From: Bdellovibrionales bacterium
GTDB lineage: Bacteria; Myxococcota; XYA12-FULL-58-9; SYDY01
Reading direction: 5' to 3'
NCBI GenBank assembly: GCA_005801425.1
Contig: SYDY01000115.1
Span: 15,674-79,673, forward strand
Length of the DNA: 64,000 nucleotides
The translations under genes and the position numbers were made by a program. Below are positions 1 through 64,000 of the stretch, piece by piece. Position 1 is the stretch's first letter, and each line of letters opens with the position of its first letter. The notes beneath the pieces were generated by a model. It made no database searches. It was not told the DNA's origin and worked only from the letters and a program-made list of their open reading frames with translations.

Positions 1-1001
1 ACAAAAAATTCCACTGCATAGGCATAGCCGACCATGCAGCCCGTCGCCAAAATAACTTTGTTCATATTCTCAAGGTGACGGGTGGTCACCAAATGCTTGA
101 ATCCAAAATAGGCACGCGCTGGCACCACAAGCAGAATCACCATGGCAAAGCCACCAAAAATAGCACCCGCCACAAAGTACGGCGGAAATATCGTGGTATG
201 CCAACCGGGGACCTGGGATACAGCAAAGTCAAAACTAACCACCGAGTGAACGCTCAACACCAGCGGCGTGGAAATAGCGGCAAGCAGCAGATAGGCGCGC
301 TCGTACCGGTGCCATTGTCGATTTGAACCGCGCCACCCTAATGCAAAAATGCCGTAAACAAATTTCTTGGTATGCGTTTTTGCGCGATCACGAAATGTCG
401 CCAAATCGGGGATCATACCCATATACCAAAACAACAGCGATACCGATGCGTATGTGCCTACAGCAAAAACGTCCCACAAAAGTGGACTTCGAAAGTTTGG
501 CCACATGCTCATCTGATTGGGCAGCGGGAACAGCCAGTACGCCAACCAAATACGACCTACGTGCACGCCGGGAAAAAGCGCCGCACATATGACCGCAAAA
601 ATGGTCATCGCCTCAGCAAAACGGTTGATACTCGTTCGCCATTTTTGCCGGAGCAAAAAGAGAATCGCAGAAATCAATGTTCCTGCGTGACCAATACCGA
701 CCCAAAATACGAAGTTAACAATGTCCCACGCCCAAAAAACAGGACTTCGATTGCCCCAAACACCAACACCGGTCACGATCAAATAACCGATCAAGGTGAA
801 GAGCAAGCCGGTAAGACATGCCGTAAATCCAAACAACCACCAAAATCCCGGTGGTGCTGTCGGTCGTTCAGCGATACCGCACACAGTTTCTGTAACCGCT
901 GAAAAGGTCTGCTCGCCTTGCACCAAATGGGGCCTTTCAGTGGCCTCAAGAAGTGCTGACGCATGCGAATTAAGTGCTACAGTATTCATCTCGTCAGCCA
1001 T
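1..1001 (-). CDS. actC: Alternative complex III subunit ActC (NrfD-like membrane protein), 3' end outside window
   Basis: I translated this region by hand because the frame stays open to the window edge. The ATG at 1001 overlaps the actB stop by 8 bp (ATGGCTGA); a second in-frame ATG lies at 989. The 333 visible codons encode a polytopic protein rich in Trp, Phe and Leu helices, with NrfD/PsrC-like stretches such as [20 protein letters not shown] and [13 protein letters not shown]. Family knowledge: ActC is an integral-membrane quinol-oxidising subunit of alternative complex III, which passes electrons to a periplasmic cytochrome c or an oxidase. The order actA-actB-actC on one strand supports this over other NrfD relatives. 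The C-terminus and actDEF would lie beyond base 1. Confidence 0.9.
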
Positions 1002-4000
1002 CCCCATTCAATTCGGGATTCGGATTGGTGATCTTCGCAAGGAACCGAGTACGCGGTTTGATATTAAGCTCGCCCAACATAGCATACGCCCTCGCGTTGC
1101 CATGATCTGCACGAACCACACTCTTGGGATCATTAAGATCGCCAAAAGAGATCGCGCCCGACGGACATGCCTGCTGGCATGCCGTTTTGATGTCGCCATC
1201 AATAAGCGCACGCCGCTCTGTCTTAGCCACCGTGCTTACATTGCGAATGCGTTGCACACAAAACGAACATTTTTCCATCACACCACGATGTCGAACGGTC
1301 ACCTCAGGATTAAACTTGAGACGTTCCACCGCATGTTTTGGATCATTGTCTATTTTTTTGTTGTAATTAAAATAATTAAAACGACGCACTTTGTAGGGAC
1401 AGTTATTCGCGCAATACCGAGTTCCAATACAGCGATTGTAGGCCATATCGCTTAAGCCTTCGGCGCTATGGACCGTGGCTGCCACAGGACACACCTGCTC
1501 ACAAGGCGCCAGTTCGCAGTGCATGCATGTCACGGGCTGATGTACGATACGCGGATCAGTAGGATCCCCCGCAAAGTAGCGATCAATCCGAATCCAATGC
1601 ATCACACGGCCTTGCATGACACGCTCTTTACCCACCACGGGGATATTATTTTCCGCCTGACATGCAACAACACAGGTACCACATCCAGTGCACGCGTTAA
1701 GATCGATAGCCATTCCCCAACGATGGCCTTCGTCGTACTTGTGCTCATTCCAAAGGGATGTGAGCGGCGGATGATGCACTTTGTGCTGCGCAAAATCAGG
1801 CTGCTTGCGATATTCGTCCAGTGTTGCAGAACGAATCAGTTCGCCAACACGCTCTGCGATCCCTTTTTGGCCGACAGTGTCAATGGCAAACTGATCTTGG
1901 GTCGTTGCGATCGGATAGGTTTTGCCTAATTTTTCAATGGTGATGCCACCGAAGAAATTACCTTCGACAGCTGACACCACCATAGGGCCAACATCGAAAC
2001 CTGCAGATGCTACATCGGCGCTTTTAAGCCCACCGATATGTCCTGCATGGGTACGACCATAACCACGGGCGACTGCGATAGAACCAGGACATTGGCCTGG
2101 CATCACATAAACAGGCATGTCGATCTTGCGATCCCCACGCTTAATGCGCACCATATCGCCGCTTTTCACATGAAGTTCGGCAGCGGTCGCAACAGCCATC
2201 AATGCGGCGTTGTCCCAAACCATCTTGGTCGCGAAATCAGGCAGTTCTTGCAACCAACCATTGTTGGCAAAACGTCCATCGTACACCGATGAAGATGGAA
2301 AGAGAGCAAGCTCCATGCCATCGGCCACAACAGCCTGCTCTGCTGGCAATTCCGACACCGGCCCCGTGAATACAGCAAGCGCAGAATTCGCCACACGGCC
2401 ATCATGAACAGATTTACGCCAATCGCCTGGCGTTTTAAAAGCAGCCCGAACAGCTGTCTCAGACGATTCCGCTTCACCCAGCATCATCTGCAAGATTTCA
2501 AGGTCGTTTTTGGTATCGTACAACGGGTTAATCGTCGGTTGCGCGAGAAGCACCGATCCATCGTAACCACGACCGTCACCCCACGCCTCAAGTTCATGAG
2601 AACGCGGTACATGCCAACCACACAAGGCCGATGTTTCGTCTTCGTAAATTCCCAGACGGGCTGCAAATGGAACGGATTTGATTAGATTGCCCAGGCCGAG
2701 ATCTGCCGGTGCATCGTAGACAGGATTGCCACCCACAATGATCAGCGTTTTGACGAGGCTGGCATCCATGTCCTTGGCCAAAGCAATCAATGCTTCACGA
2801 TGCGATGGACGATCCCCATCATCTACCGCATGATACGACACGGTATTACCTCGGGCACCCAGTGCAACATTGATCTGATGTGCCACTGCATGAACATAGG
2901 AAGGCTGCCCTGCACCCACGGTAATAAGTGCTTTCGCCTTGCTTACGTTTAGCTCTTTGGCAAGCACCTTGATCATTTTTTCAGTGGGCGCATCGAACTT
3001 CGTGCCAGAAAAAGAACCCGTTCCAAGGCCAGCAACGCCGAGTTTGCCAAGCTCTGAACGCAAGGCCAACACAAAGTCCTGAATTTTAGCAGACTTAAGT
3101 TGCAAACGATGATCTGCGGCCGCACCTGTTTGCGATACACGGCTTTCCACCGCATACAAACGCACCATGCCGCCGGACTCCGGCTTACGCCGTGATGCAA
3201 ATTGAACACTGTGCGCCACACCACCGGGATGAAGGGCCAACAGATCATCATCAAGACATAGGATCGTATCGGCCTTATTCAAGGCATAAATGGGCTGCAC
3301 AGAGCGACCAAAAAGTCGTTTAAGTCCGGCGCGCTGATTGTCCCATGAAATCGATTCGTATTCGACGACCTGAAGCTTGGCATACTTCGCCTTAAGCCGC
3401 TGCAACAAATCCGCGCGCGCAGGCGACGAAGATGCCTCAACCAAAAGCCGGACTCCAGCGCCCGCATCGGCACTCGCCGTGAGCATCTGTAGTTTCAGCG
3501 CTTCACGAAAATCCTGCCAAGTCTTGGCAACGACGTTATTTCCGCGCCGCTCATGCAATGTTCGGCTGCGATCGGGATCGTACATGCCTAGGATGCTTGC
3601 TTGCGCATACGCATCGGTGCCACCGCCGGTCAACGGATCCGACGGATTGCCTTCGATTTTCACCGGCCGGCCTTCGTACACCGTTGCGACCAACGACGAC
3701 GCAACACCACCCATGTGACTGGCAGTCGCATAACGTTTTGGGACACCATGAACATAGCCGGCAGGTGTTCGCGCAAAAGGAAGAATTTTTTCTTCCGGCC
3801 AGCGACATGCTGTACCACTTGCCAGCGCAAGCGACGCACCCATCAGCTGAATAAAACGTCGGCGATCGAATGTTCCAGGGCTGCTTGGATCGCTGCTTGG
3901 AAACTCGCGCGCCAAAAAGTCTTGAAATTCTGGTTCATCAGCGAATTCAGAGAGACTTCGCCAATAGGCCTTATTAGAACTGTCGGATTTTTTATTTAGC

Positions 4001-4008
4001 GATGGCAT
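994..4008 (-). CDS. actB: Alternative complex III subunit ActB (molybdopterin-oxidoreductase-like and Fe-S fusion)
   Basis: This 1004-aa protein joins a molybdopterin-oxidoreductase-like region (about residues 50-760) to a PsrB/HybA-type iron-sulfur region (about 770-950). A twin-arginine motif, RRRFIQLMG, lies at 49-57, so export by the Tat system is expected. Four cysteine clusters are visible: [37 protein letters not shown] and CSFCVQ with CQQACP. Length and domain order match ActB of alternative complex III, in which the first half is thought to have lost the molybdenum cofactor. The gene overlaps actA upstream by 13 bp and actC downstream by 8 bp, which suggests translational coupling. 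A separate tetrathionate or polysulfide reductase is less likely given the pentaheme actA next door. Confidence 0.93.
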
Positions 4009-4640
4009 GTCGAGCAGTCCGTCGGTGGGTTGACATGGTTATCTTGCGCGAGACGCTCTCCCAGTTCCTTGGCATCACCGTGAGGTGCCCAGGTCATGGA
4101 GGTCACTTGATCCAAGGGTCGCAAATTGGGTTCCGGGTTTCGGTGGCACTCAAGACACCAGCCCATGCTGAGTGGCTGTACTTGACGCACAACATCCATC
4201 GTATCCACGCGCCCATGGCAGGAAACACAGCCAACACCACGCGTCACGTGGGCGCTGTGATTAAAGTAAACGTAGTCAGGCAAATCATGAACACGTGTCC
4301 ACTGCACGGCCCTACCCGTTTCGTAGCTCTCACGGATCAACGCCAGTTTATCACTGGTGGCCTTAATGCGTTTATGACAATTCATACAGGTTTCTGCCGA
4401 AGGGATCGCGGCACGCGCGGCAACGTCAACCGTATTATGACAATAACGGCAGTCAATCCCGAGCTCACCCGCATGCAAAGCATGACTGTATGGAACGGGC
4501 TGCTTGGGCGCATAGCCCACATCAAGCGCCTGGGGTGACGCGCCGTACCAAAAGAGGCCGACCAGGTACACGAGCGCACCCGTCGCTATTGCGGGAAGAA
4601 GCGGCCCAAGCCGAGCGGTCCATGGTGGGAATGGGATCAT
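3996..4640 (-). CDS. actA: Alternative complex III pentaheme cytochrome c subunit ActA
   Basis: This 214-aa protein has five CXXCH heme sites (CRYCH, CMNCH, CVSCH, CLECH, CSTCH). One hydrophobic N-terminal helix (about residues 13-33) should anchor it, with the hemes in the periplasm. Five hemes and about 210 residues match ActA, the multiheme subunit of alternative complex III. The last heme site sits at the extreme C-terminus, inside the overlap with actB. It is the first gene of the act operon here. The 200-bp gap behind clpB (4641-4842) holds two small hairpins and could carry the act promoter. Confidence 0.93.
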   Translation of the reverse strand: MIPFPPWTARLGPLLPAIATGALVYLVGLFWYGASPQALDVGYAPKQPVPYSHALHAGELGIDCRYCHNTVDVAARAAIPSAETCMNCHKRIKATSDKLALIRESYETGRAVQWTRVHDLPDYVYFNHSAHVTRGVGCVSCHGRVDTMDVVRQVQPLSMGWCLECHRNPEPNLRPLDQVTSMTWAPHGDAKELGERLAQDNHVNPPTDCSTCHR

Positions 4641-4748
4641 CGCACGCCATCTCGCTGTTTCTGCACTGGTTCAATCGCTGCCGTATGGGACACAATCAGT
4701 GCAAACAAGATTAAGCTCTCGTTATGCACTGAGCAACTCTACGGCGAC

Positions 4749-4794
4749 GGTTCAACACGGTTATGAACCAAGGGTCAATGCGGCAAAATGCCGC
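4749..4794. terminator. Two adjacent small hairpins between clpB and actA
   Basis: GGTTCA (4749-4754) pairs with TGAACC (4764-4769), and GCGGCA (4780-4785) pairs with TGCCGC (4789-4794). On the minus strand they lie downstream of clpB and upstream of actA. There is no clear T-tract, so a weak or Rho-assisted terminator, or a leader structure, is only a suggestion. Confidence 0.3.
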
Positions 4795-4842
4795 GTCGAT
4801 GGTTTACCACGTCACGCGAAGATCGCAATAGTTAGGTCATTT

Positions 4843-7446
4843 TCAGTGCAAGGATTCTTGGACGGAATCAGCCGATGAGGCAACACCAAAATGCAGCGCA
4901 TCATCTTGCATGGAAACTTCAAGCGTATCCCCCGCCACAAATTTACCGGCAAGCAAGAGAGACGCCAATGGATTTTGTACCTCACGCTGAAGCACACGAC
5001 GCAAAGGGCGCGCACCAAAAACAGGGTCATAACCCACACGCGCGAGATAGCGCTTTGCGTCGTCATCCACACGCAAACCAAGATCACGGACTTCAAGCAT
5101 CTTCGTAATATTCTCAAGCTGCAGATCCAGGATCTTGGTGATGTCCTGCTCACGCAATGCGCCAAAAATAACCGTCTCATCGATACGGTTCAAAAACTCC
5201 GGTCTGAAATGCTTGCGCAATGCTTCTTCTGCTTGGTCACGCATGCGCTGATCATCTTTGCCCGCATAATGCTGAATGACATCGGATCCAATGTTCGATG
5301 TCATGATTAAAATGGTATTGCGGAAATCGACCGTACGGCCCTGCCCATCGGTAAGCCGTCCATCGTCGAGCACCTGCAACAGGACATTAAAAACGTCAGA
5401 ATGTGCCTTTTCAACTTCATCAAGCAGCACCACGGAATAAGGCCTGCGTCGCACAGCTTCCGTGAGTTGGCCACCCTCGTCGTACCCCACATAACCAGGG
5501 GGCGCACCAATCAGACGCGAGACGGAATGCTTCTCCATGTCTTCGCTCATGTCGATGCGGATCATGGCCTGCTCGTTATCAAACAAAAAGTCCGCAAGTG
5601 CGCGAGCCGTTTCTGTTTTGCCCACGCCCGTAGGCCCCATAAACAAAAATGTCCCCGCAGGCCTTTTGGGATCCGCGAGTCCTGCACGACTGCGACGAAT
5701 GGCGTCGGAGACTGCGCGAAGCGCCTCTTCTTGCCCAATGACACGTTGGCGCAAGTTGTCTTCCATGTGCAGTAATTTTTCAACTTCACTTTCCAGCATT
5801 TTTGAGACGGGAATACCGGTCCAACGTGAAACCACGGTGGCAATTTCTTCTTCGGTCACCTCTTCGTTCAACATGCGATCCGGAGACGCTTTTGCAACTT
5901 TAAGCGCTTCTTTCAGTTCATTTTCAAGCGTTGGTATTTTTCCAAATTTAAGCTCAGCCGCAAGCTCAAGTTTGCCTTGCCGTTCGGCTTCTGCCTGCTG
6001 ATGCCGCAATTGATCCAACTGCTCTTTGATGTTCCGAGTCTTTTTGAGAGACGCCACTTCTTCCTGCCATTTGGCCTTGAGTGCGCCCTCCTGCTCTTTA
6101 AGCTCTGCAAGCTCTTGATTCACGGTCCCCAAACGATTTTTGCTGGCATCCGTAGATTCGCGAAGCAATGCCTGCTTTTCCACCTCAAGCTGCACAATTT
6201 TGCGTGAGTACTGATCAACCTCTGTAGGAACACTGTCGATTTGCAGACGCAAAAAGCTTGCTGCTTCATCAATCAGATCGATGGCTTTGTCTGGGAGAAA
6301 TCGGTCGGTAATGTAACGGTCAGAAAATTTTGCCGCCGCAACAATGGCCGCGTCTTGGATCCTTACACCGTGATGGATCTCATAACGGTCTTTTAATCCA
6401 CGCAATACTGCAATGGTATCTTCAACACTTGGAGGATTGACGATGACCGGTGCAAAACGACGCTCAAGGGCCGGATCTTTTTCAACATACTTGCGATATT
6501 CATCCAGTGTCGTCGCACCCACACAATGCAATTCACCACGCGCAAGAGCCGGCTTGAGCATGTTCGATGCATCCATGGCACCTTCACCTGCCCCAGCACC
6601 CACCAATGTATGCAACTCGTCGATAAAGAGAATCACCTCGCCGTTGGATTCTGAGACTTCTTTCAAAACAGCTTTAAGACGATCCTCAAATTCACCACGA
6701 TATTTCGCACCCGCAATCATCGCACCCAAATCAAGCGCGATCAGTTTTTTATTACGCATGCTCGATGGCACATCGCCATCCACAATACGTTTTGCAAGCC
6801 CCTCAACAATCGCGGTTTTGCCTACGCCTGGCTCACCAATAAGCACCGGATTGTTTTTGGTACGCCGCGACAAGACCTGCAGCACACGACGGATCTCTTC
6901 ATCGCGGCCAATCACCGGATCGGTTTTTCCCTTGCGGGCTGCATCGATAAGATCGCGACCGTATTTAAGCAAAGCCTGATAACGATTTTCGGGATCTTTG
7001 TCGCTCACACGATGTGAACCACGTACATCTTTCAGCGCATGCAACAATGATGCCTCTTTAAGCCCCAACGCGCGCAGATCAGAACCCGCGTCGCCCTTAT
7101 CGGCTGATGCGGCCATAAGAACATGTTCGGTTGAGACATAGTCATCGCGCATGCTGTCTGCACGGATCTGGGCATCGGTAAGAATGCGGCGCAACTCTTC
7201 GGTGTAAAAAGGCTCACCCCCCGATACCTTGGGCGTGCTCTCAAGCCTTTGCGTTAGCTTGGCCTTAAGCTGCGCCGGAGCAACACCCACTTTCGCCACC
7301 AAAGGCGCAACGATACCGCCCTCCTGCTGGAGCATAGCGAGCAATAGATGGGATGCGCCTATCCCTTGATGGCCCTCTGAAGCAGCCATTTGATGGGCGT
7401 CGTTAAGTGCTTCTTGGGTTTTATTGGTGAGCTTGTCTAAACGCAT
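4843..7446 (-). CDS. clpB: ClpB protein disaggregase (Hsp100 AAA+ chaperone)
   Basis: At 867 aa this has the full ClpB layout: an N-terminal Clp repeat domain ([14 protein letters not shown]), a first AAA+ module with Walker A GEPGVGKT, a long coiled-coil M domain (about residues 400-530, rich in Glu, Lys and Gln), and a second AAA+ module with GPTGVGKT. The M domain and the absence of a ClpP-binding loop separate it from ClpA and ClpC. ClpB works with DnaK to extract proteins from aggregates in the cytoplasm. The start is supported by a GGAGG box about 5 nt upstream. The 56-aa gene at 7510-7680 lies 63 bp upstream on the same strand. I see no clear sigma32 promoter or CIRCE element. Confidence 0.97.
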
Positions 7447-7509
7447 ACGGTCCTCCGCGTAGCATTAAGCTAGGGGCGGAAACGTTGGCGTCAATGTGGA
7501 GAATTAGGT

Positions 7510-7680
7510 TTAGTTGCGGTTGCTGCTTTGAGCCACATCCGTTTTGGTTGGCTCAGTTTCAAGATCGATGAGTTTATCTTTCCATTCTTCAAGCTGCTTG
7601 CGGGTAATCAAGCCTTGTCGAATAAATCGCTCTTGAAGACGCGTATCAAACAAAATTTCCTGAGGAATGTTTTCGGTCAT
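7510..7680 (-). CDS. Small conserved-type hypothetical protein, 56 aa
   Basis: I found this ORF by reading the minus strand between clpB and the phoH-like gene. It starts MTENIPQEILFDTRLQERFI and ends at TAA, and an AGAGGA box about 10 nt upstream of the ATG supports real translation. The product is soluble, charged and probably helical, with a FDTRLQERFIRQGLITRKQ core. I recall small myxobacterial proteins with a similar DTRL-ERFIRRGLIT pattern, but this is memory and no function is known to me. It lies 63 bp upstream of clpB and about 113 bp downstream of the PhoH-like gene, so it may belong to either transcript. Confidence 0.7.
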   Translation of the reverse strand: MTENIPQEILFDTRLQERFIRQGLITRKQLEEWKDKLIDLETEPTKTDVAQSSNRN

Positions 7681-7793
7681 AATTTTTATGTCCTCTGGAG
7701 GCTATCCATCGAAAAATTGGAAACGGCCACGCAGTATGCCGAAAAAAACAAAGCTAGGCAAGATTCGCCCAAAGGAGCATGTGCGCTAATAGC

Positions 7794-9107
7794 CTACAGC
7801 ATATTGGCAGCGAGTTCTGCCAGTTCGCTGCGCTCGCCCTTCAGTAAAGTAATATGACCCGCGATCCGTTCACCCGCAAAACGATTCACAACATGGCAAA
7901 GACCATTGTTGGTGGAATCCACATAGGGGTTATCGATCTGATAAGGATCTCCGGATAGGATCACTTTGGTATTTTCACCCGCGCGGGTGATGATCGTTTT
8001 AACCTCATGAGGCGTTAGATTTTGTGCCTCATCAATGATCATAATCTGATGGGGCAAACTTCGCCCACGGATGTACATCAATGGTTCAATTTGAATAATC
8101 CCAAGATCCAGCAACTCTTTGTAGCTTCGTCCCGTACGACGTTCGTCGGTTTTGGAAAATCCCATCAAAAATTCGACGTTGTCGAAGATAGGTTGCATCC
8201 ACGGATTTAATTTTTCTTCCATACTTCCTGGCAAGTAACCAATATCTTTGCCTAAGGGCAAAATCGGTCGTGACACCAAAAGCCGCTGATAAACGCCTTC
8301 TTCGGTCACTTTTTGCAAACCCGCGGCCAATGCAAGCAACGTTTTGCCTGTGCCTGCTTTGCCCACCAAAGTCACAACTTTAATATTATCGTTGAGCAAC
8401 AGATCGAGCGCAAAAGCCTGTTCTTTATTGCGAGGCCGGATCCCCCAAATACCGCGTTTGGCATCAATGAGAGGCTCCACGGACTGTGTTTCGATATTAA
8501 ATTTTCCCAGCGCCGTATGCGATGGATTCATTGCATCCCGTAAAATAATAAACTGATTGGGGTGATAATAAGGATCATCCAGCTGATACGAACCCTGGGA
8601 ATAAAACGTATCTACGGCACTTCCGCTGACTTCTACTTCAGCAACCCCCGAATACAGCTCACTGATATCGGTGCGTTCAGAATCAAAATCTTCAACCTGC
8701 AAGCCCAGTGCATGACCACGAATACGAAGGTTAATGTCTTTGGTCACGAAAATAGTCGGACCATCGGTATGGTGCTCTGAACAATCGAGGGCTGTGGCCA
8801 AAATACGATTATCGACTGAATTCCCCGAGGCAAGTTCAACGGGAAGCTCACGACGGGTCACGGCCACCTTAAGCAGCCCAGTGCCGTTGATCGTTACACC
8901 ATCGTTGAGATGCCCTTCTGTGCGTAATTCATCAAGCGTTCTTCCAATCTGACGTGCATTACGACCTAATTCGGAAAGATCTTTTTTGAAATTATCAATT
9001 TCTTCGATGACGTAAATAGGAATGACGACAATATTATCTTCAAAGGCAAACAACGAACGGGCGTCGTAAAGAAGCACGTTGGTATCAAGCACAAACAACT
9101 TTTGCAT
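7794..9107 (-). CDS. PIN-PhoH fusion ATPase (YlaK/PhoH2-like)
   Basis: The protein is about 437 aa. The N-terminus is a PIN ribonuclease-like domain beginning KLFVLDTNVLLYDA, with acidic residues spread over the first 140 residues. The C-terminal half is a PhoH P-loop NTPase with Walker A GKAGTGKTLLA and Walker B IMIIDEAQNL. PIN-PhoH proteins are RNA helicase/nuclease candidates, linked to toxin-antitoxin loci in some bacteria. No antitoxin-like gene is adjacent here. The frame opens at a GTG at 9122, but I prefer the ATG at 9107: AAGGCGAGG lies just before it as a ribosome site, and the PIN strand then starts at residue 4. Confidence 0.9.
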   Translation of the reverse strand: MQKLFVLDTNVLLYDARSLFAFEDNIVVIPIYVIEEIDNFKKDLSELGRNARQIGRTLDELRTEGHLNDGVTINGTGLLKVAVTRRELPVELASGNSVDNRILATALDCSEHHTDGPTIFVTKDINLRIRGHALGLQVEDFDSERTDISELYSGVAEVEVSGSAVDTFYSQGSYQLDDPYYHPNQFIILRDAMNPSHTALGKFNIETQSVEPLIDAKRGIWGIRPRNKEQAFALDLLLNDNIKVVTLVGKAGTGKTLLALAAGLQKVTEEGVYQRLLVSRPILPLGKDIGYLPGSMEEKLNPWMQPIFDNVEFLMGFSKTDERRTGRSYKELLDLGIIQIEPLMYIRGRSLPHQIMIIDEAQNLTPHEVKTIITRAGENTKVILSGDPYQIDNPYVDSTNNGLCHVVNRFAGERIAGHITLLKGERSELAELAANML

Positions 9108-9122
9108 CAGCCTCGCCTTCAC

Positions 9123-9408
9123 AAAGAGGATAAAAACATACCCAAGCGTTGGCTGCGCTTAGGTGGAGTCGTCAAGGGTTTAATCCTTTCTTGTAGAAAT
9201 TTTGTCGGTTTAGATAAAGACTTTGAGCGTTCGAAATCTGGGATCGCCGCATTGATCTGCAACCCTAACAAAAAGCAGCTTAAAGAAAAAATAACCGGAA
9301 CATAAAATTCTTATGGCGCTAATTTTGCGAGGAAAATTGCATTCAGGTCACAAAAGGGTTGCAAAGACCAACCACAAACAGGTAGCTAGTGACTTCTTTT
9401 GGTGGTGT
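9123..9408. other. Gap between the PIN-PhoH gene and tRNA-Ala, no gene seen
   Basis: This AT-leaning stretch must hold the outward promoters for the minus-strand PIN-PhoH gene and the plus-strand tRNA. A weak candidate for the tRNA is TTGCAA at 9359-9364 with TAGCTA at 9383-9388, 18 nt apart. No convincing small ORF is visible. Confidence 0.4.
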
Positions 9409-9484
9409 GGGGCTGTAGCTCAACTGGGAGAGCGCCTGGATGGCATTCAGGAGGTCGTCGGTTCGATCCCGATCAGCTCCACCA
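9409..9484 (+). tRNA. tRNA-Ala (anticodon GGC)
   Basis: The 76-nt sequence folds into a cloverleaf. The acceptor stem GGGGCTG pairs with CAGCTCC with one G-T wobble. The D arm is GCTC/GAGC. The anticodon stem CCTGG/TCAGG carries the loop ATGGCAT with anticodon GGC, which reads GCC (Ala). The T arm has GTTCGATC-type loop bases. The CCA end is encoded (9482-9484). Confidence 0.95.
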
Positions 9485-9499
9485 TTATTTTTCTATCTC

Positions 9500-10552
9500 C
9501 TATTTCAACAACAATTTTCGAATATCTGAGTTCTGCATCAGAACATGAGAAACACGTACCGTGCCTGCGTTGTTCAGGTGAAGACGATCCGCAAATTCCG
9601 TGGCCGGGAAATGATCAGAACTCAAATCAACCCACAACACATTCTGCGAACGTGCCATCGCTTCAACCTTCATGCGAATATGTGTTAAATCGCGCAGGAA
9701 CTGCACTTGATTCATCCCTTGCCCGACATACCATTCAATGTTGACAGGCAACCACACCACAGCGGCCTTTTGAGGCCGGCGACCCAGGGCATGAATCACA
9801 TCTTCGGATCCAAGCATACTCGGACTCTCATTGCTTGTATTCACATCGCACTGCTGGAATAAACGACACATCATCCAAAGTCGCTTCTGATCCCATTGTG
9901 TCCCTGCGGAGAGCACCGCTTTATGAGGATCACATCCTCCCAATGCCGGAGACATCGCAACTCCCGTCGTATACTGCTCAGCAGTACGCCCCATCGCAGC
10001 CCGTATTTTTTGCTGCATCAAGATCACAGGCCATAGCATGTTGTACCACTTCAAATGTGAGATAAGCAGCGTACTCGTTTTGGGTGCCAACGTAGGAAGC
10101 TGTGATTTAATTGCCAAGGCGGCGTTACGATCTCCAATAAGATCATAAATCCACATCCACTCCATACGACTTTGGGCTTCAAGAAAATAGACAGGATTCA
10201 AAAGCCAAATCATTGGAATATCGCTTTTCAGTGCATTCACTATTTTAGGAACGAGAAGCGCATAAGAAAACGGTCCCATGCCTGATCGTGCGAGCAAATG
10301 GGCAGGTCGTAGGCTTTGATCACTTATCGAATTGATCGCAGATGGCACATTGCATGAATCGCAGGATTCCGAGCTTCCCAAGAAAACAGCAGCGTTCTGT
10401 TCGTGAGCCAAAGCAAGCGCGGTATCAATATCTCCATAATAAGATAAAACGGGCTTTCGTTTTCCAAGCTCCACGGATGGCCAGAAAATGACTGTCATCA
10501 CAACGCCGACACAAGAAAGCGCCAGCACCCACGTCGGGTTAAAACGTCGCAT
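9500..10552 (-). CDS. DltD-like SGNH-family acyl-transfer protein, partner of the MBOAT gene
   Basis: With the ATG at 10552 the product is 350 aa. It has one N-terminal membrane helix (about residues 8-24) and a periplasmic domain. The motif FLGSSES (57-63) resembles the DltD/SGNH nucleophile Ser, and DRLH (322-325) near the C-terminus supplies the Asp-x-x-His pair. DltD-type proteins take an acyl group that the MBOAT has passed across the membrane and attach it to a cell-envelope polymer. The frame runs upstream to 10621, but that would cover most of the preceding microprotein; the 10552 ATG leaves a 14-bp overlap and puts Met next to Arg-Arg before the helix. AlgJ/AlgX-like partners are the main alternative. 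The acceptor polymer is unknown. Confidence 0.72.
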   Translation of the reverse strand: MRRFNPTWVLALSCVGVVMTVIFWPSVELGKRKPVLSYYGDIDTALALAHEQNAAVFLGSSESCDSCNVPSAINSISDQSLRPAHLLARSGMGPFSYALLVPKIVNALKSDIPMIWLLNPVYFLEAQSRMEWMWIYDLIGDRNAALAIKSQLPTLAPKTSTLLISHLKWYNMLWPVILMQQKIRAAMGRTAEQYTTGVAMSPALGGCDPHKAVLSAGTQWDQKRLWMMCRLFQQCDVNTSNESPSMLGSEDVIHALGRRPQKAAVVWLPVNIEWYVGQGMNQVQFLRDLTHIRMKVEAMARSQNVLWVDLSSDHFPATEFADRLHLNNAGTVRVSHVLMQNSDIRKLLLK

Positions 10553-10655
10553 ACACAAACTCTGCCCGTGATGACCCTGTGGCAAGGAACAAATAAGTGC
10601 ACCACAAAGACGTGACCACAATCATCCAGCCCATAGATATCAAAAAAGGCTTCAT
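10539..10655 (-). CDS. DltX-like single-pass microprotein ending in FVYATF, 38 aa
   Basis: The ATG at 10655 overlaps the MBOAT stop as ATGA, and the TAA at 10539 lies inside the start of the DltD-like gene, so it is coupled on both sides. The product has one hydrophobic helix (about residues 4-26, SMGWMIVVTSLWCTYLFLA) and a short tail that ends exactly in FVYATF. Known from Gram-positive dlt operons: DltX is a small one-helix protein with a C-terminal F-x-Y-x-x-F motif, whose Tyr is thought to carry the D-alanyl group between DltB and DltD. Match of position, size, topology and final motif is the evidence. A longer in-frame opening to 10763 exists but lies inside the MBOAT gene. The role as acyl relay is inference. 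Confidence 0.75.
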   Translation of the reverse strand: MKPFLISMGWMIVVTSLWCTYLFLATGSSRAEFVYATF

Positions 10656-11731
10656 GCGAACATCCGAAGGATGGAATTCCAGGCTTGCGGCAACGGATAT
10701 GAGAAAAGTATCCACCCCAACGTAACGGACAAAAATGTCATCACGATAGAAAGAATATTCCACACCGACCCTTGAAAAAAGAATTTACCCAAAAAGAGAC
10801 GTTTGCAAATGCTATGAACAACAAGAAGCATGCCGTGATAAAAACCCCATGCTAAAAAATTCCAAGCAAGGCCATGCCATACACCACAAATGGACATGCT
10901 CACGATCAACAGCACGATCTTATATGCAAAACCTCGGCGACTCCCGCCCAATGGAATATATAAAAAATCACGGATCCAAAACGAGAGTGACATATGCCAA
11001 CGACGCCAAAATACTGAGATGTTTGGGGACATATAGGGATTGTCAAAATTTTCAGGCAACGTGAAGCCACACAAGCAACCCAGTCCAATCACAAGATCGG
11101 TATAACCTGCGAAATCACAATACAATTTGATACTGTTGGTGACCGCTGAACGCCAAAGAAACAATGAAGGTGCCACTTGCAAATCGTAGACACTTAAAAC
11201 CCATGGCGCAACGCCATATCCAATCAACAAAAAGACAAGGCCTGATATCAAACGACGCATCGCTTGAGCTGCATCAGGCACATGCCACGCAAAATGCTCT
11301 GGTCGTGTGATGGGCCCCATCACCACGATGGGAAAAAATAACATTTGTAACATACGCTGCTGCAAGGACATCAGAGGAATTTTTTGAACTTCGACAGCAA
11401 GCGCCACTGCACGAAAACCAAAATAAGATAAACTGGGCAAAAATGGCGCAACAAGCATCATGTCGTTGCGTAAGGCAGTATACGCAATAACAAGCAATGA
11501 GGAAGCCACTACAAGGGGCACTTGGCACCATGGAACATACGACAACAACGCAATGAGCGTGCCTAAACCTATGTAAATAAAACCCGTTTTAGGACCACAA
11601 AAAGCAAAAAGAATATACAGCGAAGCTGCTAAAGCGGGTATACCACGCCATGGCGGAACAAGCCGTCCTTCTACCAACCCCACGGTCAAAAACAGAAGCC
11701 ACACGACAGGGTTGGTAAGAAGTTCTAACAT
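10652..11731 (-). CDS. MBOAT-family membrane O-acyltransferase (DltB/AlgI-like)
   Basis: This 359-aa polytopic protein carries MBOAT signatures: FDNPYMSPNISVFWRRWHMS, then FWIRDFLYIPLGGSR, then ICGVWHGLAWNF with the catalytic-type His in WHG. DltB and AlgI enzymes move an acyl group from a cytoplasmic donor across the inner membrane for transfer to an extracytoplasmic polymer. It is first in a three-gene unit with the 38-aa FVYATF protein and a DltD-like SGNH protein, an arrangement closer to dltB-X-D than to alginate acetylation. No DltA ligase or DltC carrier is present nearby, so the donor is unknown. No obvious ribosome site precedes the ATG at 11731; the start is chosen as the first Met before the first helix. 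Confidence 0.85.
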   Translation of the reverse strand: MLELLTNPVVWLLFLTVGLVEGRLVPPWRGIPALAASLYILFAFCGPKTGFIYIGLGTLIALLSYVPWCQVPLVVASSLLVIAYTALRNDMMLVAPFLPSLSYFGFRAVALAVEVQKIPLMSLQQRMLQMLFFPIVVMGPITRPEHFAWHVPDAAQAMRRLISGLVFLLIGYGVAPWVLSVYDLQVAPSLFLWRSAVTNSIKLYCDFAGYTDLVIGLGCLCGFTLPENFDNPYMSPNISVFWRRWHMSLSFWIRDFLYIPLGGSRRGFAYKIVLLIVSMSICGVWHGLAWNFLAWGFYHGMLLVVHSICKRLFLGKFFFQGSVWNILSIVMTFLSVTLGWILFSYPLPQAWNSILRMFA

Positions 11732-11841
11732 CGTCGTCGTATGGCGGGCATACCATCGGCATCACCCCAATAGCAATTTACACACTTCGGTATTTCTAGT
11801 TTCCTCCATAACCGCTATCGTGTGTAGGGGAGAGGGAAGAC

Positions 11842-12645
11842 ATGATTAAAACAATATTTACAGTGAGCCTTGCCATCATTTTAGGATGCGGAGATCGAGG
11901 TGCATCCAACGTCACCACACGCTTAGGTTGGACTTTGGACTATGCGGATTGGACCCAAGCGGGTATCACCCAGCCTGACGTCCGAGGATGCAGCAATCAA
12001 CCCAGTGATGGCGGCAATGGGACACCCTATCCAGCAGTCACGCAAGTCCATGTTCAACTTATGGATGCAAGCCAACAAACAGCGCCTATCGATGCCATGT
12101 TTGCATGCGACGAAGGGATCGGTGGGCAACGCGTGCCACTGACCAATCTTGAGGCCGAAACCTATGTGTTAAAGGTAACGGCATTGGCAAGTGACAACTC
12201 GGCACTGTACGCCTACCACGACAATGCATTTCATCCAAACACAGCTTCTGTTGAACAGGATATCACGCTGCGCGCGGCTGTGGGTGAATTACGATTTTTT
12301 CCGCGGTTTGGATCACAAGGGCTGACGTGTCCCAATGATGTTGAAAATATCAGCTATAAAATAATATCGCATTCCGATCTCATTGCTCAAGGCACGATGG
12401 CTGCATGCCGCGATGGCTTCGCCAATGAAATCAATATTCGTAATATTCCCGTAGAACCCAAACCTGGTGCCAATGGAAGCTATATCGCAGACCAATTTGA
12501 TTTACTTATTGAAGCGAAGAATTCGGCTGGAAATGTGTTGTATTGCAATCAATCACAGCGCACCGTGAAACCTGGAAACAAAAACCTCACCAACGATGTC
12601 GTACTGCAAGCAGGCAGTGCCTGTGGTGCCAGTGCTCCACTTTGA
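11842..12645 (+). CDS. Hypothetical lipoprotein, 267 aa
   Basis: The N-terminus MIKTIFTVSLAIILGC is a lipoprotein signal with Cys16 as the predicted lipidation site, followed by a small polar linker. A GGGAGAGGGAAG box precedes the ATG. The rest looks beta-rich, with six or more cysteines spread through the chain (for example GCSNQ, MFACDEG, LTCPN, LYCNQSQ), possibly disulfide-bonded in the periplasm or at the surface. I do not recognise a named family. It is divergent from the MBOAT operon and convergent with the regulator gene, so it appears to be a single-gene transcript. Confidence 0.8.
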   Translation: MIKTIFTVSLAIILGCGDRGASNVTTRLGWTLDYADWTQAGITQPDVRGCSNQPSDGGNGTPYPAVTQVHVQLMDASQQTAPIDAMFACDEGIGGQRVPLTNLEAETYVLKVTALASDNSALYAYHDNAFHPNTASVEQDITLRAAVGELRFFPRFGSQGLTCPNDVENISYKIISHSDLIAQGTMAACRDGFANEINIRNIPVEPKPGANGSYIADQFDLLIEAKNSAGNVLYCNQSQRTVKPGNKNLTNDVVLQAGSACGASAPL

Positions 12646-12646
12646 A

Positions 12647-12666
12647 GGGCGGCTCAAGAACCGCCC
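12647..12666. terminator. Hairpin between convergent genes
   Basis: GGGCGG (12647-12652) pairs with CCGCCC (12661-12666) around an 8-nt loop. It lies just after the lipoprotein stop and ends one base before the regulator stop, so it could serve both strands. There is no strong T-tract. Confidence 0.5.
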
Positions 12667-14088
12667 CTATCGGATTTCATATTCTTTGATTTTGTATAAA
12701 AGCGCACGATGAGAAATTTCGAGTAGACGGGCCGCTTGGGTACGATTACCACTTGTTTTTGCAAGACTTCGTCGAATTAAATCTTGTTCGATCATTTGTG
12801 TGGCTTTTTTGATCGAGAGATCATCACCAAATAGAGACACATGCGGCATGCTGGCCATGCCGGTCACACGATCGGGAAGATCTTCCAAATCGATCACGTT
12901 GTGATCTGCCAAAACCAAAGCACGTTCCATAGCATTTTCAAGCTCTCGAATATTGCCCGGCCAGTGATAATCGTAAAGAACTTGCATCGCTTGTTTTGAT
13001 ACCGTCACCGAGGGCGATCCCATACGTTCACCGTATTCCCGTAAGAAATGGTGAACCAATTCAGGAATATCATCACGACGTTGGCGCAAGGGTGGCACTT
13101 TGATCGTTACCACATTGAGACGATAGTAAAGATCTTCCCGAAATGTTCCTGCTTGTACCATGGCAGGAACATCGCGACTTGTGGCCGCAACCACCCGTAC
13201 ATCCACTTGACGCCCCTGGCTTTCCCCCACACGGCGGATCTCGCCTTCTTGCAAAAATCGCAAAAGCTTCACCTGCATGGACACTGGCAAATCACCGATC
13301 TCATCCAAAAACAGCGTTCCGCCATGGGCCTCTTCTATAAGTCCTCCTCGGTCGCGTTGCGCATCGGTAAATGCACCTTTGGCATGCCCAAAAAGTTCAC
13401 TTTCGATCAAATGTTCTGGGATAGCCCCGCAATTGATGGGAACCCATGACCCTTGTGACCGTGTGGATTCATCATGCAATGCCCGGGCGATCAACTCTTT
13501 TCCAGTACCCGATTCACCCAAAATCAACACCGTGGACTTGTAGGGTGCAACTTTTTGAATGGTACGAAACACACGGCGCATTTTCAAACTTTGGCCAATA
13601 ATGCCGCCGGGGATCTCAATGCCAGCCATCCCTTCTTTAAGACGCGCATTTTCGGCCTTAAGCCTGGCTTCTTCTTCTTCAAGTCGAAGTCTTTCGCAAG
13701 CCGTTGTAACCTTGAGAAGTACTTCATCTTCACGCACCGGCTTACAGACATAATCACCAGCACCCAGTTTCATCGCCTCAATGGCGGTATCAATATCATC
13801 AAAAGGACTCATCATAATCACATGGACTGGAAGCTTGCGATCACGAATAGCACGCAACAGATCAAGCCCATCCATATTCGGCATGGAAACACCACTGAGC
13901 ACAATGTCACCACCACCATCCGAAAGATGCTCAAGCGCCTCCACGCCATCGCCAGCTTCGGATACCGTAAATGCAAACTTTTCAAGTAAATTCCGTAAAA
14001 GATGACGAACGGGCACATCGTCATCCACAAGAAGGACGCGACGCCCACGACGCTCACGAAGATCTGTTGTATTATTCTCTGATGACAT
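12667..14088 (-). CDS. NtrC-family sigma54 regulator with an atypical receiver
   Basis: From the ATG at 14088 the product is 473 aa. Order: receiver (about 17-130), AAA+ sigma54-activation domain (about 160-390), Fis-type helix-turn-helix at the C-terminus (TSGNRTQAARLLEISHRALL). Walker A is GESGTGKE. Two departures are visible. The receiver keeps the acidic pair (VDDD, 22-24), the Ser/Thr switch (MMSP) and the Lys (CKPV), but the phospho-acceptor Asp is Gly66 (IVLSGVSMP). The sigma54-contact loop reads GAFTDA instead of GAFTGA. The frame extends to 14262, but that part covers the divergent lipoprotein start; ATGs at 14106 and 14121 are other options. It may be controlled without phosphorylation, for example by protein binding; no sensor kinase is adjacent. 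Confidence 0.88.
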   Translation of the reverse strand: MSSENNTTDLRERRGRRVLLVDDDVPVRHLLRNLLEKFAFTVSEAGDGVEALEHLSDGGGDIVLSGVSMPNMDGLDLLRAIRDRKLPVHVIMMSPFDDIDTAIEAMKLGAGDYVCKPVREDEVLLKVTTACERLRLEEEEARLKAENARLKEGMAGIEIPGGIIGQSLKMRRVFRTIQKVAPYKSTVLILGESGTGKELIARALHDESTRSQGSWVPINCGAIPEHLIESELFGHAKGAFTDAQRDRGGLIEEAHGGTLFLDEIGDLPVSMQVKLLRFLQEGEIRRVGESQGRQVDVRVVAATSRDVPAMVQAGTFREDLYYRLNVVTIKVPPLRQRRDDIPELVHHFLREYGERMGSPSVTVSKQAMQVLYDYHWPGNIRELENAMERALVLADHNVIDLEDLPDRVTGMASMPHVSLFGDDLSIKKATQMIEQDLIRRSLAKTSGNRTQAARLLEISHRALLYKIKEYEIR

Positions 14089-14221
14089 AGGCGCTGATCC
14101 TAACATTTTGATCTCTCGCATACGACCCCCGTTGAATGCGAGTAAGCTGCACCCTACTTTTGTGGCCCCCGCAAAGCTGATACATTCATGCGATAACCAC
14201 GATTGGGTCTGGGGGGACGCC

Positions 14222-15766
14222 ATGATAACCACCCGTTTATTAAAATCTCGCACTGCGATCATTGTCGCGTATTGTGTATTAGCCGCCTGTAGTGATCGTT
14301 CGCTACGACCCTTAAACCCACAATTGCTTGTTTGCCAGTCGGCCAGCGATGAGGTGTGTGAATCTCCACTAACGTACGCGTCTTATGCTGCTGGCATCAC
14401 AACAACACTGGAAATTGTGCTACGTAATACCGGCGAAATTCCATTACGCATCACGCATCTGGAAGCGGTTTCTGGGAATACCATCGGCATAGGTGTGTTT
14501 CCTTCCGTGCTTGCCCCCAATGCCCAAGCATCAGTGCTTCTCACCGTAACACCACGCTTAGGAGCCAACCGATCCACGCTTCAAATACAAAGCAATGATA
14601 CACAACGACCCATTTATCGATTTGACGTGGTCTACGAGGGACATGGCCCCGAGCTTATGTTTTGCAGTGAGAACCACAGAGACACATGCAATATCAATCT
14701 GACGATTCGTCCTGAACCCGTCAAGCTTACGCGTGCATCCGAAATTGTCATTTACGCATTAAATGTATCGCCCGAATCGGTTAAACTCAACGAAAGTGTT
14801 GCAGATCTCAGTGAAAGCGTTGCCGATGAAATCGAAATTTTAACATCCCTGAATGCCGGGACCATCAAAGCCGGTGAATTTTTACCCATCGTCATAGGCT
14901 ACCGTCCTCAAGATCAGATCAATGACACAATTCATATTTCTCTGGTACCCGAGCGTCCCTTCACTGTCCCTGCAAGCGCAATGGTCACATTGACCACCCC
15001 GAGCAATCTTCCACCTATTGCTGAAATTTCAGCCCTGGAATCGGCACATCAGAATGGGAGTATTGAAATTGAGCACGTCCTATGGCTTGACGGTCGTGCT
15101 TCCCATGATCCTGAAGGCGACCCATTGCAATTCACGTGGACACTTTCTGAGAAGCCACTTCAAAGTGCATCGCTGCTATCTGCCAGCAATACGACGATGG
15201 TATCGCTTATCCCTGATGTGTTAGGAGATTATCGTGTCGACTTGATTGTTACCGACTCATTGAACAATACCGCAAGCACATCATTTCAAATCCACGTAAC
15301 ACCCCATCATGCTTTGAGCATTAAGTTAGAATGGAACACTTCTACCGATCTCGATTTACATCTTATTCGCAATCATGGATCTCTTTTTGGTGCGGATGAC
15401 TGCTACTTTCAGAATCCATCACCCGACTGGGGAATACCGTACGAGATTTTCGATGACCCCCTCTTGCTTCGAGACGAAGAGACCGGGGGAAGTTTTGAAA
15501 AGATCATCATTAAGCAGCCCAGTGATGGCGAGTACAACGTTATTGTCCATGCCTTTAACGTCCATGAAACGCCCACCGCTGCAGTGGTCCATATTTTCGC
15601 CAACGATGAAACGCAAACATTGGCAGTTCAAACTCGCGAGATACAACGAGACTGTCAAGGATGGCTCGTGGGGACGGTTTCTTGGCCAAGCGCGATATTC
15701 ACACCTGCAAGCACACGACCTTCTTTGATTTGTTTGCCACCTGCCAATCATGGAGAAGCCCTATGA
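14222..15766 (+). CDS. Lipoprotein with PKD-like domain and C-terminal myxobacterial-type beta domain
   Basis: From the ATG at 14222 (GGGGGGACGCC before it) the product is 514 aa. The signal ends in VLAAC with Cys23 as lipidation site. Next come CFXC/ASPM-like beta regions (residues about 40-260, with NTGEIPLRITHLEAV), then a PKD-like domain near 270-370 (WLDGRASHDPEGDPLQFTWT), then a C-terminal domain with STDLDLHLIRNHGSLFG and DDCYFQNPSPDWG. I recall that last pattern from myxobacterial surface proteins. The frame opens earlier at 14108 but the signal peptide fixes the start. The stop overlaps the next gene as ATGA, so the two are translationally coupled. Likely a surface or outer-membrane protein; no enzyme motif is seen. 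Confidence 0.85.
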   Translation: MITTRLLKSRTAIIVAYCVLAACSDRSLRPLNPQLLVCQSASDEVCESPLTYASYAAGITTTLEIVLRNTGEIPLRITHLEAVSGNTIGIGVFPSVLAPNAQASVLLTVTPRLGANRSTLQIQSNDTQRPIYRFDVVYEGHGPELMFCSENHRDTCNINLTIRPEPVKLTRASEIVIYALNVSPESVKLNESVADLSESVADEIEILTSLNAGTIKAGEFLPIVIGYRPQDQINDTIHISLVPERPFTVPASAMVTLTTPSNLPPIAEISALESAHQNGSIEIEHVLWLDGRASHDPEGDPLQFTWTLSEKPLQSASLLSASNTTMVSLIPDVLGDYRVDLIVTDSLNNTASTSFQIHVTPHHALSIKLEWNTSTDLDLHLIRNHGSLFGADDCYFQNPSPDWGIPYEIFDDPLLLRDEETGGSFEKIIIKQPSDGEYNVIVHAFNVHETPTAAVVHIFANDETQTLAVQTREIQRDCQGWLVGTVSWPSAIFTPASTRPSLICLPPANHGEAL

Positions 15767-18700
15767 TTCGGATCACACGACTTTTTTTCCTCTTGCTTTT
15801 AGGTACTGCAGCCTGCAGCGAAACATCAACCCGTGACACGACTGTGATACCTCCACCCGACAACATCGATGAGGGATCTTCGCCTCATGCATGCACAACA
15901 ACATCCGATTGCCCGTTTGGGCATCGCTGTCGAAATAGCATATGCGTTCCTGATGCGACGACATTTCAAAGCCCTGGATGCGCAAGCAACAACGATTGCA
16001 CCGCACCGCTGGTATGTGCCATCGCAATAGGAGAATGCATCAATCCAAGCGAAACACCCAACCCATCTTTATCCTCTGATACATCCTGCACGCCGGGCGA
16101 AACACGCACCTGCGGAAGTAAAATTGGTGCATGCAATTACGGAGAAATGCATTGTGATGATGGGGGACAATGGACGACATGCTTAGGCGGTATTGGACCC
16201 ATACCAGAAATGTGCAATGGCATCGACGATGATTGCGACGGAACCATATTACCCTCAGAACTTGATGCGGACGGAGATGGTTTTCGTAACTGCAATGGCG
16301 ATTGCGATGACGCCAATACTGCACGATTTCCTGGCGCAATCGACCTCTGCGATGGCCAAGACAATAATTGCGACGGCTATATCGATGAACAAGGAAACCG
16401 TTTGTGCAATGATGACCTTTATTGCAACGGTGAAGAAACATGTTCTGCGGGAACGTGTCTCTCCGGTATTTCTCCCAACTGCAACGACCTCGACAGCGCA
16501 TGTACCATAGGGTCATGCGATGAAGACAACGACAGTTGCCTTTCTACAAATAGACCTGATGCCACAAATTGCAGTGATGGATTATTTTGTACGCAGGGCG
16601 ACACATGCAATGCAGGTGTTTGCCAAGGAATAACACGCGATTGTTCATCATCGTCCGATGCCTGCAACACTGGGACTTGTGATGAAACCCAAGATCAATG
16701 TGTAGCGTCTCCGAAACCCAACGAAACGTCATGCGATGATGGCATGTTTTGTACCGATATTGATCGTTGCCAATCGGGTGTCTGCACAGGCCATGAACGA
16801 TCTTGCGACGCTCTCAACGATAGCTGCAATCGGGGTACCTGCGACGAAAACGCGAATTCCTGTGTTGCTACCCCCGTCAGTGATGGGACGGGTTGTAATG
16901 ATGCGCTGTTTTGTACTTTGGAAGATCACTGTGTTGCGGGGCTTTGTTTAGGAAATACACCGAGAGATTGTTCCTCTGTCTCAGATCAATGCAACAGCGG
17001 TGGATGCGATGAAACGGCTGATCGATGCGTTGCGCATCCTGTAGCCAACACGACACCATGCAACGATAATTTGTTTTGTACCGTAGGCGAACAGTGTCAA
17101 TCTGGTTCGTGTACAGCGGGTTTACCGCGAGATTGCAGTGCTTCGGGGGGGTCATGCAGAACAGGAACATGCGACGAATCGGCTGACCAGTGCACAGGGT
17201 CACCACAACCTGATGGCACATCATGCGATGATACCCGTTTCTGCACGGTACAAGATCATTGCCAGGCTGGGTCATGCATAGGATCTTCGCGTGATTGTTC
17301 CGCCTCTGGAAATGACTGCAACGATGGGACATGTTCAGACACCCTGCAAAGCTGTATTGCAACGGCAAAACTTGATGGAACACTTTGTGATGACGGACGT
17401 TTTTGTACTGTCACCGACATGTGCAGTGCCGGATCATGTGCGGGACTTGCCCGTGACTGCTCGGCAGCATCTGACACATGCAATACGGGTGTGTGCAATG
17501 AAACCGGTTCGCGTTGCGAGCCCTCGTCTTCCCATGAAGGCCAAAGTTGCAATGACGGCCGCAATTGCACAATCACCGACCATTGTTCTTCCGGCGCATG
17601 TCGTGGTGAAACCAACCCCTGCAACAGCATGGATACCTCATGTCTCGATGGCTTTTGTGATGTAGGTACCGACCAATGTACAGCACGTCCACTTAGCAAT
17701 GGGATATCCTGCGACGATGGGAAATTCTGCACCATCGGAGATGCCTGCAACAATGGGACATGCGGCGGATCACCCAATCCATGCAGCAACACCCCCGGTG
17801 GAGGCGCATGCACAACGCCCATTTGCGATACTTCCGCAGATCATTGTACCAATCAAACACTGCCCAACGGAACATCATGTACCGATAGTCAGTTTTGCAC
17901 GGTCGGTGATCATTGCATCAACGGCTCCTGCAACGGGTCACCACGAGATTGCTCAATATTGACAAGTGCATGCACAACAGGGTCGTGTTCTAATGTTTCG
18001 CAGGCGTGTATTTCATCGCCATTATCATCAACAACAACGTGCTCGGATAACAACCTATGCACGCAAAATGACCATTGCCTTGATGGAGGATGCCATTCGG
18101 GTACGCCCGTTGATTGTTCGCATTTAACCGATCGTTGCCATGTTGGACAATGTGACCCGACCGGCGCATGTCTGCGCGTTAATTCCGGTGCATGCGATTG
18201 CGATGACCAGATCAATGCCGATTTTGATGGGTACAATCAGTGCGATGATTGCGACGACACCAACGGTGCTATTTTCCCAGGCGCCACAGAACGTTGCAAC
18301 AGCAAAGATGATAACTGCAATGGTCAGATCGACGAAGGTTTCGATGTTGACCATGATGGGTATTTTCAGTGCTCATTGGATGATGGTCTCGTGGACTGCA
18401 ATGACAACAACGCATCCGTTCATCCCGGTGCTTTGGAAAACTGCAATACGCCTGATGATGACAACTGCAATGGCGTGGTCAACGAGGGGTGTATCCATTG
18501 CGATCCTATTGATCACGATCATGATGGGTTCAGCGAATGCACGGGTGATTGCAGCGACAACGACAATGCCGTCTATCCAGGTGCTTATGAGCTATGCGAC
18601 GGCAAAGACAACGACTGCAACAAAAACACAATCAAAAATTGCGATGTTTCTGAACGTTGTGATTGGCCAACCGAAGAAGTTGATATCTGCAAGGACCAAT

Positions 18701-19626
18701 TGATGTGCGCCTGCATTCTCGAAAATGGTGTTTGCAAAAAACGAGTTTGCACAGTGACCTGTAATACAAGTCGCACGGGTGCGCTGGAGGATGGGTGCGA
18801 TTATGATGAGTCCTGCTATTACGATGTGTATGGAACATCCAATTTGCACGCATGTGCCCAAATCAACACGCTTGGGTTGTTACCAAGCGGATCAACATGC
18901 ACGGGAGACTCTGATTGCAGAAGTGGGCAATGTCGATTCGTGTCTGGACGAACAAGTTCATCCTATGTGTGCACTGATTATTGTACCGAAGATCGATACT
19001 GCGATGTGGGGACCCGTTGTGTGATCCTTGATACAGGGAGCAACATAGATGGACGTTGTCTACCCACATGGGCGTTGCAAGTCGGTACGGGAGTCACGGG
19101 ACAACGATGCACAAGTCATCCCGCTTGTGCCCACGGATTTTGCTTTGATGCCAGCAGCGACTATTGCACCGAAGCGTGCTGCGATGACGATGAGTGCCCC
19201 TCTGGAATGCATTGTGCACTTAATACAGTCACACGACGACATATTCTCGCGCCTGCTGGAACGCCCACATGCACCAGCGATCGTGAATGCCGTGACCTCT
19301 ATGCGGATGATGGTATGAGTTGCGTTCTCAACAGCGATGGCATTTATCGCTGCGGGCGTTCGATGCTCGAAAGCGCCCCCATGTGCCTATTCGACGTGAG
19401 CAGCCAAGCTTCAAGGCCTGCTGGCGCAGCCTGTGCGCAAAATCGTGATTGCCAGAGCAATTTCTGTTCTGGAAATCTCGGTGTTTGCGTCTCGCCTTGC
19501 TGCACCGATTATTCATGTCCTGAAGGACTTGCATGTGAAATGCAACTCATCAATGCAGGACAAGGGTTGGTTGATGCCAGGGTGTGTGTGAGTCAATCGA
19601 CCGATGAAGTCATTCAAAGATTGTAA
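15763..19626 (+). CDS. Giant cysteine-rich repeat lipoprotein with MopE-type metal-binding motifs
   Basis: From the ATG at 15763 the product is 1287 aa; the frame opens at 15661 but that part overlaps the upstream gene, and the signal FLLLLGTAAC (Cys18) fixes the start. After a short linker come two CxxDxDC-type modules, then MopE-like motifs (CNGIDDDCDG, CDGQDNNCDG with FPGA loops). Next are 11 tandem repeats of about 54 residues with the core CDDGxFCTxxDxCxxGxCxG followed by RDCSxxSDxCNxGxCDE (DNA about 16405-18175). Three more MopE-like motifs follow (about 18230-18620), and a C-terminal cysteine-rich region. Family knowledge: such motifs occur in surface proteins of methanotrophs and myxobacteria and may bind calcium or copper. 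Role here is inferred: adhesion or metal binding at the cell surface. Confidence 0.88.
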   Translation: MIRITRLFFLLLLGTAACSETSTRDTTVIPPPDNIDEGSSPHACTTTSDCPFGHRCRNSICVPDATTFQSPGCASNNDCTAPLVCAIAIGECINPSETPNPSLSSDTSCTPGETRTCGSKIGACNYGEMHCDDGGQWTTCLGGIGPIPEMCNGIDDDCDGTILPSELDADGDGFRNCNGDCDDANTARFPGAIDLCDGQDNNCDGYIDEQGNRLCNDDLYCNGEETCSAGTCLSGISPNCNDLDSACTIGSCDEDNDSCLSTNRPDATNCSDGLFCTQGDTCNAGVCQGITRDCSSSSDACNTGTCDETQDQCVASPKPNETSCDDGMFCTDIDRCQSGVCTGHERSCDALNDSCNRGTCDENANSCVATPVSDGTGCNDALFCTLEDHCVAGLCLGNTPRDCSSVSDQCNSGGCDETADRCVAHPVANTTPCNDNLFCTVGEQCQSGSCTAGLPRDCSASGGSCRTGTCDESADQCTGSPQPDGTSCDDTRFCTVQDHCQAGSCIGSSRDCSASGNDCNDGTCSDTLQSCIATAKLDGTLCDDGRFCTVTDMCSAGSCAGLARDCSAASDTCNTGVCNETGSRCEPSSSHEGQSCNDGRNCTITDHCSSGACRGETNPCNSMDTSCLDGFCDVGTDQCTARPLSNGISCDDGKFCTIGDACNNGTCGGSPNPCSNTPGGGACTTPICDTSADHCTNQTLPNGTSCTDSQFCTVGDHCINGSCNGSPRDCSILTSACTTGSCSNVSQACISSPLSSTTTCSDNNLCTQNDHCLDGGCHSGTPVDCSHLTDRCHVGQCDPTGACLRVNSGACDCDDQINADFDGYNQCDDCDDTNGAIFPGATERCNSKDDNCNGQIDEGFDVDHDGYFQCSLDDGLVDCNDNNASVHPGALENCNTPDDDNCNGVVNEGCIHCDPIDHDHDGFSECTGDCSDNDNAVYPGAYELCDGKDNDCNKNTIKNCDVSERCDWPTEEVDICKDQLMCACILENGVCKKRVCTVTCNTSRTGALEDGCDYDESCYYDVYGTSNLHACAQINTLGLLPSGSTCTGDSDCRSGQCRFVSGRTSSSYVCTDYCTEDRYCDVGTRCVILDTGSNIDGRCLPTWALQVGTGVTGQRCTSHPACAHGFCFDASSDYCTEACCDDDECPSGMHCALNTVTRRHILAPAGTPTCTSDRECRDLYADDGMSCVLNSDGIYRCGRSMLESAPMCLFDVSSQASRPAGAACAQNRDCQSNFCSGNLGVCVSPCCTDYSCPEGLACEMQLINAGQGLVDARVCVSQSTDEVIQRL
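16405..18175 (+). repeat. Eleven tandem cysteine-rich coding repeats, period about 162 bp
   Basis: Each unit encodes about 54 residues with roughly nine cysteines at fixed spacing. Core variants include CSDGLFCTQGDTC, CDDGMFCTDIDRC, CNDALFCTLEDHC, CDDTRFCTVQDHC and CTDSQFCTVGDHC. Protein spacing is kept while DNA has diverged, so the array is old rather than freshly amplified. Confidence 0.8.
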
Positions 19627-19934
19627 CTGATGTTACGTGGGGGAATTGGTTTGCCATGCTGGGCCTCTCTGCCTCGCCATGCCGTGTAAACGGACCGGAC
19701 CGCATTCCCACAAAAGCGTTGTGACGCGTTCAAAAAAGACAATCAAATCCCAAACATCATGCGCGTCACGTGGCTTTTGTGGAAGGCGGGAGGAAACTGC
19801 ACGCGCAATGGCGAAAGAACGATAATCGATTCAATTTTCATGATGAATATGCAGTTTGTTCGATGTGTGACCGCGTAAGTCAGATTGTAAATCAAACGTA
19901 GGGGACGGGTTTTAAACCCGCGCCCCTACATAAT
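19627..19934. other. 308-bp gap with no gene
   Basis: Between convergent genes. I see no credible ORF. The only clear structure is the strong hairpin at 19898-19929 next to the aceA stop. Confidence 0.6.
19898..19929. terminator. Strong GTAGGGG...CCCCTAC hairpin, REP-like, probable terminator
   Basis: GTAGGGG (19898-19904) pairs with CCCCTAC (19923-19929) and CGGGTTT (19906-19912) with AAACCCG (19914-19920), with a small bulge between the two stems. It sits 5 bp past the aceA stop and is followed on the minus strand by a T-rich run, so it can end aceBA transcripts. Its outer bases recur at 39967 and 56736. Confidence 0.65.
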
Positions 19935-21215
19935 TTAAAACTGCTCTTCTTCCGTTGAATTCACCAAAGCCAGCGTAGACAAAACACCGTCGGCCAAGGT
20001 TTGACCAACCAAGTCAAAATATCCTGTGCCCACTTCACGTTGGTGACGTGTTGCTGTGTAGCCTTCAGACTCCGCTGCAAATTCACGTTGTTGGAGTTCA
20101 GAATATGCACCCATGCCACGGTCACGATAAGCTGTTGCCAATTCAAACATTCCGTAATTAAGCGAATGAAAACCTGCCAATGTTACAAATTGAAATTTGT
20201 AACCCATCGCACCAATTTTTTGTTGGAAATGCTCAATCACTGAAGCATCAAGATGTTTACGCCAATTGAACGATGGCGAACAATTGTAAGCCAACATTTT
20301 ACCTGGGTAACGGGCATGGATAGCTTTGGCAAATTGTTGTGCTTCGTCAAGATCGGGCTTGCTTGTTTCAAACCAAATCAGATCGCAATAGGGCGCAAAG
20401 GCCAAACCACGGGCAATGCACATATCCAGCCCACCGGTGATCTCATAGAACCCTTCAACCGTACGCGTTCCCGTCATGAAAGGTCGATCGTGAGGATCGA
20501 CATCCGATGTCAAAAGGCGTGCACTGCCTGCATCGGTTCGTGCAATCAAAAGTGTTGGAACATCCATCACATCGGCGGCAAGACGCGCTGCAACCAACGT
20601 TCGTATAAATTGCGATGTTGGCACAAGCACCTTTCCACCCAAGTGACCGCATTTTTTTTCTGACGAAAGTTGATCTTCAAAATGAACACCCGCAGCACCG
20701 GCCTCAATCATCCCCTTCATCAATTCAAAGGCATTGAGCGGTCCGCCAAATCCTGCTTCTGCATCAGCCACAATAGGCAAGTACCAATCGCGCTTTGCAG
20801 CATCTTCGGCATGTTCAATTTGGTCTGCGCGCTGCAAAGCTTGGTTTAATTTTTTCACCAGCTGCGGCACACTGTTTGATGGATACAAACTTTGATCAGG
20901 GTACATATTTCCCGATGAGTTGGCATCGGCCGCCACTTGCCAACCGCTGCAATAAATCGCTTTGAGCCCTGCCCTGGCCATTTGCATGGCTTGATTACCC
21001 GAAAGCGCACCCAAGGCGTGCACGTAATCTTCGGTATGAAGAAGCTCCCACAATCGCATGCTCCCACGACGGGCAAGCGTATGCTCGATATGCAGTGAAC
21101 CCCGTAATCGTTCAACATCACTTTTGCTGTATGGCCGTTCAACACCCTCAAAACGACGGGCATGAATGACATCTCGATTTTCAGCTTGGCTTACACGTTC
21201 TTTAAGAATGGCCAT
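19935..21215 (-). CDS. aceA: Isocitrate lyase
   Basis: This 426-aa enzyme splits isocitrate into glyoxylate and succinate, the first step of the glyoxylate shunt. The active-site motif [11 protein letters not shown] begins at residue 187 with catalytic Cys189. Other family blocks are present, such as [14 protein letters not shown] and [11 protein letters not shown]. The length matches the bacterial (E. coli-like) class. An AAAGGAGA box lies just upstream of the ATG. Malate synthase is 36 bp upstream on the same strand, so aceB-aceA form an operon that lets the cell grow on acetate or fatty acids. A hairpin follows the stop. Confidence 0.97.
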
Positions 21216-21251
21216 GGATGGTCTCCTTTAAAGGGGGTTCATTGCTATTAT

Positions 21252-22853
21252 TCATCCTAAGCGATTGTATGCATACGACGTAAGAAAATCGATCAACGGC
21301 TCACGTGTTGCAATTTCAACGAATAAACGACGTGCTGATTCAAGTGCTCCTGCAACCAACGTATCTTTTCCCAAATTTTCTTGGATTGCATGAACTTCTT
21401 GATCCACGGTAGAAAGAAATCGTTTCATGGTCAAAGGCGATCCACCCACCACCGCATGATACTTAAGCCACTGCCAAACCTGTGTTCGTGAAATCTCTGC
21501 GGTCGCAGCATCTTCCATGAGATTATTAATTGGAACGCAACCCGATCCTGAGATCCAAGAAGCAAGATAACGGATCCCAACGTTGATATTCTGTCGCAAC
21601 CCTTCTTCAGTACGGTCACCTTCAGGAACTTGCAAAAGCAATGCACGCGTCACGTGGGATACATCGGGAATTTTATCCATTTGATGATCGCCAGTGCACT
21701 GCGAGTCAAAAGCATGACGCGCTATATCGATAAGTCCTGGATGCGCCACCCATGTTCCATCATGCCCATCCCCGGCTTCACGCTTTTTGTCAGCACGCAC
21801 TTTCTCAAGGGCCGCTTCATTGGCCTCTGGATTGTTTGTGATTGGAATTTGGGCGGCCATCCCACCCATGGCGTAGGCGCCACGACGATGGCATGTGGCA
21901 ATCGTAAGAAGCGCATAAGCACGCATCATCGGCTGAGTCATCGTGACCAAAGAACGATCAGGTGTGATCCAATCGGCATGTGCACGGAGCGTTTTGATCG
22001 CACTAAACATATAGTCCCAACGGCCACAGTTGAGTCCCACAATATGGTGCCGCAAAGCATGCAATATTTCGTTCAATTGAAACACCGCAGGAAGGGTTTC
22101 AATCAATACCGTCACTTTGATCGTCCCCACAGGCAGCCCCAACGATGCTTCTGCATCCGACATCACATCGCTCCACCAGCGCGCTTCCGCATAGTGTTCG
22201 AGCTTCGGAATGTAAAAGTAGGGCCCCTTGCCCTGGGCCAATAAACGGTGATGATTATGGTAGAGAAACATGGCGAAATCAAAGAGACATCCCGGAATAG
22301 GCCGACCGTCCACTTCCACATGGGCTTCAGGAAGATGCAAGCCACGAGGACGCACCAATAACACGGCGGTTTTCTCTTTAAGCGCGTAACTCTTTCCTTT
22401 TGCCGGATCGTCGTAGGTGATGGTCCCCGCCACGGCATCACGCAAGTTCACTTGTCCATTCATCATCGCTTGCCAAGTCGGGGATGATGAATCTTCAAAG
22501 TCTGCCATGAATGCATCTGCGCCCGAATTGAGGGCATTGATGATCATCTTACGTTCGACAGGTCCGGTAATTTCCACATGACGTTTACGCAAAGCAGAGG
22601 GAATAGCCCCAACATGCCAATCGCCTTCGCGAATATCACGGGTTTCCGGCAAATAGTCGGGTGCTTCACCCGCATCGTATGCTGCTTGGCGCCGAGCGCG
22701 ATGGTACAAGAGATCATCAAGTCGGGGACTAAATCGACGAACCAAGGTATCAAGAAATGCCAGTGCCTCGTCATTAAGGATCGCACGATACGATGGCGTT
22801 TGTTCGCCCACAACGCGTAAGGTCGATACAGATCGCATGGGCACATTCGTCAC
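21252..22853 (-). CDS. aceB: Malate synthase A
   Basis: The enzyme joins glyoxylate and acetyl-CoA to form malate. The product is about 533 aa, the size of malate synthase A and not the 720-aa G form. Family blocks include GLNCGRWDYMFSAIK, RPRGLHLPEAHV and the C-terminal YLASWISGSGCVPINNLMED. The frame opens at a TTG at 22868, but that codon sits in the AAGGAG ribosome site; the GTG at 22853, 6 nt after the box, is the better start (an ATG follows at 22838). It is cotranscribed with aceA. Confidence 0.96.
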   Translation of the reverse strand: MTNVPMRSVSTLRVVGEQTPSYRAILNDEALAFLDTLVRRFSPRLDDLLYHRARRQAAYDAGEAPDYLPETRDIREGDWHVGAIPSALRKRHVEITGPVERKMIINALNSGADAFMADFEDSSSPTWQAMMNGQVNLRDAVAGTITYDDPAKGKSYALKEKTAVLLVRPRGLHLPEAHVEVDGRPIPGCLFDFAMFLYHNHHRLLAQGKGPYFYIPKLEHYAEARWWSDVMSDAEASLGLPVGTIKVTVLIETLPAVFQLNEILHALRHHIVGLNCGRWDYMFSAIKTLRAHADWITPDRSLVTMTQPMMRAYALLTIATCHRRGAYAMGGMAAQIPITNNPEANEAALEKVRADKKREAGDGHDGTWVAHPGLIDIARHAFDSQCTGDHQMDKIPDVSHVTRALLLQVPEGDRTEEGLRQNINVGIRYLASWISGSGCVPINNLMEDAATAEISRTQVWQWLKYHAVVGGSPLTMKRFLSTVDQEVHAIQENLGKDTLVAGALESARRLFVEIATREPLIDFLTSYAYNRLG

Positions 22854-22956
22854 GGGGAACTCCTTCAATACGAATCACAGGATCACCCACAAAACGCATA
22901 ACGGTCAAGCAAATGTCATACGATGCATGGAATATATTGTGACGAATGAGATCTTA

Positions 22957-24264
22957 TTATTTTCCGTGTTGAATATCCAAAATAAGTGCTTCGGATTTCG
23001 GTGGATCATCAGAAAAAGAGAATGCGTTTAAACAGGATCGGGCAATATTTGTGCTCTGTGGGTCACCACGATGATGCACATGCACAAGTGGCTCTCCCTT
23101 ATCGATATGCGCCCCTGATTTTTTTAAAAAGATCATACCCACTTCAGGATCAATCACATCATCCACGCGCATACGCCCTGCACCCAAGGCACGGGCAATT
23201 TCGCCCACGGTAAGCGCGTCGATATGAGAAATAAAACCCGCGCGAGGCGCATATAATACATCAAGATGCGCACTAATTCCCCAATTTGGATCCTCCAACA
23301 CGCTTGGATCGCCACCTTGCGCTTGAAACAATCCATTCATACGCGCAAGTCCCGAGCCATCGCTTATCGCTTGTTGCAATAGCGCACGTCCATGTTCTGA
23401 AGAATCTGCACGGCCTCCAAGCATTAACATTTCCGATCCCAACACCAACGTGAGCTCCGTTGTATCGGGCGGACCCTTGCCTTGGAGAATGTCAAATACC
23501 TCACGCATTTCGAGTGCATTTCCCACGTGAGTTCCTAGAGGCTCGTTCATATTCGTTAAGAATGCCGACACCCAAAGCCCCGCATCGCGCCCAACCCCAA
23601 CCAACCAATCGCGTAAAATTTCCGCTCGATCCCGTGTTTGAAAAAATGCCCCGCGCCCTACTTTGATATCCAAAACCAACGCCGATGCACCCGCCGCAAG
23701 TTTTTTGGATAAAATAGAAGCCGTAACCAATGGATACGAATCAATGGTTCCTGTCACATCGCGAAGTGCATAAAAAATACCATCAACGGGTGCAAAATCA
23801 TCGGTTTGTGCGCCAATACAAACACCAAGCGTCTCTACCTGCTCTTGAAATCGCGCAGGTGACAAATGAGTTTGTGTCCCTGGAATGGCTTCCATTTTAT
23901 CAATGGTCCCGCCGGTATGGCCCAAGCCCCGTCCTGCAAGCATAGGAACGGGCACACCGCACGCTGCAACCAGCGGCGCGAGAGCCAGCGTAATCTTATC
24001 CCCCACGCCGCCTGTGGAATGCTTATCAACGGCTGGGCCTGACAGATGATTGTAGTGGATCACAGCCCCCGAATCACGCAAGGCTTGGGTAAAAATCACG
24101 GCGCTGTCTCGATCGATTCCTTTGAGATACACCGCCATCAAAAAAGCACTCACCAAATAATCTGGCACGCGATGCGTGGCCACAGCAGCAACAAAATCAT
24201 AGATCTCTTTTCTTGATATTTTTTTCCCATCACGCGCAGCCACGATCACATCAAGAGGCGTCAT
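22957..24264 (-). CDS. Pyrimidine-nucleoside (thymidine) phosphorylase
   Basis: This 435-aa protein belongs to nucleoside phosphorylase family II. The phosphate-site signature KHSTGGVGDK is at 81-90, and the motif GRGLGHTGGTIDKMEAIPG follows near residue 110. It cleaves thymidine, uridine or deoxyuridine with phosphate to give a base and (deoxy)ribose 1-phosphate. Length and sequence fit both DeoA and Pdp; I cannot decide the substrate range by eye. It lies with a nucleoside transporter, purine nucleoside phosphorylase and cytidine deaminase, which together make a salvage cluster. A 200-aa unknown gene ends 31 bp upstream on the same strand. Confidence 0.95.
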   Translation of the reverse strand: MTPLDVIVAARDGKKISRKEIYDFVAAVATHRVPDYLVSAFLMAVYLKGIDRDSAVIFTQALRDSGAVIHYNHLSGPAVDKHSTGGVGDKITLALAPLVAACGVPVPMLAGRGLGHTGGTIDKMEAIPGTQTHLSPARFQEQVETLGVCIGAQTDDFAPVDGIFYALRDVTGTIDSYPLVTASILSKKLAAGASALVLDIKVGRGAFFQTRDRAEILRDWLVGVGRDAGLWVSAFLTNMNEPLGTHVGNALEMREVFDILQGKGPPDTTELTLVLGSEMLMLGGRADSSEHGRALLQQAISDGSGLARMNGLFQAQGGDPSVLEDPNWGISAHLDVLYAPRAGFISHIDALTVGEIARALGAGRMRVDDVIDPEVGMIFLKKSGAHIDKGEPLVHVHHRGDPQSTNIARSCLNAFSFSDDPPKSEALILDIQHGK

Positions 24265-24295
24265 GGAATGAATCTATGGCCTAGGACTCCAGCAA

Positions 24296-24898
24296 TCAAT
24301 TCAATTCCAAGCTGACATAGGCACTGCATGCGGCGGCTACCGCAGCATTTTGTTCCTGATAACGCATGGCCAAAGCCATAAAAGCAGGCAAAGTGTCCGG
24401 AGAAAAATCAATCTGAAATCCTAATGCCTTAGGATTTTCTGCAAGCAATTGGAGCGCAGCCACGGTTTCCCGAAGCGCATCACCCGAGAGATGCAATGCG
24501 TCTTCGGCTTGGTCTAAGCGCCCCACACAAGAAAAAATATGGGCTAAACACAGTGCTGCATCGATTTGAATAAGACCATTGCCGAAAAGTCTTCCGAGAT
24601 CATGGATCCGATCATCTCGATTTATCGTCTGTTTTGAACCATACAGCAGCGCCGTCGCACTGTCGCGATCCAAGACACCATCAGCTTGCGTAAGATCCAT
24701 GGTGTGTTCAAAAGCGACGCGCGCATCCGAATAGGAATGCCGCTCAAGCAATGTCATGCCCTCGTTCAGCCATCGCAATGGCTCATCAAAAAATGTCAAC
24801 GATGAGCGCTTAATCAGGTCAAATACCGACGATTCTTCTAAGTGCCATGCCTCGTCGAGTATATGCAGATCTTCTTTTCTTACTTGGTTACCCGTCAC
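24296..24898 (-). CDS. Hypothetical protein, 200 aa, inside the nucleoside salvage cluster
   Basis: The start is a GTG at 24898 with GAGG about 8 nt upstream. The product is soluble, acidic and probably all-helical. The stretch EGMTLLERHSYSDARVAFEH looks TPR-like, and the rest has alternating helices without recognisable catalytic residues. No signal peptide or membrane helix. It lies 31 bp ahead of the pyrimidine phosphorylase gene and about 160 bp behind the nucleoside transporter gene. I do not recognise the family; a scaffold or regulatory role would be a guess. Confidence 0.75.
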   Translation of the reverse strand: MTGNQVRKEDLHILDEAWHLEESSVFDLIKRSSLTFFDEPLRWLNEGMTLLERHSYSDARVAFEHTMDLTQADGVLDRDSATALLYGSKQTINRDDRIHDLGRLFGNGLIQIDAALCLAHIFSCVGRLDQAEDALHLSGDALRETVAALQLLAENPKALGFQIDFSPDTLPAFMALAMRYQEQNAAVAAACSAYVSLELN

Positions 24899-25060
24899 GC
24901 GATGAACCTCATGTTATCAGTCTACCATGCCGACTTATGAGCAAGACGTATAAATACGAAAAACAAGAATAATTTCGGACACTTAGACGCACATTTGCGC
25001 AGAACGTAGGCAAGGTATTTTATGCGATTTCAATGAGTTATCGGTGGGTATTCCAAGACA

Positions 25061-26740
25061 TTACAGAAGAATACCAGCAACACATGCGGTCAACCACGAC
25101 GCCATGGCACCGGCAAACATGGCGCGCATGCCAAGCTTTGCGAGATCACCACGACGCTCGGGAGCAACAGCACCAATGCCACCGATTTGAACGCCAATAG
25201 ATGCAAAATTGGCAAACCCGCACAATGCATAGGTACCAATAAGGATTGTTCGTGGCGATGCGGTTGCTTGCATCTGACCCAGCTCAACATACGCAACAAA
25301 TTCGTTGATAGAGATCTTGGTACCAAGCACATTGCCAAACGCCATGACGTCGGCGGGATCCACACCCATGATATAGGACAACGGCGCAAAGAGGATCCCA
25401 AACACTTTGGCCAATGACAATCCGACAAATCCCAAGCCTGCATTTAACATCGCAATCAACGCAATAAAGGCCAAAAGCATCGCACCAACATTCAAGGCCA
25501 AATGCAGCCCATCGCTTGCACCTCGGGCTGCCGCATCAACCGCATTCACGGACAATGGTGCATCTTCCTTGACATCGCCATTCATGGTTTTGGGTGTCTC
25601 TGTTTCGGGAACCATCAGCTTTGCCATCACAAGCGCAGCCGGTGCACTCATCACACTTGCCGCAAGCAAGTGACCTGCATCCAAGCCAAAACGCACATAC
25701 GCGGCGAGAACCCCACCCGCAACTGTTGCAAAACCGCCGGTCATCACGGCCATCAATTCTGATCGCGTCATGTCTTTGACATAAGGCCTGATCAAAAGAG
25801 GTGCTTCGGTTTGGCCCACAAAAATATTCCCTGCGGCTGATAACGACTCTGCACCACTTGTACCCATGGTTCGGCGCATCACCCAAGCGATTGCACCCAC
25901 CACACGCTGCAAAATCCCAAAATGGTACAAAAGACTCATCAGAGCTCCGAAAAAAACAATCGTCGGTAAAATATGGAAGGCAAAAATCAAACCGAGATCC
26001 ACAAAACCTTCGGTGTTTCCATCAAGCACTTGGATGGGCTTCCCATGGGCACCTGGGACACCATCGTAGAGTTTACCGAACAAAAACGATGCGCCATCGT
26101 TGGTAAACGAAAGGGTTTTTTCGATAGCAATCCGTGCTGCATCAAAGATAAAGCGGCCTGGTGCTGTCCATAAAATCAACACCGCAAAAACAATTTGCAG
26201 GGCCATTCCCCACACCACAACACGCCATTGAATGCGTTTTCGATCGGTCGAGACCAAATAGCCGATGGCAATAAATACTAAAATTCCGAAAGCACTGCGC
26301 ATGCGTGATGTCCACGGTGTTTCGTGGGCTTTCGTTCGCCGAGCCACTTCAGCCTCGATGCCCTGACGTAACAACGGAAGATCGGGGTGATCCGGAACAA
26401 GCGTTTCCAAGTCAGCCAGAGCCCCACGCGCTGACTCAAGATCACCTGCCGCAGTGCGAAGCGAGACAAGACGGCCCAACACACGAGGCAATTCATCCGT
26501 ACCATGCGATCCCACCAATGCAGCCCGTAATCGTTCCCACACCTCTGGGTTTTCAGGATTTTCGGCAGCCAATTGCCACAAGAGTTTCTCTGCTTGGTCG
26601 CCAGCACCTATTCGGCTCAACGCACGACTGCGGTCAAAACCTGTTTGGAGATCAAGTGTCGGCGCAACCTCTTCGGCTGATAGTCGAAAAGGACAAAGCA
26701 ACACCAACAGCAGGGCCCAACATTTTGCATAGCGCACCAT
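25061..26740 (-). CDS. CNT-family nucleoside transporter fused to a TPR-like periplasmic domain
   Basis: The 559-aa product begins with a signal peptide (residues 1-22, LLLVLLCPFRLSAEE). About 110 residues of TPR-like helices follow (IGAGDQAEKLLWQLAAENPENPEVW and a second similar unit). From about residue 147 it is a NupC/CNT nucleoside permease, with the Gln-Thr-Glu block NIFVGQTEAPLLIRPY and the NEFVAYVELG block that bind nucleoside and Na+ or H+. Standard NupC proteins are about 400 aa and lack the N-terminal part. AAGGAGAA precedes the ATG. It should import nucleosides for the phosphorylases and deaminase next door. The added domain may dock with another envelope protein; that is inference. 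Confidence 0.9.
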   Translation of the reverse strand: MVRYAKCWALLLVLLCPFRLSAEEVAPTLDLQTGFDRSRALSRIGAGDQAEKLLWQLAAENPENPEVWERLRAALVGSHGTDELPRVLGRLVSLRTAAGDLESARGALADLETLVPDHPDLPLLRQGIEAEVARRTKAHETPWTSRMRSAFGILVFIAIGYLVSTDRKRIQWRVVVWGMALQIVFAVLILWTAPGRFIFDAARIAIEKTLSFTNDGASFLFGKLYDGVPGAHGKPIQVLDGNTEGFVDLGLIFAFHILPTIVFFGALMSLLYHFGILQRVVGAIAWVMRRTMGTSGAESLSAAGNIFVGQTEAPLLIRPYVKDMTRSELMAVMTGGFATVAGGVLAAYVRFGLDAGHLLAASVMSAPAALVMAKLMVPETETPKTMNGDVKEDAPLSVNAVDAAARGASDGLHLALNVGAMLLAFIALIAMLNAGLGFVGLSLAKVFGILFAPLSYIMGVDPADVMAFGNVLGTKISINEFVAYVELGQMQATASPRTILIGTYALCGFANFASIGVQIGGIGAVAPERRGDLAKLGMRAMFAGAMASWLTACVAGILL

Positions 26741-26792
26741 AGGTGTATTCTCCTTGCCAGCAGAGCGGCCTGCGATACATAGTCAGAATATC

Positions 26793-27617
26793 GTGGATAT
26801 AAAAGAGATTGACGCCGCCGCCCTATTGATTCGTTCCCAAACCACCCTCGTGCCTCAGATTGGCATTGTATTGGGTTCGGGCCTCTCTGCTTTAACCGAT
26901 CACATGACGGATTCGGTCTGTATTAAATATGCAGATATCCCATCATTTCCCTTAAGCAGTATCGCCGGCCATGCGGGAAGTCTCCACATTGGATTATTGC
27001 AGGGCGTGCCGTGCGCAGTCATGTCCGGCCGCGTGCACGGATATGAAGGCTACAGCGCCGATCAAGTGGCCTTTCCAGTCCGCGTATTGGGGCGTTTGGG
27101 TGTCAAAAAACTCATTCTCACCAATGCAAGCGGCGCGATAAATCCGACATTTTCTCCCGGCGACATCATGCTGATCCGAGACCAGATCAACCTCACGGGA
27201 CAAAATCCTTTGCGTGGTCCGAATATCCCCGAACTAGGGCCACGATTTCCCGATATGTCCCATACATTCTGTGTACAAGCCGCAAACATTGTGCATCGCC
27301 ACGCCGCAATCTTAGGCATTTCACTTAAAAACGGTATTTACACAGGCGTTTGTGGCCCTTCTTACGAAACTCCCGCAGAAATCCGCATGCTACGTTTGCT
27401 TGGCGGTGATGCAGTCGGCATGTCGACGATCTATGAAGTCATCGCGGGAGCACATATGGGCCTGCCCATCATCGGCCTCGCCGTGCTCACCAATCACGCA
27501 GCAGGCATGCAAGCCACGCCTTTGTCCCATGAAGAAGTCACCCATGCTGCGCGCAATGCGGCCAATAAGCTGATATCATTGATAGAAAACAGCCTGGGGG
27601 ATTTGATTGAGCCTTAA
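26793..27617 (+). CDS. Purine nucleoside phosphorylase (PNP family I, trimeric type)
   Basis: The protein has the trimeric PNP blocks IGIVLGSGLSAL, FPLSSIAGHAGSLHIG, VMSGRVHGYEGY, LTNASGAINP and CGPSYETPAEIRMLR, with AVGMST and TNHAAG near the end. It cleaves inosine or guanosine with phosphate. The frame opens at a TTG at 26754, only 13 bp from the divergent transporter start; the GTG at 26793 gives an N-terminus as long as other PNPs, so I prefer it, though no clear ribosome site is seen for either. The stop overlaps the cytidine deaminase start by 11 bp. Confidence 0.92.
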   Translation: MDIKEIDAAALLIRSQTTLVPQIGIVLGSGLSALTDHMTDSVCIKYADIPSFPLSSIAGHAGSLHIGLLQGVPCAVMSGRVHGYEGYSADQVAFPVRVLGRLGVKKLILTNASGAINPTFSPGDIMLIRDQINLTGQNPLRGPNIPELGPRFPDMSHTFCVQAANIVHRHAAILGISLKNGIYTGVCGPSYETPAEIRMLRLLGGDAVGMSTIYEVIAGAHMGLPIIGLAVLTNHAAGMQATPLSHEEVTHAARNAANKLISLIENSLGDLIEP

Positions 27618-28023
27618 AGCCACGTTGATTGAAGCCGCAGTTCAAGTTCGTGACCACGCCTACGCGCCCTACTCACGGTTTTACGTTGGTGCAGCCGTCC
27701 AGACACGCAGCGGCGAAATACATACCGGCACCAACGTAGAAAATGCTTCGTATGGGCTCACGATATGCGCGGAACGATCTGCCATTTCAGCAGCAATCGC
27801 CCATGGCGCGCAATCTGGTGACATCACCCAAGTCGCCATCGCCATTGCGGCCAAGCACAACGGCACGCCATGTGGTGCATGCAGACAGGTCATTTCCGAA
27901 TTTGCATCGCCCGATTGTCAAATTGTGATCATGAATCTCACGAGCAATACCGTGACAGAATATTCCCTACGTACGCTGCTTCCAGATGCCTTTTCGGGGC
28001 ATAGTCTGAGCAATCAGGGCTAG
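27607..28023 (+). CDS. cdd: Cytidine deaminase
   Basis: At 138 aa this matches the small tetrameric cytidine deaminases. The zinc site is visible as CAERSAI with Cys and catalytic Glu, then PCGACRQ with two Cys. The substrate block TGTNVENASYG precedes it. It converts cytidine or deoxycytidine to uridine or deoxyuridine, which feeds the pyrimidine phosphorylase in this cluster. The start is TTG at 27607, inside the end of the phosphorylase gene (11-bp overlap), with GGGGGA just upstream. Its TAG stop is the first triplet of the long palindrome at 28021-28183. Confidence 0.95.
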   Translation: MSLKATLIEAAVQVRDHAYAPYSRFYVGAAVQTRSGEIHTGTNVENASYGLTICAERSAISAAIAHGAQSGDITQVAIAIAAKHNGTPCGACRQVISEFASPDCQIVIMNLTSNTVTEYSLRTLLPDAFSGHSLSNQG

Positions 28024-28183
28024 ACCTCTTTAAACATTCATTGATTGCTTTTGGCTGGGTCATTGCGCGCTTATCTTTGTCGCTCAAGCTCGGCATATAT
28101 CACATATTACCTCGCTTTCGCTCCTCGATAAGCACGCAAGCACCTGCGCCAAAACTCAATCAACGAAAATTTAAAAAGGTCTA
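28021..28183. repeat. 163-bp imperfect palindrome between convergent genes (MITE-like or bidirectional terminator)
   Basis: The left arm begins TAGACCTCTTTAAA at 28021 and the right arm, read as its complement from 28183, begins TAGACCTTTTTAAA. The two arms stay alignable for about 55 bases, through TTGATTG, TTTTGGC and GCGTGCTTATC or GCGCGCTTATC, with roughly three-quarters of positions matching. A centre with CATATATCACATATTA separates them. Both ends carry TA. No ORF lies inside. Confidence 0.6.
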
Positions 28184-28194
28184 AGAAAAATTGG

Positions 28195-29253
28195 TCACAG
28201 ATCCCCAGCTCTCATCTTCACTTCAACTTTTTTGCCCGCCACATGCACGATGGCCGCATGCTGAAAGGCATCGCCTTCCATGAACATTTCTTCGATATTG
28301 GAAACGTTCTTAACCAAATCAGCGATGGCCAAACACAAACACTCTGCGAACGCAAAGTCCTGCGGTGTTCTCTCGCGTAAGCTTAAATTTTCATCCACGC
28401 ACAACACATTAGGATAGGCTGCTTCATTGGCAACAACCCATTTGTGATCTGCAATTTCTTGACGCACATCGGCACCGAAATTTTCGCTTTTGTCAAAATC
28501 AACGGCCATGTGCGGGGGAAGCTGAGGCTCCTCTCCTTCGCCCATATATGATGCCGCCTCTTGAAACATTTCAAAAGCATCCACATCAGGAAATACGATA
28601 AAGCCCAAGCTTTCATCCAATTGACCAATGACCGAAACAACCGCATCACTAACATTGTACGCGGGAATATCAATCATCAAGACATCTTCGTCATCGGGGA
28701 AATGCTTCCACGGCGCTGCCTTGTATAATTTGGCTGCTGCTTCAAAAAATGACCCCACAACGGCAGGCGTTACATCACCATCCAGATACGACATATCTGA
28801 AGGACCCATGCTCATTTCGTTCAAGTGTCCTGCCATGCCTTCGATAAAAGCATCCAATTCAGGCGTAGGACCACACACGACTTCAATACTTTCATCCAAA
28901 GCATCGCTGAGTGTCTTCACGAGATCTTGTGAATTCACACGGATCCGAGAAGGAATGTGGGGCTGGCCAATCTCAGGATTTTCGGTGACATCATAAAAAT
29001 GATCTACGATTTGTTCTGACGATGACACGGCGGGATCCAAAAGTGTCGCGCCCAGCATCCTTCCATCTGACATCGCCCACATCAAAACATGTGGACGAAA
29101 CAGTATGCCATCGTGCCCAGGGACTTCCGTTGGCGAAAGCATACAACCCGCGATCCACTCGACACCTTTTTTTGATTCTTTGCGTGTTTTCATCATGCGC
29201 GGACTTATACGCCGTTCAGAAGCCGGCGCAAAGCCATACACAGCACAAAACAT
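28195..29253 (-). CDS. Hypothetical protein, about 352 aa (DUF with PWKHFPDDE-type motif)
   Basis: The reading frame opens with GTG-ATG at 29256-29251, overlapping the stop of the zinc-ribbon gene upstream, so the two are probably coupled; an internal Met-Met at about 29196 is another possible start. The chain is acidic and soluble, with MWAMSDGRMLGATLLDP near the start and a central APWKHFPDDEDVLMIDIPAY block. I recall similar PW-x-x-x-DD blocks in uncharacterised bacterial proteins, some linked to plasmid or SEC-C-type proteins, but I cannot name the family safely. No enzyme signature or membrane helix is seen. Confidence 0.75.
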   Translation of the reverse strand: MFCAVYGFAPASERRISPRMMKTRKESKKGVEWIAGCMLSPTEVPGHDGILFRPHVLMWAMSDGRMLGATLLDPAVSSSEQIVDHFYDVTENPEIGQPHIPSRIRVNSQDLVKTLSDALDESIEVVCGPTPELDAFIEGMAGHLNEMSMGPSDMSYLDGDVTPAVVGSFFEAAAKLYKAAPWKHFPDDEDVLMIDIPAYNVSDAVVSVIGQLDESLGFIVFPDVDAFEMFQEAASYMGEGEEPQLPPHMAVDFDKSENFGADVRQEIADHKWVVANEAAYPNVLCVDENLSLRERTPQDFAFAECLCLAIADLVKNVSNIEEMFMEGDAFQHAAIVHVAGKKVEVKMRAGDL

Positions 29254-30629
29254 CACATTCCCGCCGACAATACATACGGGAACACCACGGTCACCGGATC
29301 GCCATCAAAGCGCGGGAAACGCCAATTCAAGACACGGCGGACAGTGCATGAACCAAATGACGAGCGTGCATAATCGGGATCTTTGATAGTAGCTTCGGTG
29401 ACACGACCTTTGGCATCAATGGTCAATTCAACGTCCATACGACCTTTGAGCGATTCGCCTTTGCGCATCGCTTCGGCCAAGCACAAGCTCATGGACCGAT
29501 TATTATCCGAGATCACTTTATAAATTGCCTCCGCTGTAAGACCTTCGGGCAAATTGGGAACTTCAAGCTCTTCTGGACTTGGAAGTGCAAGTGCTGCAGG
29601 TTGCTTGTCTTGATCACTGTAAACACTCACCGCCAATTTTCGCGCATCGTTTTCAATGATTTTTTCTTTTTCAATACCTGATGTTACCGCTGCAACAGGC
29701 GTAGCGCCAGGCACACGTTTTTTGATACCCAAAAGTTGAGCTTGCAATTGCTTGCGCTTTTCAGGGTCAAGATCTGGACGACTCAATTTTTCTTGCACAC
29801 GCTCCACAGCACGTTCCACGTTAGGATCTTCACGACCTGCAATCTCGTAGACGTAACCAAAACCTGGAATGGCGATAACACCTGTCACATCAGCAACAAT
29901 GAGCAACGTCAACAATACCGACACACAAATACCAACAATGGCCGCAACCCTGTGCATCCTACGCCTTTTGTACAAACCCGCCGTCTGAAAAAACTGACGC
30001 GTCTGCTCACCTGCGCCCGTTCCGAAATCATCTTCATGGGGTGTATTTCCCGATTTTTCCCACGCCGCAGAGTCTGCGTTTGCCTCACCGTCGCGTTTTG
30101 ATTGTTTTGAAAATGCCGACGCAAGAAACGATGCTGTCGACTCCGCACGTTCGGCGTGTTCACCGTCTTCCTCATTTTGCATATCATATGCATCACTAAA
30201 TTCTGATGATGGCATTTCCAATTCAGGCTCGTTCCTGCTGCTTGCCACCACAGCGCCTGTACCGGACGTCCACGGCCCAAATTCTTCCAATTCATTGGCA
30301 CGTTGCCATTCAGGCATCGGAGCCGCCCACACAAAAACATCCGCACGCGTTTCACCACGCGTGATGAGATCACCGATATGCTCGCGGGTAAACGGCCCCT
30401 GTTGGGTTCCACCGATCATCGCGTACCACACTTCATCATCCGAAAAATCCGGAGACAAAGATTCTGTACCTTGCACATCGCCCAGAAGCTCTACAGCATC
30501 TGCATCGACCCGGCGCAAGCGCATACGGTGCGAACATTTTTTACACGTAAAGCGAAAAACATTGGCCGACGGTAACTTCACATCGGCTACCACAAAATTT
30601 GTAGAACATTTAGGACATTGGAATTTCAC
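29253..30629 (-). CDS. Zinc-ribbon/GYF-domain membrane protein with TonB-like C-terminus (AgmX-like)
   Basis: This 458-aa protein has four parts. An MJ0042-type zinc ribbon opens it (CPKCSTNF and CKKCSHR). A GYF_2-like domain follows at about residues 65-125 (WYAMIGGTQQGPFTREHI). After a polar linker comes one membrane helix at about 225-250. The C-terminal domain resembles the TonB/AgmX end region (SMSLCLAEAMRKGESLKG, then DVELTIDAKGRVTEATI and VLNWRFPRF). This order is known from myxobacterial gliding-motility and envelope proteins. The first part is cytoplasmic and the last periplasmic. It may pass a signal or force across the inner membrane; the partner downstream gene overlaps its stop. 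Confidence 0.85.
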   Translation of the reverse strand: MKFQCPKCSTNFVVADVKLPSANVFRFTCKKCSHRMRLRRVDADAVELLGDVQGTESLSPDFSDDEVWYAMIGGTQQGPFTREHIGDLITRGETRADVFVWAAPMPEWQRANELEEFGPWTSGTGAVVASSRNEPELEMPSSEFSDAYDMQNEEDGEHAERAESTASFLASAFSKQSKRDGEANADSAAWEKSGNTPHEDDFGTGAGEQTRQFFQTAGLYKRRRMHRVAAIVGICVSVLLTLLIVADVTGVIAIPGFGYVYEIAGREDPNVERAVERVQEKLSRPDLDPEKRKQLQAQLLGIKKRVPGATPVAAVTSGIEKEKIIENDARKLAVSVYSDQDKQPAALALPSPEELEVPNLPEGLTAEAIYKVISDNNRSMSLCLAEAMRKGESLKGRMDVELTIDAKGRVTEATIKDPDYARSSFGSCTVRRVLNWRFPRFDGDPVTVVFPYVLSAGM

Positions 30630-30712
30630 CCCTGCCTCCTCAAGGCACGCAAGAGCGGCAGCGAGCCTGGATATGAACTTATCACAACATCACCCACATA
30701 AGCTAAAAGACG

Positions 30713-31366
30713 TTACTCAAAAACAAACGGATCAGGACGGCCTTTGGTTGAAAATCGTTTATCCTCACCGCCCTCATCCGAAGCGCCTGGAACTGCGATT
30801 GTCTTCGGCGTTAAAGCACCCACTGGTTTAAATGTTGTATAAAACAACTCCATGTCTTTGCTCACATGGGCTGCTATTTCCGCGGGACACTCCACATGCA
30901 ATAAAAAAGCCTTCCCACCACCCACCATCACCACAGCTTCTTCGATCGAGATCAGGTACTGCAAATTACCTTGAAATGCGTAAGACCCAGAAATAATGGC
31001 CGCAGGATATCCCGCTATCATGACATCTCGGCGATCAATCACCTTAAACAAGGGCTTTTTCCCAATGCGTTGATCCAAGCTCACCGATAAAAAGTGCCGA
31101 GGTATGGCTGCTGGATTGACATCAAGTCTCTGGATCCAGAACACCGTGTTCCCGCCATATTTTGCCCCACGAAACTCATACAAATCTGGGATCTTGGGGT
31201 TAAAATAAGGCAACCAACCCTGCGCAATTTGAATCGTGAAAATACCATTAAGGGCCGTAAAAACATCCCCCTGAGCTTTATCGGACCCGTCCATAAGGCT
31301 ATCGCCAAAGCCAGCATCCCCGAGAAGTACGCCAGCCCAAAGAACAATCGAAAATAATCCCGCCAT
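30713..31366 (-). CDS. Hypothetical exported protein, 217 aa
   Basis: The ATG at 31366 shares a base with the birA stop (TGATG), so it is likely cotranscribed with nadC-birA. The N-terminus AGLFSIVLWAGVLLGDAG looks like a signal peptide. The mature part (NGIFTIQIAQGWLPYFNP and later SGSYAFQGNLQYLISIEE) resembles small alpha/beta folds such as PsbP/DcrB, but only by feel. No cofactor motif is seen. The frame also opens at a TTG at 31369. Function unknown. Confidence 0.78.
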   Translation of the reverse strand: MAGLFSIVLWAGVLLGDAGFGDSLMDGSDKAQGDVFTALNGIFTIQIAQGWLPYFNPKIPDLYEFRGAKYGGNTVFWIQRLDVNPAAIPRHFLSVSLDQRIGKKPLFKVIDRRDVMIAGYPAAIISGSYAFQGNLQYLISIEEAVVMVGGGKAFLLHVECPAEIAAHVSKDMELFYTTFKPVGALTPKTIAVPGASDEGGEDKRFSTKGRPDPFVFE

Positions 31367-32103
31367 CAATATCTCACTTTGTTGACTTCACCGGCCATCA
31401 CTACCATTTCAACTCCAGCGGTGTTCACCCGAAGTGCGCCCGACGGCTCCACCCCCATCGCCACTCCCTCGATGCAACGTTCCCCCACGTCCAGATTAAC
31501 ACGATGCCCAAGCAATGCATCACGCGCAGTATAAGCAACCAAGATTTTTTCTGGGCCTTTATTCTGATAATCATTGTATGTGGATTGCAAAGCATCCAAA
31601 ATTGAAAAGGCGACATCGCTAACCGAGATAGGCGCAGTAAGAAGATCATTCACGCCAATATACGCTGCAGCAATCTCCGTGGGAACGCATGCCTCTTTTG
31701 CAGACATCACATTCACACCAAACCCAGCAAGCACCACACCCTGTGGATCGCCGCCATAGAGTAGAATGCCCGCAAGTTTTCGATCGCGCCATAGAATATC
31801 GTTGGGCCATTTGTAGACAAAATCCACCACCCCACACGCTTGGAGACCAGCTCCAATCCCAACAGCCACCACCAGACTAAGCAATGGATCGTTCGCTCCA
31901 TCTTTCGGACGTAAAATAGTGGTTGCCAGAACACTTCCGCCTGGCTGTGCAAACCAATACCGACCGCGCCGACCATGGCCATCGGTTTGTGCGTGTGCAA
32001 TCACAGTGGTTCCCTCAGGTGCATTGGCACGTGCCAAAATCTTTGCACTGTCCATGGTGCTTGTCACTACATCCAGGTGCACCTCATGATCGCGCCAATT
32101 CAC
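31366..32103 (-). CDS. birA: Biotin--[acetyl-CoA carboxylase] ligase
   Basis: The 245-aa product activates biotin with ATP and attaches it to the biotin carrier protein of carboxylases. The biotin/AMP loop GRRGR lies at 44-48, followed by WFAQPGGSVLATT; KWPNDI and KLAGIL blocks are present. It lacks the N-terminal DNA-binding domain of E. coli BirA, so it should be a ligase only. The start is GTG at 32103 and overlaps the nadC stop by 4 bp (GTGA). Confidence 0.94.
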   Translation of the reverse strand: MNWRDHEVHLDVVTSTMDSAKILARANAPEGTTVIAHAQTDGHGRRGRYWFAQPGGSVLATTILRPKDGANDPLLSLVVAVGIGAGLQACGVVDFVYKWPNDILWRDRKLAGILLYGGDPQGVVLAGFGVNVMSAKEACVPTEIAAAYIGVNDLLTAPISVSDVAFSILDALQSTYNDYQNKGPEKILVAYTARDALLGHRVNLDVGERCIEGVAMGVEPSGALRVNTAGVEMVVMAGEVNKVRY

Positions 32104-32993
32104 GATAAAAATTCCATTGAAAGATCCAAGGGCTTCGCCGAATGCGTGATGGCCCCCACCGAAATGCGGTCAACCCCCGTACGTGCCACATCCGCAATAC
32201 GAGATGCCTGCAAACCACCCGACGCTTCAAGCACCGCACGACCTGCAGTCATGCTAACAGCTTCCCGCAATTGTTCATCGGTAAAATTGTCGAGAAGAAT
32301 TAAGGTTGCGCCTGCATCAAGGGCCTCACGAAGTTGGGCACACGTATCCACTTCCACCTGGACCACAATCCCTGGGCGTGCATGAAGCGCTACCCGATGT
32401 AGGGCCTCACACACAGAACCTGCCGCGGCGATATGATTGTCTTTGATAAGCACTGCATCAAATAAACCCATGCGATGATTTTCACCGCCGCCCGCGCGCA
32501 CTGCCGCTTTTTCAAGCAATCGCCACCAAGGTGTTGTTTTCCGTGTATCGTAGATCTTAGCAGCACATTCCTTTGGGATCATATCCACAAGGATCCGTGT
32601 TGCACTCGCCACACCCGATAAGTGCATTAAAAAATTAAGCATACAGCGTTCAGCGGTCAACAACGCGCGAACATCTGCCCGCATCTGCATCACAACATCC
32701 CCTGCACAAAGCCGCGTTCCACATGGGCTGCCATTAATTTCTGCAGTGGGGTCAAAGCGTCGTAACAACTTCGTCGCAAGTGGCACACCGCACACCACGC
32801 CTTCCACCCGCGAAATCACATGCGCCGTAGCAGATCGCGCCTCTGGAAAAATTGCAGCGGTCGTCACATCGCCGTTTCCAATATCTTCATCCACAGCAAG
32901 ATCGAGCAAACTCTGCACATGGGGCTTACTTAAGAGATCTTCCCACTCAATGTAGGCAAAACACCCACTATGTACGCTGTTTATAATCGACAT
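32100..32993 (-). CDS. nadC: Nicotinate-nucleotide pyrophosphorylase (quinolinate phosphoribosyltransferase)
   Basis: This 297-aa enzyme converts quinolinate and PRPP to nicotinate mononucleotide in NAD synthesis. Family blocks are LAVDEDIGNGDVTT, ERCMLNFLMHLSGVAS, YDTRKTTPWWR, GGGENHRMGLFDAVLIKDNH and the late LEASGGL. No other NAD genes lie nearby. The first gene of the nadC-birA-unknown unit, divergent from rpsO across a 142-bp gap. Confidence 0.96.
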   Translation of the reverse strand: MSIINSVHSGCFAYIEWEDLLSKPHVQSLLDLAVDEDIGNGDVTTAAIFPEARSATAHVISRVEGVVCGVPLATKLLRRFDPTAEINGSPCGTRLCAGDVVMQMRADVRALLTAERCMLNFLMHLSGVASATRILVDMIPKECAAKIYDTRKTTPWWRLLEKAAVRAGGGENHRMGLFDAVLIKDNHIAAAGSVCEALHRVALHARPGIVVQVEVDTCAQLREALDAGATLILLDNFTDEQLREAVSMTAGRAVLEASGGLQASRIADVARTGVDRISVGAITHSAKPLDLSMEFLS

Positions 32994-33039
32994 AGATATG
33001 ATTTAGCACCTTGCACACACGAGCGTCGATGCTTGCGCC

Positions 33040-33068
33040 TTGACGGCACCTCCTCGTACCGCTACCCT
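33040..33068 (+). promoter_or_regulatory. Candidate promoter for rpsO
   Basis: TTGACG (33040-33045) and TACCCT (33063-33068) are 17 nt apart and about 70 bp upstream of rpsO. The -10 match is poor, so this is only a candidate. Confidence 0.3.
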
Positions 33069-33135
33069 CCGGCTCCGAAACGCTCGCTCCACCACGCCGG
33101 GGCAGTGAGTATGTTGTAACGAATTGAGGTTTATC

Positions 33136-33405
33136 ATGGCGCTGGCTCAAGAAAAGAAGAATGAAATTGTTGAACGTTTTCGTACGCACGCAAGTGACAC
33201 GGGTTCACCCGAAGTCCAAGTGGCGTTGCTTACTGAAAGAATCAACTCACTCACTGAGCACTTTCAAGCACACAAAAAAGATCATCACGGCCGACGTGGC
33301 TTGTTGATGTTGGTGAGTCAGCGCAAAGGCTTGCTCCAATACGTAAAAAACCAAGATCAAGAACGTTATCGGTCATTGATCCAAGCCTTGGGATTGCGCA
33401 AGTAA
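33136..33405 (+). CDS. rpsO: Ribosomal protein S15
   Basis: The 89-aa product matches S15 in full: [21 protein letters not shown], then [14 protein letters not shown] and the [12 protein letters not shown] end. It binds the central domain of 16S rRNA early in 30S assembly. The ATG at 33136 has GAGGT just upstream; the frame opens 12 bp earlier at a TTG with no support. The rpsO-pnp order is conserved widely, and in E. coli both are controlled after transcription. Confidence 0.98.
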
Positions 33406-33426
33406 TTTCCGCGCTCCCCAAGCTAT

Positions 33427-33489
33427 TCGGTAGGCTTTGCCCAAAGGCAGCTCACCGATTGCTCCCCACCAGGTGGCGGTCTGTCGCCA
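33427..33489 (+). promoter_or_regulatory. Hairpins in the rpsO-pnp gap (possible pnp leader control)
   Basis: TCGGT (33427-33431) pairs with ACCGA (33454-33458), enclosing CTTTG (33435-33439) with CAAAG (33442-33446). A second stem, TGGCG (33474-33478) with CGCCA (33485-33489), ends next to the pnp ribosome site AAAGGAAA. In enterobacteria, an RNase III stem in this place governs pnp autoregulation; the same role here is inference. Confidence 0.4.
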
Positions 33490-33504
33490 AAGGAAACCTA
33501 AATC

Positions 33505-35622
33505 ATGCAACAACCGTATGAGAAGTCCATCACCGTAGGCGAGACTTCCATCACTTTTCAAACCGGAAAAATCGCGAAACAAGCGTCAGGTTCGGTTTGG
33601 ATTCAAGCAGGTGGAACTGTCGTTCTCGTTACCGCACAGGGCGCCAAAGAAGCCCGTGCTGGGATTGATTTTTTGCCACTCACCGTAGACTACCAAGAAA
33701 AGATGTCGGCTGCCGGCCGCATTCCAGGTGGTTTTTTCAAGCGTGAAGGCAAGCCGCGTGACGAGGAAACACTCACCTCACGCATTATCGATCGCTCGAT
33801 CCGGCCTTTGTTCAAAGAAGGCTGGGCCTGTGAAACCCAAGTGATTGCCACTGTATTGTCCGCAGATCCCAAATATCCTGCAGACACTCTGGCACTCACC
33901 GGCGCATCGTTGGCGCTTGCATTGTCCGATATGCCATTTATGGGCCCTATTGCGGGTCTTCGTGTTTGCCGCCACCAGGGCAAACTCCTGGTGGATCCAA
34001 GTTATGAGATCCGCGAAGCCTCCGATCTCAATATCTTTGTTTCATGCAGCCGTGATGCCATCGTGATGGTTGAAGGCGGTGGCAAAGAAATCAGCGAAGC
34101 AGATGCCATTGACGCTTTGCTGTTTGCCCATACGCAAGCACAGCCGCTTTTGGATCTCCAAGAAGAGATGCAAAAAGCTGTCGGTAAAGCCAAGCGAGAG
34201 GTCACGCCTCCCTCCCACGACACTGCCCTTGAAACATTGGTGCGTGAAATCGCACTCCCCAAACTGCGCAGTGCCTATCAAATCCGCGAGAAGCTTCCCC
34301 GCTATATCGCGCTTGATGAAGCCAAAGCTTCGACCATGGCTACACTTATTGCACGCGATGCGACCCTCGCATCACGTTCAGGTGAAGTCGGCGCCATCAT
34401 GTCGGATCTCAAATACAACTTGGTCCGTCAAACCATCATCAACGACAAGCGTCGTATCGATGGTCGTGGCCTTGCCGATATTCGCGATATCACATCCGAA
34501 GTGGGCATTTTGCCACGCACCCACGGATCGTCGCTGTTTACACGCGGTGAAACCCAAGGTCTCGTCAGCATCACACTTGGCACACGCCAAGATGAGCAAC
34601 GCATTGACGACCTCATGGGCGATCGTTTTCGTCGCTTTATGCTGCATTACAACTTTCCTCCCTACAGCGTAGGCGAGGTCAAATTCTTGCGCGGTCCAGG
34701 TCGACGCGAAATCGGTCACGGTGCATTGGCAGAACGCGCACTGATCAACCTGATCCCTGCATCGGAAAATTTCCCGTACACCATTCGTGTGGTCAGCGAT
34801 ATCACCGAATCCAACGGCTCATCATCGATGGCAACCGTATGCGGTGGCTCGCTTGCACTTATGGATGCGGGTGTTCCTGTCAAAGCCGCTTGTGCTGGTA
34901 TCGCCATGGGGCTCATCAAAGAGGGCGACGATATTGCCATCCTCTCTGATATCCTTGGCGACGAAGATCATCTCGGCGACATGGACTTTAAAGTCGCGGG
35001 GACTGTCAATGGCATCACCGCCATTCAAATGGACATCAAAATTGGCGGTGTCAGCCGTGAAATTTTGACCAGCGCCCTTGAGCAAGCACGCCAAGGTCGG
35101 TTGCACATTCTGTCAAAAATGGCAGAAACCATGACCCAGCATCGTGGCGATCTTTCTGCATTCGCACCACGGATCACCACGGTTCAGATCAGTATCGACA
35201 GAATCCGTGACATCATTGGACCCGGCGGCAAAGTCATCAAAGACATCATTGCACGCACCGGTTGCCAAATTAACGTGGAAGATGACGGCAAGATCCAAAT
35301 TGCGAGCACCGATGGTGAAAGCACCAAGCGCGCATTGAAAATGATCGCCGACCTCACACAAGAAGCTGAGATCGGGAAAATTTACATCGGCAATGTTCGC
35401 AAAGTAACCGACTTTGGTGCCTTTGTTGAAATATTCCCAGGCGTTGAAGGATTGTGTCACATATCAGAGCTTGCTGATCGTCGTGTGAACAAAGTGGAAG
35501 ATGTCGTCCAAGAAGGCGACGAAGTGGTTGTCAAAGTCATCGGTGTCGAGCGTGGAAAGATCAGACTTTCACGCAAAGAAGCCGTGGCCGATGAAGCCAA
35601 AAAAGAACAAGAAAACGGATAA
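33505..35622 (+). CDS. pnp: Polyribonucleotide nucleotidyltransferase (PNPase)
   Basis: At 705 aa this carries two RNase PH-type domains, a KH domain ([17 protein letters not shown]) and a C-terminal S1 domain ([20 protein letters not shown]). It degrades RNA 3' to 5' with phosphate and takes part in the degradosome. The second core domain holds typical PNPase blocks such as [12 protein letters not shown] and [27 protein letters not shown] lies before the ATG. It is followed after 3 bp by rsmB. Confidence 0.98.
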
Positions 35623-35625
35623 ATA

Positions 35626-36990
35626 ATGAATAACCAACTGGCGGAGAATCAGCCGACTGCTTCCCGCCGGTTGGCACACAAGCTGCTCCTTCGCGTTTTT
35701 GAAGTCGACGCGTTTCTTGATCATCTCATCGATGCTGCCTTTGCCAGAAGCGATTTTACACAACGCGATCGCGGTCTTGTCAGCGAGCTCTGCTATGGCG
35801 TCACACGCTACGCACTGTATCTCGATAGTCGTATTCAAAAGTATCTCAAGCAACCCATCAGCGACATGTTGCCACCTGCACGCATGGCTTTGCGTATGGG
35901 AGCCTATCAACTCCTGTTCATGCGAGTCCCTGCCCATAGCGCTGTCAACGAATCCGTGAACCTTATCAGGCAAACGCAACTGCGCGGCATGATCAACGCT
36001 GTCCTGCGAAAGCTGGCCGCCGAAACAGAACCCATGCCCGACAATGCCGACGTTCTTACCCTGCCATCGTGGATCACAGGCTTCGTGAAGTCGCTGCGTG
36101 GCACCGAAGGACTTGCTCTGTGGGCCAAGGCCATCAATCAACCTGCGCCTGTATCCATTCGTTGCAGACCCAATCGAAGCCCGCGCCATACCGTCGCACA
36201 AGACCTCTCACAGGAGGCACGCTCGATTACCGAACGTTTAGATATCCCTGAGATCCTTGAAGCACCTGGGCTCCAGTCTCCGATCACACACCCCAGTTAC
36301 CAGAATGGGACATGGACACTGCAAGACGGGGCCGCAAGCTTGGTAAGCATGCTCTTGGATCCACAACCCCATGAGCGGATCCTCGATTTGTGCGAAGCAG
36401 CTGGAGGAAATACATGTCATTTTCTCGATCTTGCAGGACCGACTGCATCTGTCGTTGCAGTCGATCAACATCCTTCGCGCTCTGCACTGATTCAAAACAA
36501 TGCAAAACGCCTTGGGCTTGAGAAACAGCTTCAAATCGTCATCGCAGATGCAACCGATGAAGATGCCCTGCGTCAGCAGATCGATGGCCCATTTGATCGC
36601 GTTCTTTTGGATGCTCCATGTTCAGGACTTGGGACCTTACGGCGACATCCTGAGATCCGGCATCGAAAGAGCCCAACCCCTGATGCAGCGTTGCTCGCCG
36701 TACAGCAGAAATTACTCCATGTCGCCGCAACCTTTGTAAAACCAGGCGGCACGCTGGTTTATTCGGTGTGTACAGTGACTTACGAAGAAGGCCCGGGGCA
36801 AATCAAACGCTTTTTAACCACGCATCCAGAATTCTCCATAAAATCAATACAAGAACCACTTATTCCGTTTTCTGAACCACTTCTCAATGGGCGTGCCATT
36901 CGTACATGGACCGATCTCCATGGCGTCGATGGCTTCTTTGCTGTCTCTATGACGCACACCCTTGTTGCGTCGAAGTCCGTGGTTGATTAG
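35626..36990 (+). CDS. rsmB: 16S rRNA m5C967 methyltransferase RsmB (Sun family)
   Basis: The 454-aa protein starts with a NusB-like helical domain (ARSDFTQRDRGLVSELCYGV), then a SAM-binding methyltransferase domain. Both catalytic cysteines are visible: DAPCSGLGTLRRHPEIR and YSVCTVTYEEG. It methylates a cytosine of 16S rRNA. Its start is 3 bp after the pnp stop, and mltD-like follows after 9 bp, so all are one operon. Confidence 0.93.
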   Translation: MNNQLAENQPTASRRLAHKLLLRVFEVDAFLDHLIDAAFARSDFTQRDRGLVSELCYGVTRYALYLDSRIQKYLKQPISDMLPPARMALRMGAYQLLFMRVPAHSAVNESVNLIRQTQLRGMINAVLRKLAAETEPMPDNADVLTLPSWITGFVKSLRGTEGLALWAKAINQPAPVSIRCRPNRSPRHTVAQDLSQEARSITERLDIPEILEAPGLQSPITHPSYQNGTWTLQDGAASLVSMLLDPQPHERILDLCEAAGGNTCHFLDLAGPTASVVAVDQHPSRSALIQNNAKRLGLEKQLQIVIADATDEDALRQQIDGPFDRVLLDAPCSGLGTLRRHPEIRHRKSPTPDAALLAVQQKLLHVAATFVKPGGTLVYSVCTVTYEEGPGQIKRFLTTHPEFSIKSIQEPLIPFSEPLLNGRAIRTWTDLHGVDGFFAVSMTHTLVASKSVVD

Positions 36991-36999
36991 GAAATAAGG

Positions 37000-38328
37000 A
37001 TGAGCGATCCAAAATCACCATGCGGTCGCTGGACACCCCTGATCGCTCCAGGCCTTATGTTACTTACCCTACTTTTCCCATGCACCGGATGGGCCGACGA
37101 CGATCCTGTCGCTTTGATTATCGCTGGAGAAACCCATACCCAGCGCTCTCCCCATACCGACGTCGTCACGATACTCCCTTTATTGCAACAAGGACACGTA
37201 CAAGAAGCAATCCCCATCACTGGGGCCGGCGACTCCAGCCAATGCGACACCTCCGAAATAGCCCAAACTGCAGTCGCACAAGAAGCACATTTGACGGCAC
37301 TTCCTGCACTCAATCGGTTGCTTGCAGATCTCATCGAACGTGATCCCACATCGGACGTGCCTTTGGCGTCGCATCCCTTGGTTGATTCATACATCGAATA
37401 TTTTACAGGACGTGGACGCTGGATCTTTGGCAACTGGCTCGCACGCGCAGGGCAATACATACCACGCATGCGCGAAATTTTTCGCGACGAACAACTGCCT
37501 GAAGACTTGATCTATGTTGCCATGATCGAAAGTGGATTTGTTTCGAAAGCATTATCGCCCGTGGGTGCATCCGGTTTTTGGCAGTTTATGCACAAAACTG
37601 CACGTGCCTATGGACTGCGTATCGATCATTGGGTCGATGAACGTCGTGATTTTGAATATGCGACCAGGGCCGCTGCCAAAGAACTCAAAACACTGTATCG
37701 ACGATTCGGCGACTGGCATCTTGCACTCGCAAGCTACAACGCAGGGCAAGGACGCATCAGCCGTGCCATGAATACCCATGGTATTGAAAATTACTGGGGT
37801 CTCGTTGCGCACCCTGTGGCCGTATCTGAAGAAACACGCCACTACGTGCCCAAATTTATTGCAGCAGTTTTGATTGCCAAACAACCTGAACGCTATGGCT
37901 TTGGGGAGTTGGTATGTACACAACCTTTCACCTATAGCACCGTGGCCGTACGACAAGCCGTGAGTCTTGAATCCTTGGCACGACGCTTTAACTTTGATCT
38001 TGCACAGCTCAGACTTCTTAACCCAGCGCTTACGCGCGATATCACACCGCCCGATGGTACATTTGAATTGCGGATCCCAAGCAATAATACCGAAGAAATA
38101 AAACAATGGGTCGAAAATCAGCCTCCATCTAAAATAAAGCAAAGCAAACAAACAACGCGGATTGCACGCAATAAAAGTTACAAAGTTCGCTCTGGCGATA
38201 CATTGACCGCTATTGCGCGTAAATTCAGCATCACGGTCAAAGATCTTCAAAAATTAAATGCGCTATCTAGCGCGCGTAACTTGCGCGCCGGACAACGCAT
38301 TATGGTACCAAGTGCAAACAAGGGCTGA
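37000..38328 (+). CDS. Membrane-bound lytic transglycosylase (MltD-like) with LysM
   Basis: The product is 442 aa. A signal segment (about 13-32) leads to a 100-residue spacer, then a Slt70-like transglycosylase domain with catalytic Glu177 (AMIESGF) and SPVGASGFWQFM, SYNAGQGR blocks. A weak LysM-like unit (about 325-360) and a clear C-terminal LysM (YKVRSGDTLTAIARKFSIT) bind peptidoglycan. It cleaves glycan strands to 1,6-anhydro-muropeptides. It follows rsmB by 9 bp and precedes a lipoprotein by 4 bp. AAGG is just before the ATG. Confidence 0.92.
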   Translation: MSDPKSPCGRWTPLIAPGLMLLTLLFPCTGWADDDPVALIIAGETHTQRSPHTDVVTILPLLQQGHVQEAIPITGAGDSSQCDTSEIAQTAVAQEAHLTALPALNRLLADLIERDPTSDVPLASHPLVDSYIEYFTGRGRWIFGNWLARAGQYIPRMREIFRDEQLPEDLIYVAMIESGFVSKALSPVGASGFWQFMHKTARAYGLRIDHWVDERRDFEYATRAAAKELKTLYRRFGDWHLALASYNAGQGRISRAMNTHGIENYWGLVAHPVAVSEETRHYVPKFIAAVLIAKQPERYGFGELVCTQPFTYSTVAVRQAVSLESLARRFNFDLAQLRLLNPALTRDITPPDGTFELRIPSNNTEEIKQWVENQPPSKIKQSKQTTRIARNKSYKVRSGDTLTAIARKFSITVKDLQKLNALSSARNLRAGQRIMVPSANKG

Positions 38329-38332
38329 CCCT

Positions 38333-39052
38333 ATGCACAAACAATTAAGCACGCTGATTATCTCATTGCTATTCGCATCATGTGGCGGATCATCCCAAGA
38401 TGCACTTTCATATCGCGTCGCCTGCATGTCAGAATCGGCATGTGCCCATGGGTCGAGTTGTCTTGATGGCATCTGTGTTGAGCATGGAACGCGCACCCTC
38501 TCCTATGCATGCACCAACGACTTGCAGTGTGCGGAAGGACTCCACTGTGCCAATGGCACATGTGAACCAGGATGCGGAAAACCATACAGCGTACGTGGCT
38601 GCCCTCAGGGAAACTGGTGCACACTCACAGAAAGTCGTACGGACACAGCGTGTGTCCCAAGTTCATGCGATGAATCTAACACACCCTGCAGCCAAGAACT
38701 TCAATGCGTATCGCTGGCTGACAACACCGGAACTTGTGTACACTATTGCGATATCATTTTTATGGGTGACCAAGCCCATGACCCCTGCCCTGAAGTTCTA
38801 CCCAACACTGCATGCGGCATACTCAAGAATCACAGCCGACTCATGTGCCTTGCTCAATCCAGCACTGCACGACCTTTGATGCGTGATGAACCTGGGTGCT
38901 CAACCTCTGTACCCTGTGAAAACGGATTGGTCTGTGTAGATAATATCTGCCGAAAATGGTGCGATCCGAACAAACAAACAACCTGCCCATCAACTCACAC
39001 GTGCGTGAATGATTGGGGCGGGCATAACCTCAACATTTGTTTGCCGCGATGA
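38333..39052 (+). CDS. Cysteine-rich lipoprotein, 239 aa
   Basis: From the ATG at 38333, the signal MHKQLSTLIISLLFASC gives lipid Cys17. The mature chain holds about 30 cysteines in modules such as CMSESACAHGSSCLDGIC and CTNDLQCAEGLHCANGTC, the same style as the C-terminal region of the giant repeat lipoprotein at 15763. A frame opening at 38258 lies in the preceding gene and lacks a signal. It starts 4 bp after the transglycosylase stop. Its last 63 bp overlap the 3' end of the convergent glycosyltransferase gene. Role unknown; likely disulfide-stabilised surface protein. Confidence 0.85.
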   Translation: MHKQLSTLIISLLFASCGGSSQDALSYRVACMSESACAHGSSCLDGICVEHGTRTLSYACTNDLQCAEGLHCANGTCEPGCGKPYSVRGCPQGNWCTLTESRTDTACVPSSCDESNTPCSQELQCVSLADNTGTCVHYCDIIFMGDQAHDPCPEVLPNTACGILKNHSRLMCLAQSSTARPLMRDEPGCSTSVPCENGLVCVDNICRKWCDPNKQTTCPSTHTCVNDWGGHNLNICLPR

Positions 39053-40270
39053 CGATTCTTCCAACAGTGTTCGATACATCGACTCAAATGCATCAATTTG
39101 TTTTTCAAGCGAAAAATTTTCTTTGACACGGGTTTGTCCATTGCCACCCATGCGCTCTCGCGTGTGAGGCTCGCAGATCAATGTTTCGACCGCATCGGCT
39201 ATCGCTTTGGCTGATCGCCTAGGCACCACATATCCCGTTTCATTGTGTGCAACATTTTCAGGCAAGCCTGCTGCATCACTGCATACCACAGGAAGCCCTG
39301 ATGCTTGTGCTTCTAGAACCGCATTACAAAATCCTTCGCTGACCGATGCCATGATAAAGATATCAGTTTCGAACAAATATTTTTTCACCTCAACTTTATT
39401 TTTTGAACCACACAATATCACACAATCATGAACGTCGTAAAAATCAATGACCCATTTTAAATATTCGCGATAACTTCCCTCACCGATCACCTGATACATA
39501 ACCTTGAAACCACGATTTTTTAACAATGCAACGGCTTCGATGGCGTATTCAATTCCTTTTTTCCAATCAAGCCGTGCAACTGTTGTGAGTTGAATCACTT
39601 CGTTTTTATGAATCTTGAATGGTGCCTCGTACTCCGAAAAATTAATACCCGGTGGGATCTGAAATACGGCTGCATCCAAAGGCAATCCGCGCTTATCAGC
39701 GCGTCGTTTTAAATCGGCCCCAAGTACATGAAAAGCATCCGCATATTCCCATACTTGATTGTAAAAATGGGGATCATCAAGACCAACATATTCAATATCG
39801 TAACCGCGAAAACTTACGGCGTTTTTCCAAGAGGTGTCTCTCAATGATGTGATATTCTCTTGCGCCAACGTTCCAAACTCAAAATGAACAAGTGCAGGTC
39901 CAAGAGATGCCATGGCATGACGTCGCCACGTCTGCCAAACATAGCGGCGTATATTCTGGCTGAACCGTAGGGGCGTACCCTGCTGCGCCCATGCCGCCAA
40001 ACAGGAGACAAAAAGATTTATTAATATCTTAGGCTTCCACATCCACAGCCCACGCCATGTAAACGGGTTCCAAACATGAATGCGATGTTTTGTGCCTATT
40101 AAAGTGTTTGGGTAATATGAGTGGGCCAACGATTTTTTATATTGATTGCACACCATATGCACATCAAAACCACGCTGCAAAAGTCCTACAAATTTATTGA
40201 TAATAAATGTTTCTGAAATGGTCGGAAATCGGCCGACCATCAGCACGATACGTGCATGTTCACGCCACAT
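38990..40270 (-). CDS. GT4-family glycosyltransferase
   Basis: The 426-aa protein has a GT-B fold. The N-terminal half contains MVGRFPTISETFIINKF and the C-terminal half the GT4 nucleotide-sugar block VSEGFCNAVLEAQASGLPVVCSDAAG, with TTVARLDWKKGIEYAIEA before it. It should transfer a sugar during assembly of the exopolysaccharide encoded here. The start overlaps the upstream GT4 gene by 11 bp. The 3' end overlaps the convergent lipoprotein gene by 63 bp, so the last 20 residues may be a late extension. A REP-like GTAGGGGCG segment lies inside it at 39967-39990 and encodes residues near 94-101. Confidence 0.92.
   Translation of the reverse strand: MWREHARIVLMVGRFPTISETFIINKFVGLLQRGFDVHMVCNQYKKSLAHSYYPNTLIGTKHRIHVWNPFTWRGLWMWKPKILINLFVSCLAAWAQQGTPLRFSQNIRRYVWQTWRRHAMASLGPALVHFEFGTLAQENITSLRDTSWKNAVSFRGYDIEYVGLDDPHFYNQVWEYADAFHVLGADLKRRADKRGLPLDAAVFQIPPGINFSEYEAPFKIHKNEVIQLTTVARLDWKKGIEYAIEAVALLKNRGFKVMYQVIGEGSYREYLKWVIDFYDVHDCVILCGSKNKVEVKKYLFETDIFIMASVSEGFCNAVLEAQASGLPVVCSDAAGLPENVAHNETGYVVPRRSAKAIADAVETLICEPHTRERMGGNGQTRVKENFSLEKQIDAFESMYRTLLEESSSRQTNVEVMPAPIIHARVS
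39967..39990. repeat. REP-like segment inside a glycosyltransferase gene
   Basis: The bases read GTAGGGGCG, then TACC, then CTGCTGCGCCC. The first nine and the CTGCTGCG core match the intergenic copy at 56736-56764. The insert is in frame and encodes Gln-Gln-Gly-Thr-Pro-Leu in the host protein. Confidence 0.4.
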
Positions 40271-41459
40271 TTTTTATCACACCTTGATAAAATTCTATCC
40301 ATGAACGCGTACTCTTTTCGATAGTAAATCGGCGTAAAAAGGTAAGACGTCCATGGTATGCCATGGATTTTGCATGCAGTGGGTTCTGGATCATGTGCAT
40401 CATCGCATCTGCAATCGCCTGTGCGCTGTGACGCGGAACGAGAAGTCCATTGTAGCCCGAAACAATCACTTCATTCATGCCACCGCAATCTGTACTGATC
40501 ACAGCGACCCCAAGAGCCATCGCCTCCAACACAACATTGGCAACACCTTCATGAATACTCGTCAAAATCAAACATCCCGAAGAAGCGATGTGCTCCATCG
40601 TTTTCGATGAATTCAACGCACCATGAAATCGAACAGCATTTTGAATATTAAGGTCCATGGCAGCATATCGTAAACGTGCCATGTCAGTGCCATCACCAAC
40701 AAGATCGAGTGTGCAATCATACCCTAAATCTCGAACAATTTTTAATGCTTGAAGACCTAGTTCATGATCTTTGATCGCCGTAAGCCGACCTACGATACAA
40801 AATGAAAGTACATTTGAAATAATTGGCATTTTGTGTGGATCGGGAACCCCTGAATAAATCGTAGTGACATCAGAATTTTTCTTCTCACGAATTTCTCGTG
40901 CCGTACGTGCAAAATTTTCGCATACGGCATGGATACCTGCAGGGCGCTTTAGTGTAGAAATAAACGAAGCATTGTTTTCTTGCGCATCTCTTCCATTCAC
41001 AAATTGTGTCCCACGACAACTCACGACCAATCGCGCATCGATACAATATTTAAGTGAGGTGAAACATTCCATCAAGCTTAACCATTCAATATGAATAATA
41101 TCTTCCTTGCACAAAAAGAGACGCATATGCGCAAGAAATCCCCGCAAATCCCAGGAGAAAGGCCTCATCAATACATGACCCACAAATCGTCCAACACGTA
41201 TTGGATGAAGACATGCAATCCACAGTGCTTGAATACAATATCCAACAACCATCCAATGAGGAACCGATGAACTCATTACATCGCGCTTCCAAAGAACACC
41301 TTCATAAGCTGGAGGATGCGTTGTAGGAGCATAGCCTGCAATGAGCGTCACTTTGAACCCTCGTGCGGCCAGCGCACGATACCGTCGCAATAAAAAACTC
41401 TCCGGAGGATACTGCACACCCAATACAAGCAGTGATTTCATCGCTGGTACGTTAAGCAT
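40260..41459 (-). CDS. GT4-family glycosyltransferase
   Basis: This 399-aa GT-B enzyme has LVLGVQYPPESFLLRRYRAL near the N-terminus and the GT4 block TSIHEGVANVVLEAMALGVAVISTDCGGMNEVI in the C-terminal half. The region CIVGRLTAIKDHELGLQAL marks the second Rossmann domain. It lies between an O-antigen-polymerase-like gene (stop 7 bp upstream) and the second GT4 gene. The ATG at 41441 (MKSLL) is another possible start. The sugar is not predictable by eye. Confidence 0.92.
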   Translation of the reverse strand: MLNVPAMKSLLVLGVQYPPESFLLRRYRALAARGFKVTLIAGYAPTTHPPAYEGVLWKRDVMSSSVPHWMVVGYCIQALWIACLHPIRVGRFVGHVLMRPFSWDLRGFLAHMRLFLCKEDIIHIEWLSLMECFTSLKYCIDARLVVSCRGTQFVNGRDAQENNASFISTLKRPAGIHAVCENFARTAREIREKKNSDVTTIYSGVPDPHKMPIISNVLSFCIVGRLTAIKDHELGLQALKIVRDLGYDCTLDLVGDGTDMARLRYAAMDLNIQNAVRFHGALNSSKTMEHIASSGCLILTSIHEGVANVVLEAMALGVAVISTDCGGMNEVIVSGYNGLLVPRHSAQAIADAMMHMIQNPLHAKSMAYHGRLTFLRRFTIEKSTRSWIEFYQGVIKNVA

Positions 41460-41466
41460 ACTCTAC

Positions 41467-43755
41467 TCACTTTCCTGAGCCCCAACGTTCATCTATCTTT
41501 TTTTCTAAAAATTCCGTCATTTGATCATGGTGCCCCATCCAACGCAAATGTTCACGTAATAGGCCATTCGCTTCTTCCCTGGAATTTGACCAATTCAGCG
41601 CATCACGATAGAATTTTTTCGCGCGAATACTGTCTTTTAAAACTGAAGCAATGTGACCTTCTGAAGCATAGGCATAAAATCGCTCAGAGGGCTCAATCGC
41701 ATTTTTAAGAAATTGATCGGCAATGCGTCGCGCTTCAACTATATCGTGATCGTAATCATACGCAAAACGAATGGCTTCAATATAAAATTGCCCAGCAGGT
41801 CGAGCCCATGCGATTGCACGGAGTAATGCTTCGCGATATATAGATTCGGGTACTTTTGAATCGCGCAATATGCCAAGAAATTGACTATGCAAGTTTGCCT
41901 TTTCAGGCTGACGGCGGATCCAGTCATCCAAAATGATACGCGCTTGAACAGGATGGCTTCTGCGGAGTGCTTCAAGCAAAAAATCAGGATACATGGTGTG
42001 GGAGCAGATGCTCTCTGCCTCTAACCAGGAGAATTGATTCAACTCTTTCGGGTCCTCCAATAAATCGACCACGCGCTTGCATACGGGCTGATCTGTGTGC
42101 CAAGGCGATCCTATTGGTGATACCCTTGGATCAATAGCACTCAAAAAACGTTTCCCAGTTTCCCAATCAGATGGTTTCAAACGTACAAAATTCAAATATT
42201 CCGAAAGAGCAAGACGACGATGGCCCTGCTTGGCTTCAATATAACCCGCCAAAAGGTGCGCATATGCGAAGGATGGTGCAGCATCCAGTACCACGTTAAG
42301 CTCTTGCTTCGCCGTATGCCATCGTCCGTCTATCACAAGCGATCTCGCGTACGATGTTCGTAAAACCGGTGATTCGGGATGCCACCACAGTGATTTTTGA
42401 TAGAATTTTTCGTGATTAACCACCCCAAGCAATACCCCCAAATGCACTGCAAGTACCGTAATTATTCCTACCAACTTACGACGATGAAACGGAAATACTT
42501 CATTAAAGCGCTTGCCCACGACACCACAGTGCGCCTCGATTAAAAGAAGCCAAGGAATCAAAATTCCCAACGTCCTCAGTGGGAAATCCATCATACCATG
42601 AAGGATCGGATGTGAAATCGCTGCCATGATTGGCCACCGATATGCGTGATGCAAGCAGCGCCTGTAACCCTTCATCCATGCCATTGTAATGAGCGCTAGA
42701 AAAATACAGCCTCCGATAATTCCCCAATCGATGATAAAATTAAGAGCTTCGCTCTCGAGCGCAAAAGCTTCTCCCCAATCGCGTTGGGTGACCTGCCATG
42801 CACTGATCGAAAAACCATCCGTTCCCACACCGGTCCAAGGATAACGCGCTATGGAGGAAATTCCATCAAGAACAAATCGGATCTTTCGCAAAGGCCGAAC
42901 ATACCAATCCAGATCCGTCGCATTGTATGGAATGACAAAAGGAAGAAGAATCAACGCAAATGCAGCAAGAACTATTGTCGCGCAAAGCCCAAAGCCCAAG
43001 GAATACCTTCCTGCGGGTGATCCCATCAAACTTGTTGCAGTCAAAAGGCATATGAATGCAATCTGACCGCCCATAGAACCCGTAAGAAAAATGGGACATG
43101 CGATTAAAACAAGAACGACAAGCCACAAAACACGTTTCGCAAACGTTGCATGCGTGTCCCTAAAAAACAAACTCAACCCACAAAAAAATCCAACTGCCAA
43201 TGCCGAGCATTCATGATTGCTATTGATAAATGGCCCTCGAAAATAACTACTCGGCATAAAAGGCCCGAAAATTCCATAAATTTTTACCAAATGCATATGC
43301 CGATGAAAAAAGCCCACTGCAGAAGTAAGACAACCAACACCGAAAGCAATCCAGCAGGCCGCCCTGCGCATACGATCGCGTGGAATAATGTGTGAAAACA
43401 ACAAAATAACCCATGCTGCTGCAAGCCATCGCAAACACCCCGCAAGAGTCCGTGTAAGACTAAGCGACAAAATGGACCATCCGCTGTTCGGCGGCCACGC
43501 TGTATCCGCAGAGATAGGCCGCAGCATTGCAACAAAACCGATGGGCAAAGGAATTAATTGCAACAACGAAAAAAAAACCGCCATCATGGCTATCCAAAAG
43601 CCATAACCATGTTCCGTTTTTAGGTCCTTCCCTAAATAGATCAAGTACCCCGCCAAACCGATGACTGACATATGAACAACGCTGTGGGCACCTCCTAAAG
43701 CAAGGCATGTCCCAAAAACGATACCATATAAAATGAGAGTTCTATGTGATGACAA
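41467..43755 (-). CDS. O-antigen ligase/polymerase-like membrane protein with C-terminal TPR domain
   Basis: The 762-aa product has about 10-12 membrane helices in residues 1-440 and a TPR-like helical half after that (ELNVVLDAAPSFAYAHLLAGYIEAKQGH). A large periplasmic loop carries FINSNHECSALAVGF and YPWTGVGTDGFSI, the motif style of the O-antigen ligase (Wzy/WaaL) family. It probably polymerises or ligates the polysaccharide made by this locus. The TPR part may hold an acceptor or partner. It is divergent from the GT2 gene at 43847. Confidence 0.85.
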   Translation of the reverse strand: MSSHRTLILYGIVFGTCLALGGAHSVVHMSVIGLAGYLIYLGKDLKTEHGYGFWIAMMAVFFSLLQLIPLPIGFVAMLRPISADTAWPPNSGWSILSLSLTRTLAGCLRWLAAAWVILLFSHIIPRDRMRRAACWIAFGVGCLTSAVGFFHRHMHLVKIYGIFGPFMPSSYFRGPFINSNHECSALAVGFFCGLSLFFRDTHATFAKRVLWLVVLVLIACPIFLTGSMGGQIAFICLLTATSLMGSPAGRYSLGFGLCATIVLAAFALILLPFVIPYNATDLDWYVRPLRKIRFVLDGISSIARYPWTGVGTDGFSISAWQVTQRDWGEAFALESEALNFIIDWGIIGGCIFLALITMAWMKGYRRCLHHAYRWPIMAAISHPILHGMMDFPLRTLGILIPWLLLIEAHCGVVGKRFNEVFPFHRRKLVGIITVLAVHLGVLLGVVNHEKFYQKSLWWHPESPVLRTSYARSLVIDGRWHTAKQELNVVLDAAPSFAYAHLLAGYIEAKQGHRRLALSEYLNFVRLKPSDWETGKRFLSAIDPRVSPIGSPWHTDQPVCKRVVDLLEDPKELNQFSWLEAESICSHTMYPDFLLEALRRSHPVQARIILDDWIRRQPEKANLHSQFLGILRDSKVPESIYREALLRAIAWARPAGQFYIEAIRFAYDYDHDIVEARRIADQFLKNAIEPSERFYAYASEGHIASVLKDSIRAKKFYRDALNWSNSREEANGLLREHLRWMGHHDQMTEFLEKKIDERWGSGK

Positions 43756-43846
43756 AATTATTCCTCAAAGTGATTAAAACCTAACGCAACCGTCGGGAAA
43801 TTTCACATTGCTCGCATTGAGTGCACATTTTGTGTTCAGAAAAGAC

Positions 43847-45487
43847 ATGGATCTTCGTCTTGGATTGATCGCCTGCACAGACGGCACACGCATCATAAAC
43901 CCAACATGGTCGCAAGAGAGTATTCAGCAGCTTAAAAATCCCACTATTCCAGAAATCAATATCGCAATTGAAAAGCTCATAAGAAGCGGTCACGCTTGGA
44001 TTTTCTTTTGGGATAACACCACATGTGAATTGCCTGAAAAAAGTGCAATCATCGACATGATCAACAACACACGCGCGGATGTTCTTCACAATACACCGCA
44101 CGCCTACTCTCATCAACTGCGTCAATTGTTGATTTCCATCGATCCATTGCATCTTTTTTACAGCCATGTTGACGACGCGATAAAAACTATTTCTTGGGAA
44201 TCCACTTTTGGCCTAATGCTTATTCGCGCGTCACTATTTCACGATGTTGGAACATTTCTTCCACATTTTTCTTCACGTGCCGCCTCAACACTCGCCTGGG
44301 GGCGACAAGCTTCACGCCAAGGCGCGATCATGGAAGAGGAACCCAAGCTACCGAAGCCCACACTTAACAAAGAGCTCACATACAGAGATATATTTAGTAT
44401 TATTAAATATATATCCGGCCTAAAATGGATGATTTGGGCCGCAGTATACGCTTGCTTGCGTCATCCCATCCACATCTTCAAAATCGTATTTAGCCTCAGG
44501 GATATTCATCAGGAGATCCCAATTTCTTTTCATCGAGATCACCCATTACAAAGCACAAACAAAAATCAAGATACGATCGAAAATATGGGTATTTCAGTCG
44601 TGATACCCTCTTTGCATAGATACAAAAATTTAGAAACAACGCTCATATGCATTGCGAATCAAACAGTGAAGGCGATTGAAATTATTATTGTAGACCAGGA
44701 AAGTGACCATGCTAAAGTCCGAGATATTTTAAACAAGTTTTCAAACCTCCCACTCCGTATCATTTCCCTCGCAGATCCTGGCCAATGCAGATCACGCAAT
44801 GCAGGAATAGTCTCTTCAACACAGCAATTCATTATGCTCATGGACGATGACATTGAGGTTCCTGATAATCTTTTTGAAAATTTATCAAGGCGCCTGAAAG
44901 AAACCTCTGCTGATGCTGTCTGTGGAATCCATCACGAAATAACAGCAGCTCCGTCCGGAAATCTTAGGGGCCAAATATTAGCATCCGACGTCATGCCAGG
45001 CGGTAACGTTCTGATACGCAGAAGCATCCTTGAAAAATCTGGTCTTTTTGACTTAGCGTATGATCGATTATCTCGCGCAGATGCCGATCTCGCTTTTCGG
45101 ATCCGTCAGCAAGGCGGATTAATTATTGTTGACCGAAATATAGCAATAATTCATCACCATGAAAGCCATGGAGGCCTACGTATTTTTGGAGCGCGCAATG
45201 TCACCAATGCCATATCACGAAGATCATATTTCAAAAGAAACTTACTTAGCCCTTCTGAGATTTATTTGGCTAAACGATTTTTTTTACAAAATGCTTCAAG
45301 ATGCCTAATCATACAACGACTTCTTGCGACCTTGTATGTAACCAACCATCCTCATCCACTCCTACGCTGCCTTGCGGGTATTATATCTCTTCCTTTCTCA
45401 ATTATTGCGACATGGCATACATGGTGGCTTGGGAAAAAACTCCTAAGCACCTATCCTAAGATCCCAATGCTTTCGAACCGGGCATAG
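43847..45487 (+). CDS. GT2-family glycosyltransferase with an extra degenerate N-terminal domain
   Basis: The C-terminal part (from about residue 245) is a GT2 enzyme: ISVVIPSLHRYKNLETTLIC, LADPGQCRSRNAGI and MLMDDDIEVP, the DxD-type metal site. The first 200 residues contain LGLIACTDGTRIINPTW and HAWIFFWDNTTC, which look like a worn-down second GT2 fold. The only plus-strand gene in the polysaccharide block, and visibly more AT-rich than neighbours. The frame opens at a TTG at 43808; the ATG at 43847 is preferred. The last 32 bp overlap the convergent polymerase gene. Confidence 0.88.
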   Translation: MDLRLGLIACTDGTRIINPTWSQESIQQLKNPTIPEINIAIEKLIRSGHAWIFFWDNTTCELPEKSAIIDMINNTRADVLHNTPHAYSHQLRQLLISIDPLHLFYSHVDDAIKTISWESTFGLMLIRASLFHDVGTFLPHFSSRAASTLAWGRQASRQGAIMEEEPKLPKPTLNKELTYRDIFSIIKYISGLKWMIWAAVYACLRHPIHIFKIVFSLRDIHQEIPISFHRDHPLQSTNKNQDTIENMGISVVIPSLHRYKNLETTLICIANQTVKAIEIIIVDQESDHAKVRDILNKFSNLPLRIISLADPGQCRSRNAGIVSSTQQFIMLMDDDIEVPDNLFENLSRRLKETSADAVCGIHHEITAAPSGNLRGQILASDVMPGGNVLIRRSILEKSGLFDLAYDRLSRADADLAFRIRQQGGLIIVDRNIAIIHHHESHGGLRIFGARNVTNAISRRSYFKRNLLSPSEIYLAKRFFLQNASRCLIIQRLLATLYVTNHPHPLLRCLAGIISLPFSIIATWHTWWLGKKLLSTYPKIPMLSNRA

Positions 45488-46853
45488 GGCCTGTATTGAA
45501 AGTTTTTGCCATCGCAAAAGAAAAAGCAATCATGATCAGCGACAAGCGAATGCTATTATGCATTTGCGTTACAAAGCACCAGAAAAACAACGAAGAACGT
45601 ATTGTAATCTCAAGCCACCCGACTGATTTTCGAAGACGTGTCCATACCGAAACAACCAACAATAAAAGAGCAAAAGCACCAAAAAGCCCATGCTCTGCCA
45701 ACATACGGGTAACTTCCGTATGTGAAGTCATGTCTACGGTCATGAACCAAGATCCACCCAATCCTGCTCCCGTTAGCCATGTGTTTTTTGCAATATGCAA
45801 TTCTCGCTCAAAATTGTCGACACGCCCTGTTGTATTGGTGTTCGACCAACGATCTTGAACACCAGATCCTCCCTGCAAAACCGAAATAGTCGCAACAAGA
45901 AGTCCTAAAACAATCCAGCCAGTCAACATTCTGCGATGCTGCTTCTTGCCTGAAAATACAACATAGAAAAATACGGGGATAAGTGCAGCAGCCACACTAT
46001 AAAGACCACCACGCGACATAGTGAGCACAGTGCGCTCAAATAAAAATCCTGCGGTAACAAACCACATCCAAATCTCAACCCTTGTGAGCTCAAGAATCAA
46101 AGGCACAAGAAGTGCACAAAACCCGCCAAAACCTAAAACAGCAGAAACCTGATTCGGTGCAGAAATCGAAAGAAAAGAAGACTTTGAAGATACCAGCTCA
46201 TGGACACCAAAAAATCCAAAATTAGATGCAGCATAGGCACCAACAGTCAAAGCCCCTGCAGTGCACAGAACCAAGAATCGTGGCCAAAAATGGACACAAG
46301 GTTCCCAGCATGCCATCAAGCCCCAAGTCACCGCAAGCGTTAGATATGGCAGGAGATAAACACGGAGAAGTACGGGAGATATAATATCCACAAAAGAATG
46401 GGTGATATGCAATGAGCTTACCGTCAACAACAGTAGAACAATCCACGGGATAATGGGAGAAGAAACAAAACGTCGCCTTCCCAAAAGGACCAATCCAAGT
46501 GCGATCGGAATATAATGGGCCTGTTTGTCTGAGAAATATGGCGCATAGAGACGCCACAGCACCTCACAAACAGAAAAAGAGCTAAACACAAAAAGCAACC
46601 ACAAGGCATGAGAACGTCTCAACACAATCTGCCGCAGACCAAACAAAGTAATCAAAGCATGATGCAAAAACAATATGGGTTTAAACTTGAATCCCAACAC
46701 ACCAATCATAAAATGTATGAGAAGAAAGCTTGCACGTCCTTTCGGTGTATCCAAAAACCATTCCAAAGACTGATCCCATTTGGATTGACTCGAAGCCATG
46801 GTCGAAGGGGAATGAGAAAGACCCCATGGTTCTCCCCATACCTGGCTGCTCAT
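45456..46853 (-). CDS. O-antigen ligase/polymerase-like membrane protein (Wzy-like)
   Basis: About 465 aa with about ten or more membrane helices and one long periplasmic loop. The ligase-family signature region is NTWLTGAGLGGSWFMTVDMTSHTEV and before it FERTVLTMSRGGLYSVAAA. The start is taken at the ATG 46853, with GAGGAAG about 10 nt upstream; the frame opens earlier at 46880 inside the exporter gene. It overlaps the convergent GT2 gene by 32 bp. With the TPR-bearing relative at 41467 this gives two polymerase/ligase candidates in one locus. Confidence 0.85.
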   Translation of the reverse strand: MSSQVWGEPWGLSHSPSTMASSQSKWDQSLEWFLDTPKGRASFLLIHFMIGVLGFKFKPILFLHHALITLFGLRQIVLRRSHALWLLFVFSSFSVCEVLWRLYAPYFSDKQAHYIPIALGLVLLGRRRFVSSPIIPWIVLLLLTVSSLHITHSFVDIISPVLLRVYLLPYLTLAVTWGLMACWEPCVHFWPRFLVLCTAGALTVGAYAASNFGFFGVHELVSSKSSFLSISAPNQVSAVLGFGGFCALLVPLILELTRVEIWMWFVTAGFLFERTVLTMSRGGLYSVAAALIPVFFYVVFSGKKQHRRMLTGWIVLGLLVATISVLQGGSGVQDRWSNTNTTGRVDNFERELHIAKNTWLTGAGLGGSWFMTVDMTSHTEVTRMLAEHGLFGAFALLLLVVSVWTRLRKSVGWLEITIRSSLFFWCFVTQMHNSIRLSLIMIAFSFAMAKTFNTGPMPGSKALGS

Positions 46854-46854
46854 A

Positions 46855-47460
46855 TCAAAACACTTCCTCAACAAAAACAATATCGCGTGGTTTTAAAGGA
46901 TATGTCCCTATACGTGCATCTGCCATGCCTTCTATCTTGAGCAAAATTGGCTTCTCAACACCCAGACGCCGAATAAAAATTGTTGATTCATTGGCCGTTT
47001 CAGCGAGAGAACCTGCACTTAAAATGGCATGCAACAATGTCATTCCGGGCGCATAGGCATACACTCCAGGGGATCTCACCGCTCCATGAACATAAACAGG
47101 GCCGGTCGAACCCTCGTCCACAAACAGAGAAACCAAAGGGTCACGAATGTATTGCTGCAGGTGTGTAGTAATATGCTTATTCGCATCATCCACACTCAAT
47201 CCAGCAACCATGACTTGGCCCATTCTTGGAAAACTAATAGTTCCATCTTCCGCAACACGATACATACCGCCTGGCAATGCCTCGCCATACACTTCCAGGC
47301 GCATCCGGTCGCCTACCTGAATCACCGTTAAATCCCGGCCCATTGCATTGGGTTCAACAGAAGCAGTCGACGACGATCTGCCCCTGCATGCATTGCCAAA
47401 GCATGTAAGACACAACATGCACACTATGCTTAAAAAACAGCGATCCCATATCCGATGCAT
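46855..47460 (-). CDS. Polysaccharide export lipoprotein (Wza-like)
   Basis: From the ATG at 47460 (GGGAGAGGG upstream) the product is 201 aa. A signal with cysteine FGNAC is followed by a Poly_export domain (VIQVGDRMRLEVYGE, GTISFPRMGQVMVAG) and a SLBB domain (GPVYVHGAVRSPGVYAYAPGMTLLHAI). It is shorter than E. coli Wza and lacks the C-terminal alpha helix that forms the outer-membrane pore, so export may need another protein. It lies between the polymerase and the Wzc-like kinase. Confidence 0.92.
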   Translation of the reverse strand: MHRIWDRCFLSIVCMLCLTCFGNACRGRSSSTASVEPNAMGRDLTVIQVGDRMRLEVYGEALPGGMYRVAEDGTISFPRMGQVMVAGLSVDDANKHITTHLQQYIRDPLVSLFVDEGSTGPVYVHGAVRSPGVYAYAPGMTLLHAILSAGSLAETANESTIFIRRLGVEKPILLKIEGMADARIGTYPLKPRDIVFVEEVF

Positions 47461-47481
47461 GCAAATACCCTCTCCCAGCAA

Positions 47482-49719
47482 TCAAGCGACTTTGACCGAC
47501 TTTTCCTTGTGGCGCTTGCCTTTTGAAGGATAGCCATAACCATAGCGTGAGTAATAATAGTAACCACCCCCCTCATCGCCATTGTCGATAATTCCAACAC
47601 ACCGCACATTCGCTCTGCGCAATAGCTCACGAGACTCCAGAACCTCCGACAATCGTGAGACTGCACGGCGTACAACGAGCAATGTCGCATCACAACTTGT
47701 TGCCACCAACATGCCATCAGCGACAGGTAAAATAGGTGCCCCATCGATAATAATCACATCATAGATACGCCTGGCCACGCCAATCATGCTTTCAAAGCCA
47801 TCACGCAAAAGGTCTGTTGGGTTGCCCACGCTCCGCCCAGAAAGTAAGATATCAAAAGTTTCGATTTGTGTTTTCTCTACGGCCTCTGCCAGTGATTTTT
47901 TGCCCTGCAATACCGAACTCAAACCAAAGTCGGAACTTTCCGATGACGATGCACGCCGAAGATCGGCATCAACAAGAAGGACCCGGCGTCCAGAAGTTGC
48001 CATAATTTGTGCCAAAAATGAAGCGATGGTGGTTTTACCTTCTCCCGATACCGCACTCGCGATTGCCCATACGGAAGTATTTTCTGCATCACCAATCAGC
48101 TCAAGCTGAGTGCTTAGCGACCGCATACTTTCTGTAATAGCGTGATCTGGAATTGCAAAACCCAATTTTTTGTTAATAACCTGCAATGTATGGGTAATTG
48201 CCCTAACTTGCGGCAACTGCCCCAGGATAGGCATTTGGGCATCACGTGCAAAAGACCGAACATCAAAAATACGACCACTCAATGCATCAATCATGACTGC
48301 TACAATAGCGCCTAATACTAGTCCTAAAACACAACCCATGCCTAAGTCAGCCACAAAATTATCAGCAAGTTGGGACACAGATGCCAACGTAGGTGCCTGA
48401 AGAGTGGTCATATTCACAGACTGCGTATCACTCGTTGATACTTTTTGCCGCGATGTATCCGTCAGTGCATCGTAAAATTTTCTCTCATCTTCAACCAAGC
48501 GCACCAAAGGGCGATATGTCTGTTCTAGCTCCGCCAGAGCACGTCCCCTGGCGGTGGCTTCAACAATTTCTACTTCAAGTTTCTCTAAGGCCTCACGCAG
48601 CTCTTGATTTTTTCGTTCCTTGCGATCAGACAAAGATTTTTCCGTACGCGAAAACTCATTGGTAAGTACTTCAAGATGCTTTGCGATAGCCCTCAGCTCT
48701 GGATGTTCAGGCGTATAACGCTCCAGAAGTTTCAAACGACTGAGCGTCAATGCATTGAGTTCCGCCTGTAAGGAACCCAAATAGAGTATTTCTGGATCTT
48801 GCAAAACTGTTGCTTCACTTTGTTCCTCCCCTGCACGCAATCCTATATCACCAAAAATCTGATTAAGCCGTATTTGGGACCGGCGATCTAAAAGGGTGCT
48901 GAGGTATGCTACGATCTCGGCCCGCTGTTGCAACAATGGACGCGACAGCAATCCATGTTCAACCTCAAAATCCATGACGTTTTTTTCAGCGATTTCTATG
49001 CGATGCTTAATTTCAGATGATCGCTGTCTTAGCCAATCGACATCACGCTCAAGACGTTTTGAGCGAATATCTTGGTTTAATAATGCATAAGCCTCGACAT
49101 ATGCCGCTGCCAACTTGACCGCCAATGTTGATGAAGCAGCACGTGCTTCCAGCATAACAACCGAGCCCTGAGCATTTTTTCCGCCTTGCCTGGTTAAACG
49201 CATATGACTCCGAAAAAGGCCCACCCAATTCACGTTTTTTAGCACGCCAATGGCTTCTTCAGGTGTGCTTTTATCCGTAATTGACGCCAAACGAAGAAAA
49301 TCCGCGTCGGCTTCATCAAGTCGAGCAAACCAGTTTGCTTCGCCCTTTGGTGCGTCCTGTTTTGCTTTTTCTACGGCTGCGATCAGGCTTTCTTTTTTGA
49401 CACCGAGGACTTCTTCTACCTTCTGATATAACTGCTCCGACTCCAGAAGCGCCAATTCTGTTGTCATGTAATCAGATCCGGCTCCAGCCGTCCCTTGCGC
49501 ATCAAGAACTGCGCGATCAGTCGTGGCTGCAGCATATGTTTTTTGAATAATAATGGTCGCCGTAGAAACAAACGAGGTGGGTGATGTCATATATCGAGTG
49601 AATCCTAAACCCAATCCCAGCAACGCGCCTGCAACGACGACAATCCAACGACGACGTATGGCCGAAATCAAATCGGACATACTCATGGTACTCAACGACA
49701 ATTCGTCGGCCAACGACAT
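47482..49719 (-). CDS. Polysaccharide co-polymerase and tyrosine autokinase (Wzc-like BY-kinase)
   Basis: This 745-aa protein has an N-terminal Wzz domain with membrane helix (WIVVVAGALLGLGLGF), long coiled coils through the periplasm, a second helix around residue 455, then a BY-kinase. Walker A is AVSGEGKTTIASF, A' is LLVDADLRR and Walker B is VIIIDGAP. A C-terminal tyrosine cluster YYYYSRYGYGY is the autophosphorylation tail. It controls chain length and export with the Wza-like protein next door. GGGGGATCTCC precedes the ATG. Confidence 0.95.
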   Translation of the reverse strand: MSLADELSLSTMSMSDLISAIRRRWIVVVAGALLGLGLGFTRYMTSPTSFVSTATIIIQKTYAAATTDRAVLDAQGTAGAGSDYMTTELALLESEQLYQKVEEVLGVKKESLIAAVEKAKQDAPKGEANWFARLDEADADFLRLASITDKSTPEEAIGVLKNVNWVGLFRSHMRLTRQGGKNAQGSVVMLEARAASSTLAVKLAAAYVEAYALLNQDIRSKRLERDVDWLRQRSSEIKHRIEIAEKNVMDFEVEHGLLSRPLLQQRAEIVAYLSTLLDRRSQIRLNQIFGDIGLRAGEEQSEATVLQDPEILYLGSLQAELNALTLSRLKLLERYTPEHPELRAIAKHLEVLTNEFSRTEKSLSDRKERKNQELREALEKLEVEIVEATARGRALAELEQTYRPLVRLVEDERKFYDALTDTSRQKVSTSDTQSVNMTTLQAPTLASVSQLADNFVADLGMGCVLGLVLGAIVAVMIDALSGRIFDVRSFARDAQMPILGQLPQVRAITHTLQVINKKLGFAIPDHAITESMRSLSTQLELIGDAENTSVWAIASAVSGEGKTTIASFLAQIMATSGRRVLLVDADLRRASSSESSDFGLSSVLQGKKSLAEAVEKTQIETFDILLSGRSVGNPTDLLRDGFESMIGVARRIYDVIIIDGAPILPVADGMLVATSCDATLLVVRRAVSRLSEVLESRELLRRANVRCVGIIDNGDEGGGYYYYSRYGYGYPSKGKRHKEKSVKVA

Positions 49720-49777
49720 GGAGATCCCCCGCGATGTGGAGCATACCGGGTCGCAGCAGAGAACTCAAAGTTTGGTG

Positions 49778-50887
49778 CTAACGACCATGTCCCAGAAAAT
49801 CTTGGATCGATCGATAAATGGCATCTTTGTGCGGGATCTCAGAGGTTAACACTTTATCGTTCCCAACAAAGGCTTCTTTAAGATCTTTGATAAATTGCCC
49901 TGAACCGTAAGGACTCTCCACTTGTCCGTAGCAAAACATATTGCACACAGGCAGCAGACGTTCGTTCATAATTTCCAAACAAAGGCGTGTATCATCGGCC
50001 GACCAATTATCACCGTCTGAAAAATGAAATGGATAAATGTTATAATCAGACGCTGGATACTCCGCATCGATAACATCAGCGCAAAGTCGATACGCGCTGG
50101 ATATCATGGTGCCGCCCGATTCTCGGGTATGAAAAAATGTTTCACGATCGACCTCTTTGGCCATCGCATCGTGAATAATATAACGTGTTTCAAGTCCTTT
50201 ATATTGCTTCTGCAACCACGTATCGATCCAAAATGACTCAATACGAACAATTTCTTTTTGTTCGTCGCCCATACTTCCAGAAACATCCATCATATACAGG
50301 ATCACTGCATTGGTTTCAGGCTCCGAACGTACTTTCCAACTCCGATATCGTCTGTCTTCCCGCGTAGGGACAATAACGGGATTGTCTGCCAAATATTCGC
50401 CCGTGCTCACCTGACGTTGCAATGCGCGTTTATACGTACGTTTTAAATGCCGAAGAGACTCGGGACCTGAACTATGTACCCCCGTATAACGTGCACGCGG
50501 CGAAGTGACACGTTCACTGCCTTTGGGCTCAATGTTAGGAAGCTCAAGCACTTCTCCCAGCATATCGGCCAATTCATCAAAGCTTACATCAACCTCAATG
50601 CCGTGTTGACCTTCATGCTGTCCCACACCTTGCCCCGTGGAGGGTTGCACACTACCGTCCGCGAGCGTATCGCCATCGCCGCCTTCGCCTTGTCCAACCC
50701 CACCTGTCGACCGATGATCAAACTGAAAATGCGGCAATTCGATATGGGGTACTGGAATAGAAACAGTCTCTTTTCCTTGACGTCCAATCAATTCACCCTT
50801 GGAGATATACTTCTTGAGATTCTCTTTGATCCGACCACGCACAATTTTTCGAAAACGTGCATGATCTGCATTGATCTTGAGTCCCAT
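49778..50887 (-). CDS. YeaH/YhbH-family protein (DUF444)
   Basis: The 369-aa product opens with [30 protein letters not shown] and has a VWA-like part ([20 protein letters not shown]), the signature of the YeaH/YhbH group. Members pair with PrkA-type kinases and are linked to stress, stationary phase and sporulation or fruiting. The gene is 15 bp after a 112-aa unknown and after prkA. SpoVR, the third usual partner, is not present here. GGAGAATCT precedes the ATG. Confidence 0.94.
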
Positions 50888-50902
50888 AGATTCTCCGATC
50901 GC

Positions 50903-51241
50903 TTAATGTTCTCCGCTTTCAATGACAGGTAACGGAGGCAAATCATAAGATTGCGCCAATAAATCAAGCGCCTGATGTGTTTCATGCAATGCTTGAGAAG
51001 ATGCGATCTTGGCTTTGACTTTATCGCCAAAACGACGCCAAACAATGATACAAGAACGTGCCAATTCAAGTTCGGGTGAAACAAGGTCCTCCAAAAGCCC
51101 CACAAGCTTTTCAGAAGCGCATTGCCAATCATAGACACCTGTTGCCACCAAGCGGCTCTCCCGTGCAAAGCTTGCAATAATTATTTCAGAGAGCGAACGT
51201 TTTTTATTAAAGACAACATGTCCAGCGTGAACACAGCTCAT
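50903..51241 (-). CDS. Hypothetical protein between prkA and yeaH-like gene, 112 aa
   Basis: The ATG at 51241 has GGAGGGG 4 nt upstream; an opening to 51271 lacks that. The product is soluble, with SLSEIIIASFARESRLVATGVYDWQC followed by about 60 helical residues (LVGLLEDLVSPELELARSCIIVW). It is 35 bp after prkA and 15 bp before the YeaH-like gene, so it should be made with both. I do not know this family from other prkA-yeaH loci. Confidence 0.75.
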   Translation of the reverse strand: MSCVHAGHVVFNKKRSLSEIIIASFARESRLVATGVYDWQCASEKLVGLLEDLVSPELELARSCIIVWRRFGDKVKAKIASSQALHETHQALDLLAQSYDLPPLPVIESGEH

Positions 51242-51276
51242 AAACCCCTCCAAGCCCCAACACGCCAGCACACGTT

Positions 51277-53319
51277 CTAACTTTCTTTGGCATCACCTCG
51301 CGCAAATATAGAAGCCACAAAATTTAAAACGTCCGTGGCAGAAATCTCGTCGTAACCATAATTGCGGATCATGCGCTGCTTTACAATATCGATCTTCTCC
51401 TGGGTTTCACGGTCGACAACATTAGAAACCAATGTGGTAAGTTTGATAGAGTCTTTTTGATCTTCAAAGAGCTTAAGTTCCAAAGCGCGATGGAGCCGCT
51501 CATTCGTTCTAAAATCAAATTTTTTCCCTTCAACAGCCAAGGCGCCAATGTAATTCATGATCTCGCGACGGAAATCTTCTTTGCGGCTATCAGGGATCTC
51601 AATGCGCTCTTCAATGGAACGCATCAAACGCTCATCTGGCTCTTCAAACTGCCCCGTATACTTGTTCTTTAGCTTTTCTTTTTGCGTATACGCTTTAACG
51701 TGATCAATATAATTGGCACACAGCTTCGAAAGCGCTTCTTCATCGGCACTGATAGCCCGTTGCACTTCACTTTTCACGATATCTTCGTATTCTTGCTTCA
51801 CAACGCTTATCAGTTCTCGATAACGTTTGCGATCTTCATCTTTCGTGATGAGTGAATGCCCTTTTAATCCACTCTCAAGCTCATTGAGCACCAGAAATGG
51901 ATTGATAGACCCTTCGGATTTATCAGAAACCAAAGCATTTGAAATTTTATCTTGAATATAACGTGGGCTGATCCCATCCATACCTTCGCGTGCAGCTTCC
52001 TTGCGGAGCTCCTTCACGCTCTCTTCTGTGAAACCTGGAAGCATCCGACCGTTATACAGCTTTAATTTTTGAATAATTTGTAGATTTGCTTTTTTGGGCT
52101 CCTCAAGGCGCGTTGCTACCGCCCACATGGCCGCCATTTCAAGCGTATGGGGTGCAATATGCCGACCTTTGATCTTCTCTTTATTGAAATCTTTTTCGTA
52201 AATTTTAATTTCCGATGACAGACGCGTGATATACGGGATATCGATTTTTACGGTACGGTCACGTAGAGCTTCCATAAATTCATTGTTGAGAAGCTTTTTG
52301 TATTCCGCTTCATTCGTATGTCCCAAAATCACTTCATCGATATCTGTCTGTGCAAATTTTTTGGGCTTTATTTTGTGTTCTTGTGAGGCACCCAAGAGAT
52401 CATACAAAAATGCAACATCGAGTTTAAGTACCTCAATGAATTCGATAATGCCCCGATTCGCAACATGAAATTCACCATCGAAGTTAAACGCACGGGGATC
52501 AGAATCAGATCCGTACACAGCAATTTTTCGATAGTTGATATCTCCCGTAAGTTCCGTTGAGTCCTGATTTTTCTCATCTTTGGGCTGGAAGGTACCAATA
52601 CCAATACGATCTTTTTCACTCAGGGTTAACCGGCGCACACGAATATGCCCCATCACTTTATCAAACTTGCCCTCGTATCGCTCCATAAGTGCGCGATACA
52701 GAAAGCGGCAATGAGGGCAAAGCTCTCCTGATACACGACCCGTCCCAATATCGATGCCAAGCTCAAGCAAAGATTTATGGCGATAATTTTTTGGAATCAA
52801 ATTGAGCGGCTCTTCATTCATTGGGCAACGTGCTGTACGTGCACCGCCCAACAATTCATCTTCCTTCTCAAATTCCCACGCAAAGGTATAAAGAGCACCT
52901 TCAGGCTTGCGCGAATAGGACTCAACACCTTTTTTCAAGAGGCGGGCAATGGTCGATTTTGCACTCCCCACAGGCCCATGAAGCAAGATCACACGTCGTT
53001 CCGTACCATAGCCAGATGCTGCGCTCTCCAACACATTAACCAACCGCATCAGCGGAATATCCAAACCATAAATGGCATCTTTGCCATCATGCGTTGGATC
53101 ATCAAAGAACGGATAGTGGATCAGACGTTTTTTCGAATCCGTGTATTCTTCGCGACCGTACGATAAAATCATATCGTGTACGCGTTGATACGCTGTTCGT
53201 GTCACTTCGGGACTTGCTTTCACAAGTGCCAGATAATCTTCGAGTGTACCGTGCCAGTTCTCTGCACGATATGCTTCCAAATCCTCGTGCCGAGCGATCT
53301 GCTTCACAAAATCGAACAT
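51277..53319 (-). CDS. prkA: PrkA-family serine protein kinase/AAA ATPase
   Basis: The 680-aa protein matches PrkA/YeaG throughout: [18 protein letters not shown], Walker [18 protein letters not shown] and the late C-terminal PrkA domain with [30 protein letters not shown]. It is a kinase or AAA protein involved in stress and development. GTGAGG precedes the ATG. Partners are the unknown 112-aa gene and the YeaH-like gene downstream. Confidence 0.96.
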
Positions 53320-53391
53320 GCCTCACGATAACACTGCAATGCAGAGGGAACAAACTCTGGGATTTTTCTTTTAAAAAAAAATACAGCCCGG

Positions 53392-54216
53392 TCAGGCAGA
53401 ACGAAATTCGGCAACCCAAGAATTTTGACAGTGGGGGCACGTTTCTTCAGCACGACGGCGCTGACCAAAATCTTCAAATGAGAGGCCACCACGCTCAAAC
53501 AGGCAGTCCGAACAAATTTTCCATTCCAATGATGCCGAAAACACACGTCTGCACTGATAAACTTGACACTTACGCAAATCCACCACTGCACCGCATGATG
53601 CACAAGGGCACGATGAAGATGATGCTGGCATCTCAGGTGCAGGCCTATCAACATAGGCTGGACGAGCGGCCGTATCTGTTTCAGCAGCCGTTGTAGGTCG
53701 TGACTTTTTTATCACCGTAGGCGTAACAGCCTCGTCGCTTTTTTTGTCGCGGGCTGCTTCGATCTGCACCACCTTTTTTATGATAACAGCCACAGGAGAT
53801 ACTGCGTCTTTAACAACAGGGCTCCCAACATTCGCTGAGGGCTTCTCTTCTTTTTTGATACGCTTTGCTTTTTTCTCAACAACTTCTTTCGGAACCTCAA
53901 TACGCGAGATCTGTTTTCCTTCATCAGGCAAAGCTTTTTTAGAGACCACACGGGGTTTTGTGGCCATCAATGCTTCAATAGAAGCTGCCTTGGTCCGACC
54001 CGTGGGGGTCAACATAAATTCCTCGCAAAGCGCACGCAACCGCGTCACCGCAAGCTGGCCAAGCATATCGGCAATGCCGACACTTCGACTTCCAGCAAGC
54101 GCTTCAACCAATTGGCTTTTGCTGCGACGATCTTCTACATTGAGATTAAAATGTGTGGCCAACGCCTGCATTTCTACACGTGTAAGCACATCAACGATCG
54201 CTCGTTTACTCGGCAT
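53392..54216 (-). CDS. Protein with SAP-like N-terminus and C-terminal zinc ribbon, 274 aa
   Basis: The first 90 residues contain two helix-extended-helix units that look like SAP/Rho-N motifs (LATHFNLNVEDRRSKSQLVEAL and LRALCEEFMLTPTGRTKAASIEAL). A long Lys/Val/Glu-rich low-complexity linker follows. The end has several cysteine pairs: CPCASCG, CRRVF, CSDC and CPHCQ, probably one or two zinc sites. Family not recognised; nucleic-acid binding is a guess from both ends. A T-rich run follows the stop (after 53392 on the minus strand). It is upstream of prkA by 72 bp. Confidence 0.8.
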   Translation of the reverse strand: MPSKRAIVDVLTRVEMQALATHFNLNVEDRRSKSQLVEALAGSRSVGIADMLGQLAVTRLRALCEEFMLTPTGRTKAASIEALMATKPRVVSKKALPDEGKQISRIEVPKEVVEKKAKRIKKEEKPSANVGSPVVKDAVSPVAVIIKKVVQIEAARDKKSDEAVTPTVIKKSRPTTAAETDTAARPAYVDRPAPEMPASSSSCPCASCGAVVDLRKCQVYQCRRVFSASLEWKICSDCLFERGGLSFEDFGQRRRAEETCPHCQNSWVAEFRSA

Positions 54217-54413
54217 TCCGACTCCTTACGCACCAGGAATGGACTTTAGAATTTGCACCCAAAAGGTTGTAAAGGCTGGGCATCCTACACGCCCTCATGT
54301 TTTTGGGTATCCCAGCGTCAGTTGTGACCTTTTACCTACCGAAACCATTAAGCCTGAGCAAGGGAAAACCACTTTCACGAGCGGAGAGGTACAATTGTAA
54401 GTAGAATATAAGT

Positions 54414-55181
54414 GTGGACATATCATCTATTGGCAGTCCGGGTGTTTTAGGGGGTATGGTTTTTGGGCTTCTTTTGGGCTGTGCGAGCCCAGAGGTGGTT
54501 TATAGCAGCAGGGGGGCGATGGCGTCGTCCCGGGTTACTGCAATCCCGCCAGCCGCTGAGACCAAAGCGCCTGTCCCTAATACCGCAGGGGAGATCTTAG
54601 AGCGTGCTTTTTCCCACTTTCACTTTGGAGAACACCGGACCGCGATTGATCTTTTCACTGCCGCAGTCGCGACGGGACATCTCAACGATTCAGGACGCGT
54701 CTTAGCATACTGGCACATCTTCATGGCTGAACGCGCTCTTGGCAATGCCAACGCAAGCACAGAAGCTGCTGCAGCATTTATAAGCGTCGCCCAAGATATT
54801 CTGAGCCCCTATCTTCAAAATGATCAACTGGTGCTTGATGCCGGTAGTTTTGCATCCCGTTTTGATCTTCCTGGACGACTCACACGCGCACGCGCCACCG
54901 TGGCAGCAGCATGGTCCGAACGCAGTGGTACATTTGGAAAATCTCTGGAACACCCCGTTCCCATCAATAACCCCAGTGAAATCACCTATTTTCTCGAAAT
55001 GGTGGGTGCCTGCGCCGAGGCATCGGATCGCGTGGTGGTCGAAATTGACCACCCAAAACGGATGGACAAAAAAATTCGTCATCAGCATGAAACCCCCGTT
55101 CAGCATCTGAACGTTTCATGCCGTGCCGGTAGCGGTGATTACTTTTTTGACCTTGGCCCCGTGGCTGCCGCTACGCCTTAA
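54414..55181 (+). CDS. Hypothetical lipoprotein, up to 255 aa
   Basis: The frame opens with GTG at 54414. A signal-like stretch MVFGLLLGC ends in a lipobox cysteine and would fit a start at the ATG 54456 too, though neither start has positive charge before the helix. The rest is helical and TPR-like (RAFSHFHFGEHRTAIDLFTAA), then a C-terminal beta part. The convergent neighbour is proS, 2 bp past its stop. Function unknown. Confidence 0.78.
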   Translation: MDISSIGSPGVLGGMVFGLLLGCASPEVVYSSRGAMASSRVTAIPPAAETKAPVPNTAGEILERAFSHFHFGEHRTAIDLFTAAVATGHLNDSGRVLAYWHIFMAERALGNANASTEAAAAFISVAQDILSPYLQNDQLVLDAGSFASRFDLPGRLTRARATVAAAWSERSGTFGKSLEHPVPINNPSEITYFLEMVGACAEASDRVVVEIDHPKRMDKKIRHQHETPVQHLNVSCRAGSGDYFFDLGPVAAATP

Positions 55182-55182
55182 T

Positions 55183-56631
55183 TTAGTAGTTGCGCGCAAA
55201 CAAAACACGTTGTGCAGAGGGACGCCCCGTTACCATGCACATACCCGGATCATCGGCAGCATTGAGCGGAATACAGCGGATAGTCGCTTGTGTTTCTTCT
55301 TTCACTTTGGCTTCCGTTTCAGCACTGCCATCCCAGTGGGCATAGATGAACGGGTTCTTATCAGTCATCGCTTCTTTAAAGGCATCGTAGCTATCAACAT
55401 AAAGAGTATTCTCCGCCATGCGCTTGCGGGCCGCTTCAAGCATCGCATCCTGCATTTCGCCTAAGCGTTGTTTCAACCGAACCGCCAAGTCCTCCAATGA
55501 CCACGCCACTTTATCGGAACCCGTACGCTCTTTGATCATCACCTGCTGCGCTTCAAGATCACGAGGTCCAATCTCAATACGGATCGGCACGCCCTTTTGT
55601 TCCCATTCAAAATATTTATAGCCTGGCTTATAATCACGCTGATCAAACACCGTGGAAATGCCTTCCGCTTCAAGTGATTTACGCAATGCCTCGCCCGCGT
55701 CTTTAACTGGAGTTTCATCAATACCTTTTCGTAAAATGGGAATAATGACCACCTGAACTGGGGCAAGTCGTGGCGGCAAAACCAATCCACTGTCGTCGGA
55801 ATGAGTCATGATAAGCGCGCCGATAAGACGCGTTGAAACGCCCCAACTTGTTTGCCATACGTACTCGGTTTCACCCGCTTTATTTTGAAACGTCACATCA
55901 AATGCACGCCCAAAATTTTGTCCAAGATCATGACTCGTGCCCGCTTGCAGCGCTTTTCCGTCTTGCATCATCGCTTCGATACAAAAGCTTTGCAGTGCAC
56001 CCGCAAATTTTTCTGACTGGGTTTTCACACCACGGATCACAGGCATCGCCATCCACTCTTCGGCAAATATCGCGTAAACATCCAGCATACGCCGTGCTTC
56101 TTCCATGGATTCTTCATGGGTGGCATGGGCCGTGTGCCCCTCTTGCCATAAAAACTCGCTCGTTCTCAGAAACATTCGGGTGCGCAATTCCCAGCGGATC
56201 ACATTGGCCCATTGATTGATGAGCATGGGCAAATCGCGCCAACTTTCGATCCAACGACTAAAAAAATGGCCAATAATCGTTTCGCTGGTTGGCCTTACCA
56301 CATAAGGTTCTTCGAGTTTTTTGCCCCCTGCATGGGTCACCACTGCAAGTTCCGGCGAAAAGCCTTCGACGTGCTCTGCCTCTTTTTTGATAAAACTTTC
56401 TGGGATAAGCAGTGGAAAATAGGCATTTTGGTGACCCGTGGCCTTGAACATGTCATCAAGAGCACGCTGGATTTTCTCCCAAATGGCATAGCCGTGGGGC
56501 CGGATCACCATACAGCCCTTCACCACTTCGGCAGGTTCGGCCAATTTCCCTTGCCGGATCACATCATGGTACCAGCGCGAATAATCTTCACTGCGAGGCG
56601 TAATGCGCTCAGGGGACGCTTGCTCTGCCAT
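55183..56631 (-). CDS. proS: Prolyl-tRNA synthetase, short (archaeal/eukaryote-like) form
   Basis: The start at ATG 56631 (AAGGA upstream) gives 482 aa; a frame to 56685 has less support. Class II motifs are visible: motif 2 region [20 protein letters not shown] and motif 3-like GRAFDVTF with [20 protein letters not shown]. It lacks the insertion domain found in the long bacterial form (about 570 aa), so it belongs to the short type, seen in many delta- and other bacteria. It charges tRNA-Pro. Confidence 0.96.
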
Positions 56632-56735
56632 GACAACCCATCCTTGGTTTATTGCTGAAAACCCGTCCCTCGTATCGCACGTCATGCCTTACGCACAATC
56701 TCAAAACAAAACCACATCGACCGACACTGGCGCCG

Positions 56736-56764
56736 GTAGGGGCGCTGCTTGCTGCGTCCCCTCC
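56736..56764. repeat. REP-like GTAGGGGCG hairpin, degenerate
   Basis: The sequence reads GTAGGGGCGCTGC, then TT, then GCTGCGTCCCCTCC, an imperfect palindrome. It lies between proS and the 51-aa gene. Related outer bases occur at 19898 and 39967. Confidence 0.45.
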
Positions 56765-56852
56765 TCAATCAAGCCCACGTATTGACAAATGATGGGATCT
56801 TGGGCTTTTTAGGCCCCACAAAAGCGCTGGACGCATATCAAAGGCAAACGTC

Positions 56853-57008
56853 ATGGCATCGTGCACAAAAGTTTACAAAGTTCGCAAACGCCTCAAACAA
56901 AGAAAATCAGGGCGTGACCGCAAACATCAGTTGGAGCGTAATGGCTCTACGCCTTCCAAGGCTGCTTTTTTTGGTGAAGCCAAACCTGAAGCACGCACAA
57001 CGCACTAA
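56853..57008 (+). CDS. Small very basic protein, 51 aa
   Basis: Found by reading the gap by hand: ATG 56853 to TAA 57008. The first half, TKVYKVRKRLKQRKSGRDRK, is very basic (like a ribosomal or rRNA-binding peptide), followed by NGSTPSKAAFFGEAKPEA. AAGG lies about 10 nt upstream. I recall small myxobacterial proteins with an RKRLKxxKxGxxRKxxLRRxGSTP pattern, but cannot name a family. It overlaps the convergent BatA-like gene by 4 bp at its end. Conserved charge pattern suggests RNA or ribosome binding (inference). Confidence 0.65.
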   Translation: MASCTKVYKVRKRLKQRKSGRDRKHQLERNGSTPSKAAFFGEAKPEARTTH

Positions 57009-58891
57009 CCTCGCACTGCAAGCGCGGTTTCTAAGATAACCAGCATCATCACCGCTGCCACAAGCCAAACAAAACGGTTTTGTGAGCCCTCTGCGTCCAC
57101 CACGCCACTCATCAAGACGTGCGGAGTTGATACCGTTTCATCAGGCGATCTCAAATTTACGGGCGCAAAATTACTTTCCTGGTGCGATGGATTCACAACA
57201 GGTTCAACCGCATTCGGATCCGCCACGCCATGGGCGAGGTAACGAACCATACGTTGCATCAATAAAGGAAATACGGGACTTAAGGGAATATCCGTATCAT
57301 CGATATCCAACGTACTCGTCCACAAAAAGACACGACCTTCGGTCTCCGATCTGCGACGCAATTCGGCCAATGCTGTTGCTCCATTTGAAAACTGCAAAAG
57401 AACATCCGCGCGTTCAGAAGATGCAGGATCGACGTTAAAATAAGCAGCCGTACGCGTCGCGGTAAGACCACCGAGGGTTGCTGCATCCAAGTCTTTGAGC
57501 ATGGGGTGGCGCATGGCCTCGTTCACCACCTGCATCCCCAAGGATGCGCCTTCTGCGCGATATCGATCGCGCAAAGGATAAGGCAATAGATCACCAAAAC
57601 TCTCGTTGGCCGTCTCAAAACTCACACGAGGACCCATGGCAAACAAAACACCACGACCGCGGCGGTGGTGTTCATGGAGCGCAGCCATCATCGGTGGCGT
57701 AATATGATCGACATTGGCTAAAAGAATAACATCGACGTCATTGAAATCCATTCCAGTATGGAAATTATCAACTCCTACAGAGGTCATGCGTATGGCTGCA
57801 TCAGAACCTGGCCGATTGGCCAATGCCTTTTGAATAAAATACAACTCGTCCGATCGCAAAAGCTGGCGAGGTTCGCCATTCACCGCAAGCACGTGCACCG
57901 GTGCTTCAATACGTACGTGGCTAACAAATGAATCGTCACTTGGAAATGCATCGGCCTTAAGTGCAAATGTGCATGTGTATAAACCCGGGGTTGCAAATGT
58001 TGCTGTCATGACCGACGTCGTGGTGCTTTGTGCAGGAAGTGCCACCGCAATTGATTGCATCGCAGGATCCCCATTGATCCGCATTTCAACTTGCACATTT
58101 TCAAGTGCTTGCGACCCATAATTGTGAACCTTGATCTGAAATTGACGTTCCTGTGGCGCACGCGCCACAGCCTGTGGCACAACTCCTACGATGGCCACAT
58201 TGGGCAAGCTTTCAAGGGGATCGGAGCGCTCAGCCGCATCCAAATAACGCACATGATGCTTGCCCACCGCAGAACGAGGTGGATCCCCTAAAGCGGCCTT
58301 TGTGAGATCGGTAACAACCACAATCTCACCAACGACTTGGGCTGCATCCAGTTGCACCGCAGCAAGATCGATACTGGCCGCAAGATCGAAGTGGCCTTCG
58401 GGTGCGCTTAACCCCGTAAGCGCACGCCGAAGCTCAGCGTGATCCACACTCAATTGCCGGACAAGAGATCGCGGCGTAGGACCTGCATCGATCACTGTCA
58501 TGGCCTGTGAAGCGCCCGCTGAAGTAAGACCCTGCCGAACACGTTGCACAGCACGTTCAAAGAGAGTCACATCATCCAAGCGATAGGCCATGGATGCAGA
58601 ACGGTCGATGACCCAGGCCACAGGAGCACTTGCGAGCGCGGCAGGCGCCAGTCCTTGAACAACGGGCCTCGCCAGCGCCAAAGCGGCCAAAGCGATCACC
58701 GCAATACGTGCCAGAAGCAGAGCAATCCTGCGCAATTTTTCCCACAGGGCCAAACGCTGATTGACCGTCATCAAAAATTCAAAGGCGGAGAAACGCAACT
58801 CCGGTGCTTGACGACGTCCAAATAAGTGAAGCGCAATGGGAACAGCCATCACGGCTGCACCAGCAAGCAACCACGGATGTAAAAAATTCAT
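57005..58891 (-). CDS. BatA/VWA-domain membrane protein
   Basis: This 628-aa protein starts with the BatA N-terminal pattern MNFLHPWLLAGAAVMAVPIALHLF and a second helix (LLARIAVIALAALALA). A VWA-like domain follows with the MIDAS motif DRSAS (about residue 90). Next is a long periplasmic part with a CARDB-like beta domain and a glutamine-amidotransferase-like fold, and a C-terminal helix (WLVAAVMMLVILETAL). Such proteins accompany MoxR ATPases; none is visible here. It is 26 bp after lipA. Confidence 0.85.
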   Translation of the reverse strand: MNFLHPWLLAGAAVMAVPIALHLFGRRQAPELRFSAFEFLMTVNQRLALWEKLRRIALLLARIAVIALAALALARPVVQGLAPAALASAPVAWVIDRSASMAYRLDDVTLFERAVQRVRQGLTSAGASQAMTVIDAGPTPRSLVRQLSVDHAELRRALTGLSAPEGHFDLAASIDLAAVQLDAAQVVGEIVVVTDLTKAALGDPPRSAVGKHHVRYLDAAERSDPLESLPNVAIVGVVPQAVARAPQERQFQIKVHNYGSQALENVQVEMRINGDPAMQSIAVALPAQSTTTSVMTATFATPGLYTCTFALKADAFPSDDSFVSHVRIEAPVHVLAVNGEPRQLLRSDELYFIQKALANRPGSDAAIRMTSVGVDNFHTGMDFNDVDVILLANVDHITPPMMAALHEHHRRGRGVLFAMGPRVSFETANESFGDLLPYPLRDRYRAEGASLGMQVVNEAMRHPMLKDLDAATLGGLTATRTAAYFNVDPASSERADVLLQFSNGATALAELRRRSETEGRVFLWTSTLDIDDTDIPLSPVFPLLMQRMVRYLAHGVADPNAVEPVVNPSHQESNFAPVNLRSPDETVSTPHVLMSGVVDAEGSQNRFVWLVAAVMMLVILETALAVRG

Positions 58892-58917
58892 GCTGAAATC
58901 ACTCTAGCATGAGATCG

Positions 58918-59820
58918 TTACGCAGGCACATGTTCGTGGGCATGATACGAGCTTCGTACCAAAGGTCCGCTTTCAACGTGTTTAAAACCACGCGCCAGAC
59001 CTTCATCACGCAACATCTTAAATTCATCCGGCGTGTAAAATCGTGCGATAGGCGCATGCTTTTGGGTCGGATTCAAATATTGCCCCATGGTCAGGACATC
59101 GCAATTCACACTGCGCAAATCATCCATGACGGCAAGTACTTCTTCAACCGTTTCACCAAGTCCCATCATCAAGCCCGTTTTGGTGCCCATGGAAACACCA
59201 TGCTCGCACCGAAATGCATCCGCTTGTTTGAGGATCTGTAGCGTTTGCGCGTATTGGCCCTTGCTGCGCATGCGCTTGTACAAACGCGGAACAGTTTCTG
59301 TGTTATAGCCAAGCACATTGGGTTTGGCCTGCAAAACCCGTTCAAGCGATGCCGGATCGCCACCAAAATCAGGGATCAGCAATTCAACGGCGCATTCGGG
59401 ACTCTTGCGCCTGATGGCTTCGATGGTCTTCACAAAATGGTCCGATCCAAAATCAGGCAAATCGTCGCGATCGACACTTGTGATGACGGCATGCCGCAAT
59501 CCCAAGCGATGCACGGCTTCTGCGACATTTTCTGGTTCTTCGGGATCTGGCAAACTTTCAGGACGTCCGCTTTTCACAGAACAATACCGACAGTTGCGGG
59601 TGCAGATCTCACCCAAAATCATCATTGTGGCCGTGCGATGCTTGCCCCAACATTCCCAAATATTAGGGCAACGTGCATCTTCACACACCGTGTTCAGCTT
59701 AAGACCATCAAGCAAGGTTTTGACTTCGGTGTGCACATTCGTGCGATCAATTTTCACGCGCAGCCATTCGGGACGGCGTGCCGTGACGCCTGATTTTCCG
59801 ATTTGAACCAAATTTGTCAT
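58918..59820 (-). CDS. lipA: Lipoyl synthase
   Basis: At 300 aa this radical SAM enzyme has both clusters: CEDARCPNIWEC (auxiliary cluster) and CTRNCRYC (CX3CX2C radical SAM site). The GAATC-terminal serine region RSSYHAHE is present. It inserts sulfur at C6 and C8 of the octanoyl group on lipoyl domains. It is 3 bp after lipB. Confidence 0.97.
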   Translation of the reverse strand: MTNLVQIGKSGVTARRPEWLRVKIDRTNVHTEVKTLLDGLKLNTVCEDARCPNIWECWGKHRTATMMILGEICTRNCRYCSVKSGRPESLPDPEEPENVAEAVHRLGLRHAVITSVDRDDLPDFGSDHFVKTIEAIRRKSPECAVELLIPDFGGDPASLERVLQAKPNVLGYNTETVPRLYKRMRSKGQYAQTLQILKQADAFRCEHGVSMGTKTGLMMGLGETVEEVLAVMDDLRSVNCDVLTMGQYLNPTQKHAPIARFYTPDEFKMLRDEGLARGFKHVESGPLVRSSYHAHEHVPA

Positions 59821-59823
59821 GAA

Positions 59824-60519
59824 TCACTCCGGGATATCACTCAGCATTTTTTCGGGCAACACCGATGCGGGTGCCTCATAGGTCGAACGGTGAAGCACAT
59901 GCGCACTGTGATAAATTAAACGATTTTCTACGTCGTGCATTGCAACAGGACAACCAAGGATTTGAGAAAGCGAACAAACCCCTTTGCCATGAATGCCACA
60001 TGGAACGATCAAATCGAAATCATGGAGATCTACATCTACGTTGAGTGCAAAGCCGTGCATCGTGATCCATCGCGCCATACGCACACCAATGGCGCCAATT
60101 TTTTCATGGCCGACCCAGATCCCGCGCAGCCCTTCCACGCGTTCTGCAACAACACCAAAGTCAGCAATGGTTCGGATCATGATTTCTTCTAATGCGTACA
60201 CATAGGCTTTGATATCACACTCGCCGTCGCGCAACTGAACAATGGGATATCCCACCACTTGGCCTGGACCGTGGTAGGTAAAATCACCGCCCCGGCCTGT
60301 CTGAAACAATGCAACACCACGCGCTTCGAGTGCATTGCGATCATAAAGAAGATTTTCATGGTTGGCATTGCGACCGGAGGTGATCACACGATCGTGCTCA
60401 AGTAAAAACAATGTATCGTCAGAAATTTGTGCAAGCACGTCATCACGCCGCTGCAATTGCAACGTCAGCATGGGACCGTAGGGCACACGCCCCATGCGCT
60501 CAATACGAAGTGGATACAT
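59824..60519 (-). CDS. lipB: Octanoyltransferase
   Basis: The 231-aa enzyme moves octanoate from acyl carrier protein to lipoyl domains. Catalytic Cys sits in PCGIHG and Lys in HEKIGAIGVRMARW; RGGDFTYHGPGQVVGYPI is a family block. Placed between the E2 gene (12 bp upstream) and lipA. Confidence 0.96.
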   Translation of the reverse strand: MYPLRIERMGRVPYGPMLTLQLQRRDDVLAQISDDTLFLLEHDRVITSGRNANHENLLYDRNALEARGVALFQTGRGGDFTYHGPGQVVGYPIVQLRDGECDIKAYVYALEEIMIRTIADFGVVAERVEGLRGIWVGHEKIGAIGVRMARWITMHGFALNVDVDLHDFDLIVPCGIHGKGVCSLSQILGCPVAMHDVENRLIYHSAHVLHRSTYEAPASVLPEKMLSDIPE

Positions 60520-60531
60520 AGTGAGGAGAGG

Positions 60532-61869
60532 TTATAATGACGATCCGTCAAAGTTCTCAATGCCTTCTTTGATGGCCGACATAAAATGGTCGGCCACTGC
60601 GCCATCGACCAAACGATGATCGAAGCCAAGAGACATGTAAGCCCGTGTACGGATTGCGATCATGTCGTCGATCACTACAGGACGTTTTTCAACCGCACCT
60701 ACGCCCAAAATGGCAGCTTGCGGCTGATTGATCACTGGCATACCAAAAAGCGAGCCAAAGATACCGGGATTGGTGATCGTAAATGTCCCGCCAGAGACTT
60801 CTTCAGGCTTAAGTTTTTTATTACGCGCGCGTGTCGCCAAATCGACTGCACGTTTTGAAAGCCCCATCATGTTTAGCTCGCCCGCATCCTTCACCACTGG
60901 AACCAGAAGGCCCCAATCCAAAGCAACGGCCAACCCCAGATGAATATCACGATGGTAAATGATCTTGTTACCGTCGAGGCTTGCATTAAGTACCGGGAAT
61001 TTTTTCAATGCATCCACAGTCGCTTTCATAATAAACGATGTGTAGGTGAGATTAACCCCGTGTTGCTCATTCCAACGATCTTTGTGTTTCGCACGCAATT
61101 GCGCGACCTTCGTGAAATCAATTTCAAAAACAGCATAAACATGGGGTGAAGTCGTCTTAGAGAAAATCATGTGCTCAGCGATTTTTGATCGCATCACCGA
61201 CATGTCTTCGACACGATCCCCTTCAAACACCTGTGCACGAAATGCCGCTGGGATCGCCATAGGGCCTGGCGCATGTTGCGCAACAACTGGCATCGACATG
61301 ACAGGCTGGGATATCGGCGCAGGCGCTGCCGGTGCATGTTCGTGACGGTCAATAAATGTATTGATATCTTGCTTCGTCACACGGCCACTGATCCCTGTTC
61401 CTTCAATGCTACGAATGTCTACATCGTGTTCTTTGGCGATTTTACGAACCAAAGGGGAGCTTTTCGTCAGGCGACGGTCTTCCGTCGATGACATCGCTGG
61501 CTCATTGGATGCCGGTGCAACAATGACAGGGATACTTGGAACGGCACTTGCGGGTGCAGAAGTGACAGGCGCAGCAACAGCTGGCGCTGCAACAGCCGGC
61601 GCTGCAACCCGATCGGGTACTGATTTTTCACTGCCCGACCCCAAGACCGCAACGATGGTGTTGATTGGAACAGTTTGACCCGGCTGTACTTTGATCTCCA
61701 AAAGCACACCTGCTTCAGGCGATGGGATCTCAGCGTCCACTTTGTCGGTCGAAATCTCAAACAAAGGCTCATCACGCGCGACCATGTCCCCTACATTTTT
61801 GAACCATGCAGTGATCGTGCCTTCCGCAATAGATTCGCCCATTTGCGGCATAATAACGTCGTGTGACAT
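60532..61869 (-). CDS. 2-oxoacid dehydrogenase E2 (dihydrolipoamide acyltransferase, SucB-like)
   Basis: The 445-aa E2 has one lipoyl domain with the lipoylated Lys43 (EISTDKVDAEIPSP), an Ala/Pro-rich linker, a peripheral subunit-binding domain (SSPLVRKIAKEHDVD), a second linker and a catalytic domain with DHRLVDGAVADHF (His-Asp). It could be 2-oxoglutarate or branched-chain type; E1 and E3 are not in the window. lipB-lipA follow directly, so enzyme and cofactor genes are expressed together. Start is ATG 61869 with GGAGG upstream. Confidence 0.93.
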   Translation of the reverse strand: MSHDVIMPQMGESIAEGTITAWFKNVGDMVARDEPLFEISTDKVDAEIPSPEAGVLLEIKVQPGQTVPINTIVAVLGSGSEKSVPDRVAAPAVAAPAVAAPVTSAPASAVPSIPVIVAPASNEPAMSSTEDRRLTKSSPLVRKIAKEHDVDIRSIEGTGISGRVTKQDINTFIDRHEHAPAAPAPISQPVMSMPVVAQHAPGPMAIPAAFRAQVFEGDRVEDMSVMRSKIAEHMIFSKTTSPHVYAVFEIDFTKVAQLRAKHKDRWNEQHGVNLTYTSFIMKATVDALKKFPVLNASLDGNKIIYHRDIHLGLAVALDWGLLVPVVKDAGELNMMGLSKRAVDLATRARNKKLKPEEVSGGTFTITNPGIFGSLFGMPVINQPQAAILGVGAVEKRPVVIDDMIAIRTRAYMSLGFDHRLVDGAVADHFMSAIKEGIENFDGSSL

Positions 61870-61962
61870 GCTAGAAACCTCCGCTTTACCACGTTTTACA
61901 ATTTCGCCGTTAGGTTAGTAGCAAGTTCGCAAGAAAAGCCCAAGAGGTAGCGTTCGTCATCG

Positions 61963-62796
61963 TCATATCTCAAGTGCAAACACAGGCTCCGCCCATCGCG
62001 CATCCAATCCAATAAATCGCCATGTTCCCAGCGTTTTGGGGTATGTCTCCATGAGCCGTATCACCGCAACACTTGTTTTTGCCGCATACGGGTAGAGCTG
62101 CGCACACAGAAAGGATTGCGATATGACGCCCCATTGAAGCATCTCACGGCCATGAAGAACGCCATAATCGCATTGACGCATCGCAGAAATAAGTCGCGCG
62201 GCTTTCCCTGGTTCCGCCAGAACCTGAAGGCGGGCTGCTACATCAAGATCACCACTTCGGGCATCTGAAAACATCGCGATAAGCCGTCCACGCTCGCGCT
62301 CGCTTGTTGCAAGGATATCGGCAAGAAGCTCAGCCTGCCTACGCCATATGGCTTCAGGAAACGATAAGGCGATTAAAAGTTGTGTCGGTGGTGGGAAATC
62401 TTCGCGGATCAATGCAACACATCCGTGTCCCTGTCCTGCAATGCCATACTTTTTCCGATAAGCAGGGATCACAACGCCATAAATTTTTTGTGCTTGAGAG
62501 GCCGACCGTACTTCATGATCGTTCACAATCCACAGCCCGGGATCATGCTCTGCCACAACAACAAGAGCAACATGGTCCTGATAACGCCCCATCGTAAGAT
62601 GTGCACCATCCCGAATTAGATCATCAATTCCGTGAACATCCAACGGCGACCCATTTTTATCCGCCAAAGGGTCTAAAACTTCTAATTCGTGGGGTTCTAA
62701 CGTGCGTATGGCAGTCGCAACAGCCGCCATGTCGTCCCTATTATTCACACGTCGTATGAGCAAATCGCCACCACAATCATGAGCTTTTTTAGACAT
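61963..62796 (-). CDS. Hypothetical protein, 277 aa
   Basis: A soluble protein without signal peptide. The first 140 residues look alpha/beta (DHVALVVVAEHDPGLWIVNDHEVRS), followed by a helical part with LLADILATSERERGRLIAMF. No catalytic motif that I recognise. It is divergent from the lipoprotein at 62844 across 47 bp. The start at ATG 62796 follows AGGA at about 14 nt, so it is moderately supported. Confidence 0.7.
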   Translation of the reverse strand: MSKKAHDCGGDLLIRRVNNRDDMAAVATAIRTLEPHELEVLDPLADKNGSPLDVHGIDDLIRDGAHLTMGRYQDHVALVVVAEHDPGLWIVNDHEVRSASQAQKIYGVVIPAYRKKYGIAGQGHGCVALIREDFPPPTQLLIALSFPEAIWRRQAELLADILATSERERGRLIAMFSDARSGDLDVAARLQVLAEPGKAARLISAMRQCDYGVLHGREMLQWGVISQSFLCAQLYPYAAKTSVAVIRLMETYPKTLGTWRFIGLDARWAEPVFALEI

Positions 62797-62843
62797 GTTG
62801 CAAAATTCCTACGTGGATCTGTTCTCACCGTTATAATTGACTT

Positions 62844-63383
62844 ATGCGCAGCCTATGGAGCTTGCTGTGCTTGGTTTGTTGTTGGTGTGGAAGTTTCGCA
62901 TGCGGTCCCCCACAGCCAGCATCCAATGCAGAGATCAACGATAGCAACGATATACCTGATAAGCCCATAAACCCTATATCCACGCTTCCCGATCCCCCCT
63001 CTGAAAATCACCCCGCACTTTCTTTGAAAACCATCGACGTGTACCCCACCTCGCTCACATTTTACTTATCGGGTCCTGATCCGGACACACACGACACGCT
63101 CACACTTAGCATTACAAATTTAAGCAATGAACCACTGCTTATTCGAAAAGCATTCATATTGGACAACCCCACGATTTCCATGGCCGATGGGGATCGCTTT
63201 TATTTTGGGTTACTCAATGCACCACGCGATTTCCAGCTGGCACCCGCCGCTTCTCTATCACTGCAGATACGATATTATGGTTCGTCTGAGCAAAAAAGCG
63301 CCGTACTCATCATCGAGACCTCCGCAACAAATTCACCTGCCATTGCAGTCAATATGATTGGTAAAGTTTTAGCCTTCCACTGA
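62844..63383 (+). CDS. Hypothetical small lipoprotein, 179 aa
   Basis: The signal MRSLWSLLCLVCCWCGSFAC gives predicted lipid Cys20 (lipobox -3 residue is Ser, a weak match). Asp/Pro-rich linker follows, then an immunoglobulin-like beta domain (SLTFYLSGPDPDTHDTLTLS, SNEPLLIRKAFI) similar in style to the first domain of the lipoprotein at 14222. It is 47 bp upstream of gyrA and may share its transcript. Function unknown. Confidence 0.8.
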   Translation: MRSLWSLLCLVCCWCGSFACGPPQPASNAEINDSNDIPDKPINPISTLPDPPSENHPALSLKTIDVYPTSLTFYLSGPDPDTHDTLTLSITNLSNEPLLIRKAFILDNPTISMADGDRFYFGLLNAPRDFQLAPAASLSLQIRYYGSSEQKSAVLIIETSATNSPAIAVNMIGKVLAFH

Positions 63384-63430
63384 ACAAAGTATCGACTGCA
63401 CCTTAGCATCCGGGTTATAAGGATCCCACC

Positions 63431-64000
63431 ATGACCGACGACGTTCAAAACGAAGCACTGACGCAAATTGTGCGCGTCAATATTGAAGATGAGATGCAGG
63501 CTTCGTATCTCGATTACGCAATGAGCGTTATCATCGGGCGAGCCCTCCCTGATGTGCGCGATGGCCTTAAACCCGTCCACCGACGCGTTCTTTTCGCCAT
63601 GCACGAATTGGGCAATGGCTACAACCGAGCCTACAAAAAATCGGCCCGCGTGGTCGGTGATGTCATTGGTAAATTTCACCCCCATGGCGATCAAGCGGTG
63701 TACGACACCCTCGTGCGCATGGCCCAAGATTTTTCCATGCGCCATGTCCTCGTCGATGGACAAGGCAACTTTGGTAGCGTCGATGGCGATCCGCCAGCCG
63801 CGATGCGTTACACCGAAGTTCGCATGGCACGTATTGCCAGTGAACTCCTCGCAGATATCCAAAAAGATACTGTCGATTTTGTGGGTAACTACGACGAATC
63901 CTTGCAAGAACCAGTCGTTCTCCCCACACGTATTCCCAATTTGATCATCAACGGATCGTCCGGCATCGCCGTGGGTATGGCCACCAACATTCCTCCACAC
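63431..64000 (+). CDS. gyrA: DNA gyrase subunit A, 5' part only
   Basis: The first 190 codons are present; the gene leaves the window. I translated it by hand. The catalytic tyrosine is Tyr127 (AAMRYTE) and the blocks [26 protein letters not shown] and [20 protein letters not shown] are typical of GyrA. AAGGAT precedes the ATG. In the quinolone region the motif is [11 protein letters not shown], so the position usually Ser (E. coli Ser83) is Gln88. ParC is an alternative name, but the sequence is closer to GyrA. Confidence 0.95.

Follow-up and report, generated by a model that had tools for sequence, protein, structure and literature searches.

A three-gene operon in the 64,000-nt stretch of DNA analysed here (the window) likely specifies an acyl-CoA-fed relay, probably for acetyl groups, in which an MBOAT protein, a separate microprotein, and a DltD-like transferase act one after the other to modify an envelope polymer. 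The three products, P0002, P0001, and P0003, are predicted to form one membrane complex, which would carry an acyl residue from the cytoplasm to the polymer, most likely an acetyl residue donated by acetyl-CoA. P0002 would draw on a cytoplasmic thioester as acyl source and, with the aid of His286, load Tyr35 in the C-terminal hexapeptide of P0001, the acyl-Tyr end of P0001 would swing to Ser61 of P0003, and P0003 would pass the acyl group to a polymer hydroxyl near the periplasmic face of the membrane. The chemistry of this relay would follow that of DltX and PatA, for which acyl-Tyr intermediates are established (PMC12148441 and the work cited there).

Features of the operon and its products

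The genes are located on the minus strand and overlap head to tail, the MBOAT gene (11731-10652) and the microprotein gene (10655-10539) by 4 nt (ATGA), and the latter and the gene of the DltD-like protein (10552-9500) by 14 nt. An MBOAT with WHG, a 38-aa protein ending in FVYATF, and a DltD-like protein with GSSES and DxxH had been described in the original prediction, and all coordinates hold. The unit is a stand-alone operon, followed downstream by tRNA-Ala, PhoH, and ClpB and preceded upstream by a divergent possible lipoprotein gene and then a sigma-54 regulator. Its GC content is 46.4% compared to 49.0% for the window, a difference that does not settle horizontal transfer. The phylum is probably Myxococcota, judging from how large the related genomes are and how they are composed, and from MopE-type repeats.

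P0002 (359 aa) passed the Pfam MBOAT model with 53.4 bits (3.3e-14; cut-off 27). It has the MBOAT fold and the WHG motif, whose His286 (10874..10876, minus strand), the predicted catalytic residue, is invariant among 40 aligned MBOATs. The AF2 model (pLDDT 82.7, pTM 0.82) has DltB as its best structural match (8jem; Foldseek 7.7e-12), and the alignment extends over 345 residues with a Z score of 29.6 (model 3-356, chain 15-413). Since P0002 matches DltB along its length, it stops, with the sequence SILRMFA, where DltB stops. The two extra helices and the Tyr motif found in fused MBOATs are missing. With the DltB equivalog model TIGR04091, P0002 yielded 146.7 bits, below the cut-off of 375. This match was considered as a sign of Dlt membership and rejected, because fused MBOATs score alike (151-180 bits) and a real DltB reaches 551. 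In trees calculated with fused and unfused MBOATs, P0002 groups together with DltB and the remaining unfused proteins or in their vicinity, outside the fused family of the phylum, on long branches compatible with one or several origins of the split state.

P0003 (350 aa) consists of one N-terminal helix and a periplasmic domain with GSSES, including the predicted acyl-enzyme residue Ser61 (10370..10372, minus strand), and DRLH, containing the predicted catalytic dyad Asp322 and His325 (9578..9589, minus strand). The match to Pfam DltD (PF04914; 8e-5) of 22.6 bits is just below the cut-off of 22.7, and the 22.5 bits obtained with the NCBIfam model TIGR04092 do not reach its cut-off of 150. Nevertheless, P0003 is the sole protein matching the Pfam DltD model among 193 genomes of the phylum, and the best 12 PDB matches of its AF2 model (pLDDT 73.5) in Foldseek are all DltD. 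In a second structural comparison (VIA), DltD chains aligned over 263-268 residues with Z scores of 15.3-15.7, by Z tied with smaller GDSL enzymes, which align over 170-195 residues. The DltD fold with an N-terminal helix and Ser-Asp-His is present in P0003. A profile built from P0003 and 13 SGNH partners retrieved DltD first from the PDB, and Gly59, Ser61, Asp322, and His325 are invariant across these 14 aligned proteins. GSSE and PVNxxW are common to P0003 and a real DltD. Relatives of P0003 were not detected by tblastn in 195 genomes of the phylum, plasmids, and viral contigs.

The microprotein P0001, MKPFLISMGWMIVVTSLWCTYLFLATGSSRAEFVYATF, is composed of one hydrophobic helix (residues 4-22; 10590..10646), delineated by hydropathy, and the C-terminal hexapeptide FVYATF (10542..10559), in which the codon for the predicted acyl-accepting Tyr35 is found at 10553-10551, all on the minus strand. 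The architecture of DltX, a single helix and then a C-terminal F-x-Y-x-x-F, is thus present, and the same motif terminates fused MBOATs. Only one of the 935 window ORFs of at least 25 aa has such an ending, P0001 itself, and the motif is for that reason not regarded as a chance occurrence. Codon usage favours its own frame weakly (2.8 bits over 38 codons), so that the case for the gene rests on comparison with other genomes. No match of P0001 to Pfam DltX (PF12459) was obtained at E 10, compared to 1.8e-20 for a real DltX, and in none of the 193 genomes of the phylum did a protein exceed the cut-off of this model. The sole match to PDB sequences was meaningless. As anticipated, the microprotein escapes standard annotation, being labelled neither by Pfam DltX nor by NCBIfam models. 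Homologues of the 38-aa ORF, expected from the original prediction, were recovered in part: the helix and the motif recur at other unfused loci, whereas P0001 itself is without close homologue, conservation being confined to these two elements.

The acyl donor

Dlt requires DltA and DltC. Neither is encoded near the operon, as had been stated for this Gram-negative-type genome, and a recognisable DltA/DltC pair was not found in the genome as a whole, which comprises 121 contigs rated 100% complete with some stretches masked. One such stretch, a 72-kb masked run of N, produced an open frame of 24,653 aa (C118:14048-88009), which was discarded as a gene. A degenerate or split Dlt system, in which the three proteins still move D-alanine or another amino acid and a DltA/DltC-like pair is encoded elsewhere, appears unlikely. 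Such a system would be in line with the truly DltD-like P0003 and with an A-domain of the same genome that adjoins a carrier on contig C36 and represents the best DltA match. However, its 256 bits are far below the cut-off of 560, and this only DltA-like pair of the genome is part of a pyrrole-type cluster (locus 2188-10577 of C36:1-18000) together with a flavin/Trp-halogenase-type enzyme, a PigA/RedW-type prolyl-carrier dehydrogenase, and a ketosynthase-III-like protein, as in pyrrole biosynthesis. As a candidate for the missing donor system, it was rejected because of this (halo)pyrrole-type context. A further point for a split system comes from a genome of the same order (G006), in which an amino-acid adenylation enzyme (TIGR01733, 332 bits), a carrier, an unfused MBOAT, a microprotein ending in FVYRGF, an SGNH protein, and a formyltransferase-like protein are encoded in one operon (L064, 1655-6927, minus strand). 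Perhaps this Gram-negative operon specifies a relay for aminoacyl or formylaminoacyl groups.

Against an amino acid as substrate also stands P0002 itself. DltB contacts DltC via helix HC (PMC11035591). At this position, P0002 has the sequence YIPLGGSRRG and no DltB-type stretch. The LGGSR loop (residues 261-265; 10937..10951, minus strand) is common to acetyl-CoA-type MBOATs such as PatA and is not present in DltB. Among MBOATs that could be typed by this loop, nine others being not typable, a carrier gene was detected nearby for 0 of 87 with an LGG loop versus 5 of 9 without it, the searches spanning 1-9 kb around most MBOATs and mostly flanks of 1-3 kb. These counts are based on the stricter typing, since a looser regular expression mistyped two loci (L055 and L117). 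The loop of a Neisseria PatA, LGGSK, is alike, and this protein contains FIYANF; PatA of C. jejuni uses acetyl-CoA (PMC12148441). Because LGG loops never adjoined carriers and because of the resemblance to these PatA proteins, the donor of P0002 is most likely an acyl-CoA, and the simplest candidate is acetyl-CoA; the LGGSR loop combined with the absence of a carrier points to the same donor. In general, it may be possible to predict from the type of loop which acyl donor a bacterial MBOAT uses.

A second MBOAT of the same genome (C55:16000-31000, locus 5832-11417) has 488 aa, a fused FIYFQF, and no LGG loop. It is located in a polysaccharide cluster near a carrier and a 576-aa HAD-type protein (FkbH-like by eye) and is probably a carrier-fed fused MBOAT. 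Carrier genes also adjoin fused MBOATs without LGG loop at three other loci (L128, L129, and L138).

Free and fused tyrosine motifs at MBOAT loci

In total, the comparison comprised 113 MBOAT loci, taken from the same phylum and from other sources; a tenth MBOAT without clear motif (L053) was not counted, nor were some fragments truncated at contig ends. Closer inspection was given to loci containing short reading frames, a choice that selects for unfused MBOATs and not for microproteins. The MBOATs of 104 loci end in their own Tyr hexapeptide, typically FIYFQF, and none of these has a free hexapeptide ORF nearby. By contrast, all nine MBOATs without C-terminal Tyr motif, P0002 included, are accompanied by a free F-x-Y-x-x-F microprotein (Fisher 1.7e-13, the unfused loci representing about five independent lineages). 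The DltX-like Tyr relay from MBOAT to DltD-like transferase, as originally proposed, is supported by this distribution, and the microproteins expected beside other MBOATs were indeed found next to the unfused ones.

In one family of these loci, f13, the unfused MBOAT is paired with a microprotein whose C terminus reads FIY[IV]DF, and the pair is kept in five genomes belonging to three genera (G071, G112, G155, G156, and G176). For three of the five microproteins, pN/pS values of 0.08/0.22, 0.07/0.22, and 0.02/0.13 were determined; as judged from these values, the family is under purifying selection. In an alignment of five microproteins, all of them one-helix proteins, both Phe residues and the Tyr of the motif are invariant, and so the predicted conservation of the Tyr was confirmed. 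In Candidatus Eremiobacterota (DAIDGS010000036.1, L067), the gene order is X-D-B. The complementarity of fused and free motifs and the purifying selection acting on microproteins give the relay reading good support. Another locus (L065; 8655-10153, minus strand, and 10527-13505, plus strand) encodes an unfused MBOAT whose loop is of the DltB type, together with a microprotein that terminates in FVYVNF, in divergent orientation to an AMP-binding ligase; a short carrier ORF was not found in the 18 kb searched.

These comparisons also bear on the nature of P0001. P0001 might be suspected to be a chance ORF, or what a true or a sequencing frameshift has left, out of frame, of the tail of a fused MBOAT, since its start overlaps the MBOAT stop, its codon bias is weakly coding, and fused tails are the rule in the phylum. 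Yet fused tails extend 72-130 residues past the point where P0002 ends, too long for a single frameshift to yield 38 aa, and P0002 stops at the DltB end point. Other genomes, too, encode separate microproteins, which are subject to purifying selection, and the rarity of the motif among the window ORFs speaks against chance. The frameshift remnant was rejected on the grounds of length and recurrence, and it is very improbable that P0001 is no gene. Equally improbable is a purely structural or regulatory subunit holding the MBOAT and the DltD-like protein together, with the Tyr unacylated and P0003 loaded directly: although a regulatory role was raised for the DltX and DltD helices (PMC11035591), the Tyr and both Phe residues are invariant, the free motif occurs only where the fused one is missing, and acyl-Tyr was demonstrated for PatA (PMC12148441).

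Relation to known acylation systems

The predicted acyl-CoA-fed relay shares with DltB-DltX-DltD of Gram-positive Dlt systems an unfused MBOAT with the same end point, a separate one-helix F-x-Y-x-x-F microprotein, and a DltD-like transferase. It differs in lacking DltA and DltC, in the acyl-CoA-type loop of the MBOAT, in the gene order B-X-D, in the failure of P0001 to match Pfam DltX, and in the scores of P0002 and P0003 below the DltB and DltD cut-offs; moreover, teichoic acid is not expected in the host. While the relay architecture claimed for a Dlt-like acylation unit was retained, the Dlt identity was not: the DltB-model score of about 147 bits and the loop type make it improbable that the operon represents a Dlt (D-alanine) unit. 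Dlt operons are known in a few Gram-negatives (PMC5541007), and a Gram-negative Dlt-like unit is therefore not new in itself. The soft-rot enterobacteria Dickeya and Pectobacterium, cited there, resemble the window in having Dlt-type genes in a Gram-negative background, thought to act on lipopolysaccharide, but their operons are reported as Gram-positive-type dlt, unlike the window operon without DltA and DltC.

The Tyr relay, too, is already known from Gram-negatives, namely from PatA/PatB (PMC12148441). With PatA-PatB of peptidoglycan O-acetylation and with AlgI-type pairs of fused MBOAT and SGNH proteins, the operon has in common the predicted acyl-CoA donor, the LGG loop, the predicted Tyr hexapeptide relay, the SGNH partner, and the Gram-negative envelope. 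In those systems, however, the motif is carried by two extra MBOAT helices and not by a separate 38-aa protein, and P0003 is closer to DltD than to PatB or AlgX. A similar arrangement is seen in family f13 and in the Eremiobacterota locus, where an MBOAT with LGG loop and without motif is combined with a free F-x-Y-x-x-F microprotein, a carrier or A-domain was not found nearby, and, in the three loci checked (G071, G112, and L067), an SGNH protein adjoins. Pfam does not identify the SGNH partners there as DltD, the microproteins are longer (59-65 aa), and the order of L067 is different.

MBOAT/SGNH pathways other than Dlt are described as possessing neither a carrier nor a DltX-like microprotein (PMC12148441). 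New with respect to this description is a shuttle that, judging from the gene arrangements, is a separate protein outside the Dlt pathway. The window, the five f13 genomes, and L067 have a microprotein without carrier, and a carrier accompanies a fused MBOAT on contig C55 of the same genome and in L128, L129, and L138; these loci suggest that shuttle fusion and carrier use are independent traits. Tentatively, acyl-CoA-fed free microproteins might define a third type of machinery for acylation across the membrane, distinct from both Dlt and PatAB and distributed across Gram-negative phyla (Myxococcota-like and Eremiobacterota), which would have escaped notice owing to the small size of its key gene (38-65 codons); independence of the two traits would then imply that all four combinations of fusion and carrier dependence exist. 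The loci described here provide a naturally tripartite system whose shuttle, acyltransferase, and transferase are separately mutable, a loop signature predicting the donor, and a class of short ORFs unlabelled by Pfam and NCBIfam models.

Two other regions of the window were noted. A putative polysaccharide gene cluster, read by eye, is located about 28 kb from the operon, and nothing ties it to the three genes. At 15661-19626, a 1321-aa Cys-rich secreted protein is encoded, in which long Cys-rich repeats occur along with four Cu-binding motifs of the MopE type.
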